Assembly: GCA_020444175.1 (NCBI GenBank)
Contig: JAHLLM010000009.1
Span: 62,001-126,000, forward strand
DNA: 64,000 nucleotides
Source: Desulfobulbaceae bacterium
Lineage (GTDB): Bacteria > Desulfobacterota > Desulfobulbia > Desulfobulbales > SURF-16
Direction of reading: 5' to 3'
Part shown: piece after piece, positions 1 through 64,000 of the stretch
How the letters are laid out: the number at the start of each line of letters is the position of its first letter
How positions within the stretch are numbered: position 1 is the first letter of the stretch
The notes under the pieces: generated by a model
Seen by the model: only the letters and a program-made list of their open reading frames with translations
The model's database searches: none
What the model was told of the DNA's origin: nothing
Translations under genes and position numbers: made by a program

Positions 1-1
1 A

Positions 2-502
2 CTCACTGATCCCTATATTCCTCGAAATGGTGAAATAAAGGATCCTTCTGAGTTTTTTCTCATCCATGGAACGCAATCTTTGACCGGTCTTTTTAAGGCA
101 AGTGATGTCTTCACCGTTTACAATAAGAGCGGACTTGTTAATTTCAACAGTCTGCCGCCTTTAATGCTTGATTTTCTGACCGAAGGTGACGAAGAGAAAA
201 AAGAAGCCTATCGGGAGGCCAAATCCCTCTATGGCAACCTGTCGAGAGAACAGGCAAGTGTCATTCTTGGAGATGAAAGATTTGATCAATGCAAAACAGG
301 CCTCACCTTCTCTTCCGGAAACAACCGGTTTTACTCCATCATTTCCAAGGGAGAGGCAGACCTTGACGAAGAGACCCTTAATGCCCGCAAAAACGGCGAG
401 CAGGAAGCGGACAATGCCAGGAGAGCAATTGAGGTAAACGTGCTATTTGAACTACGGGGCAGAAATGTAAACTACTATTCCTGGCAAGAAGGTAGATCCT
501 GA
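2..502 (+). CDS. gspK: Type II secretion minor pseudopilin GspK (3' part, cut by window start)
   Basis: The reading frame is open from base 2, so the 5' part lies outside the window. The visible 166 residues begin LTDPYIPRNGEIKDPSEFFLIHGT, which fits the C-terminal half of GspK, where a Y-x-PRNG element precedes a helical-hairpin-like segment. GspK belongs to the large pseudopilin that caps the T2SS pseudopilus in the periplasm. The stop codon overlaps the ATG of the next gene (TGATG), as expected inside a gsp operon. The family call rests on the motif plus the gspL-M-C-D context. gspE to gspJ would be expected upstream. Confidence 0.75.
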   Translation, partial: LTDPYIPRNGEIKDPSEFFLIHGTQSLTGLFKASDVFTVYNKSGLVNFNSLPPLMLDFLTEGDEEKKEAYREAKSLYGNLSREQASVILGDERFDQCKTGLTFSSGNNRFYSIISKGEADLDEETLNARKNGEQEADNARRAIEVNVLFELRGRNVNYYSWQEGRS

Positions 503-1644
503 TGGAAGGTATTGAAATACTTATACGTGAAGACGGCGTATTGGTTGGATCTCCTTTTACCGAAGAAAAAGGTGAGTTTATCCCAAGCCCGGTAACCGAC
601 CTGGGCAGCAGGCTCGCCAAACTCGCGGCTCCCAAAAATCCATCATCAACATCCATACAGATCTACATCGCCGAAAATCTCCTTTTTTTTAAAAGCCTTA
701 CGCTTCCACTGCAGACGCCGGATATCAAAGAAGCTGTCAATTTTCAGCTTTCCATGCTCGTTCCTTTTGAAGAGGAAATGCTGCACGGCTACACCACAAC
801 GCGCACCAAGGAAGCCTACAACATCAGCCTGTATGCCGTGCCGTCCGAAAAAGTAGTGCCCTTTCTTGAGGAAATCGCCGCAGCAGGTTTTCAACTTTCA
901 GGGCTTTTCCCGGAAAGCCAAAGGTTTGTCACCCAGGTAACCAAACAGCAGGATTGGGGATTGCTGTTGCCAGGTCCATTGCCCAAACTTCTTGTTTTTT
1001 CCGCTAACAGCATACGAGACCGCCTTCTGTGCTACAGTGAACCGTCCAAGGAAGGATTAGCGAGCCTGGGTGGCACTGACCTTATTTATTCTTCTTCTCC
1101 ACAGGAGGAGGATGAATTTGAAAACGCAACCGATCTTCTTGTCGAAAAACCTCTGCATAAAGAATTTAACCTGTTGCCCTCATCATACCGCAGGCCTGAC
1201 TATCTGCGGTATTTAATACTCGGACTGTGCATTCTCAATGTTTTTGCCCTTCTAGCTGTGGCAACGATAAAGGAATACAAGGTAAAATCCCTTTTGACAC
1301 ATCTCGATACCCAGGTTGCCGAAATTTATCCCAAAGTGAAAGAAGTAGAAAAACTGCGGATCGAAGAAAAAGAGCTTTCTGAATCCATTGAGCGCATTGA
1401 AGGTATTGGCCAGAATTTTGACATTATTCGCTTTCTGTCCAAAGTCACTAATGAGCTGCCGCAAAATTCATATCTTGATCAGGTCAGAATGGACAAAAGA
1501 ACAAAAAGTATAAACCTCCAGGGGTACACAGAAGACCTGACTGAGCTGACAAACAATCTGGACAACCTTGATCAGGCGAAATTGAAATCCACCCGACGCC
1601 GCAAAAACAAAACCTACTTCCATGTGGAGATCAGCACTCCATGA
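502..1644 (+). CDS. gspL: Type II secretion inner-membrane platform protein GspL (PilM/PilN-like)
   Basis: A 380-residue bitopic protein. The N-terminal ~220 residues look like the cytoplasmic actin-like (PilM-type) domain that recruits the GspE ATPase. A FNLLPSSYRR element, typical of GspL/PilN just before the membrane, precedes one membrane segment (~residues 235-257). A charged coiled coil (~260-310) and a small periplasmic ferredoxin-like domain follow. It starts on an ATG overlapping the gspK stop and ends overlapping the gspM start (ATGA), so translation is probably coupled. Length is close to the usual ~400 residues. Confidence 0.8.
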   Translation: MEGIEILIREDGVLVGSPFTEEKGEFIPSPVTDLGSRLAKLAAPKNPSSTSIQIYIAENLLFFKSLTLPLQTPDIKEAVNFQLSMLVPFEEEMLHGYTTTRTKEAYNISLYAVPSEKVVPFLEEIAAAGFQLSGLFPESQRFVTQVTKQQDWGLLLPGPLPKLLVFSANSIRDRLLCYSEPSKEGLASLGGTDLIYSSSPQEEDEFENATDLLVEKPLHKEFNLLPSSYRRPDYLRYLILGLCILNVFALLAVATIKEYKVKSLLTHLDTQVAEIYPKVKEVEKLRIEEKELSESIERIEGIGQNFDIIRFLSKVTNELPQNSYLDQVRMDKRTKSINLQGYTEDLTELTNNLDNLDQAKLKSTRRRKNKTYFHVEISTP

Positions 1645-2207
1645 ACCGGATTATCATGTTCATAAAGGGGCTTGACCGCAAAGTCCTGCTTCTTGCGGTA
1701 GGCGGTCTTCTCCTTGTCCTCAATTTGGGGCGCATGGCATGGGATGCCTATGGAAACCAGCTTGACGAGGCAGAGGCCCAACTTGCTCTGTTGGGCCAGT
1801 ACCAGCAGACGGTAAAAAAACTTCCAAATATCAAGAAAAAAGTAGCCCGCCAGAAACAGAGGGCAGCAAGGCTGAAAAAATTTCTGTTTACGGGGTCTTC
1901 CGAAGAGGAAGTATCCTCGGCCATGCAGATCATGCTCCAGGAGAGGGTGACCAAGGCGGGGCTTGAACCGGAATCCATACGCCCACTGATCAAAGGAGGA
2001 CAGAAAAATGCTCCTCAGGATTTTAATGAAATTGAGGTTAAAATCAGACTGGCAGGAAATCTTTCCCAGCTTATAGATTTCCTGGCCCAGCTCTATCGAT
2101 CGGACAAACTCTTCCAGATTGAGAGTTTCACCCTTAAACCCTACAAAAACACAGAGATGAAAATTTTTCTGGATTTGAAAGGTTTTTACAGCTTGAAAAA
2201 TGTTTAA
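1641..2207 (+). CDS. gspM: Type II secretion protein GspM
   Basis: 188 residues with a short cytoplasmic N terminus, one membrane helix (~residues 14-32, LLLAVGGLLLVLNLGRMAW), a charged coiled-coil stretch and a small periplasmic domain ending in a ferredoxin-like fold pattern. This is the GspM plan: it partners GspL and stabilises the inner-membrane platform. The start overlaps the gspL stop by four bases and the stop overlaps the next gene by eight. Sequence conservation in this family is low, so the call depends on architecture and position. Confidence 0.75.
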   Translation: MNRIIMFIKGLDRKVLLLAVGGLLLVLNLGRMAWDAYGNQLDEAEAQLALLGQYQQTVKKLPNIKKKVARQKQRAARLKKFLFTGSSEEEVSSAMQIMLQERVTKAGLEPESIRPLIKGGQKNAPQDFNEIEVKIRLAGNLSQLIDFLAQLYRSDKLFQIESFTLKPYKNTEMKIFLDLKGFYSLKNV

Positions 2208-2985
2208 ACTGATAACCTCCATATTTTTGAGTCTGGCTTTTGCTTTTCTGGTAAGAGAATCTGTTGTATCTTTTCGTTCAGCCGACACACAGGCTCAATT
2301 GACAGATAAGACAGAAAAACAATCTCCAAACCGATCGCAAAACACGGGAGCGCCGGTTAAGTTTTACCCAGCCGTCCCTTCACCCTTACCAGACCTGAAA
2401 AAAGGCTATCTTTTCAACGAAGAACGTTTATTGGTGGATGACAGCGCTGTCGCCGAAATAACGGAAGAGAGCCCAACTGAAGGCGATGGCCCGGCAGTGG
2501 ACATGAGCACTGTTTTTTATTCAGGGTCCATTATCATAGGGGATCTCCGCAAGGGACTCATTTCCTACTCAGAAGCCAAGGCTCAGCCTGTTAAAAAAAC
2601 AAAAACTCGTGCCAGAACCGCGACTAAACCCAAAAAGACAAAATACACGCAACTGGTTGCCGGCGATACTATAAGCGGGTATAAAGTTGTTTCAGTTGAA
2701 CCGGATCGCATTATTTTTGAGAAAGGGACGGAAAAAATTGAAAAAACTTTAAATGACCCTGGCAAAGTCCGGCTGGTCCCACCTGCGCCACAAAAGAAAA
2801 AGGTGGTAAAAAAACCTACGGTCAAAACAGCCAGATCGAAAAGAGTGCAGCTAGACAGGGCAAAGCGAGGGATTAGAACCACCACAACCACCAGAACCGT
2901 TAAAAAACCGGCAATAAAGAGCAGTACCCAAAGGGGGGCGCCGAATGCCAGAATCCAGATTCCAGGTGTTCCGACACCAAAGTAG
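2200..2985 (+). CDS. gspC: GspC-like periplasmic linker protein of the type II secretion system
   Basis: 261 residues. An N-terminal membrane anchor (~residues 3-20) is followed by a low-complexity linker. A region at ~100-195 resembles the GspC homology-region/PilP fold (STVFYSGSIIIGDL... VAGDTISGYKVVSVEPDRIIF). The C terminus is basic, rich in Lys/Thr/Arg, and ends in a Pro-rich tail. In the family this domain contacts the N0 domain of the GspD secretin, encoded just downstream. The recognisable core is interrupted by a Lys/Thr-rich stretch and no PDZ domain is present, so a PilP-like label would also be defensible. It overlaps gspM by 8 bp. Confidence 0.6.
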   Translation: MFKLITSIFLSLAFAFLVRESVVSFRSADTQAQLTDKTEKQSPNRSQNTGAPVKFYPAVPSPLPDLKKGYLFNEERLLVDDSAVAEITEESPTEGDGPAVDMSTVFYSGSIIIGDLRKGLISYSEAKAQPVKKTKTRARTATKPKKTKYTQLVAGDTISGYKVVSVEPDRIIFEKGTEKIEKTLNDPGKVRLVPPAPQKKKVVKKPTVKTARSKRVQLDRAKRGIRTTTTTRTVKKPAIKSSTQRGAPNARIQIPGVPTPK

Positions 2986-3081
2986 TCACTATACATGGCA
3001 ACGGGTGTTTGGGGACCAGTTTAAGGAATGGTGAAAAATACCGATAGAATTATTCGATAGCTTTTACATAGATCGAGCCTT

Positions 3082-5385
3082 ATGAAAAACGGAAGCAACC
3101 AGTCAAAATCATACTCAAAAAGGTTGTCAATGAGCGGTAGCAAATATTTACCCACAGAAAATAAATCCAGGCAGAGGCAGGCATGTTTCATAGAACCGCC
3201 TATTTTCAGGAAATTAGGCGGCATATTTCTGCTTCTTCTTTTCCTCGCTGGCGGGAGTGGCTGTTCATATTCGAACAGACTTGACCTTCCTCCAATTGAT
3301 CTTGAAAAAATTAACGAGACCATAACCAGAGACGATGCCAAATCATCGATTCTTGAGGCGGAAGCAAAACAGGTTGACAAGAATGAGCGCCCCAAACTCA
3401 TAGACCTTACCTCTCCTGATGCAGGAGGGGATACACCATCTTCCCTTGTTCAGCCTCCACAAGGACGGGCAAAATCAGGAACCGGCCCAAGCCCGGTAGA
3501 ATCAGACAAGGATGGCATCCTGCTCAACTTTGACAATGCCGATATCTTCGAGGTAATTCAGCTCATAGCTTCGACTTTAAATCTGAATTACATTATCGAC
3601 CCCCAGGTAAAAGGTGTTGTTAATATTCACTCGGGCTCCAAAATTCCCCATGATCAGCTTTTTGTCATTTTTAAGAAAATACTTCATATCAACAACCTCG
3701 ACATTCGTAGCGAAGGGGAATATGACTACATTTATGTTGCCAAGAAACCGGCGATTGATCGCATAAACGCTGCAGGAGCAATTTCCGGTCTGAAGGATTC
3801 GCCCCAACTGATTATCCAGATCGTACCCCTCATGCATCTTGCATCCACGGAAGTGGTTAAGATCGTTGAGCCCTATCTTTCTGCACAGGGATCGATTGAC
3901 GACCTGAGTACACAAAACACATTGCTGATCAGTGATTATGAAAGTAAAATAGTGGATATTCTAAGAATCATTGCCAAACTTGATATTTCACCCCTTTCTT
4001 CACTTCGTGTCAAACTCGTGCGCGTGGACAATGCCCCACTTTTTGACCTTAGTGATGAACTGACCGAGATCTTTACTGCCCTTAAAATCAACAGAAAAGA
4101 CCATGAAGGTATTTCTGTTACACCTCTGGAACGTGTAAATTCACTGATGCTTGTCAGCAGCAACGAATTCCAGATAAACAATGCCCTCAAATGGATCAGA
4201 GAAATGGATGTCCTGCCCTCTCAGGACAGGGATAATATCTATATTTACAATGTTCGCAACTCCGTGGCTTCGGAATTATCCGAACTGATAAACGAGCTTC
4301 TTTCTGAGGACAAGCCTACATCTTCATCTTCATCTTCAACAACAACCAAGAAAAGAACCTCAACAACCACTACTAAAAAATCAAGCGCCACCAGATCAGA
4401 GCATGGCACTGCGCCGTCACTGAAAAAGACATCAGCATCAGGCAAATCACTGTCGTCGCTCCGTTTTGTGGGAGAGCCCGTTGTTTTTGCCGATGATGAT
4501 CGAAACATTATCCTGATCCGGGCCTTACCTGCAGATTACAGCCGTATCGTCAAACTGATGGAGCGCCTTGACAACCTGCCACGCCAGGTGCTTGTCGAGG
4601 TGATGGTTGCTGAGATTAAATTAAGCAATGATCTTGAATTTGGCATAGAATGGTATGCTGCCAAAAACGATTACTCCTTTGGAACGGAATTCAGCAGTCT
4701 GGCAAATCCAGGGGTAGGAACGGCAGCCAGTGGCTTCTCATGGGCCCTGAATTCAGGTGATGTTATGAGTTTCCTGCAGGCCTTGGCAAGCAGAAATGAT
4801 TTTGCCGTACTTTCCTCGCCGCAAATCCTTGTTCTCAATAACGAACAAGCCACAGTGAATGTGGGAAGCCAGGTGCCCATCGCCACGACGGTCACCGAAA
4901 ATACCACAACAACAAGCCAGGTAGACAAAACAATACAATACAAGGATACAGGCGTTATATTGGAGGTAACTCCGCAGATTAATTACAATGGTGTGATTCT
5001 TTTGACAGTAAGCCAAACAGTGAGCAAAGCAGAGTCAAATACCACCTCTGATATCAGTTCACCGGTAATTTCAACACGGGAAATAAAAACAAAACTTGCC
5101 GTCAAAGACGGTCAGACCATTCTTATGGGGGGTATGATCGATAGAACAACTGAGACCACCCAAAGCGGCGTTCCATTTCTTATGGATATCCCCGTGCTGG
5201 GCAACTTCTTCAAATATCAGACAGACAAAACAGACAAGACGGAACTTATCGTTGCCATCACACCCTATGTTATTGAATCAGAAGATGTGCTTGATCAGTA
5301 TATAACTCAATTTGAAGACAAGATAAGGCAGTTACGTCCCAATATTCACACCCCCATGGGGATGACCCCACGGAAAAACTGGTAA
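3082..5385 (+). CDS. gspD: Type II secretion outer-membrane secretin GspD
   Basis: 767 residues. A hydrophobic leader ends near FLAGGSGC, suggesting an anchored or lipidated N terminus; the start could instead be the ATG at 3130, which has an AAGG element in front. An N0 domain begins at ILLNFDNADIFEVI (~150) and N1-N3 repeats follow. The last N repeat carries a Ser/Thr/Lys-rich insertion at ~412-450. The secretin core holds VEVMVAEIKL, VLSSPQILVLNNEQATVNVG and the closing VPFLMDIPVLGNFF plus ELIVAITPYVI motifs. It forms the gated outer-membrane channel. A 96-bp gap separates it from the gspC-like gene. Confidence 0.93.
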   Translation: MKNGSNQSKSYSKRLSMSGSKYLPTENKSRQRQACFIEPPIFRKLGGIFLLLLFLAGGSGCSYSNRLDLPPIDLEKINETITRDDAKSSILEAEAKQVDKNERPKLIDLTSPDAGGDTPSSLVQPPQGRAKSGTGPSPVESDKDGILLNFDNADIFEVIQLIASTLNLNYIIDPQVKGVVNIHSGSKIPHDQLFVIFKKILHINNLDIRSEGEYDYIYVAKKPAIDRINAAGAISGLKDSPQLIIQIVPLMHLASTEVVKIVEPYLSAQGSIDDLSTQNTLLISDYESKIVDILRIIAKLDISPLSSLRVKLVRVDNAPLFDLSDELTEIFTALKINRKDHEGISVTPLERVNSLMLVSSNEFQINNALKWIREMDVLPSQDRDNIYIYNVRNSVASELSELINELLSEDKPTSSSSSSTTTKKRTSTTTTKKSSATRSEHGTAPSLKKTSASGKSLSSLRFVGEPVVFADDDRNIILIRALPADYSRIVKLMERLDNLPRQVLVEVMVAEIKLSNDLEFGIEWYAAKNDYSFGTEFSSLANPGVGTAASGFSWALNSGDVMSFLQALASRNDFAVLSSPQILVLNNEQATVNVGSQVPIATTVTENTTTTSQVDKTIQYKDTGVILEVTPQINYNGVILLTVSQTVSKAESNTTSDISSPVISTREIKTKLAVKDGQTILMGGMIDRTTETTQSGVPFLMDIPVLGNFFKYQTDKTDKTELIVAITPYVIESEDVLDQYITQFEDKIRQLRPNIHTPMGMTPRKNW

Positions 5386-5389
5386 AAAT

Positions 5390-5722
5390 ATGCGACAATT
5401 TATTATAGACGAACTCAGTAACGAAGAACGTGCCAATCTGGATACCTATCTGAAAAAATCCCTTAAACCAGGAGGCATGGAAGGAATGTTCTGGTTGCAG
5501 ATTCCAGACGACCTGCTGGCCGAGGCACAACAGGGCCATGAAGAGTGTGGCCCCTTCTTTTTTGCCCTGGACCTTGCCAGGGACAAGCTGATCATTGAAT
5601 TGCTGGTCAGGAGCGAGTCCAACCTGCACTGCTCCTGCATCAGTTACGCCACCAAGGCCCAACGGGACTTCCTGCTGGAATTCACGGACGAAATGCTTGC
5701 AGAAGAGCATATAAAGGCGTGA
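5390..5722 (+). CDS. Conserved small acidic protein of unknown function at the end of the gsp operon
   Basis: 110 residues, acidic, with no signal peptide or membrane segment. It begins MRQFIIDELSNEERANLDTYL and contains a mixed alpha/beta pattern with two cysteines in NLHCSCISYA. I do not recognise the family. It starts 4 bp after gspD, so it is co-transcribed with the secretion genes and probably translated from the same message. Its TGA stop is the first three bases of a 7-bp tandem repeat, so changes in repeat number cannot change the protein. A role in secretion is inferred from position only. Confidence 0.65.
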   Translation: MRQFIIDELSNEERANLDTYLKKSLKPGGMEGMFWLQIPDDLLAEAQQGHEECGPFFFALDLARDKLIIELLVRSESNLHCSCISYATKAQRDFLLEFTDEMLAEEHIKA

Positions 5723-5768
5723 GGACTGAGGACTGAGGACTGAGGACTGAGGACTGAGGACTGAGGAC
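5720..5768. repeat. Seven perfect copies of the 7-bp unit TGAGGAC
   Basis: Seven head-to-tail copies of TGAGGAC run from the stop codon of the preceding gene into the intergenic space, followed by TGAAAATT. Copies are identical, which suggests active slippage or recent expansion. The array lies between the gsp operon and a bidirectional terminator. Confidence 0.95.
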
Positions 5769-5801
5769 TGAAAATTAAGATACTTTTGAAATGGTCTCAA
5801 C

Positions 5802-5845
5802 AAAAAAAACGCCCTGTTTGCTGTCGCAAACAGGGCGTTTTTTTA
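5802..5845. terminator. Bidirectional rho-independent terminator
   Basis: A-run, stem ACGCCCTGTTTGC, loop TGTC, stem GCAAACAGGGCGT, T-run. The 13-bp perfect stem has A/T tracts on both sides, so it can stop the plus-strand gsp transcript and the convergent minus-strand sulfur-relay transcript. Confidence 0.93.
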
Positions 5846-5868
5846 GATCAAATAAGCAAATGGTGTCA

Positions 5869-6042
5869 TTACCACCAGCAGATTGTCTGATCAGCATCCC
5901 AGACCATATCTACGAGTTTATCATAGTCAGGGGATTCAACGTTCAGATCAAAAGACTCTGTTTCGCGTCCTTCAGAAACGATTTCAACAAGTTTCTGTAC
6001 ATCGTCAACAGGCGCGGATCGGTATACATGCAGGATTTTCAT
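5869..6042 (-). CDS. Small (57 aa) sulfur-relay locus protein, possibly DsrH/TusB-like
   Basis: A short open frame with a clear ribosome site (GGGAGA) before ATG. The protein starts MKILHVYRSAPVDDVQKLVE and ends DQTICWW, with its single Cys at residue 55. It is the last gene of the minus-strand tusA-dsrE-dsrE-like set, 31 bp after the previous stop. The N-terminal pattern (beta strand LHVYRS, then a helix) resembles the start of DsrH/TusB, but the protein is about 40 residues shorter than that family and the cysteine is displaced. Treat the DsrH link as a hypothesis. The coding call is supported by the ribosome site, spacing and acidic composition. Confidence 0.7.
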   Translation of the reverse strand: MKILHVYRSAPVDDVQKLVEIVSEGRETESFDLNVESPDYDKLVDMVWDADQTICWW

Positions 6043-6073
6043 TTTACATTCTCCCTGTAATTAACTTGCTCTG

Positions 6074-6391
6074 TTAGCTCTTGTCGCTTCTCATGATGCC
6101 GTAAGGGACGATAACATCCATATCGCGCAGCTTCTGGCCGAGTTCTTCAAGGGTCATTTTAACCAGGCCGTATTTTTCTACGTTGGCATCAGGGATAGAA
6201 TAAATTTCCCCTTCCATATCACGAATCCATTCGATATTTTCCTTATGGTATTCGGTCATATCATTTTCATTAATCTCGGTGTTCATAACAACACCGTAGG
6301 CGTACATATTTTCGACAGCAAGGCCAAGAGCTGATCTCATACCGTCCAAGCTGTACTCATTGCTGGGATACATAAAGCATACTTTAGACAT
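6074..6391 (-). CDS. DsrE/DsrF-family-like small protein (sulfur relay)
   Basis: 105 residues. The alternating pattern starts with a strand (KVCFMYPSNE), then a helix, then a strand (AYGVVMNTEI), and ends DVIVPYGIMRSDKS, in keeping with the Rossmann-like DsrE/F/H fold. The only cysteine is Cys5, so it may be a structural partner rather than the persulfide carrier. GGAGGA stands eight bases before the ATG and the gene follows the dsrE-like stop by 9 bp. In DsrEFH/TusBCD systems such subunits form a hexamer passing sulfane sulfur from TusA to DsrC. The fold assignment is moderate. Confidence 0.6.
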   Translation of the reverse strand: MSKVCFMYPSNEYSLDGMRSALGLAVENMYAYGVVMNTEINENDMTEYHKENIEWIRDMEGEIYSIPDANVEKYGLVKMTLEELGQKLRDMDVIVPYGIMRSDKS

Positions 6392-6400
6392 GTGTTCCTC

Positions 6401-6724
6401 CTATAAGGTCAGATAGCAGTCGTAATCTTCAATAATAGCGCCATGCTGGGCCTGGGTTGCCATTTCCTTCTGTGTAAGGCCGGCAGGAATATCAGCGATG
6501 TCATAGCCCATTTTTTTGTAGCTATCAACACAGATGGAGACATCGACCATGTCCTTGTCCATTGAGGTGAGTGCGTCCCACTCAGGACATTTTGTCAGAT
6601 GCGTAGCCATCCAGGTAAAAAAGACTTTCACTTTGGCACCCTTGGCAACAGCAGCCTTGGTAATGCCCATGATATGTCTCATATTCTGGGGAGATGTTAC
6701 AAAAATCCCGATACTTTTTGCCAT
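6401..6724 (-). CDS. DsrE-family sulfur carrier protein
   Basis: 107 residues from the ATG at 6724. An in-frame ATG twelve bases upstream overlaps what is clearly the ribosome site (GGAGGA), so the shorter start is chosen. The sequence MAKSIGIFVTSPQNMRHIMGITKAAVAKGAKVKVFFTW is a typical DsrE/DsrF-like opening: strand, Asn/His-containing loop, helix, strand. Cys46 (TKCPEW) lies where DsrE-type proteins carry a sulfur-accepting cysteine; Cys65 and Cys103 are also present. It probably binds sulfane sulfur handed over by the TusA encoded upstream. Confidence 0.75.
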   Translation of the reverse strand: MAKSIGIFVTSPQNMRHIMGITKAAVAKGAKVKVFFTWMATHLTKCPEWDALTSMDKDMVDVSICVDSYKKMGYDIADIPAGLTQKEMATQAQHGAIIEDYDCYLTL

Positions 6725-6734
6725 GATATCCTCC

Positions 6735-6782
6735 ATAAAAAATGAGCGGCGCTTCCAGTTAATATGGAATGCGCCGTTTTTT
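6735..6782 (-). terminator. Hairpin between tusA and the dsrE-like genes
   Basis: GGCGCATTCCA pairs with TGGAAGCGCC (one bulged base) around a short AT loop, followed on the minus strand by CGCTCATTTTTTA. It would act as a partial terminator or attenuator in the minus-strand operon. A T-run also follows on the plus strand. It lies 20 bp after the tusA stop and abuts the ribosome site of the next gene. Confidence 0.6.
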
Positions 6783-6802
6783 TAATCAAAGAGATTAAAT
6801 AA

Positions 6803-7060
6803 TTATTTTTTCTTGATGTAGAAACAGAAAAAACCGGTCTCTTCTTTCTCACCCAAGAATTCATGACCAGCGCGTGTACACCAGCCGGGAAGGTCATTTC
6901 TTGAACCAGGATCTGTACCCAGTACTTCAAGAACTTCACCGGAATTAATTTTATCAATCTCTTTTTTGGTGCGCAGCAGGGGCATGGGGCAGCTCAGGCC
7001 TTTCGCATCAAGCGTGCGGGCAACTACAACATCGGCCGGTGCAATTTTTACGTCGCTCAT
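6803..7060 (-). CDS. tusA: TusA-family sulfur carrier
   Basis: 85 residues with the diagnostic GLSCPMPLL motif (persulfide-carrying Cys24) followed by the amphipathic helix RTKKEIDKI and the typical ending LPGWCTRAGHEFLGEKEETGFFCFYIKKK. TusA proteins accept sulfane sulfur from a desulfurase or rhodanese on this cysteine and pass it to DsrE-type partners or to biosynthesis. It is first in a minus-strand run of four small sulfur genes and diverges from a YeeE/YedE transporter gene, a common pairing for thiosulfate or sulfane-sulfur uptake. The start has AGGAGG 7 bp upstream. Confidence 0.93.
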   Translation of the reverse strand: MSDVKIAPADVVVARTLDAKGLSCPMPLLRTKKEIDKINSGEVLEVLGTDPGSRNDLPGWCTRAGHEFLGEKEETGFFCFYIKKK

Positions 7061-7423
7061 AAATTCCTCCTCACAACTGATTTAACATTTAATAAATTGA
7101 CCTTCTACAGACCTGGGTGAGAATACGTAAATCAGCCAGGTAAACTAAAAAGAATAAAACATTTAAAGGAAATTTTTTCTAACAGGAATGGGGTATTCTG
7201 TCAAGCTGAAAATGAATCACTGTTCACTCAGTAATTATTCACGTGTTTTATGAACAAAATCCTTGTTATAAACTTGCTTGACAAATTTTTTTCACGCGAT
7301 TAAAGAATGATATCTGATGAAATACTTATGCACTTAATGAGTTCCTGTGAAGTGTGGTTCAGATGACAAATTGGCTTTTGTCTCTGCAAAGGAAACATTA
7401 ATATATGGGGAGAGGAGAAAAGT
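7061..7423. promoter_or_regulatory. Divergent control region between tusA and the YeeE/YedE gene
   Basis: 363 bp, AT-rich, without a gene. It must hold promoters for both directions. On the plus strand a TTGACA at 7278-7283 is followed after 17 bp by TAAAGA (7301-7306), a weak -10. No convincing operator palindrome was found. Confidence 0.45.
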
Positions 7424-8668
7424 ATGAGTGAAGAAAGTATTTTTGGTAGTAAAGTCAAAGGTCTATACAACGACCTTTGCAGAAAGGAGTGGAATGCCAA
7501 CACAGTAGGTATTCTTGTTGCCCTGTTCAGTATCCTTATAATGGCCTGGTGGAGGCCGTGGGGTGCAGTGGGTGCGGTTCGTAACTGGGGTGACTGGATG
7601 ATGTACGGTCTGACCAGTCTCGTAGGCAGTGATGCAGGCATTTTTGGTTTATACGAAGATGCCCCAAGAAGCATACTGGTTGCCTCTGGTTCAGTAATCG
7701 GTATCGGATTTGTTGCAGGTGCGTTTGTGTCTGCCTGCCTTGGAAATGATTTTGCCTTCCGCATCCCTCCAGTGCTGGAGATGTGTAAAGCAGTGGCAGC
7801 AGGTATCTTCATGGGTATCGGCGCAACAATGGCCGGGGGCTGTAATGTCGGCGGTTTTTACAACGCAATCGGCAATCTTTCCGCCCATGGCTTTGCCATG
7901 TGGGTCGGACTGGTGGCAGGTGCCATTACAGGTCTTAAATACATCTACTGGGAAATGGAACATATTTCCTGGGGGAGCGGCGGAGCAAAAACCATAGAGC
8001 TTCCTTCTGCACTGAATATGCTGCTTGGCTTTGCCGGTATTGCAGCACTCATTGCCGGCACATATATTTATTCCGGCAATGAAGACAGTGACTACATCGC
8101 CTCCCTTGGAGGTTTGCTGCTTATTTCCTCCGCACTCGGTTACTGCATGCAACGCGGTCGCTGGTGTATGATCCAGGGCTTCCGTGAGCCGCATATGACA
8201 GGAAACGCCACTATGGCAAAGGCAGTTGCCCTGAGTGTTTTCATCGTGGCCCTCGGCGCCGTTGTCCTCAAATATGGCGTTCCAGTACGTATTGATGGCG
8301 ACCCCGTATTAGCAACTGCCCATTATGTTCGCGGCACATTTGGCTGGGGCGGCGTTGTCGGCGGTTTTATTTTCGCCTTTGGCGCCATGCTGGCTGGCGG
8401 TTGTGGTACCGGGACCCTTTGGCGAGTCGGCGAAGGACAGATCAAATTATGGATCGTTGTGCCATTTTTTGCCCTGAGTAACTCAATCATGACTTCCTGG
8501 TTCAAAGATAATGATTTTGAAGCTGACGGCGTGCTTGGCAGGTATGTTTATCTTCCTGACGTATTCGGCTACACAGGGACCCTGTTTCTGATTGGTTTTG
8601 CTATGGTTACCTGGTATCTCATTGTTTCCTGGAACGAGGATGCCAATAAACTTATAGTTGACATGTAA
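7424..8668 (+). CDS. YeeE/YedE-family (sulf_transp) inner-membrane sulfur-compound transporter
   Basis: 414 residues, strongly hydrophobic with roughly ten or more membrane segments. Two internally repeated family signatures are visible, AGGCNVGGFYNAIGN and AGGCGTGTLWRVGEG, each with the conserved cysteine, plus the loop RGRWCMIQGFREP. In characterised relatives (E. coli TsuA/YeeE) these cysteines relay thiosulfate across the membrane with help from a TusA-like partner. Divergence from tusA supports such a role here, though the exact substrate cannot be read from sequence. A good ribosome site (AGGAGA) precedes the ATG. Confidence 0.88.
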   Translation: MSEESIFGSKVKGLYNDLCRKEWNANTVGILVALFSILIMAWWRPWGAVGAVRNWGDWMMYGLTSLVGSDAGIFGLYEDAPRSILVASGSVIGIGFVAGAFVSACLGNDFAFRIPPVLEMCKAVAAGIFMGIGATMAGGCNVGGFYNAIGNLSAHGFAMWVGLVAGAITGLKYIYWEMEHISWGSGGAKTIELPSALNMLLGFAGIAALIAGTYIYSGNEDSDYIASLGGLLLISSALGYCMQRGRWCMIQGFREPHMTGNATMAKAVALSVFIVALGAVVLKYGVPVRIDGDPVLATAHYVRGTFGWGGVVGGFIFAFGAMLAGGCGTGTLWRVGEGQIKLWIVVPFFALSNSIMTSWFKDNDFEADGVLGRYVYLPDVFGYTGTLFLIGFAMVTWYLIVSWNEDANKLIVDM

Positions 8669-8704
8669 TTTTCACGGAACGGACACTTTCCGTATTCCAG
8701 TATA

Positions 8705-8746
8705 AGCGCATTTCCGATGAAATTCGGAAATGCGCTTTTTTTTTTG
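8705..8746 (+). terminator. Rho-independent terminator after the YeeE/YedE gene
   Basis: GCGCATTTCCG and CGGAAATGCGC form an 11-bp perfect stem with an 8-base loop, followed by about ten T residues. Confidence 0.95.
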
Positions 8747-8872
8747 CACTTGACACTCCCATATTTCTGGTTACAAACTAGTAATAGAAATAAAGCAGTT
8801 TAATTTGAAATGATGATCATTTTTTGCGGCCCGCCCTGCAGGTGCAATTTATTATTTATTTCAAACTGAATA

Positions 8873-8890
8873 TTGTCTGTACAGAGACAA
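8873..8890. promoter_or_regulatory. Inverted repeat TTGTCT-N6-AGACAA upstream of the REC-GAF kinase gene
   Basis: A perfect 6-bp inverted repeat 25 bp before the kinase ATG. Position and symmetry suit an operator, but no binding protein can be named. Confidence 0.35.
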
Positions 8891-8915
8891 CAAATTTTCT
8901 ATATGATGAAAGATC

Positions 8916-10754
8916 ATGACTTCCCCACACACCGGCCTGCGACCTTATATATCAATGGAACCTGATCAGCTTCTCCACAGAGGAGAGGTTATTGCTATAG
9001 TTGATGACGAGCTTTCCATACGCGAACCTTTAAAATTCTATTTTGAACAGCAGGGCTATACCGTGGTTGATGCGGGAACCGGCTCCGAGCTGTTTAAATT
9101 ACTGCAAGAAAACAACATAGCGCTTATCCTCCTTGATATCGGTCTGCCCGACAGGGACGGCACTTCTCTTCTGCCTGAAATTACAGCAGCTCACCCGGAA
9201 ATATCCATTGTCATGCTTTCAGGCCAGGCGGATATCCAGGTAGCCCTTGAATGCATGCGCAATGGGGCCGACGATTACATCACGAAACCTGTTCAGTTTA
9301 ATGAAATCCTTGTAGCGGTGGAAAAGAACCTGGAAAAAAGGCGCCTTATTTATGAAAATCGCCGCTACCAGGAAGACCTGGAACAGGCGTCCTTCAGGAT
9401 TCAACTCCTGCACCAGTTATCCAACAAAATGAACTCCGTGTACCTGAACGCCAGTGAGCTCGACGAAATCCTTCGAGCTATCTTAGTGGGTATCACGGCC
9501 AATGAGGGCTTACGTTTCAACCGCGCATTTCTCGCCCTTCTCGATAACAACGGAGAATTCCTGGAAGGCAGAATGGCCATCGGCCCAAACTGCCGGGATG
9601 AAGCAGGCCAAATATGGACAGAAATGAAAGACAGAAACCTCAATTTTCTTGAGATTGTCCATAACCTGAGTGATTCCTGCATACTGGACGATTCATCGGT
9701 CAACCAGATTATCAAAACTCTGAAAGTTCCGGTTTCCGAATCAGAGCATATCCTCATAAAATCAGCATTTGAAAGAATCAGTTTCAAGGTCAGCGGGGGG
9801 ACATCAACCACTGCCGTTCATCCTGACCTGATAAAACTATTGGACGAGGATACTTTTGTGGTGGTACCGCTTTTTGCTCCCGGACGTTCCATTGGAGTCA
9901 TTATTGCGGATAACTATGTTACCCGCAAACCAATTCCTGATAGTCACGTCAGCGTCCTGGAACTCTTTGCAAGCCAGGGAAGCCTTGCCATTGAGCAGAG
10001 CAGCCTTTACAGGGACATGGAAAAGAAAATCGGCGAGCTGGAAGAAGTAACCCATGAGCTGGACAAAAACAAAGATCTTCTCATTGAGGCGGAACGCTAT
10101 GCAGCCCTGGGTCAAATGGCCGCACAACTTGTTCATATCATAAGAAATCCCATCACCTCCATTGGCGGTGTTGCCAGAATTCTTGCCCGCAAGATACAGG
10201 GTGAGGAGTGGAAAAAATATCTTGACGTTATGGTCAAGGAAACCGACAGACTGGAAGCGACCTTAACGGAACTCTTTGATTTTGTCAGCCAGCCCCAGGC
10301 GGAAAAAACCCTTGCCGCCCTCTACCCGTTGATCAAAAAGACCCTCATATTGCTCCAAACCAGTATGCAGAAGCAAAACATCACATGGGAACTTGACCTC
10401 AAGGGAACGGATCCGGTCATTTACATGGACCCTAAACAGATACGGCGGGTCTTTCTTAATATTCTCCGTAACGCCATAGAGGCAATGCCACAAGGGGGCA
10501 CCTTACTGGTTTCAGCCTATACTGACCAGGAATGGGCCCATGTGTCTATCAGCGACAGCGGCAGCGGCCTCTCCGGCAGCTATATTGACAAGGCAACTGA
10601 ACCATTTTTCACCACAAAAACCTATGGGACCGGAATGGGACTCACCCTGGTTGACCGATTTATCAAAGGCCATGGCGGCAGTTTTTCCCTCAATCGTCTT
10701 GAGAATGGACTGGAGGTGCAAATAAACCTTCCCCTGGCCCCCAACACTATGTGA
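8916..10754 (+). CDS. Soluble REC-GAF sensor histidine kinase
   Basis: 612 residues with no membrane segment. A receiver domain comes first (~22-140; phospho-acceptor Asp74 in ILLDIGLPD, conserved Lys in DYITKPV). A GAF-like sensor region follows (~165-365), then a coiled coil, a HisKA domain (His407 in LVHIIRNPITS) and a HATPase domain with N box NILRNAIEAM, DSGSGLSG and GTGMGLTL motifs. A kinase with an N-terminal receiver can be controlled by another kinase's phosphoryl group. No transcription factor lies beside it, so its partner is encoded elsewhere. An alternative start is the ATG at 8955. Confidence 0.88.
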   Translation: MTSPHTGLRPYISMEPDQLLHRGEVIAIVDDELSIREPLKFYFEQQGYTVVDAGTGSELFKLLQENNIALILLDIGLPDRDGTSLLPEITAAHPEISIVMLSGQADIQVALECMRNGADDYITKPVQFNEILVAVEKNLEKRRLIYENRRYQEDLEQASFRIQLLHQLSNKMNSVYLNASELDEILRAILVGITANEGLRFNRAFLALLDNNGEFLEGRMAIGPNCRDEAGQIWTEMKDRNLNFLEIVHNLSDSCILDDSSVNQIIKTLKVPVSESEHILIKSAFERISFKVSGGTSTTAVHPDLIKLLDEDTFVVVPLFAPGRSIGVIIADNYVTRKPIPDSHVSVLELFASQGSLAIEQSSLYRDMEKKIGELEEVTHELDKNKDLLIEAERYAALGQMAAQLVHIIRNPITSIGGVARILARKIQGEEWKKYLDVMVKETDRLEATLTELFDFVSQPQAEKTLAALYPLIKKTLILLQTSMQKQNITWELDLKGTDPVIYMDPKQIRRVFLNILRNAIEAMPQGGTLLVSAYTDQEWAHVSISDSGSGLSGSYIDKATEPFFTTKTYGTGMGLTLVDRFIKGHGGSFSLNRLENGLEVQINLPLAPNTM

Positions 10755-10770
10755 CGGCCAAGATTTCTTT

Positions 10771-10793
10771 GCCTGTGCACTGCCGGCACAGGC
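10771..10793 (+). terminator. Hairpin after the REC-GAF kinase gene
   Basis: GCCTGTGC and GCACAGGC form an 8-bp stem 16 bp after the stop. There is no clear T-run, so termination is uncertain. Confidence 0.35.
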
Positions 10794-10849
10794 TCTGCGC
10801 AGCCTCATTACTCCCCCATTTACGGCTGAAACTTTTCGGTAATTGGTAA

Positions 10850-11896
10850 ATGAAAATTTCAGATCTGAACAACATCCCCCTCTCAAAAACAACAGCTTCC
10901 GTAAGCACTCCCTCTACAGACAGCAGCCAATCTGATGGCAAACAAAGCTTTTCTCCCGGCGAACTTTTAAAAGCTGTTGTCAATGGCTTTACAGAAGATG
11001 GCAAAGTGCTTCTCGATATCGGCGGTCGACTTATAACGGCAAAAAGCATGACGCCCCTCACCCTCAACAGTGAACTGTGGCTGGAAGTGGCAAAGGGGGG
11101 AGATCAGCCACTTCTCAGCCTTGCCGGCAAAAAAGGAGCTGTTCAGAATTTTCTCAAATCTTTTCTGGCTCACTCGCAACAACTGAGCCCCCAGACCTCA
11201 AAACCTGCACTCCCTTCCTTGCTCTCCACTTTATTACCTCCGTCGGCTCAAGGTCTTCCCCTCACCGACCAGGTAGCTGCCGGCAGCATCATTGCAGCGC
11301 ATGTCGACCAGAAACCGGCACCGGAAATGTTAAAATTAGTCGCCATGCTCTTAGGGGGGAAAACAGATATCAAAAACGAACTGTTTTCTACAGACATAAA
11401 AACGGGGACAGAGAAATTGCTCCAGGGCACAGATCTGCACCACGCGGAGAAACTGATAAAAATTCTGTCAGCCCACCATGAGGTCAACAGCCAGCCGCCT
11501 GCGCCAAGCAATGAGAATTTTTTTCTCTTCCCCTGTTTTTTCGCTTCACAGTCAGGCTGGGGTGAGTGGATTTTTTCCATGGAACAGGATGGTGGAGAAG
11601 AAGGAAATTATACCCTTGCCTTTTTTCTGGAAATGAGCAATCTCGGCCCGCTAACCCTCAGAGCATCCATATCTGACAGGTCCTTTTCAGGAGAATTTCG
11701 TCTCCGGACGGAAAAAGCCCGTGCCTTTTTAGCAACACAGCTTCCAGAACTTGAGGCAATCCTCAGAAAGCAACACTACTCACCGGTTTCGCTGACCTGT
11801 AAAATCAGCAGTGAAAATCTTGTGCAGCAACTGAAGAAAACCCTGGAGGAAAAGGCGGCTATCAAACGTTTTTCACTGATTGATGTCAGCGTATGA
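10850..11896 (+). CDS. FliK-like protein (flagellar hook-length control C-terminal domain)
   Basis: 348 residues. A Ser/Thr/Pro-rich, presumably disordered N-terminal half is followed by a compact C-terminal domain (~230-320) with WIFSMEQD, NLGPLTLRASISDRSFSGEFR and the closing ATQLPELEAILRKQ. This matches the pattern of the FliK C-terminal domain, which triggers the export switch after hook completion. No other flagellar gene is nearby, and FliK-like domains also occur in orphan proteins of deltaproteobacteria. The gene lies 95 bp after the REC-GAF kinase and may share its transcript. The ribosome site is weak. Confidence 0.65.
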   Translation: MKISDLNNIPLSKTTASVSTPSTDSSQSDGKQSFSPGELLKAVVNGFTEDGKVLLDIGGRLITAKSMTPLTLNSELWLEVAKGGDQPLLSLAGKKGAVQNFLKSFLAHSQQLSPQTSKPALPSLLSTLLPPSAQGLPLTDQVAAGSIIAAHVDQKPAPEMLKLVAMLLGGKTDIKNELFSTDIKTGTEKLLQGTDLHHAEKLIKILSAHHEVNSQPPAPSNENFFLFPCFFASQSGWGEWIFSMEQDGGEEGNYTLAFFLEMSNLGPLTLRASISDRSFSGEFRLRTEKARAFLATQLPELEAILRKQHYSPVSLTCKISSENLVQQLKKTLEEKAAIKRFSLIDVSV

Positions 11897-12018
11897 AATT
11901 GGCAAAAAGCCAATGCATCCTCTCCAGCATGAAAGTAATCTGTTGCTATTATGGTAGCGGATGGCCGCATCAAGGACCTTAGAGCTGCAAGGATAAATAC
12001 AACTCATCGATACGCCAA

Positions 12019-13437
12019 TCAGTTACGCCCGCTAAAGACCGGACGCTGCCAGGAAAGGACAACAGAAGCAACTCCGGCTCCGGCAATAACAAGGAATGAA
12101 ATACGCAAAGCACGGCAGAACTCGGCTTCAAATCCAGGTACAAAATGGGCAAGATCCAGGCCACCGGTAATTTCTCTATAAAAAGAGGAAAACAGGAATC
12201 CTGCCAGAGAAATCCCCAGCATCATGCCAACATTTCTGGCCGTGGCAAGAAGAGCAGCAGCTGTTCCGCTATTTTTCTTGGCCATGCGGCTCAATACAGA
12301 AGCGCTGTTTGGGGATAAAAAGGTTGCCTGGCCAACCCCAAAGCAAATAAGCCTGGCTGCAACGGCAAAGGGTGACGTTTCAGGCGAAAGCGTAGCAAGG
12401 AGCAGCAAACCTGCTGTTGAACATAAAAGCCCCAGGGTGGATAAAATTTTAGCGCCGACATAATCAGAAAGCCAACCTGCAACAGGAGCCACCAGTAATG
12501 CACTCAGGGGAATAACCATCATGGTCAGCCCTATTGCAGAAGGAACAAGACCAAGCACCCTGTCAAGATAAAACGGCATAAGGATGAGAACGGAAAAAAG
12601 AATCAGGAATGAAAGTAAAGCGCTTACTATGCCGATGGTAAAATATCTTTTTTTAAGTAATGAAAGGGGCAAAACAGGTTCCTGCGCTTTGAGCTCAACC
12701 CGGACAAAACAATAAAGTGTGGCGACCAGCAATCCAAATGCAGCCACTGCCTTGACCCACGACATCTCTGGAGCGGAAGCCTGGGTAAAGGCCAGCGAAA
12801 GTATGACAAGCAACCCGCTCCACAGAAGAGCGCCAGACCAGTCAAAGGGGTGGGGTGAAGGAATTCCCGGCCTGGAAGGCAGGATAAAACGGGCAGCAAT
12901 GCCAAGGGTGAAACTGATAGGCAGGGAAAGGAGAAAAAGGGTTCGCCAGGAAAAAAACTCGATGACATAGCCTCCGAGTACCGGTCCGGTCATAAGCCCG
13001 AGCGACACAGGAATACCAACAAGCCCCATACTGCGGCCCAGTTTTTCCGGAGGAAAGGTTTCACGGATAATGGCCGGGCCATTAGCCATCATCATAGCAG
13101 CCCCCAGCGCCTGGAAGAAACGGCATGCTATCAGCATAGACAGAGTCGAAGACAATGCGCAGCCAAGGGAGCCGGCTCCAAAAACAAGAAATCCAAACCC
13201 GTAAAATTTGCTGCGGCCAAGACGGTCCGAGACGTGCCCCCAGAAAAGAAGGGTGGTACTGATGGTCACCAGGTAGGCTAAAACCACCCATTCTGTTTTA
13301 TGCAGCGGTGTTTTAAACTCAGCCATAATTACCGGCAGTGCAATGTTGACCATGGAGCTGTCCAGGGTCGAAAGAAAGACCCCGGAGGCAACTACCAGAA
13401 AAATCAACCATTTTCCTTTTCTGTCACTCAAATCCAC
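12019..13437 (-). CDS. MFS multidrug efflux transporter, DHA2/EmrB-QacA type
   Basis: 472 residues with about 14 predicted membrane helices, as usual for the DHA2 family. Recognisable elements are SGVFLSTLDSSMVNIALPVI in helix 1, the loop GHVSDRLGRSKFY (motif A) and GPVLGGYV (motif C of drug/H+ antiporters). It would export hydrophobic compounds in exchange for protons. There is no periplasmic adaptor gene beside it. It is convergent with the FliK-like gene and divergent from the TlpA-like gene. The gene before it on the minus strand is far away, so it probably has its own promoter. Confidence 0.88.
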   Translation of the reverse strand: MDLSDRKGKWLIFLVVASGVFLSTLDSSMVNIALPVIMAEFKTPLHKTEWVVLAYLVTISTTLLFWGHVSDRLGRSKFYGFGFLVFGAGSLGCALSSTLSMLIACRFFQALGAAMMMANGPAIIRETFPPEKLGRSMGLVGIPVSLGLMTGPVLGGYVIEFFSWRTLFLLSLPISFTLGIAARFILPSRPGIPSPHPFDWSGALLWSGLLVILSLAFTQASAPEMSWVKAVAAFGLLVATLYCFVRVELKAQEPVLPLSLLKKRYFTIGIVSALLSFLILFSVLILMPFYLDRVLGLVPSAIGLTMMVIPLSALLVAPVAGWLSDYVGAKILSTLGLLCSTAGLLLLATLSPETSPFAVAARLICFGVGQATFLSPNSASVLSRMAKKNSGTAAALLATARNVGMMLGISLAGFLFSSFYREITGGLDLAHFVPGFEAEFCRALRISFLVIAGAGVASVVLSWQRPVFSGRN

Positions 13438-13691
13438 TCTCCGCTAAATGGTAAAACATATTTTTATTGGCATAAAATGAACATTTTGATTAATTTGATA
13501 GTCGTCATTTATAACTGCCTCTGAGTTATTGGCACTTTATAATCAAAACGGGCCAAATAGTTACACAGTTTTTCACTTGGCCCTTTGCGCAGTAGACCAC
13601 GAAAGATTTTCTTTCTCGCTAATGTTCATTTCTGCTGATGCGCTGAACCTACAAAAAAATCACAATACTTTCTACTTGTTATGGAGAAATA

Positions 13692-14201
13692 ATGAAAAAA
13701 AATCCCCTTCTTGCAAAACTGCCCTTTCTTGTCGTCGTGCTGCTCGCGACACTGGCATTGAACACAACCGCGGTGTCGTTTGCAGCCACAGGAATGCCGG
13801 AGTTTTCCCTGAAATCAGCAGCTGATGGGAAAACCGTGAAGAGCGAAGAGTTTAAAGGTAAAGTGCTGCTTGTTACCTTCTGGGCAACCTGGTGTCCGCC
13901 TTGCATGCAGGAAATACCTTCTCTCATCGAACTTCAGGAAGAATTCGGGCCGGAAGGATTTTCCGTGGTAGCAGTTTCAGTTGACCAGGGAGGCTCAAAG
14001 CCTGTGAAAAAAATAATAACCAAAACCGGCATCAACTACACGGTCCTTATGGCTGATTCTAAAATCACCCGTGATTTTGGCGGTATTGTTGGCATACCAA
14101 CATCTTTTCTCATCAACAAGGAAGGGAACATTGCCAAAAGCTACCCAGGTTATGTTGGCCACACCATTTTAGCCGATGACATCAAGGAGATGCTGAAATA
14201 A
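13692..14201 (+). CDS. TlpA/ResA-like periplasmic thioredoxin
   Basis: 169 residues. An N-terminal signal or anchor segment (~10-32) precedes a thioredoxin fold with active site WCPPC (in FWATWCPPCMQEIPS), the SVDQ strand and the cis-proline loop GIPTSFLI. TlpA/ResA proteins reduce disulfides outside the membrane, for example apocytochrome c before heme attachment. That would suit an organism with multiheme cytochromes such as DsrJ. No cytochrome maturation gene is adjacent. The ATG has a GGAG element upstream. Confidence 0.9.
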   Translation: MKKNPLLAKLPFLVVVLLATLALNTTAVSFAATGMPEFSLKSAADGKTVKSEEFKGKVLLVTFWATWCPPCMQEIPSLIELQEEFGPEGFSVVAVSVDQGGSKPVKKIITKTGINYTVLMADSKITRDFGGIVGIPTSFLINKEGNIAKSYPGYVGHTILADDIKEMLK

Positions 14202-14257
14202 CCACAGGGAAAAAATCACCTGGCATCCCGGAGAATGAGAGACAATTCATTTTGAGG

Positions 14258-14287
14258 TTGACATTTCCCATTATCACAGTGTACATA
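14258..14287 (+). promoter_or_regulatory. Probable sigma-70-type promoter of the small secreted protein gene
   Basis: TTGACA at 14258-14263 and TACATA at 14282-14287, 18 bp apart, about 65 bp before the ATG at 14353. The -35 is perfect and the -10 weak. Confidence 0.45.
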
Positions 14288-14352
14288 TTTTCCTTGAAGT
14301 TCTTTAGAGGAATCTTTTATTGATTCATACTACATCAACAAGGAGAAACAAA

Positions 14353-14559
14353 ATGAGCAAAAAACTTTTAGCACTTACCATGGCAATCGCTTTTTCCATT
14401 AGCACCGCATCCGTTGCTCTGGCTGCCAAAGTAAAATGCACCGTTGACAGTGTTGATGGTGACAAAGTAACGATGACCTGTAAAAAAGCAGACAAGTTAA
14501 GCCCTGGCGATAAAGTAGAAGTTAAACCTAAAAAAAGTAAAGCTATCGAAGGTTGCTAA
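14353..14559 (+). CDS. Small secreted basic protein (ExtJ-like?)
   Basis: 68 residues from the ATG at 14353, chosen because AAGGAG lies 8 bp upstream; an earlier in-frame TTG lacks a site. Residues 1-24 form a classic Sec signal peptide ending in VALAA. The mature part (~44 residues) is Lys-rich with three cysteines and the pattern CTVDSVDGDKVTMTC...GDKVEVK, a small OB-like beta pattern. It resembles short periplasmic proteins labelled ExtJ in selenite/tellurite-reduction operons of deltaproteobacteria. I cannot confirm that, and no ext genes are nearby. A strong hairpin follows. Confidence 0.75.
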   Translation: MSKKLLALTMAIAFSISTASVALAAKVKCTVDSVDGDKVTMTCKKADKLSPGDKVEVKPKKSKAIEGC

Positions 14560-14595
14560 TCTCTTTTCCTTACTTAGCCTTTTTAGATTTTCTTT

Positions 14596-14634
14596 CAGGC
14601 CGATTTATCCCCGGATAAATCGGCCTGTGTATTT
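14596..14634 (+). terminator. Strong hairpin terminator after the small secreted protein gene
   Basis: A 15-bp perfect stem (CAGGCCGATTTATCC with its complement) and a two-base loop, followed by TGTATTTT. The stem is very strong and the T-tract modest. Confidence 0.75.
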
Positions 14635-14997
14635 TGCAAAACAGGCTCTCCTTTCTCCAACATGAACTTCTCCTCAAAAAAATATCGAAACCCGGGGAAC
14701 AAGTAATTGACTCCCAGAGATTTTTTCCATGTATAAGACAGCCGTTCAAAAATGAATGCATAAATTTATGGTGGCATTTGCTGCAAATTATGGCAGTATG
14801 TTCTGTTGTCTTATGAGTTGAATTTCTGGAAAGATCATCACATCACGAACTAAACAAAGAAAGAGAAGTGTGACGTTTTTTGCAGTTACACTGCACGCTG
14901 CTCTTCTTGCTGATAGGTTTACAAGTATCCGCCACCACAGATTTCCAACTCATGCTCGTAACACTTTCATGTTAATTTTCAAGAAACCGGACAGATC
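14635..14997. other. Gene-free stretch before uppP
   Basis: About 360 bp with no supported gene. Short ORFs here lack ribosome sites. It contains small palindromes (CATAAATTTATG at 14759; GCAGT-TAC-ACTGC at 14882-14894) but no recognisable riboswitch or RNA gene. The uppP promoter must lie here. Confidence 0.5.
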
Positions 14998-15807
14998 ATG
15001 CATTTACTCTATGCCGCACTTTTAGGCATTTTACAGGGAGCAACAGAATTCCTTCCTGTCTCAAGCTCAGGCCATCTTGCCCTGGCCGAGACTTTTTTTC
15101 ATATCAAAGAGGCAGGACTCACCTTTGATATATGCCTGCACATGGGTACCCTCATTGCCATCCTTATCTACTTTCGCAAAGACTTTTACTCCCTTTTCGC
15201 AGCGGTTCTGGGTCAGGGGTCGGCAAATGAGATACAAACCGGACGGCGTATGGCAGTATATATCTGTTTTGCAACCGTTCCTGCCGTTGTCTTTGGCCTG
15301 TTATTCGGTCATGCAGCAGAAAATTATTTCAGAGGGCCGGCAACTATTGCCTTTACCCTCTCTGCGGCAGGTTTTTTTCTCTGGCTGGCGGAAAAAGAAG
15401 GAAGTCGACAGAGAAATTTTACACGCATCACTATGAAGGATGCCGTTATCATAGGTTTCTGCCAGGCACTTGCCTTGATACCCGGTGTTTCACGAAGCGG
15501 CAGTACAATGACCGCCGGACTTTTCCTGGGGCTTGATCGACCCGCCTGCGCCCGGTTTTCATTTCTTCTTTCAGCTCCCATAATTTTCGGAGCCGGAATT
15601 TACAAGGTGCCTGAAATCCTTGGACAGGGCCTGAATCAAAGTGAGATATTTTTTTACGTAACCGGATTTCTTTCCTCGGCTTTATCAGGATATCTCGTCA
15701 TCTCCTTTTTAATGAAATTTGTCAGGACAAGGAGTTTAGCGGTTTTTGCCTACTATCGCTTTTTCCTGTCAGCTCTTGTTGTCGCTGCATTGCTGATGGG
15801 CTTTTAA
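14998..15807 (+). CDS. uppP: Undecaprenyl-diphosphatase
   Basis: 269 residues, polytopic. Both family signatures are present: LQGATEFLPVSSSGHLALAE near the N terminus (catalytic Glu and Ser/His region) and PGVSRSGSTMTAGLFLGL in the middle (catalytic Arg). UppP dephosphorylates undecaprenyl pyrophosphate at the inner membrane so the lipid carrier can be reused in cell-wall and O-antigen synthesis. Overexpression gives bacitracin resistance in other bacteria. Length is normal and the gene appears intact. It is followed 107 bp later by a methyltransferase gene on the same strand. Confidence 0.95.
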   Translation: MHLLYAALLGILQGATEFLPVSSSGHLALAETFFHIKEAGLTFDICLHMGTLIAILIYFRKDFYSLFAAVLGQGSANEIQTGRRMAVYICFATVPAVVFGLLFGHAAENYFRGPATIAFTLSAAGFFLWLAEKEGSRQRNFTRITMKDAVIIGFCQALALIPGVSRSGSTMTAGLFLGLDRPACARFSFLLSAPIIFGAGIYKVPEILGQGLNQSEIFFYVTGFLSSALSGYLVISFLMKFVRTRSLAVFAYYRFFLSALVVAALLMGF

Positions 15808-15914
15808 CTTTTAAGGATTATCCTTGCTGAGCCTCAATAAGCCTGTGGTCTCGTTTTTTTGGCAAGGTATTACACTCATTTATTGTTCATAAAAAAAAAC
15901 GGAAAGGGTTCCCA

Positions 15915-16604
15915 GTGGATATTGCAAACTTACCAGAAAATGCCAAAAAAGTTCTTAAACGTATACGAAAACAATATAAAGTCGGCTTTCAACCGCTTCG
16001 GGTCCGGGATGTCGAACTGCAGATTCTCCAGGTAACAGACCTTGAGCATCTGCTGGCTGGAAAAGATCCTTTTGCCGATGTGGAGAACTTCCCCTTCTGG
16101 GTCAAACTCTGGGAGGCCGCCCTCATGCTTTCCGACATTATGGCAACCGTTCCCTGCCAGCCAGGGCAGAGCCTTCTTGAATTAGGCGCTGGTCTTGGCG
16201 CCCCTGGACTTGTGGCGGCCTCACGCGGATACAAGGTGACGCTGAGCGACTATGAGCCCCACATCCTTGACTTTCAGAGAGTGAGCGCAGCAGCCAACGA
16301 CATCACAGACATTGACTTCAAGATGATCGACTGGAAAAAGCCACCGGAAATGGATCAATTTGAAACAATTATCGGAGCGGAAATCCTCTTTCGGGATGAA
16401 TTTTTCAACCCCTTGCTGAATGTCTTTGACAAATACCTGGCACCAAACGGTACAATCTATATTGCCCACGATGTCCGGAGAAAAAGTGTGCCTAAATTTT
16501 TAGATCTGGCCCAGAAGAAATACGAGATTGCTGTTAAATCACAAAAAATGAACTCCGAAGACGGCGAGATCACTATTCTGGTCAACAGGTTAAAACGAAA
16601 ATAA
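15915..16604 (+). CDS. Class I SAM-dependent methyltransferase (METTL21/methyltransf_16-like)
   Basis: 229 residues starting on GTG with GGAAAGGG upstream. The SAM-binding motif I is LLELGAGLGAPGLVAASRG. A preceding FPFWVKLWEAAL and the later DYEPHILDFQR are typical of the lysine-methyltransferase-like branch that acts on proteins. The substrate cannot be told. It begins a compact plus-strand cluster (methyltransferase, zinc-ribbon protein, second methyltransferase, mnmG) with short gaps, suggesting co-transcription of modification functions. Confidence 0.8.
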   Translation: MDIANLPENAKKVLKRIRKQYKVGFQPLRVRDVELQILQVTDLEHLLAGKDPFADVENFPFWVKLWEAALMLSDIMATVPCQPGQSLLELGAGLGAPGLVAASRGYKVTLSDYEPHILDFQRVSAAANDITDIDFKMIDWKKPPEMDQFETIIGAEILFRDEFFNPLLNVFDKYLAPNGTIYIAHDVRRKSVPKFLDLAQKKYEIAVKSQKMNSEDGEITILVNRLKRK

Positions 16605-16616
16605 ATATCTCACATC

Positions 16617-16931
16617 ATGCCCATCTATGAATACGAACATATCGGCGCTGGCTGCCCAAAAGGCAAATCCTTTGAGATAAGTCAACCCATGAGCAGTGAG
16701 AAGCTTGCAGTTTGTCCGGAATGCGGTGAACCTGTTAAAAGAATCATCTCCCTTTTCAGCGTCAGTACCCCGAAAACGAACAGCGACCTGAAAAGTCACG
16801 GTTTTACCAAGCTTGTACGGCGTGATAATGGCGTTTACGAAAATGTGACGGCAACCGGCAAGGAAAGTAAGATATGGGACGCGCGTAAACCGGAAACCAT
16901 GCCGGACCTGAAATCCAAAATCAGGGACTGA
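16617..16931 (+). CDS. FmdB-type small zinc-ribbon protein
   Basis: 104 residues opening with MPIYEYEHIGAGCPKGKSFEI, the MPIYEY start of the FmdB/CxxC_CXXC_SSSS family. The second metal knuckle VCPECGEPVKRIIS is intact. The first is altered: only one cysteine (Cys13) is present where a CxxC normally sits, so metal binding may be incomplete or use another residue. Family members are regulatory or of unknown role. The gene is 12 bp after the first methyltransferase and 4 bp before the second, so it is part of the same operon. Confidence 0.75.
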   Translation: MPIYEYEHIGAGCPKGKSFEISQPMSSEKLAVCPECGEPVKRIISLFSVSTPKTNSDLKSHGFTKLVRRDNGVYENVTATGKESKIWDARKPETMPDLKSKIRD

Positions 16932-16935
16932 AAAA

Positions 16936-17742
16936 GTGCGCTACTCGGACATTGACTGGAATCGGCTCTGGCAGGAAGCCTTTGAGCAAAAAAGTTGGAA
17001 AAAAAAGAAAAAAAAGGACTGGGACAACAGGGCATCCGGTTTTGCTAAAAGAAATATTGATTCGAGTTACGCTGACCTTTTTCTCAAGCTCATGGAGCCA
17101 GATCCAAGCTGGAATGTGCTTGATGTGGGTTGCGGGCCAGGCACGCTTGCTCTCCCTCTTGCATCCAGAGTCAAATCAGTAACAGCCGTTGATTTTTCTG
17201 CATCAATGCTTGCTGAACTGGAAAAAAGAAAAGAGAAAGAAAATATCGCTAACGTTATCCCCCTCCAGGCCAGTTGGACAGACGACTGGCAAAAACGTGG
17301 AATTCCTGTTCACGATGTGGCCTTAAGTTCGCGCTCCCTTTCTGTTTTTGATCTTCAGGCAGCTCTCACCAAACTCAACAAATGGGCCACGAAAAAAGTT
17401 TTCATTGCAGACCGTGTGGGAAGCGGTCCTTTTGATCCGGACATCTTTGCCGCCCTGGGCAGAAAATTTGACCCGGGCCCGGATTACATTGTCACCGTCA
17501 ATCTTCTGTACAAAATGGGAATTCACCCCAGAATTGATTATATTGAACTGGACCAATCCAAAACCTTTTCCAATAAAGAAGAGGCTCTTGCCAGTTGCCA
17601 ATGGATGTTTGATGATCTCAGTGATCGAGAGAAAGCGAACCTTACGGCGTACGTGAATGAGCGTCTCATAAAAAAAGAGAACGGCTGGGAGCTGACACGA
17701 CGCAGTCCTGTCAAATGGGCCTTTATTTCATGGGAAAAATAA
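16936..17742 (+). CDS. Class I SAM-dependent methyltransferase
   Basis: 268 residues with a GTG start four bases after the previous stop. The N terminus is very basic (SWKKKKKKDWDNRA). Motif I is VLDVGCGPGTLALPLA, followed by VTAVDFSASMLAELEKR, the usual motif II arrangement for a UbiE/SmtA-like small-molecule or RNA methyltransferase. No substrate-specific domain is visible. It lies between the zinc-ribbon gene and mnmG, 43 bp before the latter. A link to tRNA modification would be an inference from position only. Confidence 0.82.
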   Translation: MRYSDIDWNRLWQEAFEQKSWKKKKKKDWDNRASGFAKRNIDSSYADLFLKLMEPDPSWNVLDVGCGPGTLALPLASRVKSVTAVDFSASMLAELEKRKEKENIANVIPLQASWTDDWQKRGIPVHDVALSSRSLSVFDLQAALTKLNKWATKKVFIADRVGSGPFDPDIFAALGRKFDPGPDYIVTVNLLYKMGIHPRIDYIELDQSKTFSNKEEALASCQWMFDDLSDREKANLTAYVNERLIKKENGWELTRRSPVKWAFISWEK

Positions 17743-17785
17743 CCACGAGCAAGTGTGGAGCGGCGACTTTGGAGTTTGATTTACG

Positions 17786-19663
17786 ATGAACAGCTATGAC
17801 ATTATTATTATAGGGGCAGGGCATGCAGGCTGTGAAGCTGCCCTGGCCGCCGCACGCATGGGATGCAAAACCGCTGTTATAACCATCAATGCCGACACCA
17901 TTGGCGCCATGTCCTGCAACCCGGCAATAGGCGGCCTGGCCAAGGGTCATCTTGTCAAGGAAATCGACGCACTGGGGGGCGAGATGGCAAAAAACATTGA
18001 CGCCACAGCCATCCAGTTCAGGAGACTCAACACCAGCAAGGGTCCGGCCGTCTGGTCTTCACGGGCTCAGGCAGATCGGCTGCTCTACAGGCTTCGCATG
18101 AAGAAGCTCCTGGAAAACCAGAAAAATCTCGACATAAAACAGTCGTTGGCAGACCGTCTTCTCATAGAGGACGGCAAAATAACCGGAGTCGTCACTTCTC
18201 TGGAAGAAACCCTGACCTGCAAGACCGTGGTGATCGTTACCGGCACTTTCTTGAACGGACTTATCCATATCGGCCTCAAATCATTTCCTGCAGGACGACA
18301 GGGCGATGTCCCATCCGTTTCCCTGGCCGGAAACTTAAAGGAAATCGGCTTTCAAATGGGGCGCATGAAAACAGGAACCACGCCCCGGCTTGACGGAACG
18401 ACCATTAATTATGAAGACCTTGAGGCCCAGCATAGTGATGACCCGCCCAATCTCTTTTCATTCTCAAGCTCCGGAGCCCCGGCACTTCCGCAACGCCCCT
18501 GCTATATCACCTATACCAATGAAAAAACACATGAAATTATAAGGTCAGGTACGGACAGATCTCCGATGTACACCGGCATCATTGAAGGGGTAGGAGCCAG
18601 GTATTGTCCCTCGATCGAGGACAAGGTCATGCGTTTTCCGGAAAAAATACGACACCAGATTTTCCTTGAACCGGAAGGGCTCGATACGGTTGAGGTGTAT
18701 CCCAACGGCATTCCAACAAGTCTGCCTGTTGACGTCCAGATGGACATGCTGCACAGCATCAAGGGCCTGGAAAATGTCAAGATGATCCGGCCGGGCTACG
18801 CCATTGAATATGACTATGTCGATCCCCTTGAACTCCATCCCTCACTTGAGACAAAACGAGTCCACGGTCTTTTCCTGGCCGGCCAGATAAACGGCACCTC
18901 CGGCTACGAGGAGGCAGCGGCCCAGGGACTGATTGCCGGCATTAATGCCGTTCAATACTGTCGCAAGGATGCTCCTCTTGTTCTTGACCGCTCCCAGGCC
19001 TATACAGGGGTATTAATTGACGATCTGGTCACCAGAGGGACCAAAGAGCCGTATCGCCTCTTTACATCCAGAGCAGAGTACCGCCTGCTCCTCAGAGAAG
19101 ACAATGCCGACCTGCGCCTGCGGGAGATAGGACGTCAGCTCGGCCTGGTGGATGATGCCACCTATGCAGCCTTTCAGACCAAACGCGAAGCAATTCACAG
19201 CGCCATCACCTGGCTCAACCAGACCAGAATAAAGCCCCAGGCGGAAATCAATCAGCGCCTGGAAGAAAAGGGCATGGCCCCATTAAAACAGATGGTTTCC
19301 CTGGCCGATCTCCTGCGTCGACCGGAGTTAAAAATTTCCGACCTCGCCTCCCTGACCGACCTTGAAATTAAGGTCGCCCCTGAGGTAGAACTTGAAGTGC
19401 AGCAGCAGGTCAAATATGAAGGCTACATCAAACGACAACAGGAACAGGTTGATCGCTTTAAAAAGCTGGAAACTATCAGCCTGCCGGCAGAGATGGATTA
19501 CACAGGACTACCGGGACTTTCCCATGAAGTTGTGGAAAAGCTGAACAGAGTTCAACCTCTCTCCCTTGGCCAGGCATCACGGATTTCAGGCATCACCCCG
19601 GCAGCCATCTCAGTACTGCAGGTACATCTAAAGAAAGAAAAGTTATTAAAAGCAGGGGCGTGA
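17786..19663 (+). CDS. mnmG: tRNA uridine-5-carboxymethylaminomethyl modification enzyme MnmG (GidA)
   Basis: 625 residues, full length for the family. The FAD-binding [17 protein letters not shown] motif is at the N terminus, followed by the signature [35 protein letters not shown] in the middle and [20 protein letters not shown] near the FAD contact. The C-terminal helical domain ends with [18 protein letters not shown]. With MnmE it installs the (carboxymethyl)aminomethyl group at wobble U34 of several tRNAs, using FAD and folate. It is the last gene of a plus-strand cluster. Confidence 0.97.
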
Positions 19664-19691
19664 AAGGGAAGAGTAAAACAGACAAAGAATC

Positions 19692-19730
19692 TCGACAATT
19701 TTGACGAATTATGCAGTAAATGTCGAAATT
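19692..19730. promoter_or_regulatory. Imperfect inverted repeat, possible enhancer site for the NtrC-type regulator
   Basis: TCGACA (19692) and TGTCGA (19721) form an inverted repeat. Within it, AATTTTGAC and GTCGAAATT also nearly mirror each other. It lies about 75-110 bp upstream of the sigma-54-type promoter, the usual distance for a bacterial enhancer-binding protein. Confidence 0.4.
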
Positions 19731-19802
19731 CCGAGCTCTTCCTCCCGGGGAAAAAGCGGATAACAATCTAAAATAACTATCAATTTTCAGGAAGAGTCAT
19801 AA

Positions 19803-19818
19803 TGGCACAAAAGATGCT
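19803..19818 (+). promoter_or_regulatory. Sigma-54 (-24/-12) promoter
   Basis: TGGCAC at 19803 followed by ATGCT at 19814-19818 places GG and GC exactly 10 bases apart, matching the TGGCACG-N4-TTGCW consensus at all but two positions. It stands about 33 bp before the ATG of the secreted-protein gene that leads the kinase/NtrC-type operon, so self-activation by that regulator is likely. Confidence 0.75.
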
Positions 19819-19850
19819 CTCTATCTTATAAAAGACCAAGGAGCACAGAG

Positions 19851-20309
19851 ATGCGTTTTTCTTTATACATACTTCTCATTCTGCTTTTCCCGCTATCCGT
19901 GCAGGCGGATATGCTCAGGGGCGTGATAACAGCTGTTGACCGGGAAAAGGGCGAAATACTTCTTATCCCCGGAAACTGCCGCCAATGCAGGGTTCAACCT
20001 GATTTTCCGCCCCCTCCGCCGCCTCCGGGGCAAGAAGACCGGCAGCAGAATCCGCCAATCACCATCCGAACAACACAGCCGATCCCACTCTTTGTTAAGC
20101 CGGAGGCATTTATTCGGGTATGGGGCTATTTCAGCCCAGACACCGAACACCTCTTTGTTGCCGAACGGATAGCCGGCCCGGGCTGGAGGCGCGGCGGCCA
20201 TGATTCCACAGGGGTCCGCTCCCGGCTGCGGAAAAAATGCATGCGCCAGGAACGGCCTCCCCATGGCCCCATGCCTCCTCCACCAGACTGGCGGTACAAA
20301 GACAAATGA
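19851..20309 (+). CDS. Proline-rich secreted protein heading a two-component operon
   Basis: 152 residues. A Sec signal peptide (residues 1-19, ending VQA) precedes DMLRGVITAVDREKGEILL, a small beta-rich segment. The rest is low-complexity: a poly-Pro run at ~52-58 and a second Pro-rich stretch near the C terminus, with three cysteines in the whole protein (two in NCRQCRV, one in KKCMRQ). I do not recognise a family. The ribosome site AAGGAG is good. The stop overlaps the kinase start (ATGA). By position it is analogous to ZraP, the periplasmic accessory protein beside ZraSR, but the sequence is not similar. Confidence 0.7.
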   Translation: MRFSLYILLILLFPLSVQADMLRGVITAVDREKGEILLIPGNCRQCRVQPDFPPPPPPPGQEDRQQNPPITIRTTQPIPLFVKPEAFIRVWGYFSPDTEHLFVAERIAGPGWRRGGHDSTGVRSRLRKKCMRQERPPHGPMPPPPDWRYKDK

Positions 20310-21862
20310 CAGAGCAAACCAGCCTGACAGCTCCACACAGAGTAAATCCTTCCGGCCTGGGCTCCTCATGGAAAATAAACCTGCTGGTCATTGGCTCCCT
20401 TGTTTTTATCGTTATCGCCTACTCATTATGGCAGATCAGTCTTCTGCGCAAAAATTTCAGGAACTATTCAAAAGAGCATTCACAGGTTGTGAGTGGCGTT
20501 ATTAAGCAAAACACACAAACAGTTAATCTTGCCGAAGGTGCCCTGAAGCAGACGATTCAAACCTTTCTGGAGAATACGGCCCGCTTTGTTGATTACCTGG
20601 ATTCGGTAGAGCCTTTTTCAACGGATGAACTCGATGCCTTTGCCGGTGAAACAGGTCTGGCCGCTATCCGTATCCGGGATGATGCCCATGAGCCCTCACA
20701 GAACACGGTATCGCTCCTGCCCAACCTTTCCTGCCCGGACACAGAGGCAACTTTCAATTATTTCCCCGAAAAAAAGCTCTATGTCATGGTCTGGCCCAGA
20801 CAGGAAAAAAGTTGCATTATCCTTGGATTTTCCGCAGCCCACATTGAAAGGCTGCATAAACAACTGCGTATTCCAGCCCTGCTGCAGTCCCTTTCCGCCT
20901 TGCCGGGCATTAAATACGTGAAACTTCTTGGAGAAGATGATGAAGCCTTTACTCCGGACAGGCAAACCATCGAGCAGCAGATCAGGGTAGGCGATACAGT
21001 GCTTCGCATTGGTTTCGACGCCAGCCGCTATACCATGCGGGTAAAACAGATCTGGCGCAATATGCTTATATTTTCTTTCCTGCTTATCCTGCTCGGTATT
21101 TTTTTCTCCTGGTTGCTCTATCGCTACCAGCGAGCCTATCTGCAAAGAATGACCGATTTTGAAAGAAAACTTGCCCAGGAGCGAGAGGACGCGGCTCTGG
21201 GGCGAGCCACGGCAACCATAACCCATGAAATAAGAAACCCTTTAAACGCTATCAGCATGGGCTTGCAGCGCATTGAACTCGAAGCACAGGAACTGGATCA
21301 GGAGCACCGGGAACTTGCCGCAACCATGCGAAAGGCTGTAAAGCGAACAAACAGCATTATTGGCGACCTGCTCCACTACAGCAGGCCTGTGACAATAAAA
21401 CCCGGACCAGTGGACATGTCTGAACTTATCAACGACATCCTGCTTCTTTACAAGCCGCATTGTGAAAAGCAGCAAATCCGGGTCAGCCATGATACTTCCC
21501 ATTCCCTCATCCTGCTGGCGGACAGCGAACTGCTGGGCCAGCTTATCGAAAACCTGATCAAAAACGCCGTGGAAGCCCAGGAAAATGGAGGGTATATTCA
21601 TATCAGCTCCATTGCTAAAGGCAAAAAAGCAGTTATTGTTTTTGAAAATGCCATACAAGAAACAATAGAGCAACCAGCCCAACTCTTAGAACCCTATTTC
21701 ACATCAAAAACACGTGGTACAGGTCTGGGACTGCCCATGGCCCGACGTATTGCTGAGGCCCATGGAGGCACGTTGCTGCTTGAATCTCCGGAAAAAAATA
21801 TTTTCCGGGTAAAACTTACTTTGCCGATTCAGGATGATTTGCAAAATACGAAAAGAGAATAG
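20306..21862 (+). CDS. Membrane sensor histidine kinase (NtrB/ZraS-like)
   Basis: 518 residues from the ATG at 20306, which overlaps the upstream stop; a frame extending further upstream lies inside the previous gene. Membrane helix 1 spans ~24-46 and helix 2 ~251-273, enclosing a ~200-residue periplasmic sensor of unrecognised fold. The HisKA domain has His307 (TITHEIRNPLNAIS). The HATPase domain shows ENLIKNAVEAQENG and GTGLGLPMARRIAEAHGG. The D/G1 box is degenerate (VFENAIQET in place of DNG). It precedes an NtrC-type regulator by 6 bp and is its probable cognate kinase. Confidence 0.9.
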   Translation: MTEQTSLTAPHRVNPSGLGSSWKINLLVIGSLVFIVIAYSLWQISLLRKNFRNYSKEHSQVVSGVIKQNTQTVNLAEGALKQTIQTFLENTARFVDYLDSVEPFSTDELDAFAGETGLAAIRIRDDAHEPSQNTVSLLPNLSCPDTEATFNYFPEKKLYVMVWPRQEKSCIILGFSAAHIERLHKQLRIPALLQSLSALPGIKYVKLLGEDDEAFTPDRQTIEQQIRVGDTVLRIGFDASRYTMRVKQIWRNMLIFSFLLILLGIFFSWLLYRYQRAYLQRMTDFERKLAQEREDAALGRATATITHEIRNPLNAISMGLQRIELEAQELDQEHRELAATMRKAVKRTNSIIGDLLHYSRPVTIKPGPVDMSELINDILLLYKPHCEKQQIRVSHDTSHSLILLADSELLGQLIENLIKNAVEAQENGGYIHISSIAKGKKAVIVFENAIQETIEQPAQLLEPYFTSKTRGTGLGLPMARRIAEAHGGTLLLESPEKNIFRVKLTLPIQDDLQNTKRE

Positions 21863-21868
21863 GTTCCC

Positions 21869-23194
21869 ATGAAAATTCTTATAGTTGATGATGAAGATAT
21901 GCAGCGTGAAACCCTGCAGGGTTTTCTGGATAAAAAGGGTTATAGCACTCTGACCGCAGCCAACGGCAGGGAGGGCCTGGAACTTTTCAACACCTATCCA
22001 ATCCAGCTCGTTCTTCTGGATCATAAAATGCCTGACATGAATGGAGATGAGGTTCTGGCCAGGATGAAAGAAATCAACCCCCTTATCCACGCCATTATGA
22101 TCACGGCATATGGGGCGGTGGGAACTGCGGTCAAAGTTATGCAGCTGGGAGCGGATGATTTCCTGGAAAAACCGGTTGATCTTGTTGAGCTTCTAGCAAA
22201 AATTGAGGCTATCGAACAGCAGGTGGCAGAAGAGGAGGATGTTGCCGCTGTCAATGAAACCATTGATCGGAAAGAAATGCCCTTACAGGTTATTGGCGAA
22301 AGCCCTGCCATGCGCAAGCTCCTTTCCGTTGTACAGCGTGTTGCCCAGACACCATGGACAGCACTTATACGTGGCGAAACAGGAACGGGAAAAGAACTTA
22401 TTGCCCGACTTATCCACCTCCTCAGCCCCAGGAGCCAAGCTCCCTTTATTGAGGTTAACTGCGCCGCTATTCCAGAAAATCTGTTTGAATCAGAACTTTT
22501 CGGGCATGAAAAAGGCTCATTTACCGGAGCCACCGGAAGACGTAAAGGTCGTTTTGAACTGGCCCAGACAGGAAGTCTCTTCCTGGACGAAGTTGGCGAG
22601 CTGCCTCTCAGCCTGCAGGCCAAACTGCTACGAGCTCTGCAGGAGAAAAAAATCAGTAGAGTGGGGAGCGAGGAGGATATCGAGGTTGACGTCCGGGTGC
22701 TGGCTGCAACAAACCGTGATCTCAAGCAACAGGTTACAGACGGGCATTTCAGAGAGGATCTCTATTACAGACTTAATGTCCTTGAGATTGAAATTCCACC
22801 TTTGAGAAACCGCAAGGAGGATATTCCCCTGCTGGTTGATTTTTTCCTGGAGCGCTACACCCAGCACCCCATTCGCTTTGATCCGGAAGCCATGGCCACT
22901 CTTATCAAATTCCCTTTTCCAGGCAATGTCAGGGAACTCGAACATATTATACAGCGACTTGTCACCATGGCCCGGGGTACAGTAATAAAACCCGCAGATC
23001 TGCCTGCGGAAATGCGCTTTCACAAAGCAACCGAACAGGGCACGCTTGCCGACCAGCTTGAATCAATGGAGAGGGAAATGATCATCACGGCCCTGGAAAA
23101 ACATGACTGGGTGCAGACCAGGGCCGCCGAATCATTGGGCATAAGCGAAAGAGTGTTGCGTTATAAGATGGGAAAACACTCAATCAAAAAATAA
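21869..23194 (+). CDS. Sigma-54-dependent response regulator (NtrC/ZraR family)
   Basis: 441 residues. The receiver domain (1-120) has phospho-acceptor Asp51 (LLDHKMP) and Lys in FLEKPVD. The AAA+ domain (~140-375) has Walker A GETGTGKE and Walker B SLFLDEVGEL. The sigma-54 contact loop reads GSFTGA, where GAFTGA is the norm. The Fis-type helix-turn-helix is TRAAESLGISERVLRYKM at the C terminus. It activates sigma-54 RNA polymerase from a distance after phosphorylation, presumably by the kinase encoded just upstream, and probably activates its own operon through the promoter at 19803. Confidence 0.95.
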   Translation: MKILIVDDEDMQRETLQGFLDKKGYSTLTAANGREGLELFNTYPIQLVLLDHKMPDMNGDEVLARMKEINPLIHAIMITAYGAVGTAVKVMQLGADDFLEKPVDLVELLAKIEAIEQQVAEEEDVAAVNETIDRKEMPLQVIGESPAMRKLLSVVQRVAQTPWTALIRGETGTGKELIARLIHLLSPRSQAPFIEVNCAAIPENLFESELFGHEKGSFTGATGRRKGRFELAQTGSLFLDEVGELPLSLQAKLLRALQEKKISRVGSEEDIEVDVRVLAATNRDLKQQVTDGHFREDLYYRLNVLEIEIPPLRNRKEDIPLLVDFFLERYTQHPIRFDPEAMATLIKFPFPGNVRELEHIIQRLVTMARGTVIKPADLPAEMRFHKATEQGTLADQLESMEREMIITALEKHDWVQTRAAESLGISERVLRYKMGKHSIKK

Positions 23195-23219
23195 AGAATA
23201 ACTTCAGGACTGAGAGGAG

Positions 23220-26159
23220 TTAATACCTTTCAAAGTATTCTTCATTCTCCATCTCAAGCTTGACCCCATGACTTTTTTTCTCGGCAGTATGCCCCTTCCC
23301 AGGCCCGCTTTCTTGTCCCGGCGTCATGCGCTCAATCCGTAATGGGGTTCCTCTTTTTTTTATGCCGGACTGACCGGCAAGACCGTCATCATTTATTTTA
23401 AATACAGAGACAATCTCCAGAAGATGAGCGGACTGGGCATTGAGTTCCTCACTTGTGGCGGCCATTTGCTCAGCAGCGGAACTATTGCGTTGAATCACCT
23501 CATTAAGCTGCACAACGGCATTGGCGTTTTCCTGTATACCGTTTGACTGTTCTAAACTGGAGGCATCAATTTCCTCGACCAGTTCTGCGGTTTTCTTAAT
23601 CTGTGGAACAATGTTGGAGATAAGTTTGCCGGCATTTGCGGCCACATCTACGCTGGTGTCGGCAACACCTTTTATTTCCTGGGCCGCATTCTGGCTGCGT
23701 TCGGCAAGCTTTCTCACTTCAGAAGCCACCACGGCAAATCCCTTGCCGTGTTCCCCAGCACGGGCAGCCTCTATGGCAGCGTTCAGGGCCAGCAGGTTTG
23801 TCTGCCGGGCAATTTCTTCTATTATGGCAATTTTCTCTGCAATGGTGCGCATGGCACTCTCCGTCTCGGAAACCGCCTCGCCGCCCTTGACTGCTTCAGT
23901 TGAGGTTTTAGAGGCAATAGCGGCAGTTTCACGGGCACTGTCGGCGCTCTGGGAAACCATGCTGGTCATCTCTTCCATGGAAGAAGAAATTTCTTCAACC
24001 GTGGCGGCCTGCTCACTTGCCCCTTCTGAAACAGACTGGGAGGTATCACTTAACTCGTTACTCCCCACGGCAACCTGCTCTGAGGCCAGTCTGACCTGGA
24101 GAATGACGCCTTGCAGACCATGAATCATTTTATTAAGCGAAGTTCTTATCGCACTGAAATTCTCAAAAACTTCCTGCGTTTCCTCATCGGCCTGTGCCAA
24201 TTCATATTGGGAGGTCAAATCCCCTGCCGACACAACATGCAGCAACTCGGCAATTTTTTCGACTTCACCGTCTTGATATTCTGAAATTTTCTGCATCTTA
24301 TGCTGCGCCATTTTTATCTCTGCAACAGAATCATGAAGACTGTCAATTGTTTTATTGAGTGACGTTTTTATGGCACCGAAATTATCAAAAACCTCCCGGG
24401 TATCGTCATCAGAAATCGACTGCTCGTATTTGGAAGTAAAATCACCTGCCGCCACGAGCTGCAGTACATTGGCGATTTTTTCAACTTCAATATTCTGGTA
24501 CTGGGAAATCTTCTGCATCTTGCGCTGCGCCGTCTTAATCGCAGTAAGATCATTAACAACCTCAAATGCACCGACAACCTTTCCTTTTTCATCCTTGATT
24601 GGGATGCCGCTGTAGGAGATGTCAAGGTCATGATGACCGGGATGGGCATCGGTTTCACTGCTGGCGATAGAAGCGCTGCTCATAGCCCGACCACACGCAC
24701 AGTCTGCGGTATGGCAATCTCCGGCCTGCATCAGTTCGTGGCATTTATTACCGATGACGTTATCCAGAGGCAGTTGCACAGCATCCAGCACCGCCTTATT
24801 GGCGTAGAGAATGGTAAAATCCTTATCAACGGCAAGACAAGGGTTGGGAATAGAGTCCATGTGTTCGACAAATATATCAGCGACCTTATTGCCCCCCCTG
24901 AGCAGCTCGCCATATATCCCGGGCAAGGAGGCGGCATCACACCGTGAAGTTAATTTTCCGACTCCAATATCTGTCACCATTGTCGAAAATGCATGTTCCA
25001 TATCACTTAGAGATGAGGCAATATCATTCATGGCCTGCCCGGTTTCGCCAATTTCATCCTGCCTGTCAAGGCTAAGCGGCTCCTGGACATCTCCTTTTGC
25101 AAGTTTTTTGGCAAAATCAACACAATTTGCCAGAGGACCGGTTATTGATTTTGCTATCAAGAATGAGGCCGCCATGCCAAGCAGTATGGCCAGCCCCCCG
25201 ATAACAACTATTGCCGTTCGCGTATTCTTGGCTTTGCTGATCATCTGGTCTTCGGAAAGGATATCTTCCTTTGCCAGAGTATTCATCCTGCCAAGAAGCG
25301 ATTGCACATCCTTAAGGTGAGTCTGGGTTTGCAGGGCATAAATCTGCTCTGCCTCATACATACCCTGCAGGTTCCGACGCGCTTTTTTCTGCATCTTTTC
25401 CAAATCTTCACGAACACGTGCCAGTTCGGGCAGGACCTTCTGCTGATAAACCTGCGTAGCACCTGCAAAATCTCCGGCTTCCAAGCTTGCCTCAATTTCC
25501 TGGCCATGGGCATGCAGCCGTTCATGGGGAGCCTCAATATCTTCGAGAAGACGGGCAAACTCCTGATGCGATCCAGCCATCGCCTGCCCCTCTTCTCCAT
25601 ACAGGAATTGACCAAAGGCGCACTTTGTATGGTCGAGCTGCACCCCAAGCTTACGCTGCTTTTTTAAAATAGCGTCCTGCACCTTGCTGGTCCAGGCAAC
25701 ATGATCAAGCTCCTTTTGGGTGAGGAAATTAGGGAGATCAGGATCTGCCCGCTGAAATACCTCTTTTATTTTTACAGCAGTGGCATGCAGCTGTTTATGA
25801 GGTTCTTCAATGGCGTCAAGAGGCCCTCTGAGCTCGGGAAGCAGACTCTCAGCCTCCTTTCTGCCCTCACCGTAGTACCATTTCCCAAACCCGCATTTGG
25901 TATGATCGAGTTCAACATGCAATTCGCCGGAATTCTTGTCCGACAGAAAAGAGGAAACAGCTCTGGCCCAGTTCAGATGATCAACCTCACGCTGGAGCAG
26001 CTCGCCGCGCAGGCTGTTGCCGCGGGCGACCACCAAGCCATCCTGTACAACTCTGCCCAAACCACTGATTGCCCAGATGGCGATAACCAACAGAAGAATA
26101 ATTACAATGGCGGCGTTTGCTGTAACTTTTGTCCCGATTTTCAAATCTTTCCACTTCAT
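23220..26159 (-). CDS. Methyl-accepting chemotaxis protein with two extracytoplasmic CZB domains (paralogue 1)
   Basis: 979 residues. Membrane helices at ~12-33 and ~314-336 enclose a helical sensor containing two tandem zinc-binding CZB modules. Module 1 has His61, His86, Cys89 and His121 or 125; module 2 has His153, His177, Cys180 and His212. Then come HAMP, a PAS domain with a cysteine-rich stretch ([14 protein letters not shown]), two ~75-residue HAMP-like repeats ([16 protein letters not shown]..., [16 protein letters not shown]...) and the signalling hairpin with tip [19 protein letters not shown]. The last residues YFERY fit a CheR-docking pentapeptide. It is downstream of a close paralogue and convergent with the NtrC-type regulator. 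Confidence 0.93.
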
Positions 26160-26450
26160 AGGAGTTCACCTCATGCTGATTAAAAAGAGAAAAGAACAAC
26201 TGCAATTAATTGGAGTTATTTTCAAAATATTATGCACAGAAATGTAATATATTGTAAAGAAAAGTCATTTTTCAGACCACCTAACGCGCTGTTCACACTA
26301 AAGGAATAGGGGGGGGAAATACCTACGAGGAAAATTCAGCAATCCTTCCTGTTGAATTATTGAATTAAAAAGGTGCATTCTTTTGAGGGGAAGGGGGGAA
26401 GCAATCTGGGCAAGAGAGCAAGGAAAGGACTTGTTAATGGAGAGATAGAG
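26160..26450. other. Gene-free stretch upstream of chemoreceptor 1
   Basis: The first part of a 430-bp gap between the two chemoreceptor genes. It contains a G-run (26308-26316) and AT-rich sequence that presumably holds the minus-strand promoter. No flagellar sigma-28 consensus was recognised and no gene is supported. Confidence 0.5.
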
Positions 26451-26556
26451 GAAGTTAAAGAAGTTAAGGAAGTTAGAGAAGTTAGAGAAGTTAGAGTATA
26501 ACAGCTTCCGGCCAGCGCTTTTCCACTCTTTTTTAATTTTAATTCTCTAACTTCTC
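26451..26556. repeat. Five-copy 9-bp tandem repeat (GAAGTTARA) with a distal inverted copy
   Basis: Five head-to-tail units GAAGTTAAA/G/GA run from 26451 to 26495. At 26544-26556 CTCTAACTTCTCT is the exact reverse complement of part of the array. On the minus strand this follows the stop of the second chemoreceptor and could fold into a long-loop hairpin. Confidence 0.85.
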
Positions 26557-26589
26557 TCCAGTCTATACTGCTTTAGCTCTTTTTTTAGA

Positions 26590-29304
26590 TCAATATCTTT
26601 CGAAATAATCATCCTTCTCCAGATCAAGCTTAATTCCTCGCTCTTCCTTCATGGATGGGGAAGGGGGCTTTTGCATTCCTCCCCTGCGGGGGGCTGCTGC
26701 AGGAATCTGTAAAGGACTTCCCTTGCCTCCACCATTCTCCGAGACAAAGTGACCATCGCTTATTTTGAATATGGAGACAATTTCAAGGAGTTGTGCGGAC
26801 TGAGCATTGAGCTCTTCGCTCGTGGCGGCCATCTCCTCGGCGGCGGAACTGTTGCGTTGAATTACTTCATTAAGCTGCACAACGGCATTGGCGTTTTCCT
26901 GTATGCCTTTGGCCTGTTCTGAACTGGAAACATCTATTTCTTCGACAAGCTCTGCGGTTTTCTGGATCTGCGGAACAATGTTGGAGATAAGTTTGCCGGC
27001 ATTTGCGGCCACATCAACGCTGGTATCGGCAACGCCTTTTATTTCCTGGGCCGCATTCTGACTTCGCTCAGCAAGCTTTCTCACTTCAGAAGCCACCACG
27101 GCAAATCCCTTGCCGTGTTCCCCTGCACGAGCAGCTTCTATGGCTGCGTTCAGGGCCAATAGATTCGTTTGTCTGGCAATTTCTTCTATTATGGCAATTT
27201 TCTCTGCAATGGTACGCATGGCGCTCTCCGTCTCGGAAACCGCCTCGCCGCCCTTGACTGCTTCAGTTGAAGTTTTTGAGGCAATGGAAGCTGTTTCACG
27301 GGCACTGTCGGCATTTTGCGAAACCATACTGGACATTTCTTCCATGGAAGAAGAAATTTCTTCCACTGTGGCAGCCTGTTCACTGGCCCCTTCGGAAACG
27401 GATTGTGAGGTATCACTTAGCTCGTTGCTGCCCACGGCAACCTGCTCGGAAGCCTGTCTGACCTGGAGAATGACGCCTTGCAGACCGTCAATCATCTTGT
27501 TTAATGACGTTTTTATGGCACCGAAATTATCAAAAACCTCCAGGGTATCGTCATCCGCCGGCGCCAAATCATATTGCGAAGTAAGATCCCCTGCTGATAC
27601 AACCTGCAGCACATCGGCAATTTTCTCGACTTCAATATTCTGGTACTGGGAAATCTTCTGCATCTTGCGCTGCGCTGTTTTAATCTCAGTGAGATCGGTG
27701 ACAACCTCAAATGCACCGACAACCTTTCCGTTTTCATCCTTGATGGGAATGCCGCTGTAGGCGATATCCAGATCATGTTTGCCAGGATGGGCGTCGGTTT
27801 CACTGCTGGCGACAGAAGCGCTGCTCATGGCCCGGCCACAGGCACAGCCCGCCGTATGGCAATCACCAGATTTCATAAGCTCGTGGCACTTTTTGCCCAT
27901 TACATTGTCTAAAGGCAATTGAACCACATCCAGCACTGCCTTATTGGCGTAGAGAATGGTAAAATCATTGTCAATGGAAATACAGGGATTGGGCATTGAA
28001 TCCATATGTTCGACAAATATGTCAGCAACCTTGTTGCCTCCGCTGAGCAACGCGCCGTATATCCCCGATAAGGTGGTGGTATCTGCCCGTGAAGTTAATT
28101 TACCGACACCAATATCCTTCACCATTGCTGAAAATGCCTGTTCCATATCACTCAGCGATGAGGCAATATCATCCATGGCCTGCCCGGTTTCGCCAATCTC
28201 ATCCAGCCTGTTCAGTGCCAGAGGCTCCTGAATATCGCCGCGGGCAAGTTTTTTGGCAAAATCAACGCAGCTTGCCAGAGGCCCGATTATTGATTTTGAT
28301 ATCAGATAAGAAGCGGCAATACCGAGTATGATGGCAAGAACGCCTATGGCCATTATCACCGTGCGCGTACTTTTGGCGTTACTGATCATCTGGTTTTCTG
28401 AAAGAATATTTTCCTTGGCCAAGCTGGTCATCCGGGCAAGAAGGGCTTGCACTTCTTTTAGATGCGTCTGGGTTTGCCGGGCATAAATCTGCTCTGCCTC
28501 GTGCATGCCTTCAAGGTTTTGCCGGGCCTTTTTCTGCATCTTTTCCAAATCTTCACGCACATTGGCCAGCTCAGGCAATACTTTTTGCTGATAAATCCGG
28601 GTGGCACCGGCAAAATCTCCCCCCGCAAGACTTGCATCAATTTCCTTCCCAAAGGCATGGAGTCGCTTATGGGGGGCTTCAATATCGTCGAGAAGATGGG
28701 AAAAATCCTGATTCGATTCACTTATTTTCTGCCCCTCTTCACCATACAGAAATTGGCCAAAAGCGCATTTGGTGTGGTCAAGCTGCACATCAAGCTTGCG
28801 CTGTTTTGTTAAAATCGCGTCCTGCACCTTACTGGTCCAGGCAACATGATCCAGCTCCTTCCGGGTAAGAAAAGCGGGCAGATCAGGATCTGCATGCTTA
28901 AATATTTCTTTTATTTTTATAGCAGTGGCATGCAGCTTTTTATGGGGCTCTTCAATAGCGGCAAGGGGCTCTCGCAACTGGGGCAGCAGATTCTCAGCCT
29001 CCTTTCTGCCATCACCGTAGTACCATTTTCCAAACCCGCACTTGGTATGATCAATTTCAACTGCTAATTCCCCGGAATCTTCATCCGTCAGAAAAGCCGA
29101 AACCGCTCTGGCCCAGTTCAGATGATCAACCTCGCGCTGAAGCAGTTCACTGCGCAGACTGTTGCCGTGCGATACTTCCAGACCGTCCTGAACCACTTTT
29201 CCCAGACCGGAAATAGCCCAGATGGCGATAATCACCAGTAAAATAATGACGATGGCAGCATTTGCTGTAACTTTTGTTCCTATTTTCAAATCTTTCCACT
29301 TCAT
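26590..29304 (-). CDS. Methyl-accepting chemotaxis protein with two extracytoplasmic CZB domains (paralogue 2)
   Basis: 904 residues, collinear and very similar to the chemoreceptor encoded downstream at 23220-26159. It has the same two membrane helices, two CZB modules (HLNWARAV...[12 protein letters not shown] and HVAWTSKV...[12 protein letters not shown]), HAMP, PAS with [14 protein letters not shown], and an almost identical signalling hairpin. It carries only one of the ~75-residue HAMP-like repeats after the PAS domain, which accounts for the length difference. It also ends in YFERY. A tandem gene duplication with gain or loss of one repeat module is the simplest history. Confidence 0.93.
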
Positions 29305-29453
29305 GGTTTCACCTTCTGTTCAAAAGAGGCCAAGTAGTTCTACCCAAAAAAACTTAACAAAAAAAATATTATGGTCATAAAAAGTGTATCTAATCAAGCA
29401 CTCATTATTTTTTCAGAAAAACAACACGATACAACAAATAATAACAATTATTT

Positions 29454-32360
29454 TTAACTCTTGTCCAGACATTCCCTGACAAGCACAGCGAGTTTTTCTC
29501 TATGAAGGGGCTTAAAGGTAAATTTTTTAATGCCCAGGGCAAGTGCTTGCTCCTGTGAAATGACGGAACTGAAACCGGTACAGAGAATAATGGGGAGTTC
29601 TGACCGTATTTTTAAAATTTCCGATGCAAGATCATAGCCGGACAGACCTGGCATGGTCTGATCCAGAATAATCAAATCAAACTGATCGGGATTGCGGCGA
29701 AATATCTCTAAAGCCTTCTGACTGTCAGTTGTTCCTGAAACCTGGTAGCCGAGGATGGCCAGAGTTGCCTTGCACATGGCAACGATGGCGCTTTCGTCAT
29801 CAACAACGAGAATCCTTTCACTGCCACTGGGAAGAGACTCATCCTTCTCCTTTTCTCTTACCTGGGAAGAATCTTCCGAAATGACCGGCAGATATACATG
29901 AAAGGCAGTACCAACGCCCGGTTCACTTTCTACCTCAATAAAACCTTTATAACCCGTGACAATGCCATGAATAACAGCAAGACCCAGTCCTGTCCCTTTC
30001 CCTGTTTCCTTGGTTGTGAAGTAGGGGTCGAAAATTCGCTCAATTGTCTCTTTTTTCATACCCTGCCCCGTATCAGAGATCGACAGAACAAAAAAGTCTC
30101 CCGGCTCTGCCCCTTTTTCCTTCACATCTTCAGCCTTGATTTCTCTCCTGCGCAATGAAACAGAGAGTGTCCCCTTTTCATTTTCCATGGCATGCAGGGC
30201 ATTGGTACAGAGATTAACCACAATCTGATGTATCTGGGTCGGATCACCTTGAAGCAAACCATATTCAGCCTCGATATCTTCCTGAATATCAATTGTACTT
30301 GGCAGAGAAGAGCGCAGCATTTTCAATGCCTCTTTGATAATGGGATGGGGCAGCATGGGCTCCAGATTCTGTTCTGATTTCCGACTAAAGGTAAGTATCT
30401 GTTTGACTAGCCCTGTGGCTCTTTTAGCAGCATTAATGACTTGGTCGATATCATCCTGTACATGACTTCCCGCATGGATCTGCACCTTCACAATCTCTGC
30501 AAACCCGAGAATGACGGAGAGAATATTGTTGAAATCATGGGCAACACCTCCTGCCAGGGTGCCTATTGCCTCCATCTTCTGGGCCTGATGAAGTTTCATT
30601 TCAAGAATATTCTTTTGCTCCTCAAACAAAAGTGTTTCCGTGACATCACGGCCTACCCCCCTGAAACCTGATGGATTTGCCAGCACATCCCGCAAAAGAG
30701 ATATGGATAATTGTAAAATTCTTTTTTCTCCGCTGGGAGTGATTATCTCATAATAATCTATTCGCTGGGGCATGCCAGACTTTCGTACCAATTCAAAAAC
30801 ATGGGCAAGAATTTCAGAGGATTCAGGGGAAGTAAACTCTTTAAAATGTTTGCCTGCAAGATCACTGTCAGGACGTTCAAGAAGTTGGCACATGGCCCTG
30901 TTGAAGAACACAAGATTTCCGGAGAAATCTATTTCAAAATAGCACTCCTCAATATTATCCAGAATAGACCTGTACTTTTCCTCACTTTCCCGTAAGGCAA
31001 GCTCACTCTGTCTTCTTTCCGACAGGTCCCGGGCAACATTAAGTATAACCTCCTTGCCGCCATAGAGGATTGGACGTGAATTTATTTCAACAGGGAAATA
31101 ATCGCCATCCGCCTTGATATGCTTGGTCTCAAGACGGATCCTCCTTTTAACAGTGAAGGTATTCTGGTTTTCCAGTTGTCGAAAAAGCAGCTCCGTGTCT
31201 TTTGCGGGAAGAATGGAGGCAATATGCACATGAAAAAAAGCTTCCCTGCTATACCCAAGCCTGCTGTAGGTTGCCTCATTTGCATCAACAATCTGGCCCT
31301 CTCCATCAAATAAATAAACGGCATCATCGACATTTTCAAGCAGATCCTCATAGCGCGATTTTTCATCGGCAATACTGATGAGCATATTATTAAAAGCAAG
31401 AGCAAGCTGGTTAAATTCAAGATAAGGGCTTAACCGTTCAAAATGCAGATCTTTTTTTTCCACAGAGATCAGCACAGCCTTATCAGCAAGCTCCTTAAGC
31501 GGTCGTGACATCTGATTGCCGAGAAAAATGGCAAGGGTTGCTGAAAAGCCGGTAACAAGAATTCCAAAAAGGGCGATAAGCAAACTGATATTTCTTTTCT
31601 CTCTGGTCAGTTTTTCAAGAGAGTCAAGAAAATAGAGACTGCCGAAACCAGTCAACGACGACAGGATATGTCCTTTGTCGAGATGAGTAAAACCGGAAAC
31701 TGCAGAATGACTTGAGATCGTTTCAGCATCAAGGGAAAAAAGTGGTTCGCCAAGCTGATCAGTGACAGGGTAGAGACCGCCAGGTCGCAATATGGCTATT
31801 TCACTGTCAGTGGTCTGCCGGATTGATTCAAGAACCTCCTTGTCCCGGGTAAGATCATAGACAACATACCCCCATCCCAGCCGTTCGGTTCTCCGCATGA
31901 CAGGCGTGGCAAATACCCAGAAAAGTCCGGCATGATGCCCCTCCTCCCAACTAACCCCTTTGTATTGCCTCAGGTCAAAAAATTCCTGGGGCAAGGGTGT
32001 CCGTCCATTGGGATGAAGAATCTCGTTCTCACTGCTCTTAACAAAAAAATACATCCCGTTTTCCGGGGGATACAATTTTTGCAGCTGCTCTTCGAGTTGG
32101 GCCACAACTTCAAGCATCATGGTTACCCGAATAGTATTATCCAGGCTCAGGTCTCGCAGTCTGCGCTGAACATGGGCCAATCGATTCTGAAGGATGAGCT
32201 CGATCTGACCTTTTTGAGCAAGCAGCTTATTGTGAAACTCGGTTGTCAGCCTTTTACTGAAATAAAGATAGAGTGACGTCGAAATCAGCAGGACGGAACC
32301 GGTCACCAGCAAGACAATAAATGTCATCAAGAAAGATGAAAAGCGTTTTTGATTTTCCAC
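29454..32360 (-). CDS. Hybrid sensor histidine kinase (TM-sensor-HAMP-PAS-PAS-HK-REC)
   Basis: 968 residues. Helix 1 (~12-34) and helix 2 (~257-281) enclose a periplasmic sensor, followed by HAMP and two PAS domains (~335-450, 460-580). The HisKA has GGVAHDFNNILSVILGFAEI. The HATPase has NLCTNALHAMEN, SISDTGQGMKKE and GTGLGLAVIHGIV. The C-terminal receiver (~845-965) has LIILDQTMPGLSG. The gene begins 76 bp after the stop of a periplasmic binding-protein gene on the same strand, so that protein may present a ligand to the kinase. A downstream partner (HPt or regulator) is not nearby. Confidence 0.92.
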   Translation of the reverse strand: MENQKRFSSFLMTFIVLLVTGSVLLISTSLYLYFSKRLTTEFHNKLLAQKGQIELILQNRLAHVQRRLRDLSLDNTIRVTMMLEVVAQLEEQLQKLYPPENGMYFFVKSSENEILHPNGRTPLPQEFFDLRQYKGVSWEEGHHAGLFWVFATPVMRRTERLGWGYVVYDLTRDKEVLESIRQTTDSEIAILRPGGLYPVTDQLGEPLFSLDAETISSHSAVSGFTHLDKGHILSSLTGFGSLYFLDSLEKLTREKRNISLLIALFGILVTGFSATLAIFLGNQMSRPLKELADKAVLISVEKKDLHFERLSPYLEFNQLALAFNNMLISIADEKSRYEDLLENVDDAVYLFDGEGQIVDANEATYSRLGYSREAFFHVHIASILPAKDTELLFRQLENQNTFTVKRRIRLETKHIKADGDYFPVEINSRPILYGGKEVILNVARDLSERRQSELALRESEEKYRSILDNIEECYFEIDFSGNLVFFNRAMCQLLERPDSDLAGKHFKEFTSPESSEILAHVFELVRKSGMPQRIDYYEIITPSGEKRILQLSISLLRDVLANPSGFRGVGRDVTETLLFEEQKNILEMKLHQAQKMEAIGTLAGGVAHDFNNILSVILGFAEIVKVQIHAGSHVQDDIDQVINAAKRATGLVKQILTFSRKSEQNLEPMLPHPIIKEALKMLRSSLPSTIDIQEDIEAEYGLLQGDPTQIHQIVVNLCTNALHAMENEKGTLSVSLRRREIKAEDVKEKGAEPGDFFVLSISDTGQGMKKETIERIFDPYFTTKETGKGTGLGLAVIHGIVTGYKGFIEVESEPGVGTAFHVYLPVISEDSSQVREKEKDESLPSGSERILVVDDESAIVAMCKATLAILGYQVSGTTDSQKALEIFRRNPDQFDLIILDQTMPGLSGYDLASEILKIRSELPIILCTGFSSVISQEQALALGIKKFTFKPLHREKLAVLVRECLDKS

Positions 32361-32436
32361 ATCAATTCATTGGTAACGTTACAGAGACAGGTTTTTGCCC
32401 ACTCGCTGGCGGAATATGAAAAGTCCAGCAAAGAGC

Positions 32437-33513
32437 CTATTTTCCTTTGCGCGAGGTAACGATTTCATCGGCAGCAAGGAGGATATCGGCCGGGATATCA
32501 ATACGGAGTCTTTTTATTCTCTCAAGATTGAACACAAGGGCATAGCGCAATGCCTCGGCTATGGGGACATCACCAGCCTTTTTTCCTGAAAAAATTTGCG
32601 CCACCTTTTCACCAACCTCCCTGCCCATTGCCTCAAAATCAACCGCAGCTCCCCCAAAAAGCCCCAAATGAGTAAAAGAATAGTTAAGGGAAATTGCCGG
32701 TTTACGACAGTGATCTACTGTCCATCTGAGAATTTCCGGAGCTGTTATGGTTTTACCCGCGTAATCCTTAAGAAGAAGAGCCACGGGATAAATTGTGCCT
32801 ATATCACTGCTTTCATTAATTGTTTTAATTTCATCCTGGTATTCTTCCCAGGTTGCCACAACCTTAATATCAAAGGCCAGGGGAATCCCACTGTCCGCCA
32901 GTTCCCTGTTGATCTGTTTAGTGATCGCCTGTCCTGTCGGTGACATATCGGTCAGCATACGCACTTTCTGCAAGTCAGGGAAAATCTTCTGTTGAATACG
33001 CAGCGCATCGGCAATATGCAATTTTTCATAAACACCTGTGACATTATGTTCCGGCTTTTCCCAGCTTGTCATAAAATTTTTTATTTTATTGTACTCTTCC
33101 GGCTGATTATTCATGCCGGAAAAAACAATTTGCACAGGGGTGTCGACCAAGTTAAGGGCCACTGTGCGAAAAGCGTTATCATCGAGTGTCACGAGGACAT
33201 CAGGCTTGAATTGACGAATAAGAGCAAGCGCTTTTTCTGCCTGCTCTGCAATAAGCGCCGGTGTATTGTTTTTGCTTTTTGTATCCATGTAGTATGTCTT
33301 TAATGTGACATTTTTCCCCACGGAAAAGCCTTTCTCCTCCAGGCCAGCAAGAACGCCTTCATGTTGCGGTTGCCCGCAGATATGATTTTTCTCGTAACTG
33401 TGCAGGATAAAGAGTTTCCAGCTTTTTTTCTCTGACGCCCAGCTTAAATGCCCACAGCAAACGCAGGCTATAAGCAGATAAAAGGCAGCCAGCTTCACTC
33501 CATCACTTTTCAT
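32437..33513 (-). CDS. Periplasmic ABC-type substrate-binding-like protein (ABC_sub_bind family)
   Basis: 358 residues with an N-terminal signal segment (~7-26). The mature protein starts KLFILHSYEKNHICGQPQHEGVLAGL and has the repeated alpha/beta pattern of PF04392-type binding proteins, including PDVLVTLDDNAFRT, TPVQIVFSGMNNQP and FGGAAVDFEAMGREVGEK. No permease or ATPase gene is present. It is upstream of, and on the same strand as, a membrane hybrid kinase, which suggests a ligand-presenting role in signalling rather than transport. The ligand is unknown. Confidence 0.82.
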   Translation of the reverse strand: MKSDGVKLAAFYLLIACVCCGHLSWASEKKSWKLFILHSYEKNHICGQPQHEGVLAGLEEKGFSVGKNVTLKTYYMDTKSKNNTPALIAEQAEKALALIRQFKPDVLVTLDDNAFRTVALNLVDTPVQIVFSGMNNQPEEYNKIKNFMTSWEKPEHNVTGVYEKLHIADALRIQQKIFPDLQKVRMLTDMSPTGQAITKQINRELADSGIPLAFDIKVVATWEEYQDEIKTINESSDIGTIYPVALLLKDYAGKTITAPEILRWTVDHCRKPAISLNYSFTHLGLFGGAAVDFEAMGREVGEKVAQIFSGKKAGDVPIAEALRYALVFNLERIKRLRIDIPADILLAADEIVTSRKGK

Positions 33514-33568
33514 TGAAATGAATGTCCTCCCGGATTGGCAAAAAACAATATTTTCTTACAACACGTTA

Positions 33569-33635
33569 TGAAGCAGCAACAAAAAGTTACTTACGTGTCA
33601 GCGGCGGTTGAGCGCTTTTTTCACAAAACCGCCAC
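33569..33635 (+). repeat. Dispersed intergenic hairpin repeat, copy R1
   Basis: Shares AAGTTACTTACGTGTC, GGCGG and TTGAGCG-T-run with the copies at 58781, 63768 and (inverted) 52611. GGCGGTT and AACCGCC form a 7-bp stem around TTTTTTCACA. It is a 5'-shortened copy between the binding-protein gene and a hybrid kinase gene. Confidence 0.7.
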
Positions 33636-33647
33636 AGGTTAAATGAC

Positions 33648-36600
33648 TTAAAAGGGCTGCCCATCAAGAACTTGACGGACAATGCGTGCGAGCTCCTTGC
33701 GGACCACAGGTTTTAAGATAAATCCGGTGATTCCGGCCTGCCTGATTTCCTCTTCAGCCAGGCCCGCATTAAATCCGGTACAAAGCAGAATAGGCAGATC
33801 CGGCCTGATTTTTTTGACCTCCCTGGCCAGCCCGATACCTGTCATTTTCGGCATTGTGTAATCGGTAATCAAAAGATCGAAACGCCCGGGATCTTCCTGA
33901 AAAGCCTGCAGAGCCTCCAGAGAATCTGATTTTCCCAAAACGGTGTAGCCAAGCAGCTCAAGCATACGTGGCCCGATTTCAACAATAAATTCTTCATCAT
34001 CAACAAAGAGTATGCTTTCCGTTCCTTCCGGAAGAGGTTCCTCTTCCGGATGCTCTACAATGACCCTTTCAGACTGTATTGGAAGAAAGACGTGAAACGA
34101 ACTGCCTTTTCCCTCATCACTGTACACAGTAATTGTACCGCCCAAACTCTTGACTATGCCGTGCACCACGGAAAGCCCCATTCCCGTTCCTTCGCCTTCG
34201 GCCTTAGAGGTAAAAAAAGGATCAAAAATTCTTTCCTTTACGTCCCGAGACATTCCATGGCCGGTATCGCTGACGCCAAGCTTGACAAACTGTCCGGGGA
34301 CAATATCAGGATGAACCCGGGCAAAATCCTGGTCAAGCTCTACGTTGACAAGGCTTATATCAAGATATCCGCCATTTTCCCGCATGGCATGGGCCGCATT
34401 GGAACAGAGATTCATAATAATCTGATGAATGCTGGTCGGGTCTGCCATCACGGTTTCTTCGGATTGAAAATTTTCCCGGATCTCTATGGTTGACGGCAAT
34501 GAAGCCTTGAGAAGTTTGATTGTCTCTTTAATTATAGGCTTGACCTGAATGGCCTGCGGCGAAGTCTCTCCCTGACGGCTGAAAGTCAAAATCTGTTTGA
34601 CCAGATCCCTGGCCCTTTTGGATGCATCCAGTATTTTGCCAAGGCTCTCCTGGGCCACGGAATTTTCTGAAGTTTCGATCTTGGCAATTTCCGCAAACCC
34701 AAAAATAGCGGCCAGAATATTGTTAAAATCATGGGCAATGCCGCCTGCCAGTGTGCCTATTGCCTCCATTTTCTGGGTCTGCCTGAACATTGTTTCAACT
34801 TTCACCTGCTCAGTGACATCACGTTTGACAAAAACATACCCCATACAACTCCCGCTCCCACTCAGGATTGGAGAAACAGTGGCATCCTCTTCCACGATAT
34901 TGCCATCCTTTCTTTTCGTTGTCAGCCTTCCCCTCCAGACCATTCCATCAGTAATAGTCGACCACATTTCCTTATAAGAAGAATCTTCCTCTCTTTCATA
35001 CAAATCAAAATAGGATTTGTTCAGAAACTCGTCGCCGGAATAACCGGTTATTTTTTCAAAAGCAGGATTTGCATATTCAATAATGCCTTTTTCATCGGTA
35101 ATGATGATTTCTTCCGCTGCCTGCTCAATGGCCGAGGCCTGCCGAATGAGTTGTTGCTCAACCTTTCGCTGTTCCGTTATGTCATGGACAATGGCCTGAA
35201 TATACATTTTCCCGGATAAGCGAATGGGTTTCAGGTTGACTTCGGCATCAAACACGGTGCTGTCGTAGCGCTTGAGGGTCCACTCGAAAGCAAGGGTCCG
35301 ACCGGCCAAAATCTCCGCATTGTTTTGTTTGATCATTTGCTGCGAATCACTGCCGTTCGCCTGTTGCTGAGCTGAAAAATGAGCTGTTGTCTGTCCTATT
35401 ATCTGATGGCGTTCACAGCCGAGCAGTTCTTTGGCCTCAGTGTTACAATCGATAATAACCTCATCTTCAAGAATGAAAATAGCATCACTTGCTGCATTAA
35501 ACAGAGCTTTATAGCGTTTTTCGTTTTCCGCCAGTTCCTCAAAAACTTTTTCCCTCTCATCAGTCATCTGGTTGGCCAACCGGGCCAGCTGCCGGAACTC
35601 ACTGAAGTGGAAAGAATCAATATCGAGAACCTTTGAAAGCGATGCGGATTCCTGAAAAAAAATGGTAAAGGCGTCAAAGCTTTTCTTTACTTTCAAGATG
35701 ATGTAACGAGAGAAAAGAAGGACAACAACAAGCAGACTGATAAGGACGAGAATGATATGGATAATACTCGTCTTTACTCGAGCAAGCATCTCCTGCCTGG
35801 CCTGGGAAATATTTTTGTCAATATCATCCACATACTCGGAGGCACCGATATACCATTGCCACTTGTCCATCCCGACCACATAGCTTATTGTCACCGCAGG
35901 TTCTTCTCCCGGCCTTTTCGGCATCACATCAAACACATAGCCGCCGTCTCCCCGGGCATGCTCGATAAATTCGGCAACAACTCTTTGTCGATCACTCTTG
36001 GAGTCGGCAAGCATGTTTTTCTCTTTTGGGTCCCCGGTCAGATTTCTCCCATCAAACTGACCTGCAAAGATATGCCCATTTGCACCAAAACGAATCTCTT
36101 CGATTCTTTGCAGTACCTCTTTTTGGAGGCTTTCTTCAATATCATCAAGATACATGCCGGTCCCGATAAACCAGTTTAAAGGGGCAAAATATTTTATATA
36201 GGATATTTTTTTTTGATATCGTCCGTCACTGTCCGGAGGAATCCAGAGATAGGAATAAAATCCTTCCCCCTTCTGTTGAATCAGTTCTATCATGTCCCGA
36301 ATTATATAGGTGCCCGTTTCGTCCTGCAAATTCAGAATATTTTCCCCTTCAAGTCCCATGCTGTCGCTTGAAAGCTGTTCAACCCCGTCAAGGGACGTCG
36401 CAAAATAAACCCCTCTGCCATCATTGAAGCGTATAGGCCGTAATGCCTCCCGCACAAGAGCGCGCATCTGTGTACTCTCTTTCTGCCCGGCATATGTTTC
36501 ATAAAGATGAGAGGCAAGTGCATGGGCCTCATCCACACGTGCCTTGATGAGTTGACGAACCTGTTCGTCGTTTTGAATTTTTAGAAAAGATATGTAATCA

Positions 36601-36797
36601 AGGATACCGTTGACCTGCTTTTTCAACTCGATTTTATGACTATCAAGTAAAGAAACACGCAGTTCCTCGGAACGAAGGCGGAATTGGGAATACTCCTGGG
36701 AAATCCACAGATAGCCAAGCAGAGCAATGGAAAGACCCACCAGCAAACCCGTATTAATGAGTAATGTGCGGGAAAAGCTCTTTACAGGTATTGGCAT
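33648..36797 (-). CDS. Hybrid sensor histidine kinase with Cache-type sensor (Cache-PAS-PAS-HK-REC)
   Basis: About 1049 residues from the ATG at 36797; a TTG at 36836 would add 13 residues and neither has a strong ribosome site. One membrane helix is N-terminal and a second lies at ~355-380. Between them is a double Cache-like sensor (GRGVYFATSLDGVEQL..., YIKYFAPLNWFIGTGMYLDD, YVVGMDKWQWYIGASEYVDD). Two PAS domains follow, then HisKA (GGIAHDFNNILAAIFGFAEI), HATPase (NLCSNAAHAMRENG, GTGMGLSVVHGIV) and a receiver (LLITDYTMPKMTG). Cache domains usually bind small carboxylates or amino acids. The signalling core is similar to the other hybrid kinase at 29454. Confidence 0.9.
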   Translation of the reverse strand: MPIPVKSFSRTLLINTGLLVGLSIALLGYLWISQEYSQFRLRSEELRVSLLDSHKIELKKQVNGILDYISFLKIQNDEQVRQLIKARVDEAHALASHLYETYAGQKESTQMRALVREALRPIRFNDGRGVYFATSLDGVEQLSSDSMGLEGENILNLQDETGTYIIRDMIELIQQKGEGFYSYLWIPPDSDGRYQKKISYIKYFAPLNWFIGTGMYLDDIEESLQKEVLQRIEEIRFGANGHIFAGQFDGRNLTGDPKEKNMLADSKSDRQRVVAEFIEHARGDGGYVFDVMPKRPGEEPAVTISYVVGMDKWQWYIGASEYVDDIDKNISQARQEMLARVKTSIIHIILVLISLLVVVLLFSRYIILKVKKSFDAFTIFFQESASLSKVLDIDSFHFSEFRQLARLANQMTDEREKVFEELAENEKRYKALFNAASDAIFILEDEVIIDCNTEAKELLGCERHQIIGQTTAHFSAQQQANGSDSQQMIKQNNAEILAGRTLAFEWTLKRYDSTVFDAEVNLKPIRLSGKMYIQAIVHDITEQRKVEQQLIRQASAIEQAAEEIIITDEKGIIEYANPAFEKITGYSGDEFLNKSYFDLYEREEDSSYKEMWSTITDGMVWRGRLTTKRKDGNIVEEDATVSPILSGSGSCMGYVFVKRDVTEQVKVETMFRQTQKMEAIGTLAGGIAHDFNNILAAIFGFAEIAKIETSENSVAQESLGKILDASKRARDLVKQILTFSRQGETSPQAIQVKPIIKETIKLLKASLPSTIEIRENFQSEETVMADPTSIHQIIMNLCSNAAHAMRENGGYLDISLVNVELDQDFARVHPDIVPGQFVKLGVSDTGHGMSRDVKERIFDPFFTSKAEGEGTGMGLSVVHGIVKSLGGTITVYSDEGKGSSFHVFLPIQSERVIVEHPEEEPLPEGTESILFVDDEEFIVEIGPRMLELLGYTVLGKSDSLEALQAFQEDPGRFDLLITDYTMPKMTGIGLAREVKKIRPDLPILLCTGFNAGLAEEEIRQAGITGFILKPVVRKELARIVRQVLDGQPF

Positions 36798-37021
36798 AAA
36801 GGATTCAAGTTTTGTGGGTAGCGAATTGCCGTACAATACAGAGAACCAACATAAGCCACCATCAGGAGGAGAGAAGAAAAAGAATCATCCCCTTGCGATG
36901 ACCTGACAAACAAACTAGCCTCATATGAGTTTATAATGAGGCAAAGAGAAGTGTCAAGCAAAGAGGAAATTCAGACCAACCATTCCTCTTCAACCGTTTC
37001 ACATTTATGTTCCCAGCTCAC

Positions 37022-37039
37022 CCGACCCTTTCAGGTCGG
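37022..37039 (-). terminator. Short hairpin downstream of the hydantoinase-like gene
   Basis: CCGACC and GGTCGG form a 6-bp stem about 60 bp past the stop of the minus-strand gene. There is no T-run, so the terminator role is weak. Confidence 0.3.
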
Positions 37040-37101
37040 AACGTGTTGCTATTGCCACAGGTAGCGAGTCTGTCTCTGCTATCAGGCTGCTGAAGGCAGA
37101 C

Positions 37102-38748
37102 TCAGGCAACTTGATTGTCAGGAGAAACCATCAACGCTGCCCCAAGGGCATTGCCAACTTCATAATGATCGGCAAAAACGACTTCTGTCTGGAGTCTTTT
37201 GGCAACTCCAGGAAGGAGATACCGTGCTGCTGCGCCAATACCGACGATGGGAAATTTGGCGATAAACCTTAAATCCAACAAGGAACTGCGCCGATATCCA
37301 GGGAAAAAACCGGTCATGGTTTTACCGGTCTCGATTTTCAGTATATGGTCGAGTATGGCATCTTCAATCTTTTTTTCGACCTCCAGCATGACCAGCCGGC
37401 TTAGCTCCTCCGTGGAAACTCCACATTCCTCCGCAAGCTTTTCCGCTCCTTCAAGTGCAGCTCCCCGGCTGCCCAAGTCTAGTTTGTTCAGCACATGCAA
37501 GGCATCTGTGGGGGTAAATCCCGTTTCAACAATCAACTGAAGATGACCGAGCTCCCGAAGGTGGCTCAGCAACGTTATTTCAGCCATATCAAAATGATTT
37601 TTCAGAACCTCAGGTGTTGCCGGTCCATGTTCAAGGAGAAAGGAGAGCACCTGGTCATGCTTTGCCTCATCAGGGGAAAGATCGGGCTCAGCCATCACAC
37701 ATTTCGAATTGAGCCCGCGGCCCAGCCATTGACCCGGGGGCGGCGTATTCGGGGACATACAGAGGGGAAGCACACGGCCAGGCCCCACCACCAGTTCTCC
37801 GTTTTTTCCGACAACAGCGTGACTGTCTCCTCCAGCCCCGACAGTTGACATTTGGACGGCATCAACATGGGTGTGCCACTCTCCGATAAGGCTGCCTGCT
37901 TCATCAAGGAGAGGACGCCCCTCTCTGATGACGGTAATATCCGTGGTTGTTCCACCCACATCAACAATAAGCGCATCCGGTTTCGGTGAAAAGCTCAGTC
38001 CATACCAGGCAGTGGCTGCCGGTCCACTCGCCACGGTGGAGGCGGCTTTTTTATGCGTCTTGCTAATGTCCATTGGAGTGGCATCGCCCCTGATAATCAA
38101 AACGTTGCCGGCCAAGCCAAGAGAAACCAGCGAATCCTGCATGCCTAAGAGAAAATCATTCATCACAGGCATAAGTCGGGCATTAAGCACCGCTGTAGCA
38201 GCCCTTTCTTTTACACCTGTCCTGTCGCTTACCTCATAGGAGCAGAAAACGGGCTTGGGATCGATAAGGCTGACAGCCTTTTGAATTATTTTTTCATGGG
38301 CAGGATTGACAACACTCATGGATGCGCAGGCAACATAGGCATCGACATTGCCCTTGAAACTCTCAATAGCATCCACCAGCATTTCCATGTCCAGGGGATC
38401 AATTTCTTCACCAAGGTGGTTATGTCCCCCTTTAAGATAGCTAACGGATACGACCGGCAACTTGAAAGGTTTTGCAGGCCCTGCCACCAACAGTCCGACA
38501 TCAGCCCCTTTCCCTTCCACCACGGTATTTGTGGCCAGAGTCGTTGACACGGCCACGGCTTCAACTTCATCCGGCTTAATCTTTGAATCCTCAAAGACCT
38601 TCTTGAGACAGGTTGATATGCCTATACTCAAATTGTGGTGAGTAGTGGGAGATTTGGCGACGGCAATAACAACCCCTCCGTTCCTGCGGAGCACAACCGC
38701 ATCCGTATAGGTGCCTCCGGTATCAATGCCGATGATATATTGTTTCAT
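37102..38748 (-). CDS. Hydantoinase/oxoprolinase (HyuA)-family protein
   Basis: 548 residues. The N terminus MKQYIIGIDTGGTYTDAVVL and VSTTLATNTVVEGKGADVGLLV are the phosphate-binding region of the hydantoinase A N-terminal domain. The core contains LIVDVGGTTTDITVI and STVGAGGDSHAVVGKNGELVVGP. Relatives are ATP-dependent hydrantoin or 5-oxoproline hydrolases, or subunits of acetone/acetophenone carboxylases. Here no HyuB-type partner is adjacent and the C-terminal ~200 residues are unlike the standard enzyme, so the substrate is undetermined. It stands alone on the minus strand, divergent from the HDOD gene. Confidence 0.8.
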   Translation of the reverse strand: MKQYIIGIDTGGTYTDAVVLRRNGGVVIAVAKSPTTHHNLSIGISTCLKKVFEDSKIKPDEVEAVAVSTTLATNTVVEGKGADVGLLVAGPAKPFKLPVVSVSYLKGGHNHLGEEIDPLDMEMLVDAIESFKGNVDAYVACASMSVVNPAHEKIIQKAVSLIDPKPVFCSYEVSDRTGVKERAATAVLNARLMPVMNDFLLGMQDSLVSLGLAGNVLIIRGDATPMDISKTHKKAASTVASGPAATAWYGLSFSPKPDALIVDVGGTTTDITVIREGRPLLDEAGSLIGEWHTHVDAVQMSTVGAGGDSHAVVGKNGELVVGPGRVLPLCMSPNTPPPGQWLGRGLNSKCVMAEPDLSPDEAKHDQVLSFLLEHGPATPEVLKNHFDMAEITLLSHLRELGHLQLIVETGFTPTDALHVLNKLDLGSRGAALEGAEKLAEECGVSTEELSRLVMLEVEKKIEDAILDHILKIETGKTMTGFFPGYRRSSLLDLRFIAKFPIVGIGAAARYLLPGVAKRLQTEVVFADHYEVGNALGAALMVSPDNQVA

Positions 38749-38870
38749 TGTGAATTATCCATTTTCAATTATAAAATTGCCCCTTCGCGATTCCTTGACC
38801 CTGATTGCCGAACATACTATTATGAGTAGGTAATTTTTTTTGCAATGCAGATTAAAAGAAAGAGGAAGCA

Positions 38871-39758
38871 ATGGCAAATTCTTTAACTACAAAAGAAGAA
38901 CTTTTTCGCCAACTGCGTGATTTCATAGACAGAATGCCAAGCCTGTCCACGACTGTAACCAAGGTCATGGAGGTATGCAATCAGCCAAACACCTCCCCCA
39001 ATGACCTGAACCGGGTTATATCCCTTGATCCGGTCCTCACGGGCCATGTTTTAAAACTGATCAATTCTGCCTATTACTCATTACCGAATCAGGTCACCAC
39101 TCTGACCCGCGCAATTATCATGCTCGGGCTGAACACGGTGAAGAATCTGGCTCTGAGCACGGCTGTTCTCGGCACCCTGGGCAAGGAAAAATCCGAGTGT
39201 TTCTCCATGGACACCTTCTGGACACATTCAATATGCACCGGGGTAACAGCCAAGGCTATTGCCGGGGAAAAAAATATACCAGTTACGAACCGGGAAGAAT
39301 ATTTCGTTGCCGGGCTGCTGCATGACTTAGGAAAAATTCCCCTTTCCAACTGCTTCCCAGACGAATACCGCCAGGCCCTGCAACTTGCTGATCTGCAGCG
39401 TTGCAGCCTTTTTCAGGCGGAAAAGATGATATTTGGTTTTGATCACCGGCTTACCGGCAAGATGATTGCTGAAAAATGGCAGCTCAACAAATCCATGGTT
39501 GCCTGCCTGTCACACCATCACAACCCGGAAACGGTTCCGGCAGATGTAAAAGATCTTGTCGCCACGGTGGCCCTGGCCAATCTCTACGGAAACCTTTTTG
39601 AAATCGGATCGGCAGGGGACAGACACCAGGACCCCTCCGACGTTGACACCATACTTGCCACAGGCGGTATTCCCTGGACGACCCTTTCCTCTTTACATGA
39701 TACGGTTGAGGCGGAAATCGAAAAAGCGCAGGTTTTCCTGCAGATAACCAAGGAGTAA
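38871..39758 (+). CDS. HDOD-domain signalling protein
   Basis: 295 residues, soluble. The HDOD core begins RDFIDRMPSLSTTVTKVMEVC and includes NRVISLDPVLTGHVLKLINSAYYSLP, LTRAIIMLGLNTVKNLALS and the HD-like FVAGLLHDLGKIPLSN. HDOD proteins are non-catalytic or poorly understood relatives of HD phosphohydrolases that often act in two-component or c-di-GMP signalling. AGAGGAAG precedes the ATG. It ends five bases before the next gene, a metallo-beta-lactamase-fold hydrolase, so the pair and the FlaG-like gene after them form one operon. Confidence 0.9.
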   Translation: MANSLTTKEELFRQLRDFIDRMPSLSTTVTKVMEVCNQPNTSPNDLNRVISLDPVLTGHVLKLINSAYYSLPNQVTTLTRAIIMLGLNTVKNLALSTAVLGTLGKEKSECFSMDTFWTHSICTGVTAKAIAGEKNIPVTNREEYFVAGLLHDLGKIPLSNCFPDEYRQALQLADLQRCSLFQAEKMIFGFDHRLTGKMIAEKWQLNKSMVACLSHHHNPETVPADVKDLVATVALANLYGNLFEIGSAGDRHQDPSDVDTILATGGIPWTTLSSLHDTVEAEIEKAQVFLQITKE

Positions 39759-39762
39759 TGGT

Positions 39763-40683
39763 TTGAAAATAAAATTCTGGGGCGTACGCGGCTCCATCCC
39801 CTGTCCCGGGCCCCGGACCATGAAATATGGCGGCAATACTCCCTGCATTGAAATACGCTTCCCGGAAATCGACAAATTAATCATCATTGACGCCGGATCC
39901 GGAATTCGTGAGCTCGGAAATTTCATGATGGGCAATGACCTTCCCAAAGGACCTATTCAAACAGAACTCTTCCTTTCCCATACCCATTGGGATCACATTA
40001 TGGGGTTTCCATTTTTTACGCCGATTTATATTCCCGGCACAAAATTAAAGGTCTACGGGCCGGTCTCTTTTGAGCAGGACAGCCTGGAAAAAATCGTTGG
40101 AGGCCAGCTTACCTATCGCTACTTTCCAGTCCGGCAAACTGACTTGGGCGCAGAAATTAAATACTTCGACCTCAAAGAGGGTCCGGTTGAACGTGAGGAT
40201 GACGGCATCAAAATAACAACAAAATATTTGAATCACCCTATCCTTTCCCTGGGTTACCGGATTGAATACAAGGGAAAGGTTTTCTGCACAGCCTATGACA
40301 CGGAACCCTACTGCAACCCCTTTATTACCGACCCGGACGATCCTTCCTATGACGAGGTAATGGCCCAGGAGGGTGAACTGGTGGCCACAGAGCAGAACAA
40401 CCTGCTTAATGAATTTATCAAAGGAGCTGACCTCTTGGTTTATGACTGTCAATATACCAAAGAGGAATATGAAACTGGAAAAGCAGGCTGGGGCCATTCC
40501 TTTTTTGAATATGTCTGTCCCCTGGCTGCCATGAACAATATCAAGTCCCTTGCCCTGTTCCACCACGAACCCGTCCGCACGGATGATCAAATGGATGAAC
40601 TGGCAAAATCATTCTGCCAGCCAGGAGAAAATGGTGGGCCGGAAGTCTTCTTTGCCCGCGAAGGCATGGAGATAGAATTGTGA
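39763..40683 (+). CDS. Metallo-beta-lactamase-fold hydrolase (class II phosphodiesterase-like)
   Basis: 306 residues starting on TTG five bases after the HDOD stop, with AAGGAG upstream. The opening KIKFWGVRGSIPCPGPRTMKYGGNT is typical of MBL-fold proteins near cAMP phosphodiesterase/RNase Z. The metal-binding motif reads LSHTHWDHIMGFPFF. A further metal Asp/His set is visible in FCTAYDTEP and LALFHHEPVRTDDQ. It probably hydrolyses a phosphodiester bond. Pairing with an HDOD protein suggests signalling, but the substrate is unknown. Confidence 0.85.
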   Translation: MKIKFWGVRGSIPCPGPRTMKYGGNTPCIEIRFPEIDKLIIIDAGSGIRELGNFMMGNDLPKGPIQTELFLSHTHWDHIMGFPFFTPIYIPGTKLKVYGPVSFEQDSLEKIVGGQLTYRYFPVRQTDLGAEIKYFDLKEGPVEREDDGIKITTKYLNHPILSLGYRIEYKGKVFCTAYDTEPYCNPFITDPDDPSYDEVMAQEGELVATEQNNLLNEFIKGADLLVYDCQYTKEEYETGKAGWGHSFFEYVCPLAAMNNIKSLALFHHEPVRTDDQMDELAKSFCQPGENGGPEVFFAREGMEIEL

Positions 40684-40695
40684 GTTCTGAAGCCT

Positions 40696-41121
40696 ATGGT
40701 CATTACCGATGAATTCAAATTTCCACGCCCCCCGATAAGGGATACAGGTGAATCTCCGCTCAGATTACGTGAGATTTCCGGAATTGATCCCCTCCTCCCT
40801 ATAAACCATCACCCCAACAGGTGGCGCAAAGAAAAAAACCGCCCCTACCTTGAAGAAGTCGAAGAAAATCTTACCGACCAGGCAGAAAAAGATCTCCAGC
40901 TCCTCATAGACCGGGTAAACAGAAATCTGGAAGAATCTCATGTCGCCATCCACCTTGGACTTGTCAAACTTGAAAAGAGATATGCACTGGACATTTATGA
41001 CTGTACCGGAGGTCAGGTATGTCTTCTTGTCAAAGATGACGCCGTCCACATCAGTGATTTACCGAAGTTATTGAAAAATCTACAAGAGCAGGCAGGTATC
41101 CTGATCGACCTCAAAGCATAA
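40696..41121 (+). CDS. FlaG-like protein
   Basis: 141 residues. A non-conserved N-terminal half is followed by LQLLIDRVNRNLEESHVAIHLGLVK and YALDIYDCTGGQVCLLVKDDAVHISDLPKLL, then QEQAGILIDLKA. This follows the FlaG pattern (helix, strand pair with a turn, helix, final G-x-L-x-D-x-A). FlaG influences flagellar filament length in other bacteria. It is 12 bp after the hydrolase gene, so probably co-transcribed. No flagellar structural genes are nearby and the similarity is limited, so this is a moderate call. Confidence 0.55.
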   Translation: MVITDEFKFPRPPIRDTGESPLRLREISGIDPLLPINHHPNRWRKEKNRPYLEEVEENLTDQAEKDLQLLIDRVNRNLEESHVAIHLGLVKLEKRYALDIYDCTGGQVCLLVKDDAVHISDLPKLLKNLQEQAGILIDLKA

Positions 41122-41183
41122 CCGCGCAGACATTTTTTTCGTTGAAAATTGAATTTAAATGTGCTAACCATCGACCTTCAGAT

Positions 41184-41199
41184 ATGAATGGTCATTCAT
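41184..41199. promoter_or_regulatory. 16-bp palindrome ATGAATG-GT-CATTCAT upstream of the dsr region
   Basis: A perfect 7-bp inverted repeat with a two-base centre, the size and base pattern of operators bound by TetR-family repressors. It lies about 145 bp before the RsbRD-type gene that heads the dsrMKJOP region. No tetR gene is in the window. Confidence 0.5.
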
Positions 41200-41242
41200 C
41201 TTTTAGGTATTATTACTGAAAACTTGATGAACTTGCAAAAAA

Positions 41243-41331
41243 CATGAAGCAGATTATGCACCCGCTTTGTATCAATAAAGATACAAACATGGAAGCGTCT
41301 GGTGAGCGTTTTTTTGCAAAAAAATCAAGAA
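41243..41331 (+). repeat. Degenerate copy (R5) of the dispersed intergenic repeat
   Basis: GAAGCAGATTATGCACCCGC, GTATC-AATAAA-GATAC and TGAGCGTTTTTTTGCAAAA resemble parts of the repeat seen at 58781 and 63768, but the middle is diverged. It lies directly before the RsbRD-type gene. Confidence 0.4.
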
Positions 41332-41341
41332 ATGAGGTCTA

Positions 41342-41875
41342 ATGGGAAACGAATTCGAAAATCTGCTGAATGAAAAAAAGAAAGAAATCCTGAGTGCCTG
41401 GGAAGACACTATCCTGGGCAAATTTGAGAAGGACGCATTCATTATTTTCAAACAGCAGAAAGATCAGTTTGCAAATCCCATTGGTCACAAGGTCAGAACG
41501 GGACTGGAGGAGCTTTTTAATGTGCTCAGCGAGTCAAGTAACCGGGAGGTAAGAACACCGAACCTGGAAGAGCTTATTAAGCTCAGGGCCGTTCAGGATA
41601 TTTCAGCATCCAATGCCGTTTCTTTTGTATTTCAGCTCAAAGATATTGTACGAAAGGAACTCCAGATAAAAGATATGACCAATTATTATAAGGATTGGCT
41701 GGCTTTTGAAGCCAGGATTGACGCGGCGGCTTTAGCTGTTTTTGACATGTACATGGCGAGCAGGGAGCAACTCCACAAGGTGCGCTACACCGAGTTGCAA
41801 GCGGGCAGGGATATTATCACCAAGGGAGGTTGCCCTTCCGCACTCATGCGCCAGGAGCAGAACAAAAAAGCATAG
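41342..41875 (+). CDS. RsbRD N-terminal-domain protein preceding dsrMKJOP
   Basis: 177 residues, all-helical by pattern (FENLLNEKKKEILSAWEDTIL..., LEELIKLRAVQDISASNAVSFVFQLKDIVRKEL). This matches the globin-like RsbRD_N sensor domain (PF14361), without the STAS output domain of stressosome RsbR proteins. A protein of this type commonly precedes dsrMKJOP in sulfate reducers, though its function is unknown to me. The C terminus is short and polar with one Cys (GGCPSALM). GAGGT precedes the ATG. A hairpin separates it from dsrM. Confidence 0.75.
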   Translation: MGNEFENLLNEKKKEILSAWEDTILGKFEKDAFIIFKQQKDQFANPIGHKVRTGLEELFNVLSESSNREVRTPNLEELIKLRAVQDISASNAVSFVFQLKDIVRKELQIKDMTNYYKDWLAFEARIDAAALAVFDMYMASREQLHKVRYTELQAGRDIITKGGCPSALMRQEQNKKA

Positions 41876-41960
41876 CAACGCATGCATAATCCGGCAGCTC
41901 AATCGGCAGCCAACGGTGCTCTTGGTCCGGGACCACGGGCATTACAATTTATGCGGCCCT

Positions 41961-41990
41961 GGACTTGACGTTTAACAGAAGGTCAAGTCC
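41961..41990 (+). terminator. Hairpin between the RsbRD-type gene and dsrM
   Basis: GGACTTGAC and GTCAAGTCC form a perfect 9-bp stem with a 12-base loop, 40 bp before dsrM, followed by GGGAACTTTTAC rather than a clean T-run. It may attenuate or process the transcript rather than terminate it fully. Confidence 0.5.
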
Positions 41991-42031
41991 GGGAACTTTT
42001 ACACACTTTTGATGAGGCGAGGTAACGGTAA

Positions 42032-43027
42032 ATGAGAGTCCTGTATCCCTTCGTTGCAGTCTTAGCACTGATTCTTGTTGCCTTCTTGGGAGGGAAGGTA
42101 ACAGGTTTGCAGTACATGTTAGGGGTTGTGCTGCCCTACCTGGCGTTCGGTGTGTTTATCGTGGGATTTTGCAACCGCGTTATGCAGTGGTCAAAATCCC
42201 CGGTTCCATTCCGAATTCCAACCACATGCGGCCAGGGAAAATCACTGCCCTGGATCAAGCAGGACAGGCTTGACTGTCCAAACAACAAACTAGAAGTTGT
42301 TGGCCGAATGATTCTGGAAATTTTTGCATTCCGGTCACTCTTCAGAAACACAAGGGCTGAAGTCCATGACGGCCCGAAACTTGTCTATGGCTCCAGTAAG
42401 TCTCTCTGGCTCTTTGCCATTCTGTTCCATTATGCTTTTCTTGTCATTGTCCTCAGGCATCTGCGCCTCTTCACCGAACCGATACCATTTTTTGTCCCTT
42501 TACTTGAAATGGGTGACGGTATGATGCAGATGGGTGTGCCGAGGCTATATGCTACAGATATCGTTTTTCTGGCAGCAATAGCCTTTCTCTTTCTGCGCCG
42601 CGTGTCGCTGCGTCACATTCGCTATATATCCCTGCCAGCAGACTACTTCCCACTCATTTTGATTTTTGCTATAGGCGTGACCGGTCTGCTTATGCGCTAT
42701 TACTACAGGGTCGATATCACTGCGATAAAACAGCTCACTGCCGGACTGGCCTCTTTTTCTCCTATCCTGCCAGCCGGGATTCATCCCATTTTCTTCATTC
42801 ATGTAACACTGGTGTGTGTACTGATGGCCTACTTTCCGTTCAGCAAGTTGATGCATCTGGGCGGTGTATTCCTCAGTCCTACACGTAATATGTCAAATAA
42901 CAGTCGTTCAGTACGGCACATCAATCCGTGGAATGATCCGGCAATCAAGCCCCATTCGTATGCGGCCTATGAAGATGAATTCAGAGAATTCATGAAAGAT
43001 GCCGAAATCCCAGTTGAAAAGGAATAA
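42032..43027 (+). CDS. dsrM: DsrM, membrane cytochrome b subunit of the DsrMKJOP complex
   Basis: 331 residues with about five to six membrane helices in the NarI-like plan. Histidines suited to binding b hemes lie in helix regions such as FAILFHYAFLVIVLRHLRLF and IHPIFFIHVTLVCV. DsrM exchanges electrons with menaquinone and passes them to DsrK on the cytoplasmic side. An N-terminal extension of two membrane segments before the core and a polar tail are normal. GAGGT lies upstream of the ATG. dsrK follows 5 bp downstream. Confidence 0.95.
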   Translation: MRVLYPFVAVLALILVAFLGGKVTGLQYMLGVVLPYLAFGVFIVGFCNRVMQWSKSPVPFRIPTTCGQGKSLPWIKQDRLDCPNNKLEVVGRMILEIFAFRSLFRNTRAEVHDGPKLVYGSSKSLWLFAILFHYAFLVIVLRHLRLFTEPIPFFVPLLEMGDGMMQMGVPRLYATDIVFLAAIAFLFLRRVSLRHIRYISLPADYFPLILIFAIGVTGLLMRYYYRVDITAIKQLTAGLASFSPILPAGIHPIFFIHVTLVCVLMAYFPFSKLMHLGGVFLSPTRNMSNNSRSVRHINPWNDPAIKPHSYAAYEDEFREFMKDAEIPVEKE

Positions 43028-43032
43028 ATAAA

Positions 43033-44658
43033 ATGGCGATTCCAAAAGCAGAAGAATTAGGTGTAAATGTCGCAAGGGAGCCATCCCTGATGACCGGAGC
43101 CATCCCCAAGAAGGAATGGATGGACAATCCGGTTGAATTCAAGGAGGGCAACTTTTGTTACCCGGCCAAGCAGTCAATAGTCGAATACCATAAGTTCCCA
43201 AACCCAAGGGAATGGAGCCCGACGGATGATGACTGGAAGCTGCCTGACGGCTGGGAAGATATAATTTTAAATGGCTTGAAAGAGCGGCTGGATAAATTCC
43301 GCTCCCTCAAAGTCTTCATGGATATCTGTGTACGTTGTGGTGCCTGTGCTGATAAATGCCACTTCTTTCTGGGCACAGGTGATCCGAAGAATATGCCTGT
43401 ACTGAGGGCTGAACTCCTTCGCTCAGTTTATCGTAATGATTTCACCACAGCCGGTAAACTTCTCGGCAAACTGGCAGGCGGACGGCCCATGACCGTCGCT
43501 GTTTTAAAAGAATGGTTCATGTACTCTTACCAGTGTACGGAATGCCGCCGCTGTTCAGTTTTTTGTCCATACGGTATTGATACGGCTGAAGTGACGATAA
43601 TTTTGCGGGAACTGCTGCATCTTGTCGGTGTAGGCACGAACTGGATTCTGGAACCTGCAGCTAATTCAAACAGAACCGGTAACCACATGGGTCTGCAGCC
43701 CCATACCCTGAAGGACAATGCCGGTTATCTCATGGATGATATCGAGGACATTACCGGCATTCGTATTAACCCGAGCTGGAACCGCAAGGGCGCCGAGGTT
43801 CTCTTCATCACCCCCTCGGCCGATGTTTTTGCCGAGCCGGGCATCTACACTTTTATGGGCTATATGCTCCTGTTCGAGCATATAGGCTTGGACTACACGT
43901 TGAGCACATATGCCTCTGAGGGTGGAAACTTCGGTCTTTTCACCAATAATGAGCTGATGAAAAAACTGAACGCCAAGATGTACGCTGAGGCTAAGAGGCT
44001 TGGAGTGAAATGGATTCTTGGCGGTGAATGCGGACATATGTGGCGCGTTCTCCACCAGTACATGGACACCATGAACGGTCCGGCAGACTTCCTTGAAGTT
44101 CCCAAGTCACCTATTACCAACACCGTCTTTGAAAATGCAGCGTCGACCAAGATGGTTCATATAAGTGAGTTCACCGCTGACCTGATCAAAAACAATAAAT
44201 TAAAACTTGATCCAATGCGTAATGCTCATCGCACACCGACCTGGCATGATTCCTGTAATCCTGCACGCGCCATGGGGCTTCTTGATGAACCACGCTATAT
44301 TCTCGATCATGTTGTCCCTAAATGGTATGAAATGCCAGAAAACACCATTCGTGAAAAAACTTTCTGCTGCGGTAGTGGTACTGGCCTCAATACCGGTGAG
44401 ATCATGGAACTGAGAATGCGTTCCGGTCTTCCCAGGGCAAATGCAGTTAAACATGTGGAAGAAAAATTCGGTGTCAATACATTGTCTTGTGTATGCGCCA
44501 TCGACAGGGCCACACTGACGGCACTGGTTGACTACTGGACACCGAATGTAAGTGTGACTGGGTTATCTGAACTGGTAGGTAACGCATTAATCATGGACGG
44601 CGAAAAAGAGAGAGAAACGGATCTCCGTTTTGCACCTCTTGAAGGAATGGAGGGGTAA
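43033..44658 (+). CDS. dsrK: DsrK, HdrD-like iron-sulfur subunit of the DsrMKJOP complex
   Basis: 541 residues. Two [4Fe-4S] motifs are CVRCGACADKCHF and CTECRRCSVFCPYG. The C-terminal half has the CCG-type cysteines (HDSCNPAR, FCCGSGTG) that bind the special cluster of heterodisulfide reductase-like enzymes. DsrK is thought to reduce the DsrC trisulfide/disulfide in the cytoplasm with electrons from DsrM. It is full length and tightly spaced to dsrM and dsrJ. Confidence 0.97.
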   Translation: MAIPKAEELGVNVAREPSLMTGAIPKKEWMDNPVEFKEGNFCYPAKQSIVEYHKFPNPREWSPTDDDWKLPDGWEDIILNGLKERLDKFRSLKVFMDICVRCGACADKCHFFLGTGDPKNMPVLRAELLRSVYRNDFTTAGKLLGKLAGGRPMTVAVLKEWFMYSYQCTECRRCSVFCPYGIDTAEVTIILRELLHLVGVGTNWILEPAANSNRTGNHMGLQPHTLKDNAGYLMDDIEDITGIRINPSWNRKGAEVLFITPSADVFAEPGIYTFMGYMLLFEHIGLDYTLSTYASEGGNFGLFTNNELMKKLNAKMYAEAKRLGVKWILGGECGHMWRVLHQYMDTMNGPADFLEVPKSPITNTVFENAASTKMVHISEFTADLIKNNKLKLDPMRNAHRTPTWHDSCNPARAMGLLDEPRYILDHVVPKWYEMPENTIREKTFCCGSGTGLNTGEIMELRMRSGLPRANAVKHVEEKFGVNTLSCVCAIDRATLTALVDYWTPNVSVTGLSELVGNALIMDGEKERETDLRFAPLEGMEG

Positions 44659-44659
44659 T

Positions 44660-45055
44660 ATGTACGATAAAGGGAAAATAGTACCCGGCCTGATAATTTT
44701 CGTTGGTCTCATGCTTTTTGCGATTTTTAACAACGCCGGGCAAAAACCGCAGCCGCCAAAACTGGAAAAACCAGAAGGCTATAAAGAGTGTGTTCTTCCT
44801 GTTGAGGAGATGAAACAATCACACATGGTTCTTCTCAATGAGTGGCGGGATGAAGTCATTCGTGAAGGTAAAAGAGAACAGGTAAAAGTTGGCGGCAAAA
44901 TGTTTGACAAGAGCCTGCAAAGAGGCTGTATGCATTGCCATACTAGCAAGAAGAAATTTTGTGATGTCTGTCACGAGTTTGCTTCTGTATATCCATACTG
45001 TTGGGATTGCCACATTGCGCCCCAGAGAGATATGGCAGATCAGGAGGCGAAATAA
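44660..45055 (+). CDS. dsrJ: DsrJ, periplasmic triheme cytochrome c
   Basis: 131 residues from the ATG at 44660 (AGGGG 6 bp upstream). A single N-terminal membrane anchor (~8-24) precedes a periplasmic domain with three CxxCH heme sites: CMHCH, CDVCH and CWDCH. This is the expected three-heme DsrJ, which mediates electron flow on the periplasmic side. The start is one base after the dsrK stop and the stop shares its last A with the dsrO start codon. Confidence 0.96.
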   Translation: MYDKGKIVPGLIIFVGLMLFAIFNNAGQKPQPPKLEKPEGYKECVLPVEEMKQSHMVLLNEWRDEVIREGKREQVKVGGKMFDKSLQRGCMHCHTSKKKFCDVCHEFASVYPYCWDCHIAPQRDMADQEAK

Positions 45056-45903
45056 TGGATAATTCAAGAAGAAAATTTCTAAAAATTGCTGGTATATCAG
45101 CTGTTGCAACAGTAGGGGCTCCTGCTGCCCTTAACTTGCTCACGGGTAATGCCCATGCCTCTTCCGGACATGGCGCTCCCCAGGCAGCAGCTCCTGCGGC
45201 ACACGGTGCTCCTGCCGCACATGGCGAAGCACCCACCGGGAAACGTTACGGCATGGTCATAGATGCCAGAAAATTCCACGCAAATCCCGGTCTTGCCGAA
45301 AAATGTATCGAGGCATGCCACACCAACTACAACGTGCCAGATTTCGGCAACAAGAAAGATGAAATCAAATGGCTCTGGAAAATGCCTTTTGCCAATGCCT
45401 TTCCAGAGCATAGCCATTACAAGAAGGACCACACGGTTCACAGCATGGACTTTCTTGTTACCTGTAATCACTGTGACAAACCTCCCTGTGTGCGGGCATG
45501 TCCGACCAAGGCTACCTTTAAAAACAAAGACGGCATTGTTATGATGGACTTTCATCGCTGCATTGGCTGTCGTTTCTGTATGGCTGCCTGCCCGTATGGA
45601 GCCAGGAGTTTCAACTGGCGTGATCCAAGAGGCTCTGAAAACGGTGTTCCTTTCATTAAGAAGCTGAACCATGATTTCCCGACCAGAATGCGCGGTGTTG
45701 TTGAAAAATGCAGCTTCTGTGCTTTACGGCTTGCTGAAGGCAAATTGCCACTCTGCGTCGAGGCAACGGGTGACACAGGGGCAATGTTTTTCGGTGACTT
45801 GAACGATCCGCACTCAGATGTTTCCAAGGTGTTGCAAAGCAAGTTCACCATTCAACGTAAACCAGCTTTGGGCACCACGCCCTCAGTGTTTTATATAATA
45901 TAA
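45055..45903 (+). CDS. dsrO: DsrO, periplasmic ferredoxin-like subunit with Tat signal
   Basis: 282 residues. The start is the ATG at 45055, which overlaps the dsrJ stop; a longer frame would run through dsrJ. The N terminus NSRRKFLKIAGISA is a twin-arginine export signal, followed by an Ala/His-rich linker. Iron-sulfur motifs are CNHCDKPPCVRACP, CIGCRFCMAACPYGARS and CSFCALRL...LCVEA, as in NrfC/HybA-like proteins. It links the DsrJ hemes to the membrane subunit DsrP. Confidence 0.96.
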   Translation: MDNSRRKFLKIAGISAVATVGAPAALNLLTGNAHASSGHGAPQAAAPAAHGAPAAHGEAPTGKRYGMVIDARKFHANPGLAEKCIEACHTNYNVPDFGNKKDEIKWLWKMPFANAFPEHSHYKKDHTVHSMDFLVTCNHCDKPPCVRACPTKATFKNKDGIVMMDFHRCIGCRFCMAACPYGARSFNWRDPRGSENGVPFIKKLNHDFPTRMRGVVEKCSFCALRLAEGKLPLCVEATGDTGAMFFGDLNDPHSDVSKVLQSKFTIQRKPALGTTPSVFYII

Positions 45904-45914
45904 GGTGATACATT

Positions 45915-47096
45915 ATGTTAGAAAAAGCGCTCAAAGGTAATGTTGGGTACTGGGCATGGATTCTGTGCCTGCTCGGTATCATGGGGGTGGGTGTCATCTG
46001 CTACGCTGTCCAGTTTAACTACGGTCTTGGTGCCACAGGCATGAGCCGTGACGTGACCTGGGGAATTTACATCTCCCAGTTTACTTTTCTGGTCGGTGTC
46101 GCTGCCGGTGGTTTGATGCTTGTACTCCCTTACTATCTTCATCATTATAAAGATTTCGGAAGAATCACCATTCTTGGTGAGTTTATGGCAATTGCCGCAG
46201 TTGCCATGTGTCTGCTCTTCATTATGGCTGACCTTGGACAGCCAATGAGAGCCTTAAACGTTGTTTTTCATCCCACCCCAAACTCCATGCTCTTTTATGA
46301 CATGATCGTTCTGAACGGCTACCTCTTTCTGAACGTTGTGTGCGGTTGGGTTGTACTCCATTCCGAGTACAAGGGGATCAAGTATCCAAACTGGGTAAAA
46401 CCCCTTATTTATCTTTCCATCCCCTGGGCTGTTAGTATCCATACAGTAACAGCGTTTCTGTACTGTGGTCTTCCCGGACGTCATTTCTGGCTGACCGCTA
46501 TACTGGCACCACGCTTTCTGGCTTCAGCTTTTGCAGCTGGACCTGCTCTCCTCATGGTTATTGCTCTTATCATGAAGCAGACCACGAAATTTAACGTAGG
46601 ACGCGTGGCTCAGGACAAACTTGTAACCATTATCGGCTATGCAGCCATACTCAATTTCTTTTTCCTGGGCTGTGAGATTTTTGTTGCCTACTACAGCCAG
46701 ATACCTGGACATATGCATACCCTTGACTATCTCTTTTTCGGTCTTACTGATCATGCAACCGGCGAAGTGTATAACAACCTGGTACCTTTCATGCGTGCCT
46801 CTGTTATTATGGGGTTTGCAGGTATCGCTCTCCTCTTTTTCTCCCGGTCCCAGAAATCTGATAGTATGCTGGCCATTTCCTGCATTCTCATCTTTGTCTC
46901 TTTCTGGATTGACAAGGGCCTTGGACTCGTTCTTGGCGGCTTCGTGCCAAACGGTATGGAGCAGATCACTGAATACATCCCAACAGGAATTGAGATAGGC
47001 GTAACCGCCGGCATCTGGGCAACTGGATTTTTCATCATTACAGTGCTTTACAAAATCGCAATCTCTGTAAAGCTGGAAAATGAAAAAACAGCCTAG
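45915..47096 (+). CDS. dsrP: DsrP, NrfD-like membrane subunit
   Basis: 393 residues with about ten membrane helices, matching the NrfD/PsrC family of quinone-interacting proteins without heme. Typical elements are GVAAGGLMLVLPYY near the second helix and LADLGQPMRALNVVFHPTPNSMLFYDM. It partners DsrO to exchange electrons with the menaquinone pool. It is the last gene of dsrMKJOP, 11 bp after dsrO, and is followed by a strong terminator. Confidence 0.96.
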   Translation: MLEKALKGNVGYWAWILCLLGIMGVGVICYAVQFNYGLGATGMSRDVTWGIYISQFTFLVGVAAGGLMLVLPYYLHHYKDFGRITILGEFMAIAAVAMCLLFIMADLGQPMRALNVVFHPTPNSMLFYDMIVLNGYLFLNVVCGWVVLHSEYKGIKYPNWVKPLIYLSIPWAVSIHTVTAFLYCGLPGRHFWLTAILAPRFLASAFAAGPALLMVIALIMKQTTKFNVGRVAQDKLVTIIGYAAILNFFFLGCEIFVAYYSQIPGHMHTLDYLFFGLTDHATGEVYNNLVPFMRASVIMGFAGIALLFFSRSQKSDSMLAISCILIFVSFWIDKGLGLVLGGFVPNGMEQITEYIPTGIEIGVTAGIWATGFFIITVLYKIAISVKLENEKTA

Positions 47097-47120
47097 ACGA
47101 GTAAAGTAAGCAGTACACTC

Positions 47121-47160
47121 TAAAGAGCAGTCCGGATTTCCGGCCTGCTCTTTTTTTTTG
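47121..47160 (+). terminator. Rho-independent terminator of the dsrMKJOP operon
   Basis: AAAGAGCAGTCCGG and CCGGCCTGCTCTTT pair with one mismatch around ATTT and are followed by nine T residues, starting 25 bp after the dsrP stop. Confidence 0.95.
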
Positions 47161-47258
47161 CCTCAAAGCGCTTCGCTCTTCCCCTGAATCTCACTGATCA
47201 TCAGTTTATTTTGCTTCCAGCATTCACAAGATGTGAAGGAAAAAGCTCATTTTTTTTA

Positions 47259-47297
47259 TTGACAAAAGCCTTTTTAGCTATTAGTAATTATTACTAA
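47259..47297 (+). promoter_or_regulatory. Promoter with a 17-bp palindromic operator (TTAGTAAT-T-ATTACTAA)
   Basis: TTGACA at 47259-47264 is followed by a perfect 8-bp inverted repeat with one central base at 47281-47297, covering the -10 position (TAGTAA at 47282, 17 bp from the -35). A dimeric helix-turn-helix regulator bound here would block transcription. The first gene downstream encodes such a regulator, so autoregulation is likely. Confidence 0.65.
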
Positions 47298-47327
47298 ATA
47301 ATAATACTATAAAAAGGAGAAAGACAA

Positions 47328-47555
47328 ATGGCTCAATGCGGTTGTAAAAAAGGACTTACCGATGAACAGAAACAAATACTTGCCGAAATGGCCAAGATGT
47401 CGGAACCATGCGGTTGCAAAGATATTGCCCAGGCAACGGGACTGGAAAGCAAGTCAGTCAGTTGCCGGTTGACAAGCCTGAAAAAGAAGGGCTATATAGC
47501 AAGTCCGGTACGATGCAAGTATGAGATAACAGATGACGGTAAGGCCCAAATTTAA
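47328..47555 (+). CDS. Small cysteine-rich winged-helix regulator
   Basis: 75 residues with the pattern of a small winged helix: helix LTDEQKQILAEMAKM, helix CGCKDIAQATGL, recognition helix ESKSVSCRLTSLKKKGYI, wing VRCKYEITDDG. Six cysteines (4, 6, 28, 30, 46, 63) include two CGC pairs, which could bind a metal or iron-sulfur cluster and make it a redox or metal sensor. It heads a three-gene operon with two small redox proteins and has a palindrome over its own promoter. AAAGGAG lies 7 bp before the ATG. Target genes beyond this operon are unknown. Confidence 0.8.
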   Translation: MAQCGCKKGLTDEQKQILAEMAKMSEPCGCKDIAQATGLESKSVSCRLTSLKKKGYIASPVRCKYEITDDGKAQI

Positions 47556-47576
47556 ATTACTTGAAAGGGTGGGGAT

Positions 47577-47906
47577 ATGAAAATAACCATTGATAAAAAT
47601 GTTGTCGAGTTTGTCCCGGAGAACAACGAGGAAACATCTTCTCTTACTACGTTATGGCGCGTCATGGTCGACTGCATGAAGGACAATAAAAAGCTGGAGC
47701 CGATCGGTGAATATGTGCCTGAAAAAGAAAACTTGGCCCGTTTTGTCCTGGAAGGGATAAAAGGCGGCCGGACAGAATATGCCCATGACCAGCAGGCACC
47801 AGCTGCCGGCACCTATTATTGCGCTGTCTGCAATAAATATATGAATGTGAAAGCTGGCGCAGACTTACCGCTCTGTTGTGGTAGAATCATGGAAAACATG
47901 GATTAA
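47577..47906 (+). CDS. Desulforedoxin-like iron protein with an N-terminal extension
   Basis: 109 residues. The C-terminal ~33 residues read [30 protein letters not shown], the CxxC...CC arrangement of desulforedoxin-type Fe(Cys)4 sites as found in desulforedoxin and desulfoferrodoxin N-terminal domains. The N-terminal ~75 residues ([20 protein letters not shown]...) form an acidic domain I do not recognise. There is no superoxide reductase domain. It is 21 bp after the regulator gene and 20 bp before rubredoxin, with a GGTGGGG ribosome-like element. Confidence 0.75.
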
Positions 47907-47926
47907 CCTTATCAAAGGAGGAAACA

Positions 47927-48088
47927 ATGGATAAGTACGAGTGTCCCTGCGGTTATATTTACGATCCTGAAGAAGGAGACTATGAAAATGGCGTAGAACC
48001 GGGAACTGCTTTTGCAGATCTTCCCGATAGCTGGGTGTGTCCGAAATGTGGGGCAGAAAAGGCAGACTTCTGGAAAGTTGAAGACTAG
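47927..48088 (+). CDS. Rubredoxin with a shortened first metal knuckle
   Basis: 53 residues beginning [22 protein letters not shown] and ending [19 protein letters not shown]. Overall length, the [10 protein letters not shown] element and the second CPKCG knuckle are those of rubredoxin, a one-iron electron carrier. The first knuckle has two cysteines separated by one residue (CPC) where CxxC is usual; the four-cysteine set is otherwise complete. AAAGGAGG precedes the ATG. It is the last gene of the regulator/desulforedoxin-like/rubredoxin operon. Confidence 0.93.
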
Positions 48089-48112
48089 GCCGATCACTTC
48101 TTATTTTGTTCT

Positions 48113-48157
48113 CAACAGGAGATACAGACATGCGCTGTACCTCCTGTTTTTTTATGT
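48113..48157 (+). terminator. Rho-independent terminator after rubredoxin
   Basis: AACAGGAGATACAG and CTGTACCTCCTGTT pair with one mismatch around a 7-base loop, followed by seven T residues. Confidence 0.92.
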
Positions 48158-48303
48158 TAATTGATGTTTCTTTTAAATGTTAGTAAAAAAAATTGACAGA
48201 CACTCTTCGTTAGTTTTCAGACTGCGGCACTCATTTTGACGGACCTGTTGCTCACTATTTATGAGCGACTTTGACGTTACCCACCCTGTATCAGGCTTTC
48301 TGC

Positions 48304-48331
48304 TTGACAAGATTTCCCATCACATTATAAC
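48304..48331 (+). promoter_or_regulatory. Sigma-70-type promoter of the cysteine synthase/CysRS fusion gene
   Basis: TTGACA at 48304-48309 and TATAAC at 48326-48331 with a 16-bp spacer. The start site would give a leader of roughly 75 bases containing a small hairpin (AGCCT-CATTTC-AGGCT near 48354). No T-box or other known riboswitch was recognised. The rest of the 48158-48303 gap shows only a short hairpin at 48253. Confidence 0.7.
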
Positions 48332-48412
48332 AAAATAATTAGAAAAATTTTTATGAGCCTCATTTCAGGCTGCGGAAGCAGCATATTGTAACTATTTACG
48401 ACAGAGAACCAT

Positions 48413-50743
48413 ATGGTCAAAAATATCCTGGACTTAATCGGCAACACGAAAATTGTCCCGATAAATCGTCTGAATCCGCATAAAAACGTCACCATTTTCG
48501 CTAAGTTGGAAGCCAGTAATCCTGGGGGATCGGTAAAAGACCGTATCGCTTTGTCAATGATCGAAGCGGCGGAAAAAAGTGGAGAACTCACCCCGGACAA
48601 AATAGTTCTTGAAGCAACGAGCGGCAACACCGGCATCGGACTGGCCATGGTCTGTGCCGTGAAGGGCTATCGCTGCCAGCTCGTAATGGCAGAGACGGCC
48701 AGTATTGAACGCCGCAAGATAATGACCGCCTTTGGTGCAGAAATCCTCTTAACTCCGGGGAAACGCAGCACAGATGGCGCAATTGAGCAGGCTTATATCA
48801 TGGCAAGGGAGCATCCGGACAAATATTTTCTCACTGACCAGTTTAATAATGAGGCAAACTGGAGGGCACACGTTGAAACAACCGGCCCGGAGATATGGAA
48901 GCAGACCGACGGCAAGGTTACTGACGTGGTGGCTACCCTTGGTACAACCGGAACAGTAATGGGCCTCTGTCGTTATTTTGCCGAGAATCACCCCGAAGTG
49001 CGTGTTACTGCAGTGGAACCCTTTCTCGGCCATAAAATCCAGGGACTCAAAAACATGAAGGAGTCCTACAAACCTGGAATTTTCAACAAAACCGAACCGT
49101 ACCAGATCTTCAATATCCCGGACGAGGAAGCCTTTCGCCATGCCCGTCTCCTGGCTCGCAAGGAAGGTATTTTCGCAGGCATGAGTTCCGGGGCGGCAAT
49201 TTGCGCAGCCCTTGCCAGGGCTGAACAACTTGATGAGGGCATTATTGTCGTGCTTTTCCCTGATAGTGGAGAAAAATATCTGAGTACGCAGCTCTTCACC
49301 CGCAAAAAACCGGAAAAACCCCAAAAAACAGGGCTCCGTTTTTTTAATTCCCTGAAACGCAAAAAAGAGGTTTTCCAGCCGATTTCTCCGGATAAAGTAA
49401 CTTTTTACGCCTGCGGCCCTACTGCCCATGAGATTGCCAACCTCGGTCATTGCCGCCGCTTTATCGTGGCGGATCTGATCCATCGCCTTCTGCTCTACAA
49501 TGGCTATAATGTTGCATTCTACATGAACTTCACAGACCTCGATGACAACACCATTGAAGGTGCGGCCGGCAAAGGACAGTCCCTGCAGGAGTTCACCGGG
49601 TATTATATTGACGAATTTATGAAGGATATCGAGGCCCTTGGCGTAAAACAGGCGACCTGCTATCCCCGGGCCTCGGAGCATGTCACAGACATGATCAACA
49701 TAGCCCACGAGCTTGTACACAAAGGATATGCCTATGAAAAACACGGCTCTGTCTACTTCGATATCGCAAAATTCAAGGATTATGGCAAACTTTCCAGGAT
49801 TGATCTGGAGAAAATAGATATAGGACGGACTGTTGATCTTGATAATTACGAGAAACACAGCCCCCTTGATTTCACCCTGATGAAACGCTCGACCCTGGCA
49901 GAGCTGAAAAGCGGTGTTTTTTATCAAACCGACCGAGGCAATATGCGGCCAGGATGGCACATTGAATGTGCGGCCATGTCCCTGCATTATCTCGGCGCAA
50001 CTATGGATATCCATACCAGCGGGCGCGACCTCATCTTTCCGCACCATGAAAACGAAAATGCCATTGCCGAGAGCATGACCGGCAAGCCCCTTGCCAACAT
50101 CTGGATGCACAGCGAACTGCTGCTCGTTGACGGCAAAAAAATGAGCCAGGATAACAAAAACGTCATCACCCTGCGGCAGGTCGTGGAAAAGGGTTACACC
50201 CCCAGAGAAGTCCGTTTTTTCCTTATCCGCAACCACTACCGCAAACCCATCAGTTTTTCTTATAAAAAGCTGGATGCAGCACGCATGAGCATCAGACGCC
50301 TGGATGAGTTCACCAGAAAATTACTCTGCCTGCCCCCCGATCTTCCCCATCCCCATGTGGCAACGTATCTGACGGAAATGGAAGAATCCTTTCAGGCTGC
50401 CATGGAAGACGACATGAATGTCTCCAAGGCCATTGGCTCGCTCTTTGATTTCACCAAAAAAGTGAACCCTATTCTCAGCCAGGGCCAGCTGGATCGCGAC
50501 CAGAAAAAATACATCATCGAATCCCTGGAGAAAATAAACACGGTTTTGGGTATTCTCAGGCTTGAGGAATGTCCTCTGGCTCCTGAAATTGACAAGCTTA
50601 TCCAGGAGCGGGCGCAGGCCAGAAAACAAAAGGACTGGGAAAAAGCCGACGTTGTCAGAAAAGAGTTGGCCCAGAAAGGCATCACCGTCATCGATACCGC
50701 CAAGGGAACATTCTGGAAAGAAACGGATAAATCAAAAAAATAA
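48413..50743 (+). CDS. cysK-cysS: Cysteine synthase fused to a cysteinyl-tRNA synthetase-like enzyme
   Basis: 776 residues in one open frame. Residues ~1-298 are a complete PLP-dependent cysteine synthase: Lys42 in NPGGSVKDRIA, TSGNTGIGL (69-77), GTTGTVMG and PDSGEKYLST. After a basic linker (~298-322), residues ~325-770 follow cysteinyl-tRNA synthetase: YACGPT (Cys334), the HIGH-equivalent NLGH (343-346), zinc ligands Cys519, His544 and Glu548 (FPHHENE), the KMSKS-equivalent KMSQD (576-580), and the C-terminal ARKQKDWEKADVVRKEL helix. The first half makes cysteine from O-acetylserine and sulfide; the second would activate cysteine with ATP. The changed HIGH and KMSKS leave open whether tRNA is still the acceptor. 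Confidence 0.93.
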   Translation: MVKNILDLIGNTKIVPINRLNPHKNVTIFAKLEASNPGGSVKDRIALSMIEAAEKSGELTPDKIVLEATSGNTGIGLAMVCAVKGYRCQLVMAETASIERRKIMTAFGAEILLTPGKRSTDGAIEQAYIMAREHPDKYFLTDQFNNEANWRAHVETTGPEIWKQTDGKVTDVVATLGTTGTVMGLCRYFAENHPEVRVTAVEPFLGHKIQGLKNMKESYKPGIFNKTEPYQIFNIPDEEAFRHARLLARKEGIFAGMSSGAAICAALARAEQLDEGIIVVLFPDSGEKYLSTQLFTRKKPEKPQKTGLRFFNSLKRKKEVFQPISPDKVTFYACGPTAHEIANLGHCRRFIVADLIHRLLLYNGYNVAFYMNFTDLDDNTIEGAAGKGQSLQEFTGYYIDEFMKDIEALGVKQATCYPRASEHVTDMINIAHELVHKGYAYEKHGSVYFDIAKFKDYGKLSRIDLEKIDIGRTVDLDNYEKHSPLDFTLMKRSTLAELKSGVFYQTDRGNMRPGWHIECAAMSLHYLGATMDIHTSGRDLIFPHHENENAIAESMTGKPLANIWMHSELLLVDGKKMSQDNKNVITLRQVVEKGYTPREVRFFLIRNHYRKPISFSYKKLDAARMSIRRLDEFTRKLLCLPPDLPHPHVATYLTEMEESFQAAMEDDMNVSKAIGSLFDFTKKVNPILSQGQLDRDQKKYIIESLEKINTVLGILRLEECPLAPEIDKLIQERAQARKQKDWEKADVVRKELAQKGITVIDTAKGTFWKETDKSKK

Positions 50744-50760
50744 ACGGTATTTAAAGCAGG

Positions 50761-52029
50761 TCAGCGAGCCTTGGCCACCGGCAACTCCTTCCAGCTGGTG
50801 GTAAAGGCTCGTGATTTTTTGAGCTGTTTGTTTTTCCACGGTTTTTCCAGACCCGCCACTGCATGCTGAATGGTATGGCGCCCCCACTTTTCATTGATCC
50901 GATCCATTGCCGCCATGAGAGGCCCACTTTTGCGGTCTACAGCCCCAAAAAGTCCAGGCTGATGGAAAGAGCATGGAACAAGTCCAAAAAGCACGACACC
51001 GGCTTTCTGATAGCGTAATCCTGGTTTATATATCCGGCTGAGACCAGCAAGGGCATGCCTTATGAGAAACGAGGTGCTTGCCGTGGGTTCGGCCAGGGTA
51101 AGAACCTGGCGGGCGCTGTAATGGCGGGCCGTTTTGCTGAAACGATTGGTGGTGATATAAACCTGCAGGCTGTTCGCCAGGCAACGCTGGCCCCGCAGTT
51201 TGACTGCAGCCTGGGCCACATAGGTGGCAAGCGCCTCCCTCAGAGCAGAGAGCGACTCCACCTGAACGCCAAAGGATTTGGAACTGCTAATTGATTTTCT
51301 GCTGAGCGGCCCATCCTCCAGAGCAATGCAAGATATACCGCGCAATTCCATGGCCGTCCGCAAACCGGTGACGGTCAGATTTCTGCGCAGCCAATCATCT
51401 TCACAATTTTTAAGGCCAAGGGCTGTTCTGATGCCTCTCCTGTGCAGACGCTCGGTCTGCCGACGTCCGATGCCCCATACATCCGAAACATCAAAACAGG
51501 ACAGGATATCGTCAATAGAGGCCTCACTCATATCAAAAACACCTTGGCACTCAGCATTTTTTTTGGCAATATGACCGGCCACCTTGGCCAGGGTTTTGGT
51601 CGGCCCGATGCCGATGGAAACAGGAATTCCGGTGTGTCGATACACCGTTTGCCGGACAAAACCAGCGTAGCGGGTCAGACTCCTGTCACGTATTGTGTCA
51701 AGATGCAGAAAGGCCTCGTCAATGGAATACATTTCCAGCCGGGGCTCAAGCTGCCGAAGCACGGTCATCACCCGGTTGGAAAGATCCCCATACAGGGCAT
51801 AGTTTGATGAAAAAACCTTTACCCCATGTTTTTTCAGAAATGGCCGGGCCTTGAAGTAGGGTGTGCCCATGCCCACCCCCAAGGCTTTGGCTTCATTCGA
51901 ACGGGAAATAATACAGCCGTCATTATTGGACAACACGACAATCGGCCTGCCATGGAGCGACGGCTCAAAAAGACGCTCGCAGGAGGCGTAGAAGTTATTG
52001 CAGTCAACAAGGGCGAAACGCGTATACAT
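50761..52029 (-). CDS. umuC: UmuC, Y-family translesion DNA polymerase (Pol V catalytic subunit)
   Basis: 422 residues. The catalytic start FALVDCNNFYASCERLF, the NDGCIISRSNEAKALG segment and the second acidic motif MYSIDEAFLHLD are those of UmuC. HhH elements follow (SDVWGIGRRQTERL), then a little-finger domain. With UmuD' it copies past DNA lesions at the cost of fidelity. It begins 2 bp after umuD on the same strand. Its C terminus converges on the cysteine synthase fusion with only 17 bp between stops. Confidence 0.96.
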   Translation of the reverse strand: MYTRFALVDCNNFYASCERLFEPSLHGRPIVVLSNNDGCIISRSNEAKALGVGMGTPYFKARPFLKKHGVKVFSSNYALYGDLSNRVMTVLRQLEPRLEMYSIDEAFLHLDTIRDRSLTRYAGFVRQTVYRHTGIPVSIGIGPTKTLAKVAGHIAKKNAECQGVFDMSEASIDDILSCFDVSDVWGIGRRQTERLHRRGIRTALGLKNCEDDWLRRNLTVTGLRTAMELRGISCIALEDGPLSRKSISSSKSFGVQVESLSALREALATYVAQAAVKLRGQRCLANSLQVYITTNRFSKTARHYSARQVLTLAEPTASTSFLIRHALAGLSRIYKPGLRYQKAGVVLFGLVPCSFHQPGLFGAVDRKSGPLMAAMDRINEKWGRHTIQHAVAGLEKPWKNKQLKKSRAFTTSWKELPVAKAR

Positions 52030-52031
52030 GA

Positions 52032-52478
52032 TTACAGTTTATGAATGGCGGAAGTGACGACTCCCCAGATTTCAAAGTCCATTTCTTCCGCTATCACCGT
52101 GTCCTCATAATCGGGGTTGGCAGCAACAAGCCTGCAGCCGTCAGCAGTTTTTACAAATTTTTTTACGGTAAGCTCGCCATCTAAAATGGCGATGACGATT
52201 CTGCCGCTTACCGGGCGCAGAGAGCGGTCAACAATGAGAATATCATCGTGGTTAATACCGGCTCCGACCATGGAATCCCCGGCCACCCGGACAAAAAATG
52301 TAGCTGCCGGGTTGGCAATCAGGTACTCGTTCAAATCAAGCTCCCGGTCAATGTAATCATCGGCAGGAGAGGGAAACCCGGCTGAAACCCCGCTAAGGAA
52401 AAGGGGCCGTAAGACCTTTGATTTTTTCTCAAACCGATAGAGGCCGGCAACTGAGGGAGATGGATGAGGTGTTGTCAT
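52032..52478 (-). CDS. umuD: UmuD, self-cleaving Pol V accessory protein
   Basis: 148 residues from the ATG at 52478; an upstream start would add 15 residues unusual for the family. The cleavage site is probably Ala33-Gly34 in SAGFPSP. The catalytic Ser69 (VAGDSMVGAGI) and Lys106 (GELTVKKF) are 37 residues apart, as in E. coli UmuD. RecA-stimulated self-cleavage makes active UmuD'. An SOS operator was looked for upstream and none could be assigned. Confidence 0.92.
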   Translation of the reverse strand: MTTPHPSPSVAGLYRFEKKSKVLRPLFLSGVSAGFPSPADDYIDRELDLNEYLIANPAATFFVRVAGDSMVGAGINHDDILIVDRSLRPVSGRIVIAILDGELTVKKFVKTADGCRLVAANPDYEDTVIAEEMDFEIWGVVTSAIHKL

Positions 52479-52873
52479 AAAAATAAGTAAAGGTTGAAGG
52501 TTTTTCCTCAGGCAACGAGTCAAAAGATGATCGTCTTCTCGAAAAAAATGGTTCCCGAACTGCTGCTCACAGTTTACCGTCTGAAAAGTGAAAAGACGAC
52601 CTGAAATTTAACGCTTTCCCGGAAAACCGCTCAATCGCCGCTGATGTGTCTCCAACTTGTTGTTATTGCACGGTGGATGGTCAGCTTCTTGATTCCCGAA
52701 TAATTACGGCCTGGAGTTGAGGCCCATTTCGGAGCCCTCGCTGAATAGATACCGATTTTTTTCAGATTTGAGTTTTAAGAAGACTGCCAAGGGGTGTAAA
52801 GTGAAAAAAAGATTTTTAAGAGTCAACCGCTTCTTATTCCATCCGCAATTTACTGTCACTCCAGGAGGATAAA
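52479..52873. other. Divergent gap between umuD and the DUF4139 gene
   Basis: About 395 bp. It holds an inverted copy of the dispersed intergenic repeat (52611-52690) and must contain promoters for both directions. No LexA box of the CTGT-N8-ACAG type is present. Confidence 0.5.
52611..52690 (-). repeat. Dispersed intergenic hairpin repeat, copy R2 (inverted)
   Basis: On the minus strand it reads GAAGCTGACCATCCACC...CAATAACAACAAGTT...ACACATCAGCGGCGATTGAGCGGTTTT. The GAAGCTGACCATC start is identical to copy R3, and CGGCGATTGAG is identical to R3 and R4. Confidence 0.8.
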
Positions 52874-54298
52874 ATGAAAAAAATCATACTTGCCACAAGC
52901 ATGCTCCTCTTTCTCCATGCGCCGTATGCCGCATCGGCAGAATACGTTACCAACCTGGACGACCAGCAGAAAATTTCAGTCACTATCTATAATCAAAATC
53001 TTGCCCTGATTAAAGACAAGCGCACCATTACCATGCCTGCCGGCAGGAATACCCTTGCCTTTCGCGAGGTAAGCGGCCAGATCAAGCCGGAGACAGCCCT
53101 CCTCACGGCAAACCACCTAACGATTCTTGAACAGAATTTTGAGTATGATTTACTGACACCGGCTGCCTTGCTGGAAAAGTATGTAGGACGGGAGGTGACA
53201 GTGGTCAAGACTCATCCGACCACGGGAGAGGAAACCTCTGAAAAGGCCAAAGTCCTCAGTGCCAACAGCGGTGTCGTGCTGCAGATGGGCGACAACATTG
53301 AAACCGGTATCCCGGGGCGTCTTGTTTTTGGAGATGTACCCCAAAACCTGCGGGACCGTCCGACCCTGACCATGCTCGTGCAAAGCAATACCGCGAAATC
53401 CCAGGAGGTGGAGCTGAGCTATCTCTCAAACGGCCTTGGCTGGCAGGCTGATTATGTGGCAGAACTGAACAGCAAAGACACGGCCATGGAACTCGGCAGC
53501 TGGGTCACCCTGACCAACACGAGCGGAGCCACCTACCGCAATGCCAACCTCCAACTCGTGGCAGGTGACGTCCATCAGGCCCCATCGGAGCGGCAGGGCA
53601 GGCAAGTCTACAGAAAACAGATGGCTATGGCCGAAGCGGCAATGGACGGGGGAATGGCTGAGGAACAGATGTTTGAATACCACCTCTACACCCTTGAGCG
53701 CCCGACTTCCATCGCTGACAAACAGACCAAACAGGTTTCCCTGCTCCAGGCCAGCCAGGTTCCCTGCCGAAAGGAATTCATACTGCAGGGCAGCAGTCAT
53801 TACTATCAGAGCCAATATGGCGAGATCGGCCGCAAAATGAAAATTGCCGTTTTTGTCGAGATACAAAACAGCAAAAAAAACAATCTCGGCCTGCCCCTGC
53901 CCAAAGGAGTCGTGCGGGTCTATAAAAAAGATTCCCAGGAAAGACTGCAGTTTGTCGGCGAAGACCGCATAGATCACACCCCGGAAAATGAAACCATACG
54001 CTTAAAGCTTGGCGAGGCCTTTGATATCACGGCAAACAAGAAACAGATGGATTTTAAAAAGCTGTCCGGCTTTTCCCGCTACAATTATGTCTATGAGAGC
54101 GCCTACAGCATTGAGCTGAAAAACGGCAAAAAAGAAGCCGTTACCGTCAAGGTCGTGGAACCCATTCCCGGAGACTGGGACATGCTGGAGGAATCCCATA
54201 CCCACAAAAAAGCGACCAGTAATACGGCGGTCTGGATGGTGGAGGTCCCTCCCCTTGGCGCCACAGAACTGACATATCGGGTGAGGGTGAAGCACTGA
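52874..54298 (+). CDS. Secreted DUF4139-domain protein
   Basis: 474 residues with a Sec signal peptide (1-22, AASA). The N-terminal region VTIYNQNLALIKDKRTITMPAGRNTLAFREV and the later YLSNGLGWQADYVAEL, followed by beta-rich sequence and KEAVTVKVVEPIPGDWDMLEESH, are typical of the DUF4139 family. These are exported proteins of unknown function, beta-rich and probably periplasmic or outer-membrane associated. AGGAGG lies just before the ATG. It stands alone on the plus strand. Confidence 0.85.
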   Translation: MKKIILATSMLLFLHAPYAASAEYVTNLDDQQKISVTIYNQNLALIKDKRTITMPAGRNTLAFREVSGQIKPETALLTANHLTILEQNFEYDLLTPAALLEKYVGREVTVVKTHPTTGEETSEKAKVLSANSGVVLQMGDNIETGIPGRLVFGDVPQNLRDRPTLTMLVQSNTAKSQEVELSYLSNGLGWQADYVAELNSKDTAMELGSWVTLTNTSGATYRNANLQLVAGDVHQAPSERQGRQVYRKQMAMAEAAMDGGMAEEQMFEYHLYTLERPTSIADKQTKQVSLLQASQVPCRKEFILQGSSHYYQSQYGEIGRKMKIAVFVEIQNSKKNNLGLPLPKGVVRVYKKDSQERLQFVGEDRIDHTPENETIRLKLGEAFDITANKKQMDFKKLSGFSRYNYVYESAYSIELKNGKKEAVTVKVVEPIPGDWDMLEESHTHKKATSNTAVWMVEVPPLGATELTYRVRVKH

Positions 54299-54321
54299 CC
54301 TTTTTCGACACGGGATTATGG

Positions 54322-54361
54322 AAAAAAAGGAGCTCAGCCGAGAGACAACATCCCGGCTGAG
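54322..54361 (-). terminator. Rho-independent terminator of the minus-strand cNMP/REC gene
   Basis: Read on the minus strand, CTCAGCCG and CGGCTGAG form an 8-bp stem 12 bp past the stop, followed by CTCC and seven T residues. Confidence 0.8.
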
Positions 54362-54373
54362 AAAAGACATGAT

Positions 54374-55297
54374 TCACAGAATCTCTGCAAGCTTTTCATG
54401 CAGCATATTCGTGGTATAGGGTTTTATCAGACATTTATGGGTGCTTCCTTCAACACCGCACTCTGCCTTTTGCCGGTCTGATTTATTCATTATTAAAACA
54501 AAAGGCGTGTCCTGCAGCTCAGGTATTGCAGCCATTTTCTTTAAAAGATCAAGTCCTGACATTTTGGGAAGATCAAAGTCGGCAATAACCAGATCAATTT
54601 CCTGGGTCTTGAGACTTTTCAAGGCGCTTTCGCCGTCAGCAGCCTCAAAAATATCCCGGCATCTTATTTCCCGTAATAATGACCGTAATATTTTTCGTGT
54701 TACCTCGACTCCGTCAACAATGAGAATGACCTTCTGGGCAAGGGAATCGGTCTGCAGCTGCTGGTTTGTGGAACTCGAGGGGGCATGGGTTTTCAGTGAA
54801 AGCAGATTTTTCTTTAAAATCTCATTGTCTTTCTGAAATTTAACATTGGATGCTGTTGTTTCACGCAATCGGACGGCAAGAACCTCTGCGAAAATACGAT
54901 AAATTATATAGCAGAAGTGCATCTCGTTTGCTTTGAGTTTCTCCTCTATGATAGCGGAGTCAAAACCAACCAGTACGGATTTCGAATTGGCCAGAATCGT
55001 GGCCGACCTCGGAGAGCCGTCTATAATTCCCATCTCTCCGAACATATCGCCGCATCGCCTTAAGGTGCCGATTATCTGCCCATTCTTCTGTATTTTCAGT
55101 TCACCGCTGATCAGAAAATAAAGCCAGCAGTCATTCCCACCTTCTTTGATAATAACTTCCTTTGGCTGGTACTCCCGCAATTTCCCGGCCTTCAGAAATG
55201 AGTGGATATCCTGCTCGGAAAATCCTTTAAATTTGTCGATTTTCTGGACCAATTTAAGGATTGACGCATTTTCAGATGTAAGTTGAATCTCTCGCAT
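54374..55297 (-). CDS. Cyclic-nucleotide-binding-domain and receiver-domain protein
   Basis: 307 residues. A Crp-type beta-barrel sensor (~20-140) has the loop FGEMGIIDGSPRSATI, which corresponds to the phosphate-binding cassette. A helical linker follows (~145-185) and a receiver domain makes up the rest (VILIVDGVEVTRKIL..., VIADFDLPKMSG, CLIKPYT). There is no DNA-binding or catalytic output. The acidic pair at the receiver start is reduced (IVDG rather than DD). It is probably a signalling adaptor. The gene upstream, 5 bp away, encodes a YgbA-type protein. Confidence 0.85.
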   Translation of the reverse strand: MREIQLTSENASILKLVQKIDKFKGFSEQDIHSFLKAGKLREYQPKEVIIKEGGNDCWLYFLISGELKIQKNGQIIGTLRRCGDMFGEMGIIDGSPRSATILANSKSVLVGFDSAIIEEKLKANEMHFCYIIYRIFAEVLAVRLRETTASNVKFQKDNEILKKNLLSLKTHAPSSSTNQQLQTDSLAQKVILIVDGVEVTRKILRSLLREIRCRDIFEAADGESALKSLKTQEIDLVIADFDLPKMSGLDLLKKMAAIPELQDTPFVLIMNKSDRQKAECGVEGSTHKCLIKPYTTNMLHEKLAEIL

Positions 55298-55302
55298 AAC
55301 AT

Positions 55303-55638
55303 TCAGTGTCGTTTCGGCTTCCTGCGAAAGCCATCAAGTAAATGCATGAAACTCATAAATGGACGCTGGAACATCATACGCGGTCCCACATAGCGCATAA
55401 CATTTCTGATCTTTTCCCGCATATGCGGCTTATAGCAGTGAACAGGGCACTTGCCACACGTTGTTTTCCCCTCCTGAAAAGGGCAGTGGACAAGTCGGAT
55501 TCTTGCATAATCCAGCAGATCATTACACTGCTCGCACAATGATCCCCTGCAATTATGGTGATCACGGCAATAAATGCGTATCATGGCTTCAATTGTTTCG
55601 GCCTCCCGCCGCATTCTCCTGCTGGAAAACGTGTTCAT
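55303..55638 (-). CDS. YgbA-type (nitrous oxide-stimulated promoter family) cysteine-rich protein
   Basis: 111 residues from the ATG at 55638; an in-frame extension upstream is less family-like. The sequence RRMRREAETIEAMIRIYCRDHH...LCEQCNDLLDYARIRLVHCPFQEGKTTCGKCPVHCYKPHMREKI carries the eight to nine cysteines typical of PF11756, a family induced by nitrogen oxides in some proteobacteria and possibly metal-binding. It shares a transcript with the cNMP/REC gene (stop to start 5 bp). Confidence 0.85.
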   Translation of the reverse strand: MNTFSSRRMRREAETIEAMIRIYCRDHHNCRGSLCEQCNDLLDYARIRLVHCPFQEGKTTCGKCPVHCYKPHMREKIRNVMRYVGPRMMFQRPFMSFMHLLDGFRRKPKRH

Positions 55639-55774
55639 GAATAATCTCTTTCGACGGGAATCCCGGCTTTTTATCCGCTTTGCCAGGGGATCAGCGAACA
55701 ATTACAATAGATAATGGTCCAAATAATCATAAAAGACAAGCACTCAACATTAAAATATATGATAGCATAAATTT

Positions 55775-56938
55775 ATGACAAGAAACTGGAGAAATCATAT
55801 TTTAGTTGCCTTTTTAGCTCTCACCATCACCATCTCCGGCCTTTTTTCTCCAGTCTACGCAACAGAAGATACAGAATTGATAAAAAAAGCCTCCTCTTCC
55901 ACGGTTATGCTCCTCCTTCACAACAGGAAAAACAAAAAACACAGTCAGGCCAGTGGCTTTTTTGTCAGCAGCAATGGGGAGATCATCACCAGTAATCATG
56001 TTCTGGAAGGCACCAGTCAAATTATCGTCAAGACAAGAGACGGTCAAAAATATACGGTTACGGGAATCGTAGCCCAAGACATCAAAAGTGATCTGGTCAG
56101 GCTGAAAGTGGAACTTCCTGTCAACACCCTTGTCACCCCCTTGAAAATAAACGAAAATATCCCCCAAATAGACGAAAAAATCTTTATTATCGGCAATCCG
56201 GGCGGCAGGGAAGGGATTGTGACCCGAGGCAAGATTCTCTCTCTTCCCCATGTTCCCAACTTTGGGCCGATTCTGCGCACAGACGCCTCCATTGCTCCTG
56301 GGTCAAGCGGAAGCCCCATGCTGAACAGCAGAGGCGAAGTCATTGGCGTTGCCGCTTTCCAGTTCAGCGGCAACGGGGAAAACAATTTTGCCATACCATC
56401 GGCTAAAATCCTGAGCATGGCCCCGGTTGATAATCGCTCTGCCGAAAAAGAGCTTGCAGAGCAAAAGGACCAGTCAGTCGAAAAACTCTTTCACCTGGCC
56501 AAAAAAAAATTACATGACAAAGAATATCAAAAAGCCCTGCAGCTCTTTAAGGCAATTCAGGACCAATATGCTTCTTCAGCAGGTCACCTCTGGAAAGACT
56601 GGGAGATATGGTTTTATATCGGCTCCTGTCAGGGACAGCTCGGCATGGCCTCCGAGGCAGTCGAATCTTTTCTACAGGCAATTAAACTGATGCCTGAAAT
56701 TGCCCTTAACCACTACAGCATTGGAGTTGCCTATAACCAACTCGGTCTCCAGAAGAAAGCCAAAACAGCATATAGCCAGGCGATCACCCTGCAACCGGAT
56801 CTAAAACAGGCCCATTTCAATCTTGGCCTTACCTGTTTTTATCTCCACGACAACGCGTGCGTCACAGAGGAGTTACGATCACTGACAAAACTTGATCCAA
56901 GCCTGGCCCACCGTCTTGCGGTTGCACTTCACCAATAG
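55775..56938 (+). CDS. Periplasmic trypsin-like serine protease with TPR repeats
   Basis: 387 residues. The signal segment is ~9-30. The S1C-type protease domain has His75 (TSNHVLEG), Asp106 (IKSDLVRL) and Ser178 (APGSSGSPML) as the catalytic triad. Instead of the PDZ domains of DegP/DegS it carries about three TPR units from ~220 to the end (AKKKLHDKEYQKALQLF, NHYSIGVAYNQLGLQKKAKTAYSQAI, HFNLGLTCFYL). TPRs would bind a protein partner or substrate in the periplasm. It stands alone on the plus strand. Confidence 0.9.
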   Translation: MTRNWRNHILVAFLALTITISGLFSPVYATEDTELIKKASSSTVMLLLHNRKNKKHSQASGFFVSSNGEIITSNHVLEGTSQIIVKTRDGQKYTVTGIVAQDIKSDLVRLKVELPVNTLVTPLKINENIPQIDEKIFIIGNPGGREGIVTRGKILSLPHVPNFGPILRTDASIAPGSSGSPMLNSRGEVIGVAAFQFSGNGENNFAIPSAKILSMAPVDNRSAEKELAEQKDQSVEKLFHLAKKKLHDKEYQKALQLFKAIQDQYASSAGHLWKDWEIWFYIGSCQGQLGMASEAVESFLQAIKLMPEIALNHYSIGVAYNQLGLQKKAKTAYSQAITLQPDLKQAHFNLGLTCFYLHDNACVTEELRSLTKLDPSLAHRLAVALHQ

Positions 56939-57069
56939 GGCAACAAAAACGGCTCTGGCTATGGCGAGGCCTGATTCTTGCTGGTATAAATGCTTGTACG
57001 GGAGGCAAAAGAAACAATTGACATTCATTCCTTAATCTATTAGTTAGAAAATTAATTTAAATGCCCCTT

Positions 57070-57155
57070 CTTCGACAAAGGCAAACCCAGGAAACCTGGA
57101 GACGCAAAGCCACGGGCCAAATTCATTTTTCGGCAGCCGGGCTACCGACAGAGGA
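57070..57155 (+). promoter_or_regulatory. Cyclic di-GMP-I (GEMM-I) riboswitch aptamer
   Basis: The conserved GEMM-I elements are in order: ACAAAGGCAAACC, a short hairpin (CCAGGAAACCTGG), GACGCAAAGCCACGGGCC, a variable loop, then CGGCAGCCGGGCTACCGA (tetraloop-receptor side). A terminator hairpin follows 28 bp later and the gene for a REC-PAS signalling protein begins 100 bp downstream. The arrangement suits transcriptional control by c-di-GMP; whether the ligand turns the gene on or off cannot be told. The upstream 56939-57069 stretch holds the promoter. Confidence 0.92.
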
Positions 57156-57182
57156 ACCAAAGCATGCTTCATAACAGGTTGC

Positions 57183-57217
57183 ACGCCCTCTTCGGAATTG
57201 AAGTCGGGCGTTTTTTC
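57183..57217 (+). terminator. Terminator hairpin in the riboswitch expression platform
   Basis: ACGCCC and GGGCGT pair, extended by CTTC/GAAG, and are followed by six T residues. It lies between the c-di-GMP aptamer and the ATG at 57256. Confidence 0.85.
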
Positions 57218-57255
57218 ATTTATTCGAACAATCCAGTTCGTCAGAGAGGCCTGTT

Positions 57256-58773
57256 ATGACGCAAAAAATCCTGATTGTCGACAACAACAAACTCATCCTT
57301 CGCCTCATGCGTCACCTGCTGGAAAATGCAACTGACTGCACGATTCAAACAGCGGAAGACGGACTGACTGCCCTCCATATCCTCGATTCATTTAAACCGG
57401 AGCTCATATTTGTTGACCTGATCATGCCCAAAATCGCCGGCGACAAACTGTGCCGCATCATCCGCAAAATGCCGGAGTTTGATAAAACTTTTATCGTCAT
57501 TCTTTCAGCAGTGGCTGCAGAAACCGAAATCAAGTTCCGTTCCTTCGGCGCAGATGCCTGCATCGCAAAAGGCCCTGCCAAAGAGATGGAAAAACATGTC
57601 CGCACAATCCTTTCCCATATAGAAACGAAAAATAGAAAAGAAGCCTTGGGCGGGATATTGGGTGTCGATGAAATCCACCACCGGGAAATCACCAAAGAAC
57701 TGCTCGCCTCCAAGAAACACTTTGAAATAACCTTGGAAAACATGGCTGACGGCTTTCTCGAACTAACCATGGACGGAACGGTAATCTACGCCAACGACGC
57801 AGCCACCAAATTGCTGGCAACCCCGGAAGAAAACCTGCTTTCATCATGCTTTTTTGACTATCTTGAAGAAAAGCAGCCCAGCATCCTGGTATCGCTTTTA
57901 AATAATTGCCATGAAATAATAGAGATTGGCGAAGATGAGCCATTTACCATTGGGGGGAAACATATACTGTTGAAGGCTGTGCCTCTGTTGGAGCAGGAAG
58001 AAAAATCCATTATCGTTTTTCTGTGTGACATAAGCCAGCGCAAGCAGGCCGAGGAAAACCTCCAGCAGCATATGATAGATCTGGAAGATATCGTTGCCCA
58101 GAGGACCGTTGAGTACGAAGAGGTAAATGAAACCCTGGAACATGAAATTGGCGAACGCCGCAAGATACAGGATGAACTTGAGAGCGTTGCCAGGCAATGG
58201 AGTAAAACCTTTGACACTATTCAGGATTTTGTATCCCTGCATGACAATGATATGAAATTAGTCAGAGTCAATAAATCCATGGCCGATTTTTTCGGGAAAA
58301 AGCCGGAAGAACTTGTCGGCAAATATTGTTATGAAGTCATGCACGGCAGTAAAGAGCCCTGGCCGGACTGTCCCCATGTTCAGGCCAACCAGGTCAAAAA
58401 AACCCGCTCTACGGAAGTATATGATACCCACATAGGCGTCCCTCTCCTCATAACCTGCACCCCTTCTTTTGACGACGAAGGCCATATGACCGGTACCGTG
58501 CATGTGGCCAGGGACATATCGGAACAGAAAGAAGCGGAACTTGAAAAAATTGAACTTATTACCCAACTGCAGGATGCCCTGTCCCGTGTCAAACAGCTCA
58601 GCGGCTTTCTGCCGATCTGCGCTTCGTGCAAAAAAATAAGAGATGACAAGGGCTACTGGAATCAGATTGAAGAATATATACGTAGCCACTCGGAAGCGGA
58701 ATTCAGCCACGGCCTATGCCCGGAATGTGCATGTAAACTTTACCCGGAATTCTATGCCAAGAAGAAAAAATGA
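57256..58773 (+). CDS. REC-PAS-PAS signalling protein with a C-terminal cysteine domain, under c-di-GMP riboswitch control
   Basis: 505 residues, soluble. The receiver domain (1-120) has Asp54 (IFVDLIMPK). A PAS domain (~155-270) is followed by a coiled coil (~275-315) and a second PAS (~320-435). The C-terminal module (~455-500) reads PICASCKKIRDDKGYW...FSHGLCPEC, a Cys4 element seen at the end of many PAS proteins without kinase domains. No enzymatic output is present, so it probably works through partner proteins. The upstream riboswitch implies its level depends on c-di-GMP. Confidence 0.88.
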   Translation: MTQKILIVDNNKLILRLMRHLLENATDCTIQTAEDGLTALHILDSFKPELIFVDLIMPKIAGDKLCRIIRKMPEFDKTFIVILSAVAAETEIKFRSFGADACIAKGPAKEMEKHVRTILSHIETKNRKEALGGILGVDEIHHREITKELLASKKHFEITLENMADGFLELTMDGTVIYANDAATKLLATPEENLLSSCFFDYLEEKQPSILVSLLNNCHEIIEIGEDEPFTIGGKHILLKAVPLLEQEEKSIIVFLCDISQRKQAEENLQQHMIDLEDIVAQRTVEYEEVNETLEHEIGERRKIQDELESVARQWSKTFDTIQDFVSLHDNDMKLVRVNKSMADFFGKKPEELVGKYCYEVMHGSKEPWPDCPHVQANQVKKTRSTEVYDTHIGVPLLITCTPSFDDEGHMTGTVHVARDISEQKEAELEKIELITQLQDALSRVKQLSGFLPICASCKKIRDDKGYWNQIEEYIRSHSEAEFSHGLCPECACKLYPEFYAKKKK

Positions 58774-58780
58774 TGAATTC

Positions 58781-58874
58781 GTAAAAAGCTCTGAAGCTGA
58801 CCATCTGCCTACGTAATATCAAGAGGCTACAGACGTGTCGGCGGCGATTGAGAGTTTTTTTGCAAAACCGTCAA
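58781..58874 (+). repeat. Dispersed intergenic hairpin repeat, copy R3
   Basis: Starts GTAAAAAGCTC, then GAAGCTGACCATCTGCCTACGTAATATCAA, a variable middle, GACGTGTCGGCGGCGATTGAGAG, a T-run, GCAAAACCGTCAA. Across its whole length it aligns with copy R4 at 63768, with only scattered differences. It fills most of the gap between the REC-PAS gene and the OmpR-type regulator gene. Confidence 0.88.
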
Positions 58875-58884
58875 AAAGTAAGTT

Positions 58885-58916
58885 GTGATACTTTTGTGAT
58901 ATATTGTCCTTATTAT
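58885..58916 (+). promoter_or_regulatory. Two GTGA direct repeats 11 bp apart before the OmpR-type regulator gene
   Basis: GTGA at 58885 and 58896, within TTGTGATACTT and TTGTGATATAT. TATTAT at 58911 can serve as -10, 15 bp from the last GTGA. The same spacing is found at 61227-61281, so this is probably an autoregulatory site of the regulator encoded downstream. Confidence 0.65.
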
Positions 58917-59006
58917 TAGAGAAAAGGACACTGAAGCTGAAGGGATTGCATGCAAATGGCGGCAAAACCCTCACCTTTTTCACAAGGCAGGAAATAGGGG
59001 GAATTC

Positions 59007-59723
59007 ATGGCACATCGTATTCTCATAATAGAAGACAACACAGATCTTGCCAAAGTGCTGCAAATGCACCTGCAGGATCTGGCTTTCGAGGTTGACCTGG
59101 CCCATGATGGAGTTGCAGGTCTGACCCGTGCTGAAGCCGGTTCCTATGACCTGATTATACTGGACCTGATGCTGCCCGGCCTGGATGGCATTGAAATCTG
59201 CCGCCGCATACGTCAAAAGGGCCCCTATACTCCCATCCTCATGCTTACCTCCAAGTCTTCCGAACTTGACCGCATTCTCGGTTTGGAGATCGGTGCGGAC
59301 GATTATGTAACAAAACCTTTCAGTATCCAGGAGTTAATGGCCAGAGTAAAGGCAATCCTGCGGCGTATTGAAGGACTTGAGCGTTCAGCCAAGGAAGAAA
59401 AAGAGATAATTCGTGCCGGAGATCTGGTCATTGACTCATCCAGCCGCACAGTCCGGCATAATGGCGAGTCTCTTGAACTGACGGCCAAGGAATTTGACCT
59501 TCTTCTTCATTTTGCCAGACATCCGGGCAGGGTTTACAGCCGTTCACAGTTGCTTGATACTGTCTGGGGATACGGGCACGACGGCTATGAGCATACAGTC
59601 AATTCGCACATGAACCGCCTCAGGGCAAAAATAGAGAAAGACCCTTCAAATCCTCAGTATATTCTGACTGTCTGGGGTGTGGGTTACAAGTTTTCCGATC
59701 TTTTCGGGGGAGGGATAAAATAA
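59007..59723 (+). CDS. OmpR/PhoB-family response regulator
   Basis: 238 residues. The receiver domain (4-120) has Asp53 (LIILDLMLPGLDG), Thr in MLTSKSSEL and Lys in YVTKPFS. The winged-helix DNA-binding domain (~135-232) has LELTAKEFDLLLHFARHPGRVYSR, VNSHMNRLRAKIEKDPSNPQ and the closing TVWGVGYKF. Such proteins bind direct repeats 11 bp apart, which are present both upstream of this gene and upstream of the spondin-domain gene. The kinase gene follows 3 bp downstream. Confidence 0.96.
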   Translation: MAHRILIIEDNTDLAKVLQMHLQDLAFEVDLAHDGVAGLTRAEAGSYDLIILDLMLPGLDGIEICRRIRQKGPYTPILMLTSKSSELDRILGLEIGADDYVTKPFSIQELMARVKAILRRIEGLERSAKEEKEIIRAGDLVIDSSSRTVRHNGESLELTAKEFDLLLHFARHPGRVYSRSQLLDTVWGYGHDGYEHTVNSHMNRLRAKIEKDPSNPQYILTVWGVGYKFSDLFGGGIK

Positions 59724-59726
59724 ACC

Positions 59727-61211
59727 ATGCTGCACTCCCTTTACTCAAAACTTGCCGCTGTCATGCTGCTTCTGTTTAGCGCAGTCGGAGTGCTTGTTGT
59801 GGGCGTGGTTATTTATTCCACCGACATGTATCGCCAGGAGGTGAGCCAGAAACTGAACCGCGGCCTGGCAGAAAACATAGTCAAAGAAAAAATTCTTATC
59901 AAAAACAATAAAATTGAACACGGAGCCCTGGAAGATATCTTTCATATGCTCATGGTCATCAATCCTTCAATTGAACTGTATCTTCTGGACCCGGAAGGAA
60001 ACATCCTTGCTTTTTCAGCCGATCCAGGCAAAGTAAAACGTCGGAAAGTCTCTCTTGAACCGATTACCAGCTGGTTATCCGGCGATAAGGCCCTGCCTCT
60101 TCAGGGTGATGACCCGCGCCATCTGTCCCGGCGTAAGGTTTTTTCAGCGGCCCGTATCCCGCAGCAGGGCCATCTGGAAGGCTATCTCTACGTCATTCTC
60201 GGAGGAGAGGATTACGATACCATTGCCCAGAAAATAAAGGAAAGCTTCATTCTGAGCATGTCGAGCTGGATGATCGTTGGCGCCCTTTTCTTTGCCGTTG
60301 CTACCGGACTCTTGCTTTTCAGCCTGCTGACCCGCAGATTAAAAAAACTGACAGCAGGCATGAAGGCCTTTAAACGGGGAGAAAACCTGGCCACCTTAGA
60401 TCTGCCACGCCCCAAACCTGCAAAGCGGCCAGGCGATGAAATCGACAACCTGGGAGAAACATTCCGCGAAATGGCGGCACGAATTGAAGAGCAACTGGAA
60501 AAACTCCAGAAAAGCGATCTGCTGCGGCGCGAACTGGTTGCCAATGTTTCCCATGACCTGCGCACCCCGCTCGCCACCTTGACCGCTTATATAGAAACAA
60601 TGCAGCTCAAGGAAAACGATTTATCCCCAGAGGAACGCAAAACATATTTAAAGGTTGCCCGCAAGCATTGCGAACGCCTCAACTCCCTGGTTGTTGATCT
60701 TTTTGAACTGGCAAAGCTTGATGCCAGGGAAACAAAGCTCAACCTCGAACCGTTCAGTCTCGCCGAGCTGATCCAGGATGTGGTACAGAACTATGAGCTG
60801 CCTGCCCGGGAAAAAGACATAACTCTCATCTCCAATATAGGGCAGGAGCTTTCCTTTGTTCTGGGAGATATAGGGCTGGTAGAACGCGTTCTGGAAAACC
60901 TGATTATCAACGCTTTACGGCACACGCCCCGGGGCGGCACAATCAGTGTTATCCTTACCCCGACCGGAAGTTTCATGAAGGTCCAGGTTCTGGACACAGG
61001 CGTGGGGATTCCGGAAGAAGCACTGCCCCATATCTTTAACCGCTTTTATAAGCTCAAAACCACATCCGATTCACCGTCATCCTTCTCAGGCCTGGGCCTT
61101 GCCATTGCCAAGCGGATTCTTGACCTCCACGGCAGTTCCATTGAAGTGGACAGCGAACTCAACTCCGGAACCTGCTTTACCTTCACTCTCCCTCTTCACA
61201 CCAGCCTTTAA
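59727..61211 (+). CDS. Sensor histidine kinase (EnvZ/PhoR-type) partner of the OmpR-type regulator
   Basis: 494 residues. Membrane helices at ~8-32 and ~178-200 enclose a ~145-residue periplasmic sensor with the PAS/Cache-like strand NPSIELYLLDPEGNIL. HAMP follows (~203-255), then HisKA with His276 (NVSHDLRTPLATL) and HATPase with ENLIINALRHTPRGG, DTGVGIPEEAL and FSGLGLAIAKRI. The periplasmic signal is unknown; the downstream MsrAB gene suggests envelope oxidation as one candidate. Confidence 0.95.
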   Translation: MLHSLYSKLAAVMLLLFSAVGVLVVGVVIYSTDMYRQEVSQKLNRGLAENIVKEKILIKNNKIEHGALEDIFHMLMVINPSIELYLLDPEGNILAFSADPGKVKRRKVSLEPITSWLSGDKALPLQGDDPRHLSRRKVFSAARIPQQGHLEGYLYVILGGEDYDTIAQKIKESFILSMSSWMIVGALFFAVATGLLLFSLLTRRLKKLTAGMKAFKRGENLATLDLPRPKPAKRPGDEIDNLGETFREMAARIEEQLEKLQKSDLLRRELVANVSHDLRTPLATLTAYIETMQLKENDLSPEERKTYLKVARKHCERLNSLVVDLFELAKLDARETKLNLEPFSLAELIQDVVQNYELPAREKDITLISNIGQELSFVLGDIGLVERVLENLIINALRHTPRGGTISVILTPTGSFMKVQVLDTGVGIPEEALPHIFNRFYKLKTTSDSPSSFSGLGLAIAKRILDLHGSSIEVDSELNSGTCFTFTLPLHTSL

Positions 61212-61226
61212 GCATTTTTTTTCGTT

Positions 61227-61281
61227 CGTGACAAAATAGTGATAATTTCGTGAATTTTCCGTGATCCAACCTTCTTACATT
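61227..61281 (+). promoter_or_regulatory. Four GTGA direct repeats with exact 11-bp spacing, and a -10 box
   Basis: GTGA occurs at 61228, 61239, 61250 and 61261, each usually preceded by C (unit CGTGATAATTT). TACATT at 61276 can serve as -10, 15 bp from the last GTGA, the layout of PhoB/OmpR-activated promoters. It lies between the kinase gene and the spondin-domain gene. Confidence 0.78.
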
Positions 61282-61428
61282 ATGAAGCAGGGAAAGGACA
61301 ACAGCCCATGGGCAGTCTGTCCTGCATGAATTTTCAATCATTTTTTAAAAGTCAAAGAAGGAGGTGGGACTTTTACCAACAGGAATCGAGTTTTTAAATG
61401 ATTAATTTTGTTATCAGGAGGTACGGAA

Positions 61429-62112
61429 ATGAAAAAGACATTGACATTGACACTGACTGCATTGTTTCTTCTCAGCTTATTTGCCGGCCTGGCCATAAGC
61501 AAGGATGATTCAAACGACAAAAACTGGTTTTATGAGGTAACTGTCACCAATCTTACCCGAGGAGAAATTTTTACCCCCATACTCGTTGCCACCCATAAAA
61601 AAGGGGTCAAACTTTTTGAATTGGGCCAGGCGGCTTCCGACGAAATTGCCCAGCTTGCCGAAGGTGGCAAAACAGTTCCACTGGCCGACCATCTAGCAGC
61701 AATTTCGGACGTTGGCTACATAACCGATTCCGGCGGGGTACTGCTTCCAGGAGAAACAGTAATAATTAAAGTTCAGACAGGAAAAAGATTTAACCATCTG
61801 AGCCTTGCCGCCATGCTTGTTCCGACAAATGACGGCATGTTTGCCTTGAACGACGTTCTCGGACCGCTATTCCCCCATAAGGAAGTCGTCCATTTCTCTC
61901 CGGTTTATGATGCCGGAACCGAAGTGAACACCGAGTCCTGTGAAGATATTCCAGGTGGCGGAGGCTGTGCAGGTAATGGCTACACAACCGACGATGGAGA
62001 AGGGTACGTCCATATTCATTCAGGCATCCATGGTATCGGGGATTTGAATGCTGAAGAATATGACTGGCGCAACCCTGCTGCCAAAATCTCCATTCGCCGC
62101 ATCAGGGAATAA
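61429..62112 (+). CDS. Secreted spondin-domain protein
   Basis: 227 residues from the ATG at 61429 (AGGAGG 8 bp upstream). A signal peptide (1-23) is followed by [32 protein letters not shown] and PGETVIIKV, then [19 protein letters not shown], the pattern of bacterial spondin_N (PF06468) domains. The C-terminal part holds a Gly/Cys loop ([14 protein letters not shown]) and [13 protein letters not shown]. Spondin-type domains bind matrix or cell-surface partners in animals; the bacterial role is unknown. The promoter carries the OmpR-type repeats. Confidence 0.85.
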
Positions 62113-62142
62113 GACAAGCCTTTCAATTCATATCAAAAAACG

Positions 62143-62169
62143 GAGCCGGACCTGGAAAAGCCGGCTCCA
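62143..62169 (+). terminator. Hairpin between the spondin-domain gene and msrAB
   Basis: GGAGCCGG and CCGGCTCC form an 8-bp stem with an 11-base loop, without a T-run. It could reduce or process the transcript into msrAB. Confidence 0.4.
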
Positions 62170-62188
62170 TAACCCAGGAGGCGACGCT

Positions 62189-63250
62189 ATGAAATCTCTC
62201 TACTTCTTTACCATTTTACTTATTTTTGCAGTTGCCTTCCTTTCATTTGCCCAGGCAGACAACAAGAAAGAAATGTTTTCCGACTCATACGAAAAAGCCA
62301 CCTTTGCCGGTGGTTGCTTCTGGTGCATGGAAAAACCCTTTGAAAAACTTGATGGAGTGGCTGACGTAATCTCCGGATATACCGGCGGGACCAGCAAAGA
62401 TCCAAACTATCAGAATTATGCCGCCGGCGGTCATATAGAAGCCGTCCAGGTTGTATACGACCCTGAAAAAATATCCTACGATAAGCTGCTCGATGTCTTC
62501 TGGCACCAGATCGACCCCACTGACCCGAACGGACAGTTTGTGGACCGTGGCAGGGAATATTCCACTGCCATCTTTTATCATGACAGCAGACAGAAACAGC
62601 TTGCCGAAAATTCGAGGAAAAATTTAGAGGGAAAAAAGATATTTTCAGGACCCATCGTCACACCTGTTATTGCCAGCGCGACATTTTACCCTGCCGAAGA
62701 ATATCATCAGGATTATTACAAAAAAAATCCCATCCGCTATACCTTTTACAGGTCGCGGTCAGGGCGTGATACCTTTCTCAAGCAGGTGATGTGGGGGAAA
62801 GAAGAAAAAAAAGAAAAATGGAGCAAATCCGAACTCAAGAAAAGACTTACCCCTCTGCAATACAGGGTAACCCAGAAAGAAGGGACGGAACCGGCCTTTG
62901 ATAATGCATTCTGGGATAACAAAAAAGCTGGCATTTATGTTGATATTGTCTCCGGCGAGCCCCTTTTCAGTTCTCTGGACAAATATGACTCCAAAACAGG
63001 CTGGCCGAGTTTCACCAAGCCCCTGGTACCGGAAAACATTGAAGAGCATGAAGATAATACGTTTTTTATGAAAAGGACAGAGGTGCGCAGCGCAGAGGCG
63101 GATTCCCATCTGGGCCACGTCTTTAACGACGGTCCGGCTCCAACTGGGCTTCGCTACTGTATCAACTCAGCCTCCCTGCGCTTTATCCCCCTGGAAGACA
63201 TGGAGGAACGGGGATACGGAGAATTTCTTACGCTCTTTGAAAAAAAGTGA
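62189..63250 (+). CDS. msrAB: Exported fused methionine sulfoxide reductase MsrA-MsrB
   Basis: 353 residues from the ATG at 62189 (CAGGAGGCG upstream). A signal peptide (1-22, FAQA) targets it outside the inner membrane. MsrA (~35-190) has the catalytic GGCFWCME and ISGYTGG. MsrB (~215-350) has GWPSF and the catalytic cysteine in [12 protein letters not shown]. In MsrB the usual zinc CxxC is YVDIVSG, so this is the zinc-less form. The enzyme reduces both sulfoxide epimers of methionine in envelope proteins. It needs an extracytoplasmic electron donor, not encoded here. Confidence 0.95.
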
Positions 63251-63264
63251 ATAAAAGAAAACGA

Positions 63265-63738
63265 TCAGGAAATATCTGCAAAACGGCCATTTGCTCTTCT
63301 CAGCCTGTAACTCAGCGTTCTGGCAAGGCTCTTTAAAAATTTCATGCCCACTACCGGGTCCTCGTTACAGATTCTATCGAGGCGCTTACGAGACAGGAGC
63401 AGGAGTTCAGACGGTTCGGATACCCGGATGGAGGCGGAGCGTGGATAATCGTCAATAAGGGACATTTCACCGATGCTGCTGCCGGGCCCGAATTTAGCCA
63501 AAACAAGCTGAGAAGAGTGTTGTGACTCTATTTTTACTTCCACAAATCCGTTGACAACAAAAAAGAGGTAATCACCGACATCTCCTTCCTTAAAGAGAAG
63601 AGAGTCTGCAGAAACAGAACGCAGGCTGAGATTTTTTGAAAAGAAACCCAGCTCCTTGCTGGAAAAATCCTCAAAAAAAGGCAATTCACTTAAAATATGT
63701 TCAATCCTGTCAAAAGACTCAATTGTCTCATTGTTCAT
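63265..63738 (-). CDS. Cyclic-nucleotide-binding (Crp-like) sensor domain protein without DNA-binding domain
   Basis: 157 residues from the ATG at 63738, which has TTGAGG nine bases upstream; alternatives at 63747 (ATG) and 63753 (TTG) are possible. The beta-barrel domain has LFFVVNGFVEVKI and the phosphate-binding-like loop IGEMSLIDDYPRSASIRV. A helical C terminus follows (MKFLKSLARTLSYRLRRANGRF) with no helix-turn-helix. It is similar in plan to the sensor half of the cNMP/REC protein at 54374. Convergent with msrAB, 14 bp apart. Confidence 0.85.
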   Translation of the reverse strand: MNNETIESFDRIEHILSELPFFEDFSSKELGFFSKNLSLRSVSADSLLFKEGDVGDYLFFVVNGFVEVKIESQHSSQLVLAKFGPGSSIGEMSLIDDYPRSASIRVSEPSELLLLSRKRLDRICNEDPVVGMKFLKSLARTLSYRLRRANGRFADIS

Positions 63739-63767
63739 GGTTGACATCCTCAAATTTTGAAGGAGTA

Positions 63768-63864
63768 GTAAAAAAGCTCATAACCTGCCCATCCGCCAAC
63801 GTAATATCAACAAGTTACTTACGTATCGGCGGCGATTGAGAGGTTTTTTTACGAAACCGTCAAA
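63768..63864 (+). repeat. Dispersed intergenic hairpin repeat, copy R4
   Basis: GTAAAAAAGCTC...CCATCCGCCAACGTAATATCAACAAG, then TTACGTATCGGCGGCGATTGAGAGG, a T-run, ACGAAACCGTCAAA. CCGCC-ACGTAA pairs with TTACGT...GGCGG, and GGTTT with AAACC, giving two hairpins. It is just upstream of the minus-strand cNMP-binding gene. Confidence 0.88.
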
Positions 63865-63966
63865 CATTTGTTTTCAAAAATTGACAAGGGCCTTGATCAT
63901 TATCCCCCTCAACTGCACTTTGCAGCAAGACTGCTTTTCCTGACCTTCAGGAGGAAAAGATTACTG

Positions 63967-64000
63967 ATGGGGAAGATAAAAAATCCTGTGAAGACCGGGG
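63967..64000 (+). CDS. Start of a gene cut by the window end
   Basis: AGGAGG at 63950 and an ATG 11 bp later open a frame reading MGKIKNPVKTG before the window ends. The NPVKT opening resembles the start of NHLP-type peptidase/ABC exporters for bacteriocins, but eleven residues cannot establish a family. Confidence 0.45.
   Translation, partial: MGKIKNPVKTG

Follow-up and report, generated by a model that had tools for sequence, protein, structure and literature searches.

We discovered that one uninterrupted reading frame in the window (the whole 64 000-nt stretch of Desulfobulbaceae DNA analysed here) fuses a cysteine synthase to a full-length CysRS-like protein which has degenerate catalytic motifs and keeps the residues that read the anticodon of tRNA-Cys. 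Judged from the residue patterns of the family, it is quite probable that most members, the window's protein included, have lost adenylation and at the same time retained tRNA-Cys binding, and their role is most likely that of a charging sensor or of a tRNA scaffold. The reading we favour, if tentatively, is that of a working cysteine synthase joined to a tRNA-Cys-binding pseudo-synthetase which would be used in supply–demand control. If true, this would be a new way of matching amino-acid supply to translation, in which a tRNA itself acts on a metabolic enzyme.

The frame (776 aa; 48413..50743, + strand, as are all features given below) was found exactly as the earlier note on this DNA had described it, and the residues named there (Lys42, TSGNTG, C334/C519/H544/E548, NLGH at 343–346 and KMSQD at 576–580) all lie at the named places. 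Pfam identifies PALP (residues 6–284), tRNA-synt_1e (321–623), DALR_2 (660–715) and the CysS_C anticodon domain (722–768). The cysteine synthase half, of the CysK/CysM type, covers residues 3–296 (48419..49300), followed by a linker predicted to be flexible (residues 294–305; 49292..49327; pLDDT <50) and by the CysRS-like half with the full CysRS fold (residues 308–770; 49334..50722). In Foldseek searches the best match of the latter is 1u0b_B, a CysRS bound to tRNA-Cys (TMt 0.85), and that of the other half is CysM; a structure match also bore out the remark that MshC shares the CysRS fold. The AlphaFold2 model (mean pLDDT 89.8, pTM 0.59) gives no support for a fixed interface or tunnel between the two halves, and a channel joining the two active sites was rejected on this ground. 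As the model fixes no arrangement of the halves around the floppy linker, an allosteric route is not visible in it. The 776-codon fusion is confirmed as real: a frameshift or assembly artefact is ruled out because the intact fusion recurs at >200 loci, among them loci of single-contig genomes and of Desulfopila aestuarii DSM 18488. One isolated broken copy, with a frameshift near residue 595, was seen in an otherwise complete, single-contig genome (L206 in G031).

Within the synthase half, the PLP lysine K42 (48536..48538) is 100% conserved in the alignment of fusions, and the residues of the TSGNTG alpha-carboxylate loop (48617..48634), together with Q143, are kept at 87–100% per position. 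K42, S70-G-N72-T-G, Q143, the phosphate loop GT[TS]GT and the PLP serine S258 are essentially invariant across >200 fusions, and this half is, apparently, a working cysteine synthase. The E. coli CysK row of the alignment served for numbering only. In OASS the TSGNTG loop binds the free alpha-carboxylate of the substrate and, as the loop is kept, a tRNA-esterified substrate is unlikely. Among the NCBIfam models, the fusion passes TIGR01136 cysKM (357.2 bits, cut-off 344.15) and scores below the cut-offs of the cysK and cysM equivalog models. It shares its N-terminal half and the catalytic residues with CysM/CysK (2bhs, 2q3b), but differs from them by its fused partner and by family-specific, near-invariant positions (A68, T120-D121, D142 and K213-N214). 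The genome also has a gene resembling that of serine acetyltransferase, with a model score below the cut-off.

The CysRS-like half passes the NCBIfam model TIGR00435 cysS (417.7, cut-off 340), so that automatic annotation is likely to call such fusions functional synthetases. Nevertheless, three of its motifs are degenerate: HIGH reads NLGH (residues 343–346; 49439..49450), the ATP-site motif GGxD reads S536-G-R-D539 (50018..50029) and the KMSKS loop reads KMSQD (residues 576–580; 50138..50152). The earlier note had recognised the altered HIGH and KMSKS motifs, but missed both the altered GGxD and the kept anticodon readers. The zinc ligands C334 (E. coli C28; 49412..49414), C519 (E. coli C209; 49967..49969) and H544 and E548 (50042..50056) are present in the window's protein. 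The motif census rests on an alignment of 203 near-full fusions, 31 canonical CysRSs and the E. coli CysRS. An intact KMSKS occurs in 0/203 fusions, HxGH in 2/203 (both without KMSKS) and GGxD in 3/203; all four zinc ligands are kept in 136/203, and C28/C209/H234 together in 172/203. The canonical CysRSs, in contrast, keep HIGH, GGxD, KMSKS, the zinc ligands and the anticodon residues in 30–31 of 31. The motif changes are a family-wide trait and not peculiar to the window's genome. Nine fusions keep HLGN (HxGN) with KMSRS (among them L222, L227, L231, L233, L238 and L239; L238 also has GGxD). By their motifs this minority may still adenylate or keep some activity, and it suggests a gradual loss of the catalytic motifs; class I motif loss as such leaves room for residual activity.

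The old catalytic region has, however, not simply decayed. Directly after HIGH, R348-R349 (49454..49459) is 100% invariant in the fusions, whereas canonical CysRSs mostly have RS or RC at this place. Several positions are invariant in the fusions and different in canonical CysRS (P336, R349, S446, Y479, R492, K499 and G501; in E. coli numbering the newly invariant ones include P30, R43, S141 and R186), and W515, H516 and F542-P543-H544 are kept. From such strict new invariants we conclude that the former catalytic pocket was remodelled under selection. As a guess, its ligand may be the tRNA 3' end.

The anticodon-binding domain (PF23493, residues 722–768; 50576..50716) carries R733, R737, W742, D746, R749 and D761, which are equivalent to R423, R427, W432, D436, R439 and D451 of E. 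coli CysRS. In the E. coli CysRS–tRNA-Cys complex, R423, R427, W432 and D436 contact G34, according to PMC12684709, citing Hauenstein et al. 2004. This set (R423, R/K427, an aromatic residue at 432 and D436) is kept in 203/203 fusions, in 140/140 after thinning to 80% identity, and in 31/31 of those fusions that lost the zinc set. Its retention is not a matter of general rigidity, because the remainder of the C-terminal domain varies freely (45% mean identity). Some of the conserved residues there (R439, D451 and parts of R423/D436) may be structural. Of the positions with an invariant residue in canonical CysRS, the fusions retain 6/8 in the C-terminal domain but, in the two catalytic stretches, only 17/67 (Fisher p 0.009). 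Likewise, the pairwise identity of canonical CysRS in 30 genomes is 65% for the core and 52% for the C-terminal domain, and in the CysRS half of the fusions from the same 30 genomes it is 43% and 45%, i.e. the order of conservation is reversed in the fusion.

Searching the genome for a separate cysS and cysK, as had been proposed, brought up both: it encodes three CysRS-like genes, namely a canonical 488-aa CysRS (contig 26), the fusion and a third paralog (contig 33), as well as a stand-alone CysK and one tRNA-Cys(GCA) (pattern search and ARAGORN). Both halves of the fusion thus have a stand-alone counterpart in the genome, and the fusion as the only CysRS of the cell is rejected; its CysRS half is ~38% identical to the genome's own canonical CysRS. 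A canonical CysRS coexists with the fusion in nearly all genomes checked, and a search for CysRS domains in 40 fusion genomes found a separate CysRS in all the single-contig ones. None was found in four draft fusion genomes that are 84–95% complete (G018, G025, G036 and G045); for G036 and G045 gaps are the best explanation, because the canonical enzyme is present in two further members of the genus, of which one is 91% complete. The third paralog (L003:1177-2700, on contig 33 of G000; 507–521 aa) has HIGN, an intact KMSKS and a zinc set changed to C, D, H, S, is without the anticodon domain, and recalls CysRS* or an MshC-like ligase; no tRNA gene was found within the 16 kb around it.

As a mechanism, we propose that uncharged tRNA-Cys would dock on the anticodon domain and on the remodelled former active site, that the docked tRNA would alter the output of the attached cysteine synthase, and that cysteine would thereby be made from the abundant sulfide of the cell in step with translation. 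Regulation of the synthase by the state of the tRNA, as opposed to a tRNA that just brings the synthase close to the canonical CysRS, is speculative. Somewhat more tentatively, a bacterial amino-acid biosynthetic enzyme may here be controlled directly by the charging of its own tRNA via a covalently fused, adenylation-dead synthetase of single fusion origin, kept across sulfidogenic Desulfobacterota. On a similarly cautious footing, the fusion might be viewed as a post-translational counterpart of T-box or attenuator logic.

The closest rival to a sensing role is a tRNA-Cys scaffold (a 'cysteinosome'), in which the dead half tethers the synthase to tRNA-Cys and fresh cysteine is released beside the canonical CysRS, with allosteric sensing playing no part. 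The conserved tRNA-binding residues and the presumably active synthase would fit it equally well, as would the predicted flexible linker, and PMC8762117 cites the transsulfursome and the transamidosome as precedents. However, a scaffold leaves the strict new invariants of the remodelled pocket unexplained, cysteine is free to diffuse, a stand-alone CysK is also encoded, and a single tRNA would need to be bound by both proteins; we regard it as unlikely. A sensor of free cysteine, strictly analogous to HisZ, would bind the amino acid in the old Zn/Trp pocket and feed back on the synthase, with the tRNA being irrelevant. W205, H206 and H234 (E. coli numbering), kept at 98–100%, and the 172 fusions with the C28/C209/H234 trio, speak for such a pocket, but the zinc set was lost in 31 fusions and the anticodon kit never, and a sensor of this kind would not need the G34 contacts, which makes it very unlikely.

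The remaining alternatives ascribe chemistry to the CysRS-like half or to the tRNA. According to the earlier note, cysteine might be handed directly to adenylation by the C-terminal half. On this view the fusion would be an additional CysRS, active despite its altered motifs, which would adenylate the cysteine made by the adjoining synthase and load it onto tRNA-Cys, possibly at a low rate or in stressed cells. Its TIGR00435 score, the zinc site of the window's protein, the anticodon kit and the nine relatives with HxGN and KMSRS are in line with this. The idea is probably wrong, since the ATP motifs are lost family-wide and the G34 readers kept: HIGH, GGxD and KMSKS are jointly degenerate in almost all of the family and zinc ligands were lost repeatedly, while the canonical CysRS of the same genomes stays intact. 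We consider an active second CysRS quite unlikely. Alternatively, the synthase half could act on an aminoacyl group on tRNA-Cys, by SepCysS-like beta-replacement or in repair. The union of a PLP beta-replacement enzyme with a putative tRNA-Cys-binding module would suit this, and SepCysS itself is a precedent (PMC5424206 and PMC8762117), but with the binders of a free alpha-carboxylate so well kept, and an indirect route being unneeded where a canonical CysRS is present, such chemistry is highly improbable. Least probable of all is a cysteine persulfide synthase (CPERS/CARS-like) or an MshC-like thiol ligase. PMC10655014 reports CysSSH formation by CysRS with PLP, but the PLP lysines K73/K76/K266/K269 occur all four together in 0/203 fusions, being N, E, K and Q in the window's protein; this test is not strict, because only 13/31 canonical CysRSs have all four. 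The ligase, which would correspond to the low-molecular-weight thiol acceptor considered earlier, has the shared MshC fold in its favour; it is unlikely given a TIGR03447 score of 207.9 (cut-off 485.1) and the kept anticodon domain. MshC, CPERS and CysRS* identities are all disfavoured by family models or residues.

A 2022 review of synthetase paralogs (PMC9437257) lists for CysRS only CysRS* and MshC, and HisZ as an adenylation-free regulator. HisZ, a HisRS paralog without adenylation, is a regulatory subunit of ATP phosphoribosyltransferase and is thereby tied to histidine synthesis, a link to the amino acid which the fusion shares (PMC9437257). It is, however, of class II, acts as a separate subunit and mediates histidine inhibition, whereas the fusion is of class I, covalent, and conserves the tRNA anticodon contacts. 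Similar to the role proposed for the charging sensor, the HisRS-like domain of GCN2, also a pseudo-synthetase, responds to uncharged tRNA and controls the attached enzyme; unlike the fusion, GCN2 is a eukaryotic, non-biosynthetic kinase with a class II domain. The residue pattern of the fusions would be compatible with a module of the HisZ or GCN2 kind, i.e. adenylation lost and ligand binding retained. With canonical bacterial CysRS (E. coli 1u0b/1li5) the fusion shares the fold over the whole length, the anticodon domain and often the zinc site, but HIGH, GGxD and KMSKS are degenerate and it forms a separate clade (support 97). MshC has a CysRS-derived fold, as has the C-terminal half of the fusion, but keeps adenylation, and its sequence matches to the fusion end before the anticodon domain; the fusion family shows the reverse. 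CysRS* of Desulfobacterales (with SelC*/SelB*) is a non-canonical CysRS from the same phylum, but charges a tRNA without an anticodon-binding domain (PMC9437257), the opposite trade-off to that of the fusion. Compared with MshC and CysRS*, the fusion thus reverses the usual fate of CysRS paralogs: catalysis is discarded and tRNA recognition kept. The SepRS/SepCysE/SepCysS transsulfursome couples cysteine synthesis and tRNA-Cys like the fusion, but with unrelated enzymes and a reaction on the tRNA. We found no CysK–CysRS fusion in the open-access papers searched, an absence which is no proof of novelty, nor, under the search terms used, a CysK fusion in PMC8762117 and PMC5424206 on cysteine encoding.

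A survey across the Desulfobacterota, another step that had been suggested, detected the fusion in 123/296 genomes and 44/96 families of a phylum-wide sample, and most of 58 near relatives carry it intact, usually alongside a canonical CysRS. The CysRS halves of the fusions lie on one side of a single branch relative to the canonical enzymes (support 97), and their distances correlate with those of canonical CysRS at r 0.79 and with those of the CysK half at r 0.74, a pattern that fits mostly vertical descent. The family is ancient in the phylum, and its inheritance has been mostly vertical. In this sample the fusion is strongly tied to dsrB, which is present in 108/123 fusion genomes (38/173 genomes without the fusion) and, by family, in 39/44 fusion families (11/52 others), with phylogeny accounted for only to the family level in these counts. 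The fusion is a mark of sulfidogenic Desulfobacterota, whose sulfide supply is ample and whose cysteine may have to be kept in check. One dsrB-positive family of the same order (f4; G024, G037, G046 and G054) lacks the fusion in 4/4 genomes. None of the plasmid records covers 80% of the query. In the window, the neighbouring sulfur genes noticed earlier are dsrK, dsrJ, dsrO and dsrP (43033..47096), upstream of the fusion. In 23 related loci the gene at −1 is a dsrP homologue, the neighbours in other lineages are unrelated, and no conserved operon partner was found outside the dsr neighbourhood of Desulfobulbales. Between dsrP and the fusion lies an ORF of 109 aa with CxxC pairs (47577–47906), which has no NCBIfam match at 1e-10.
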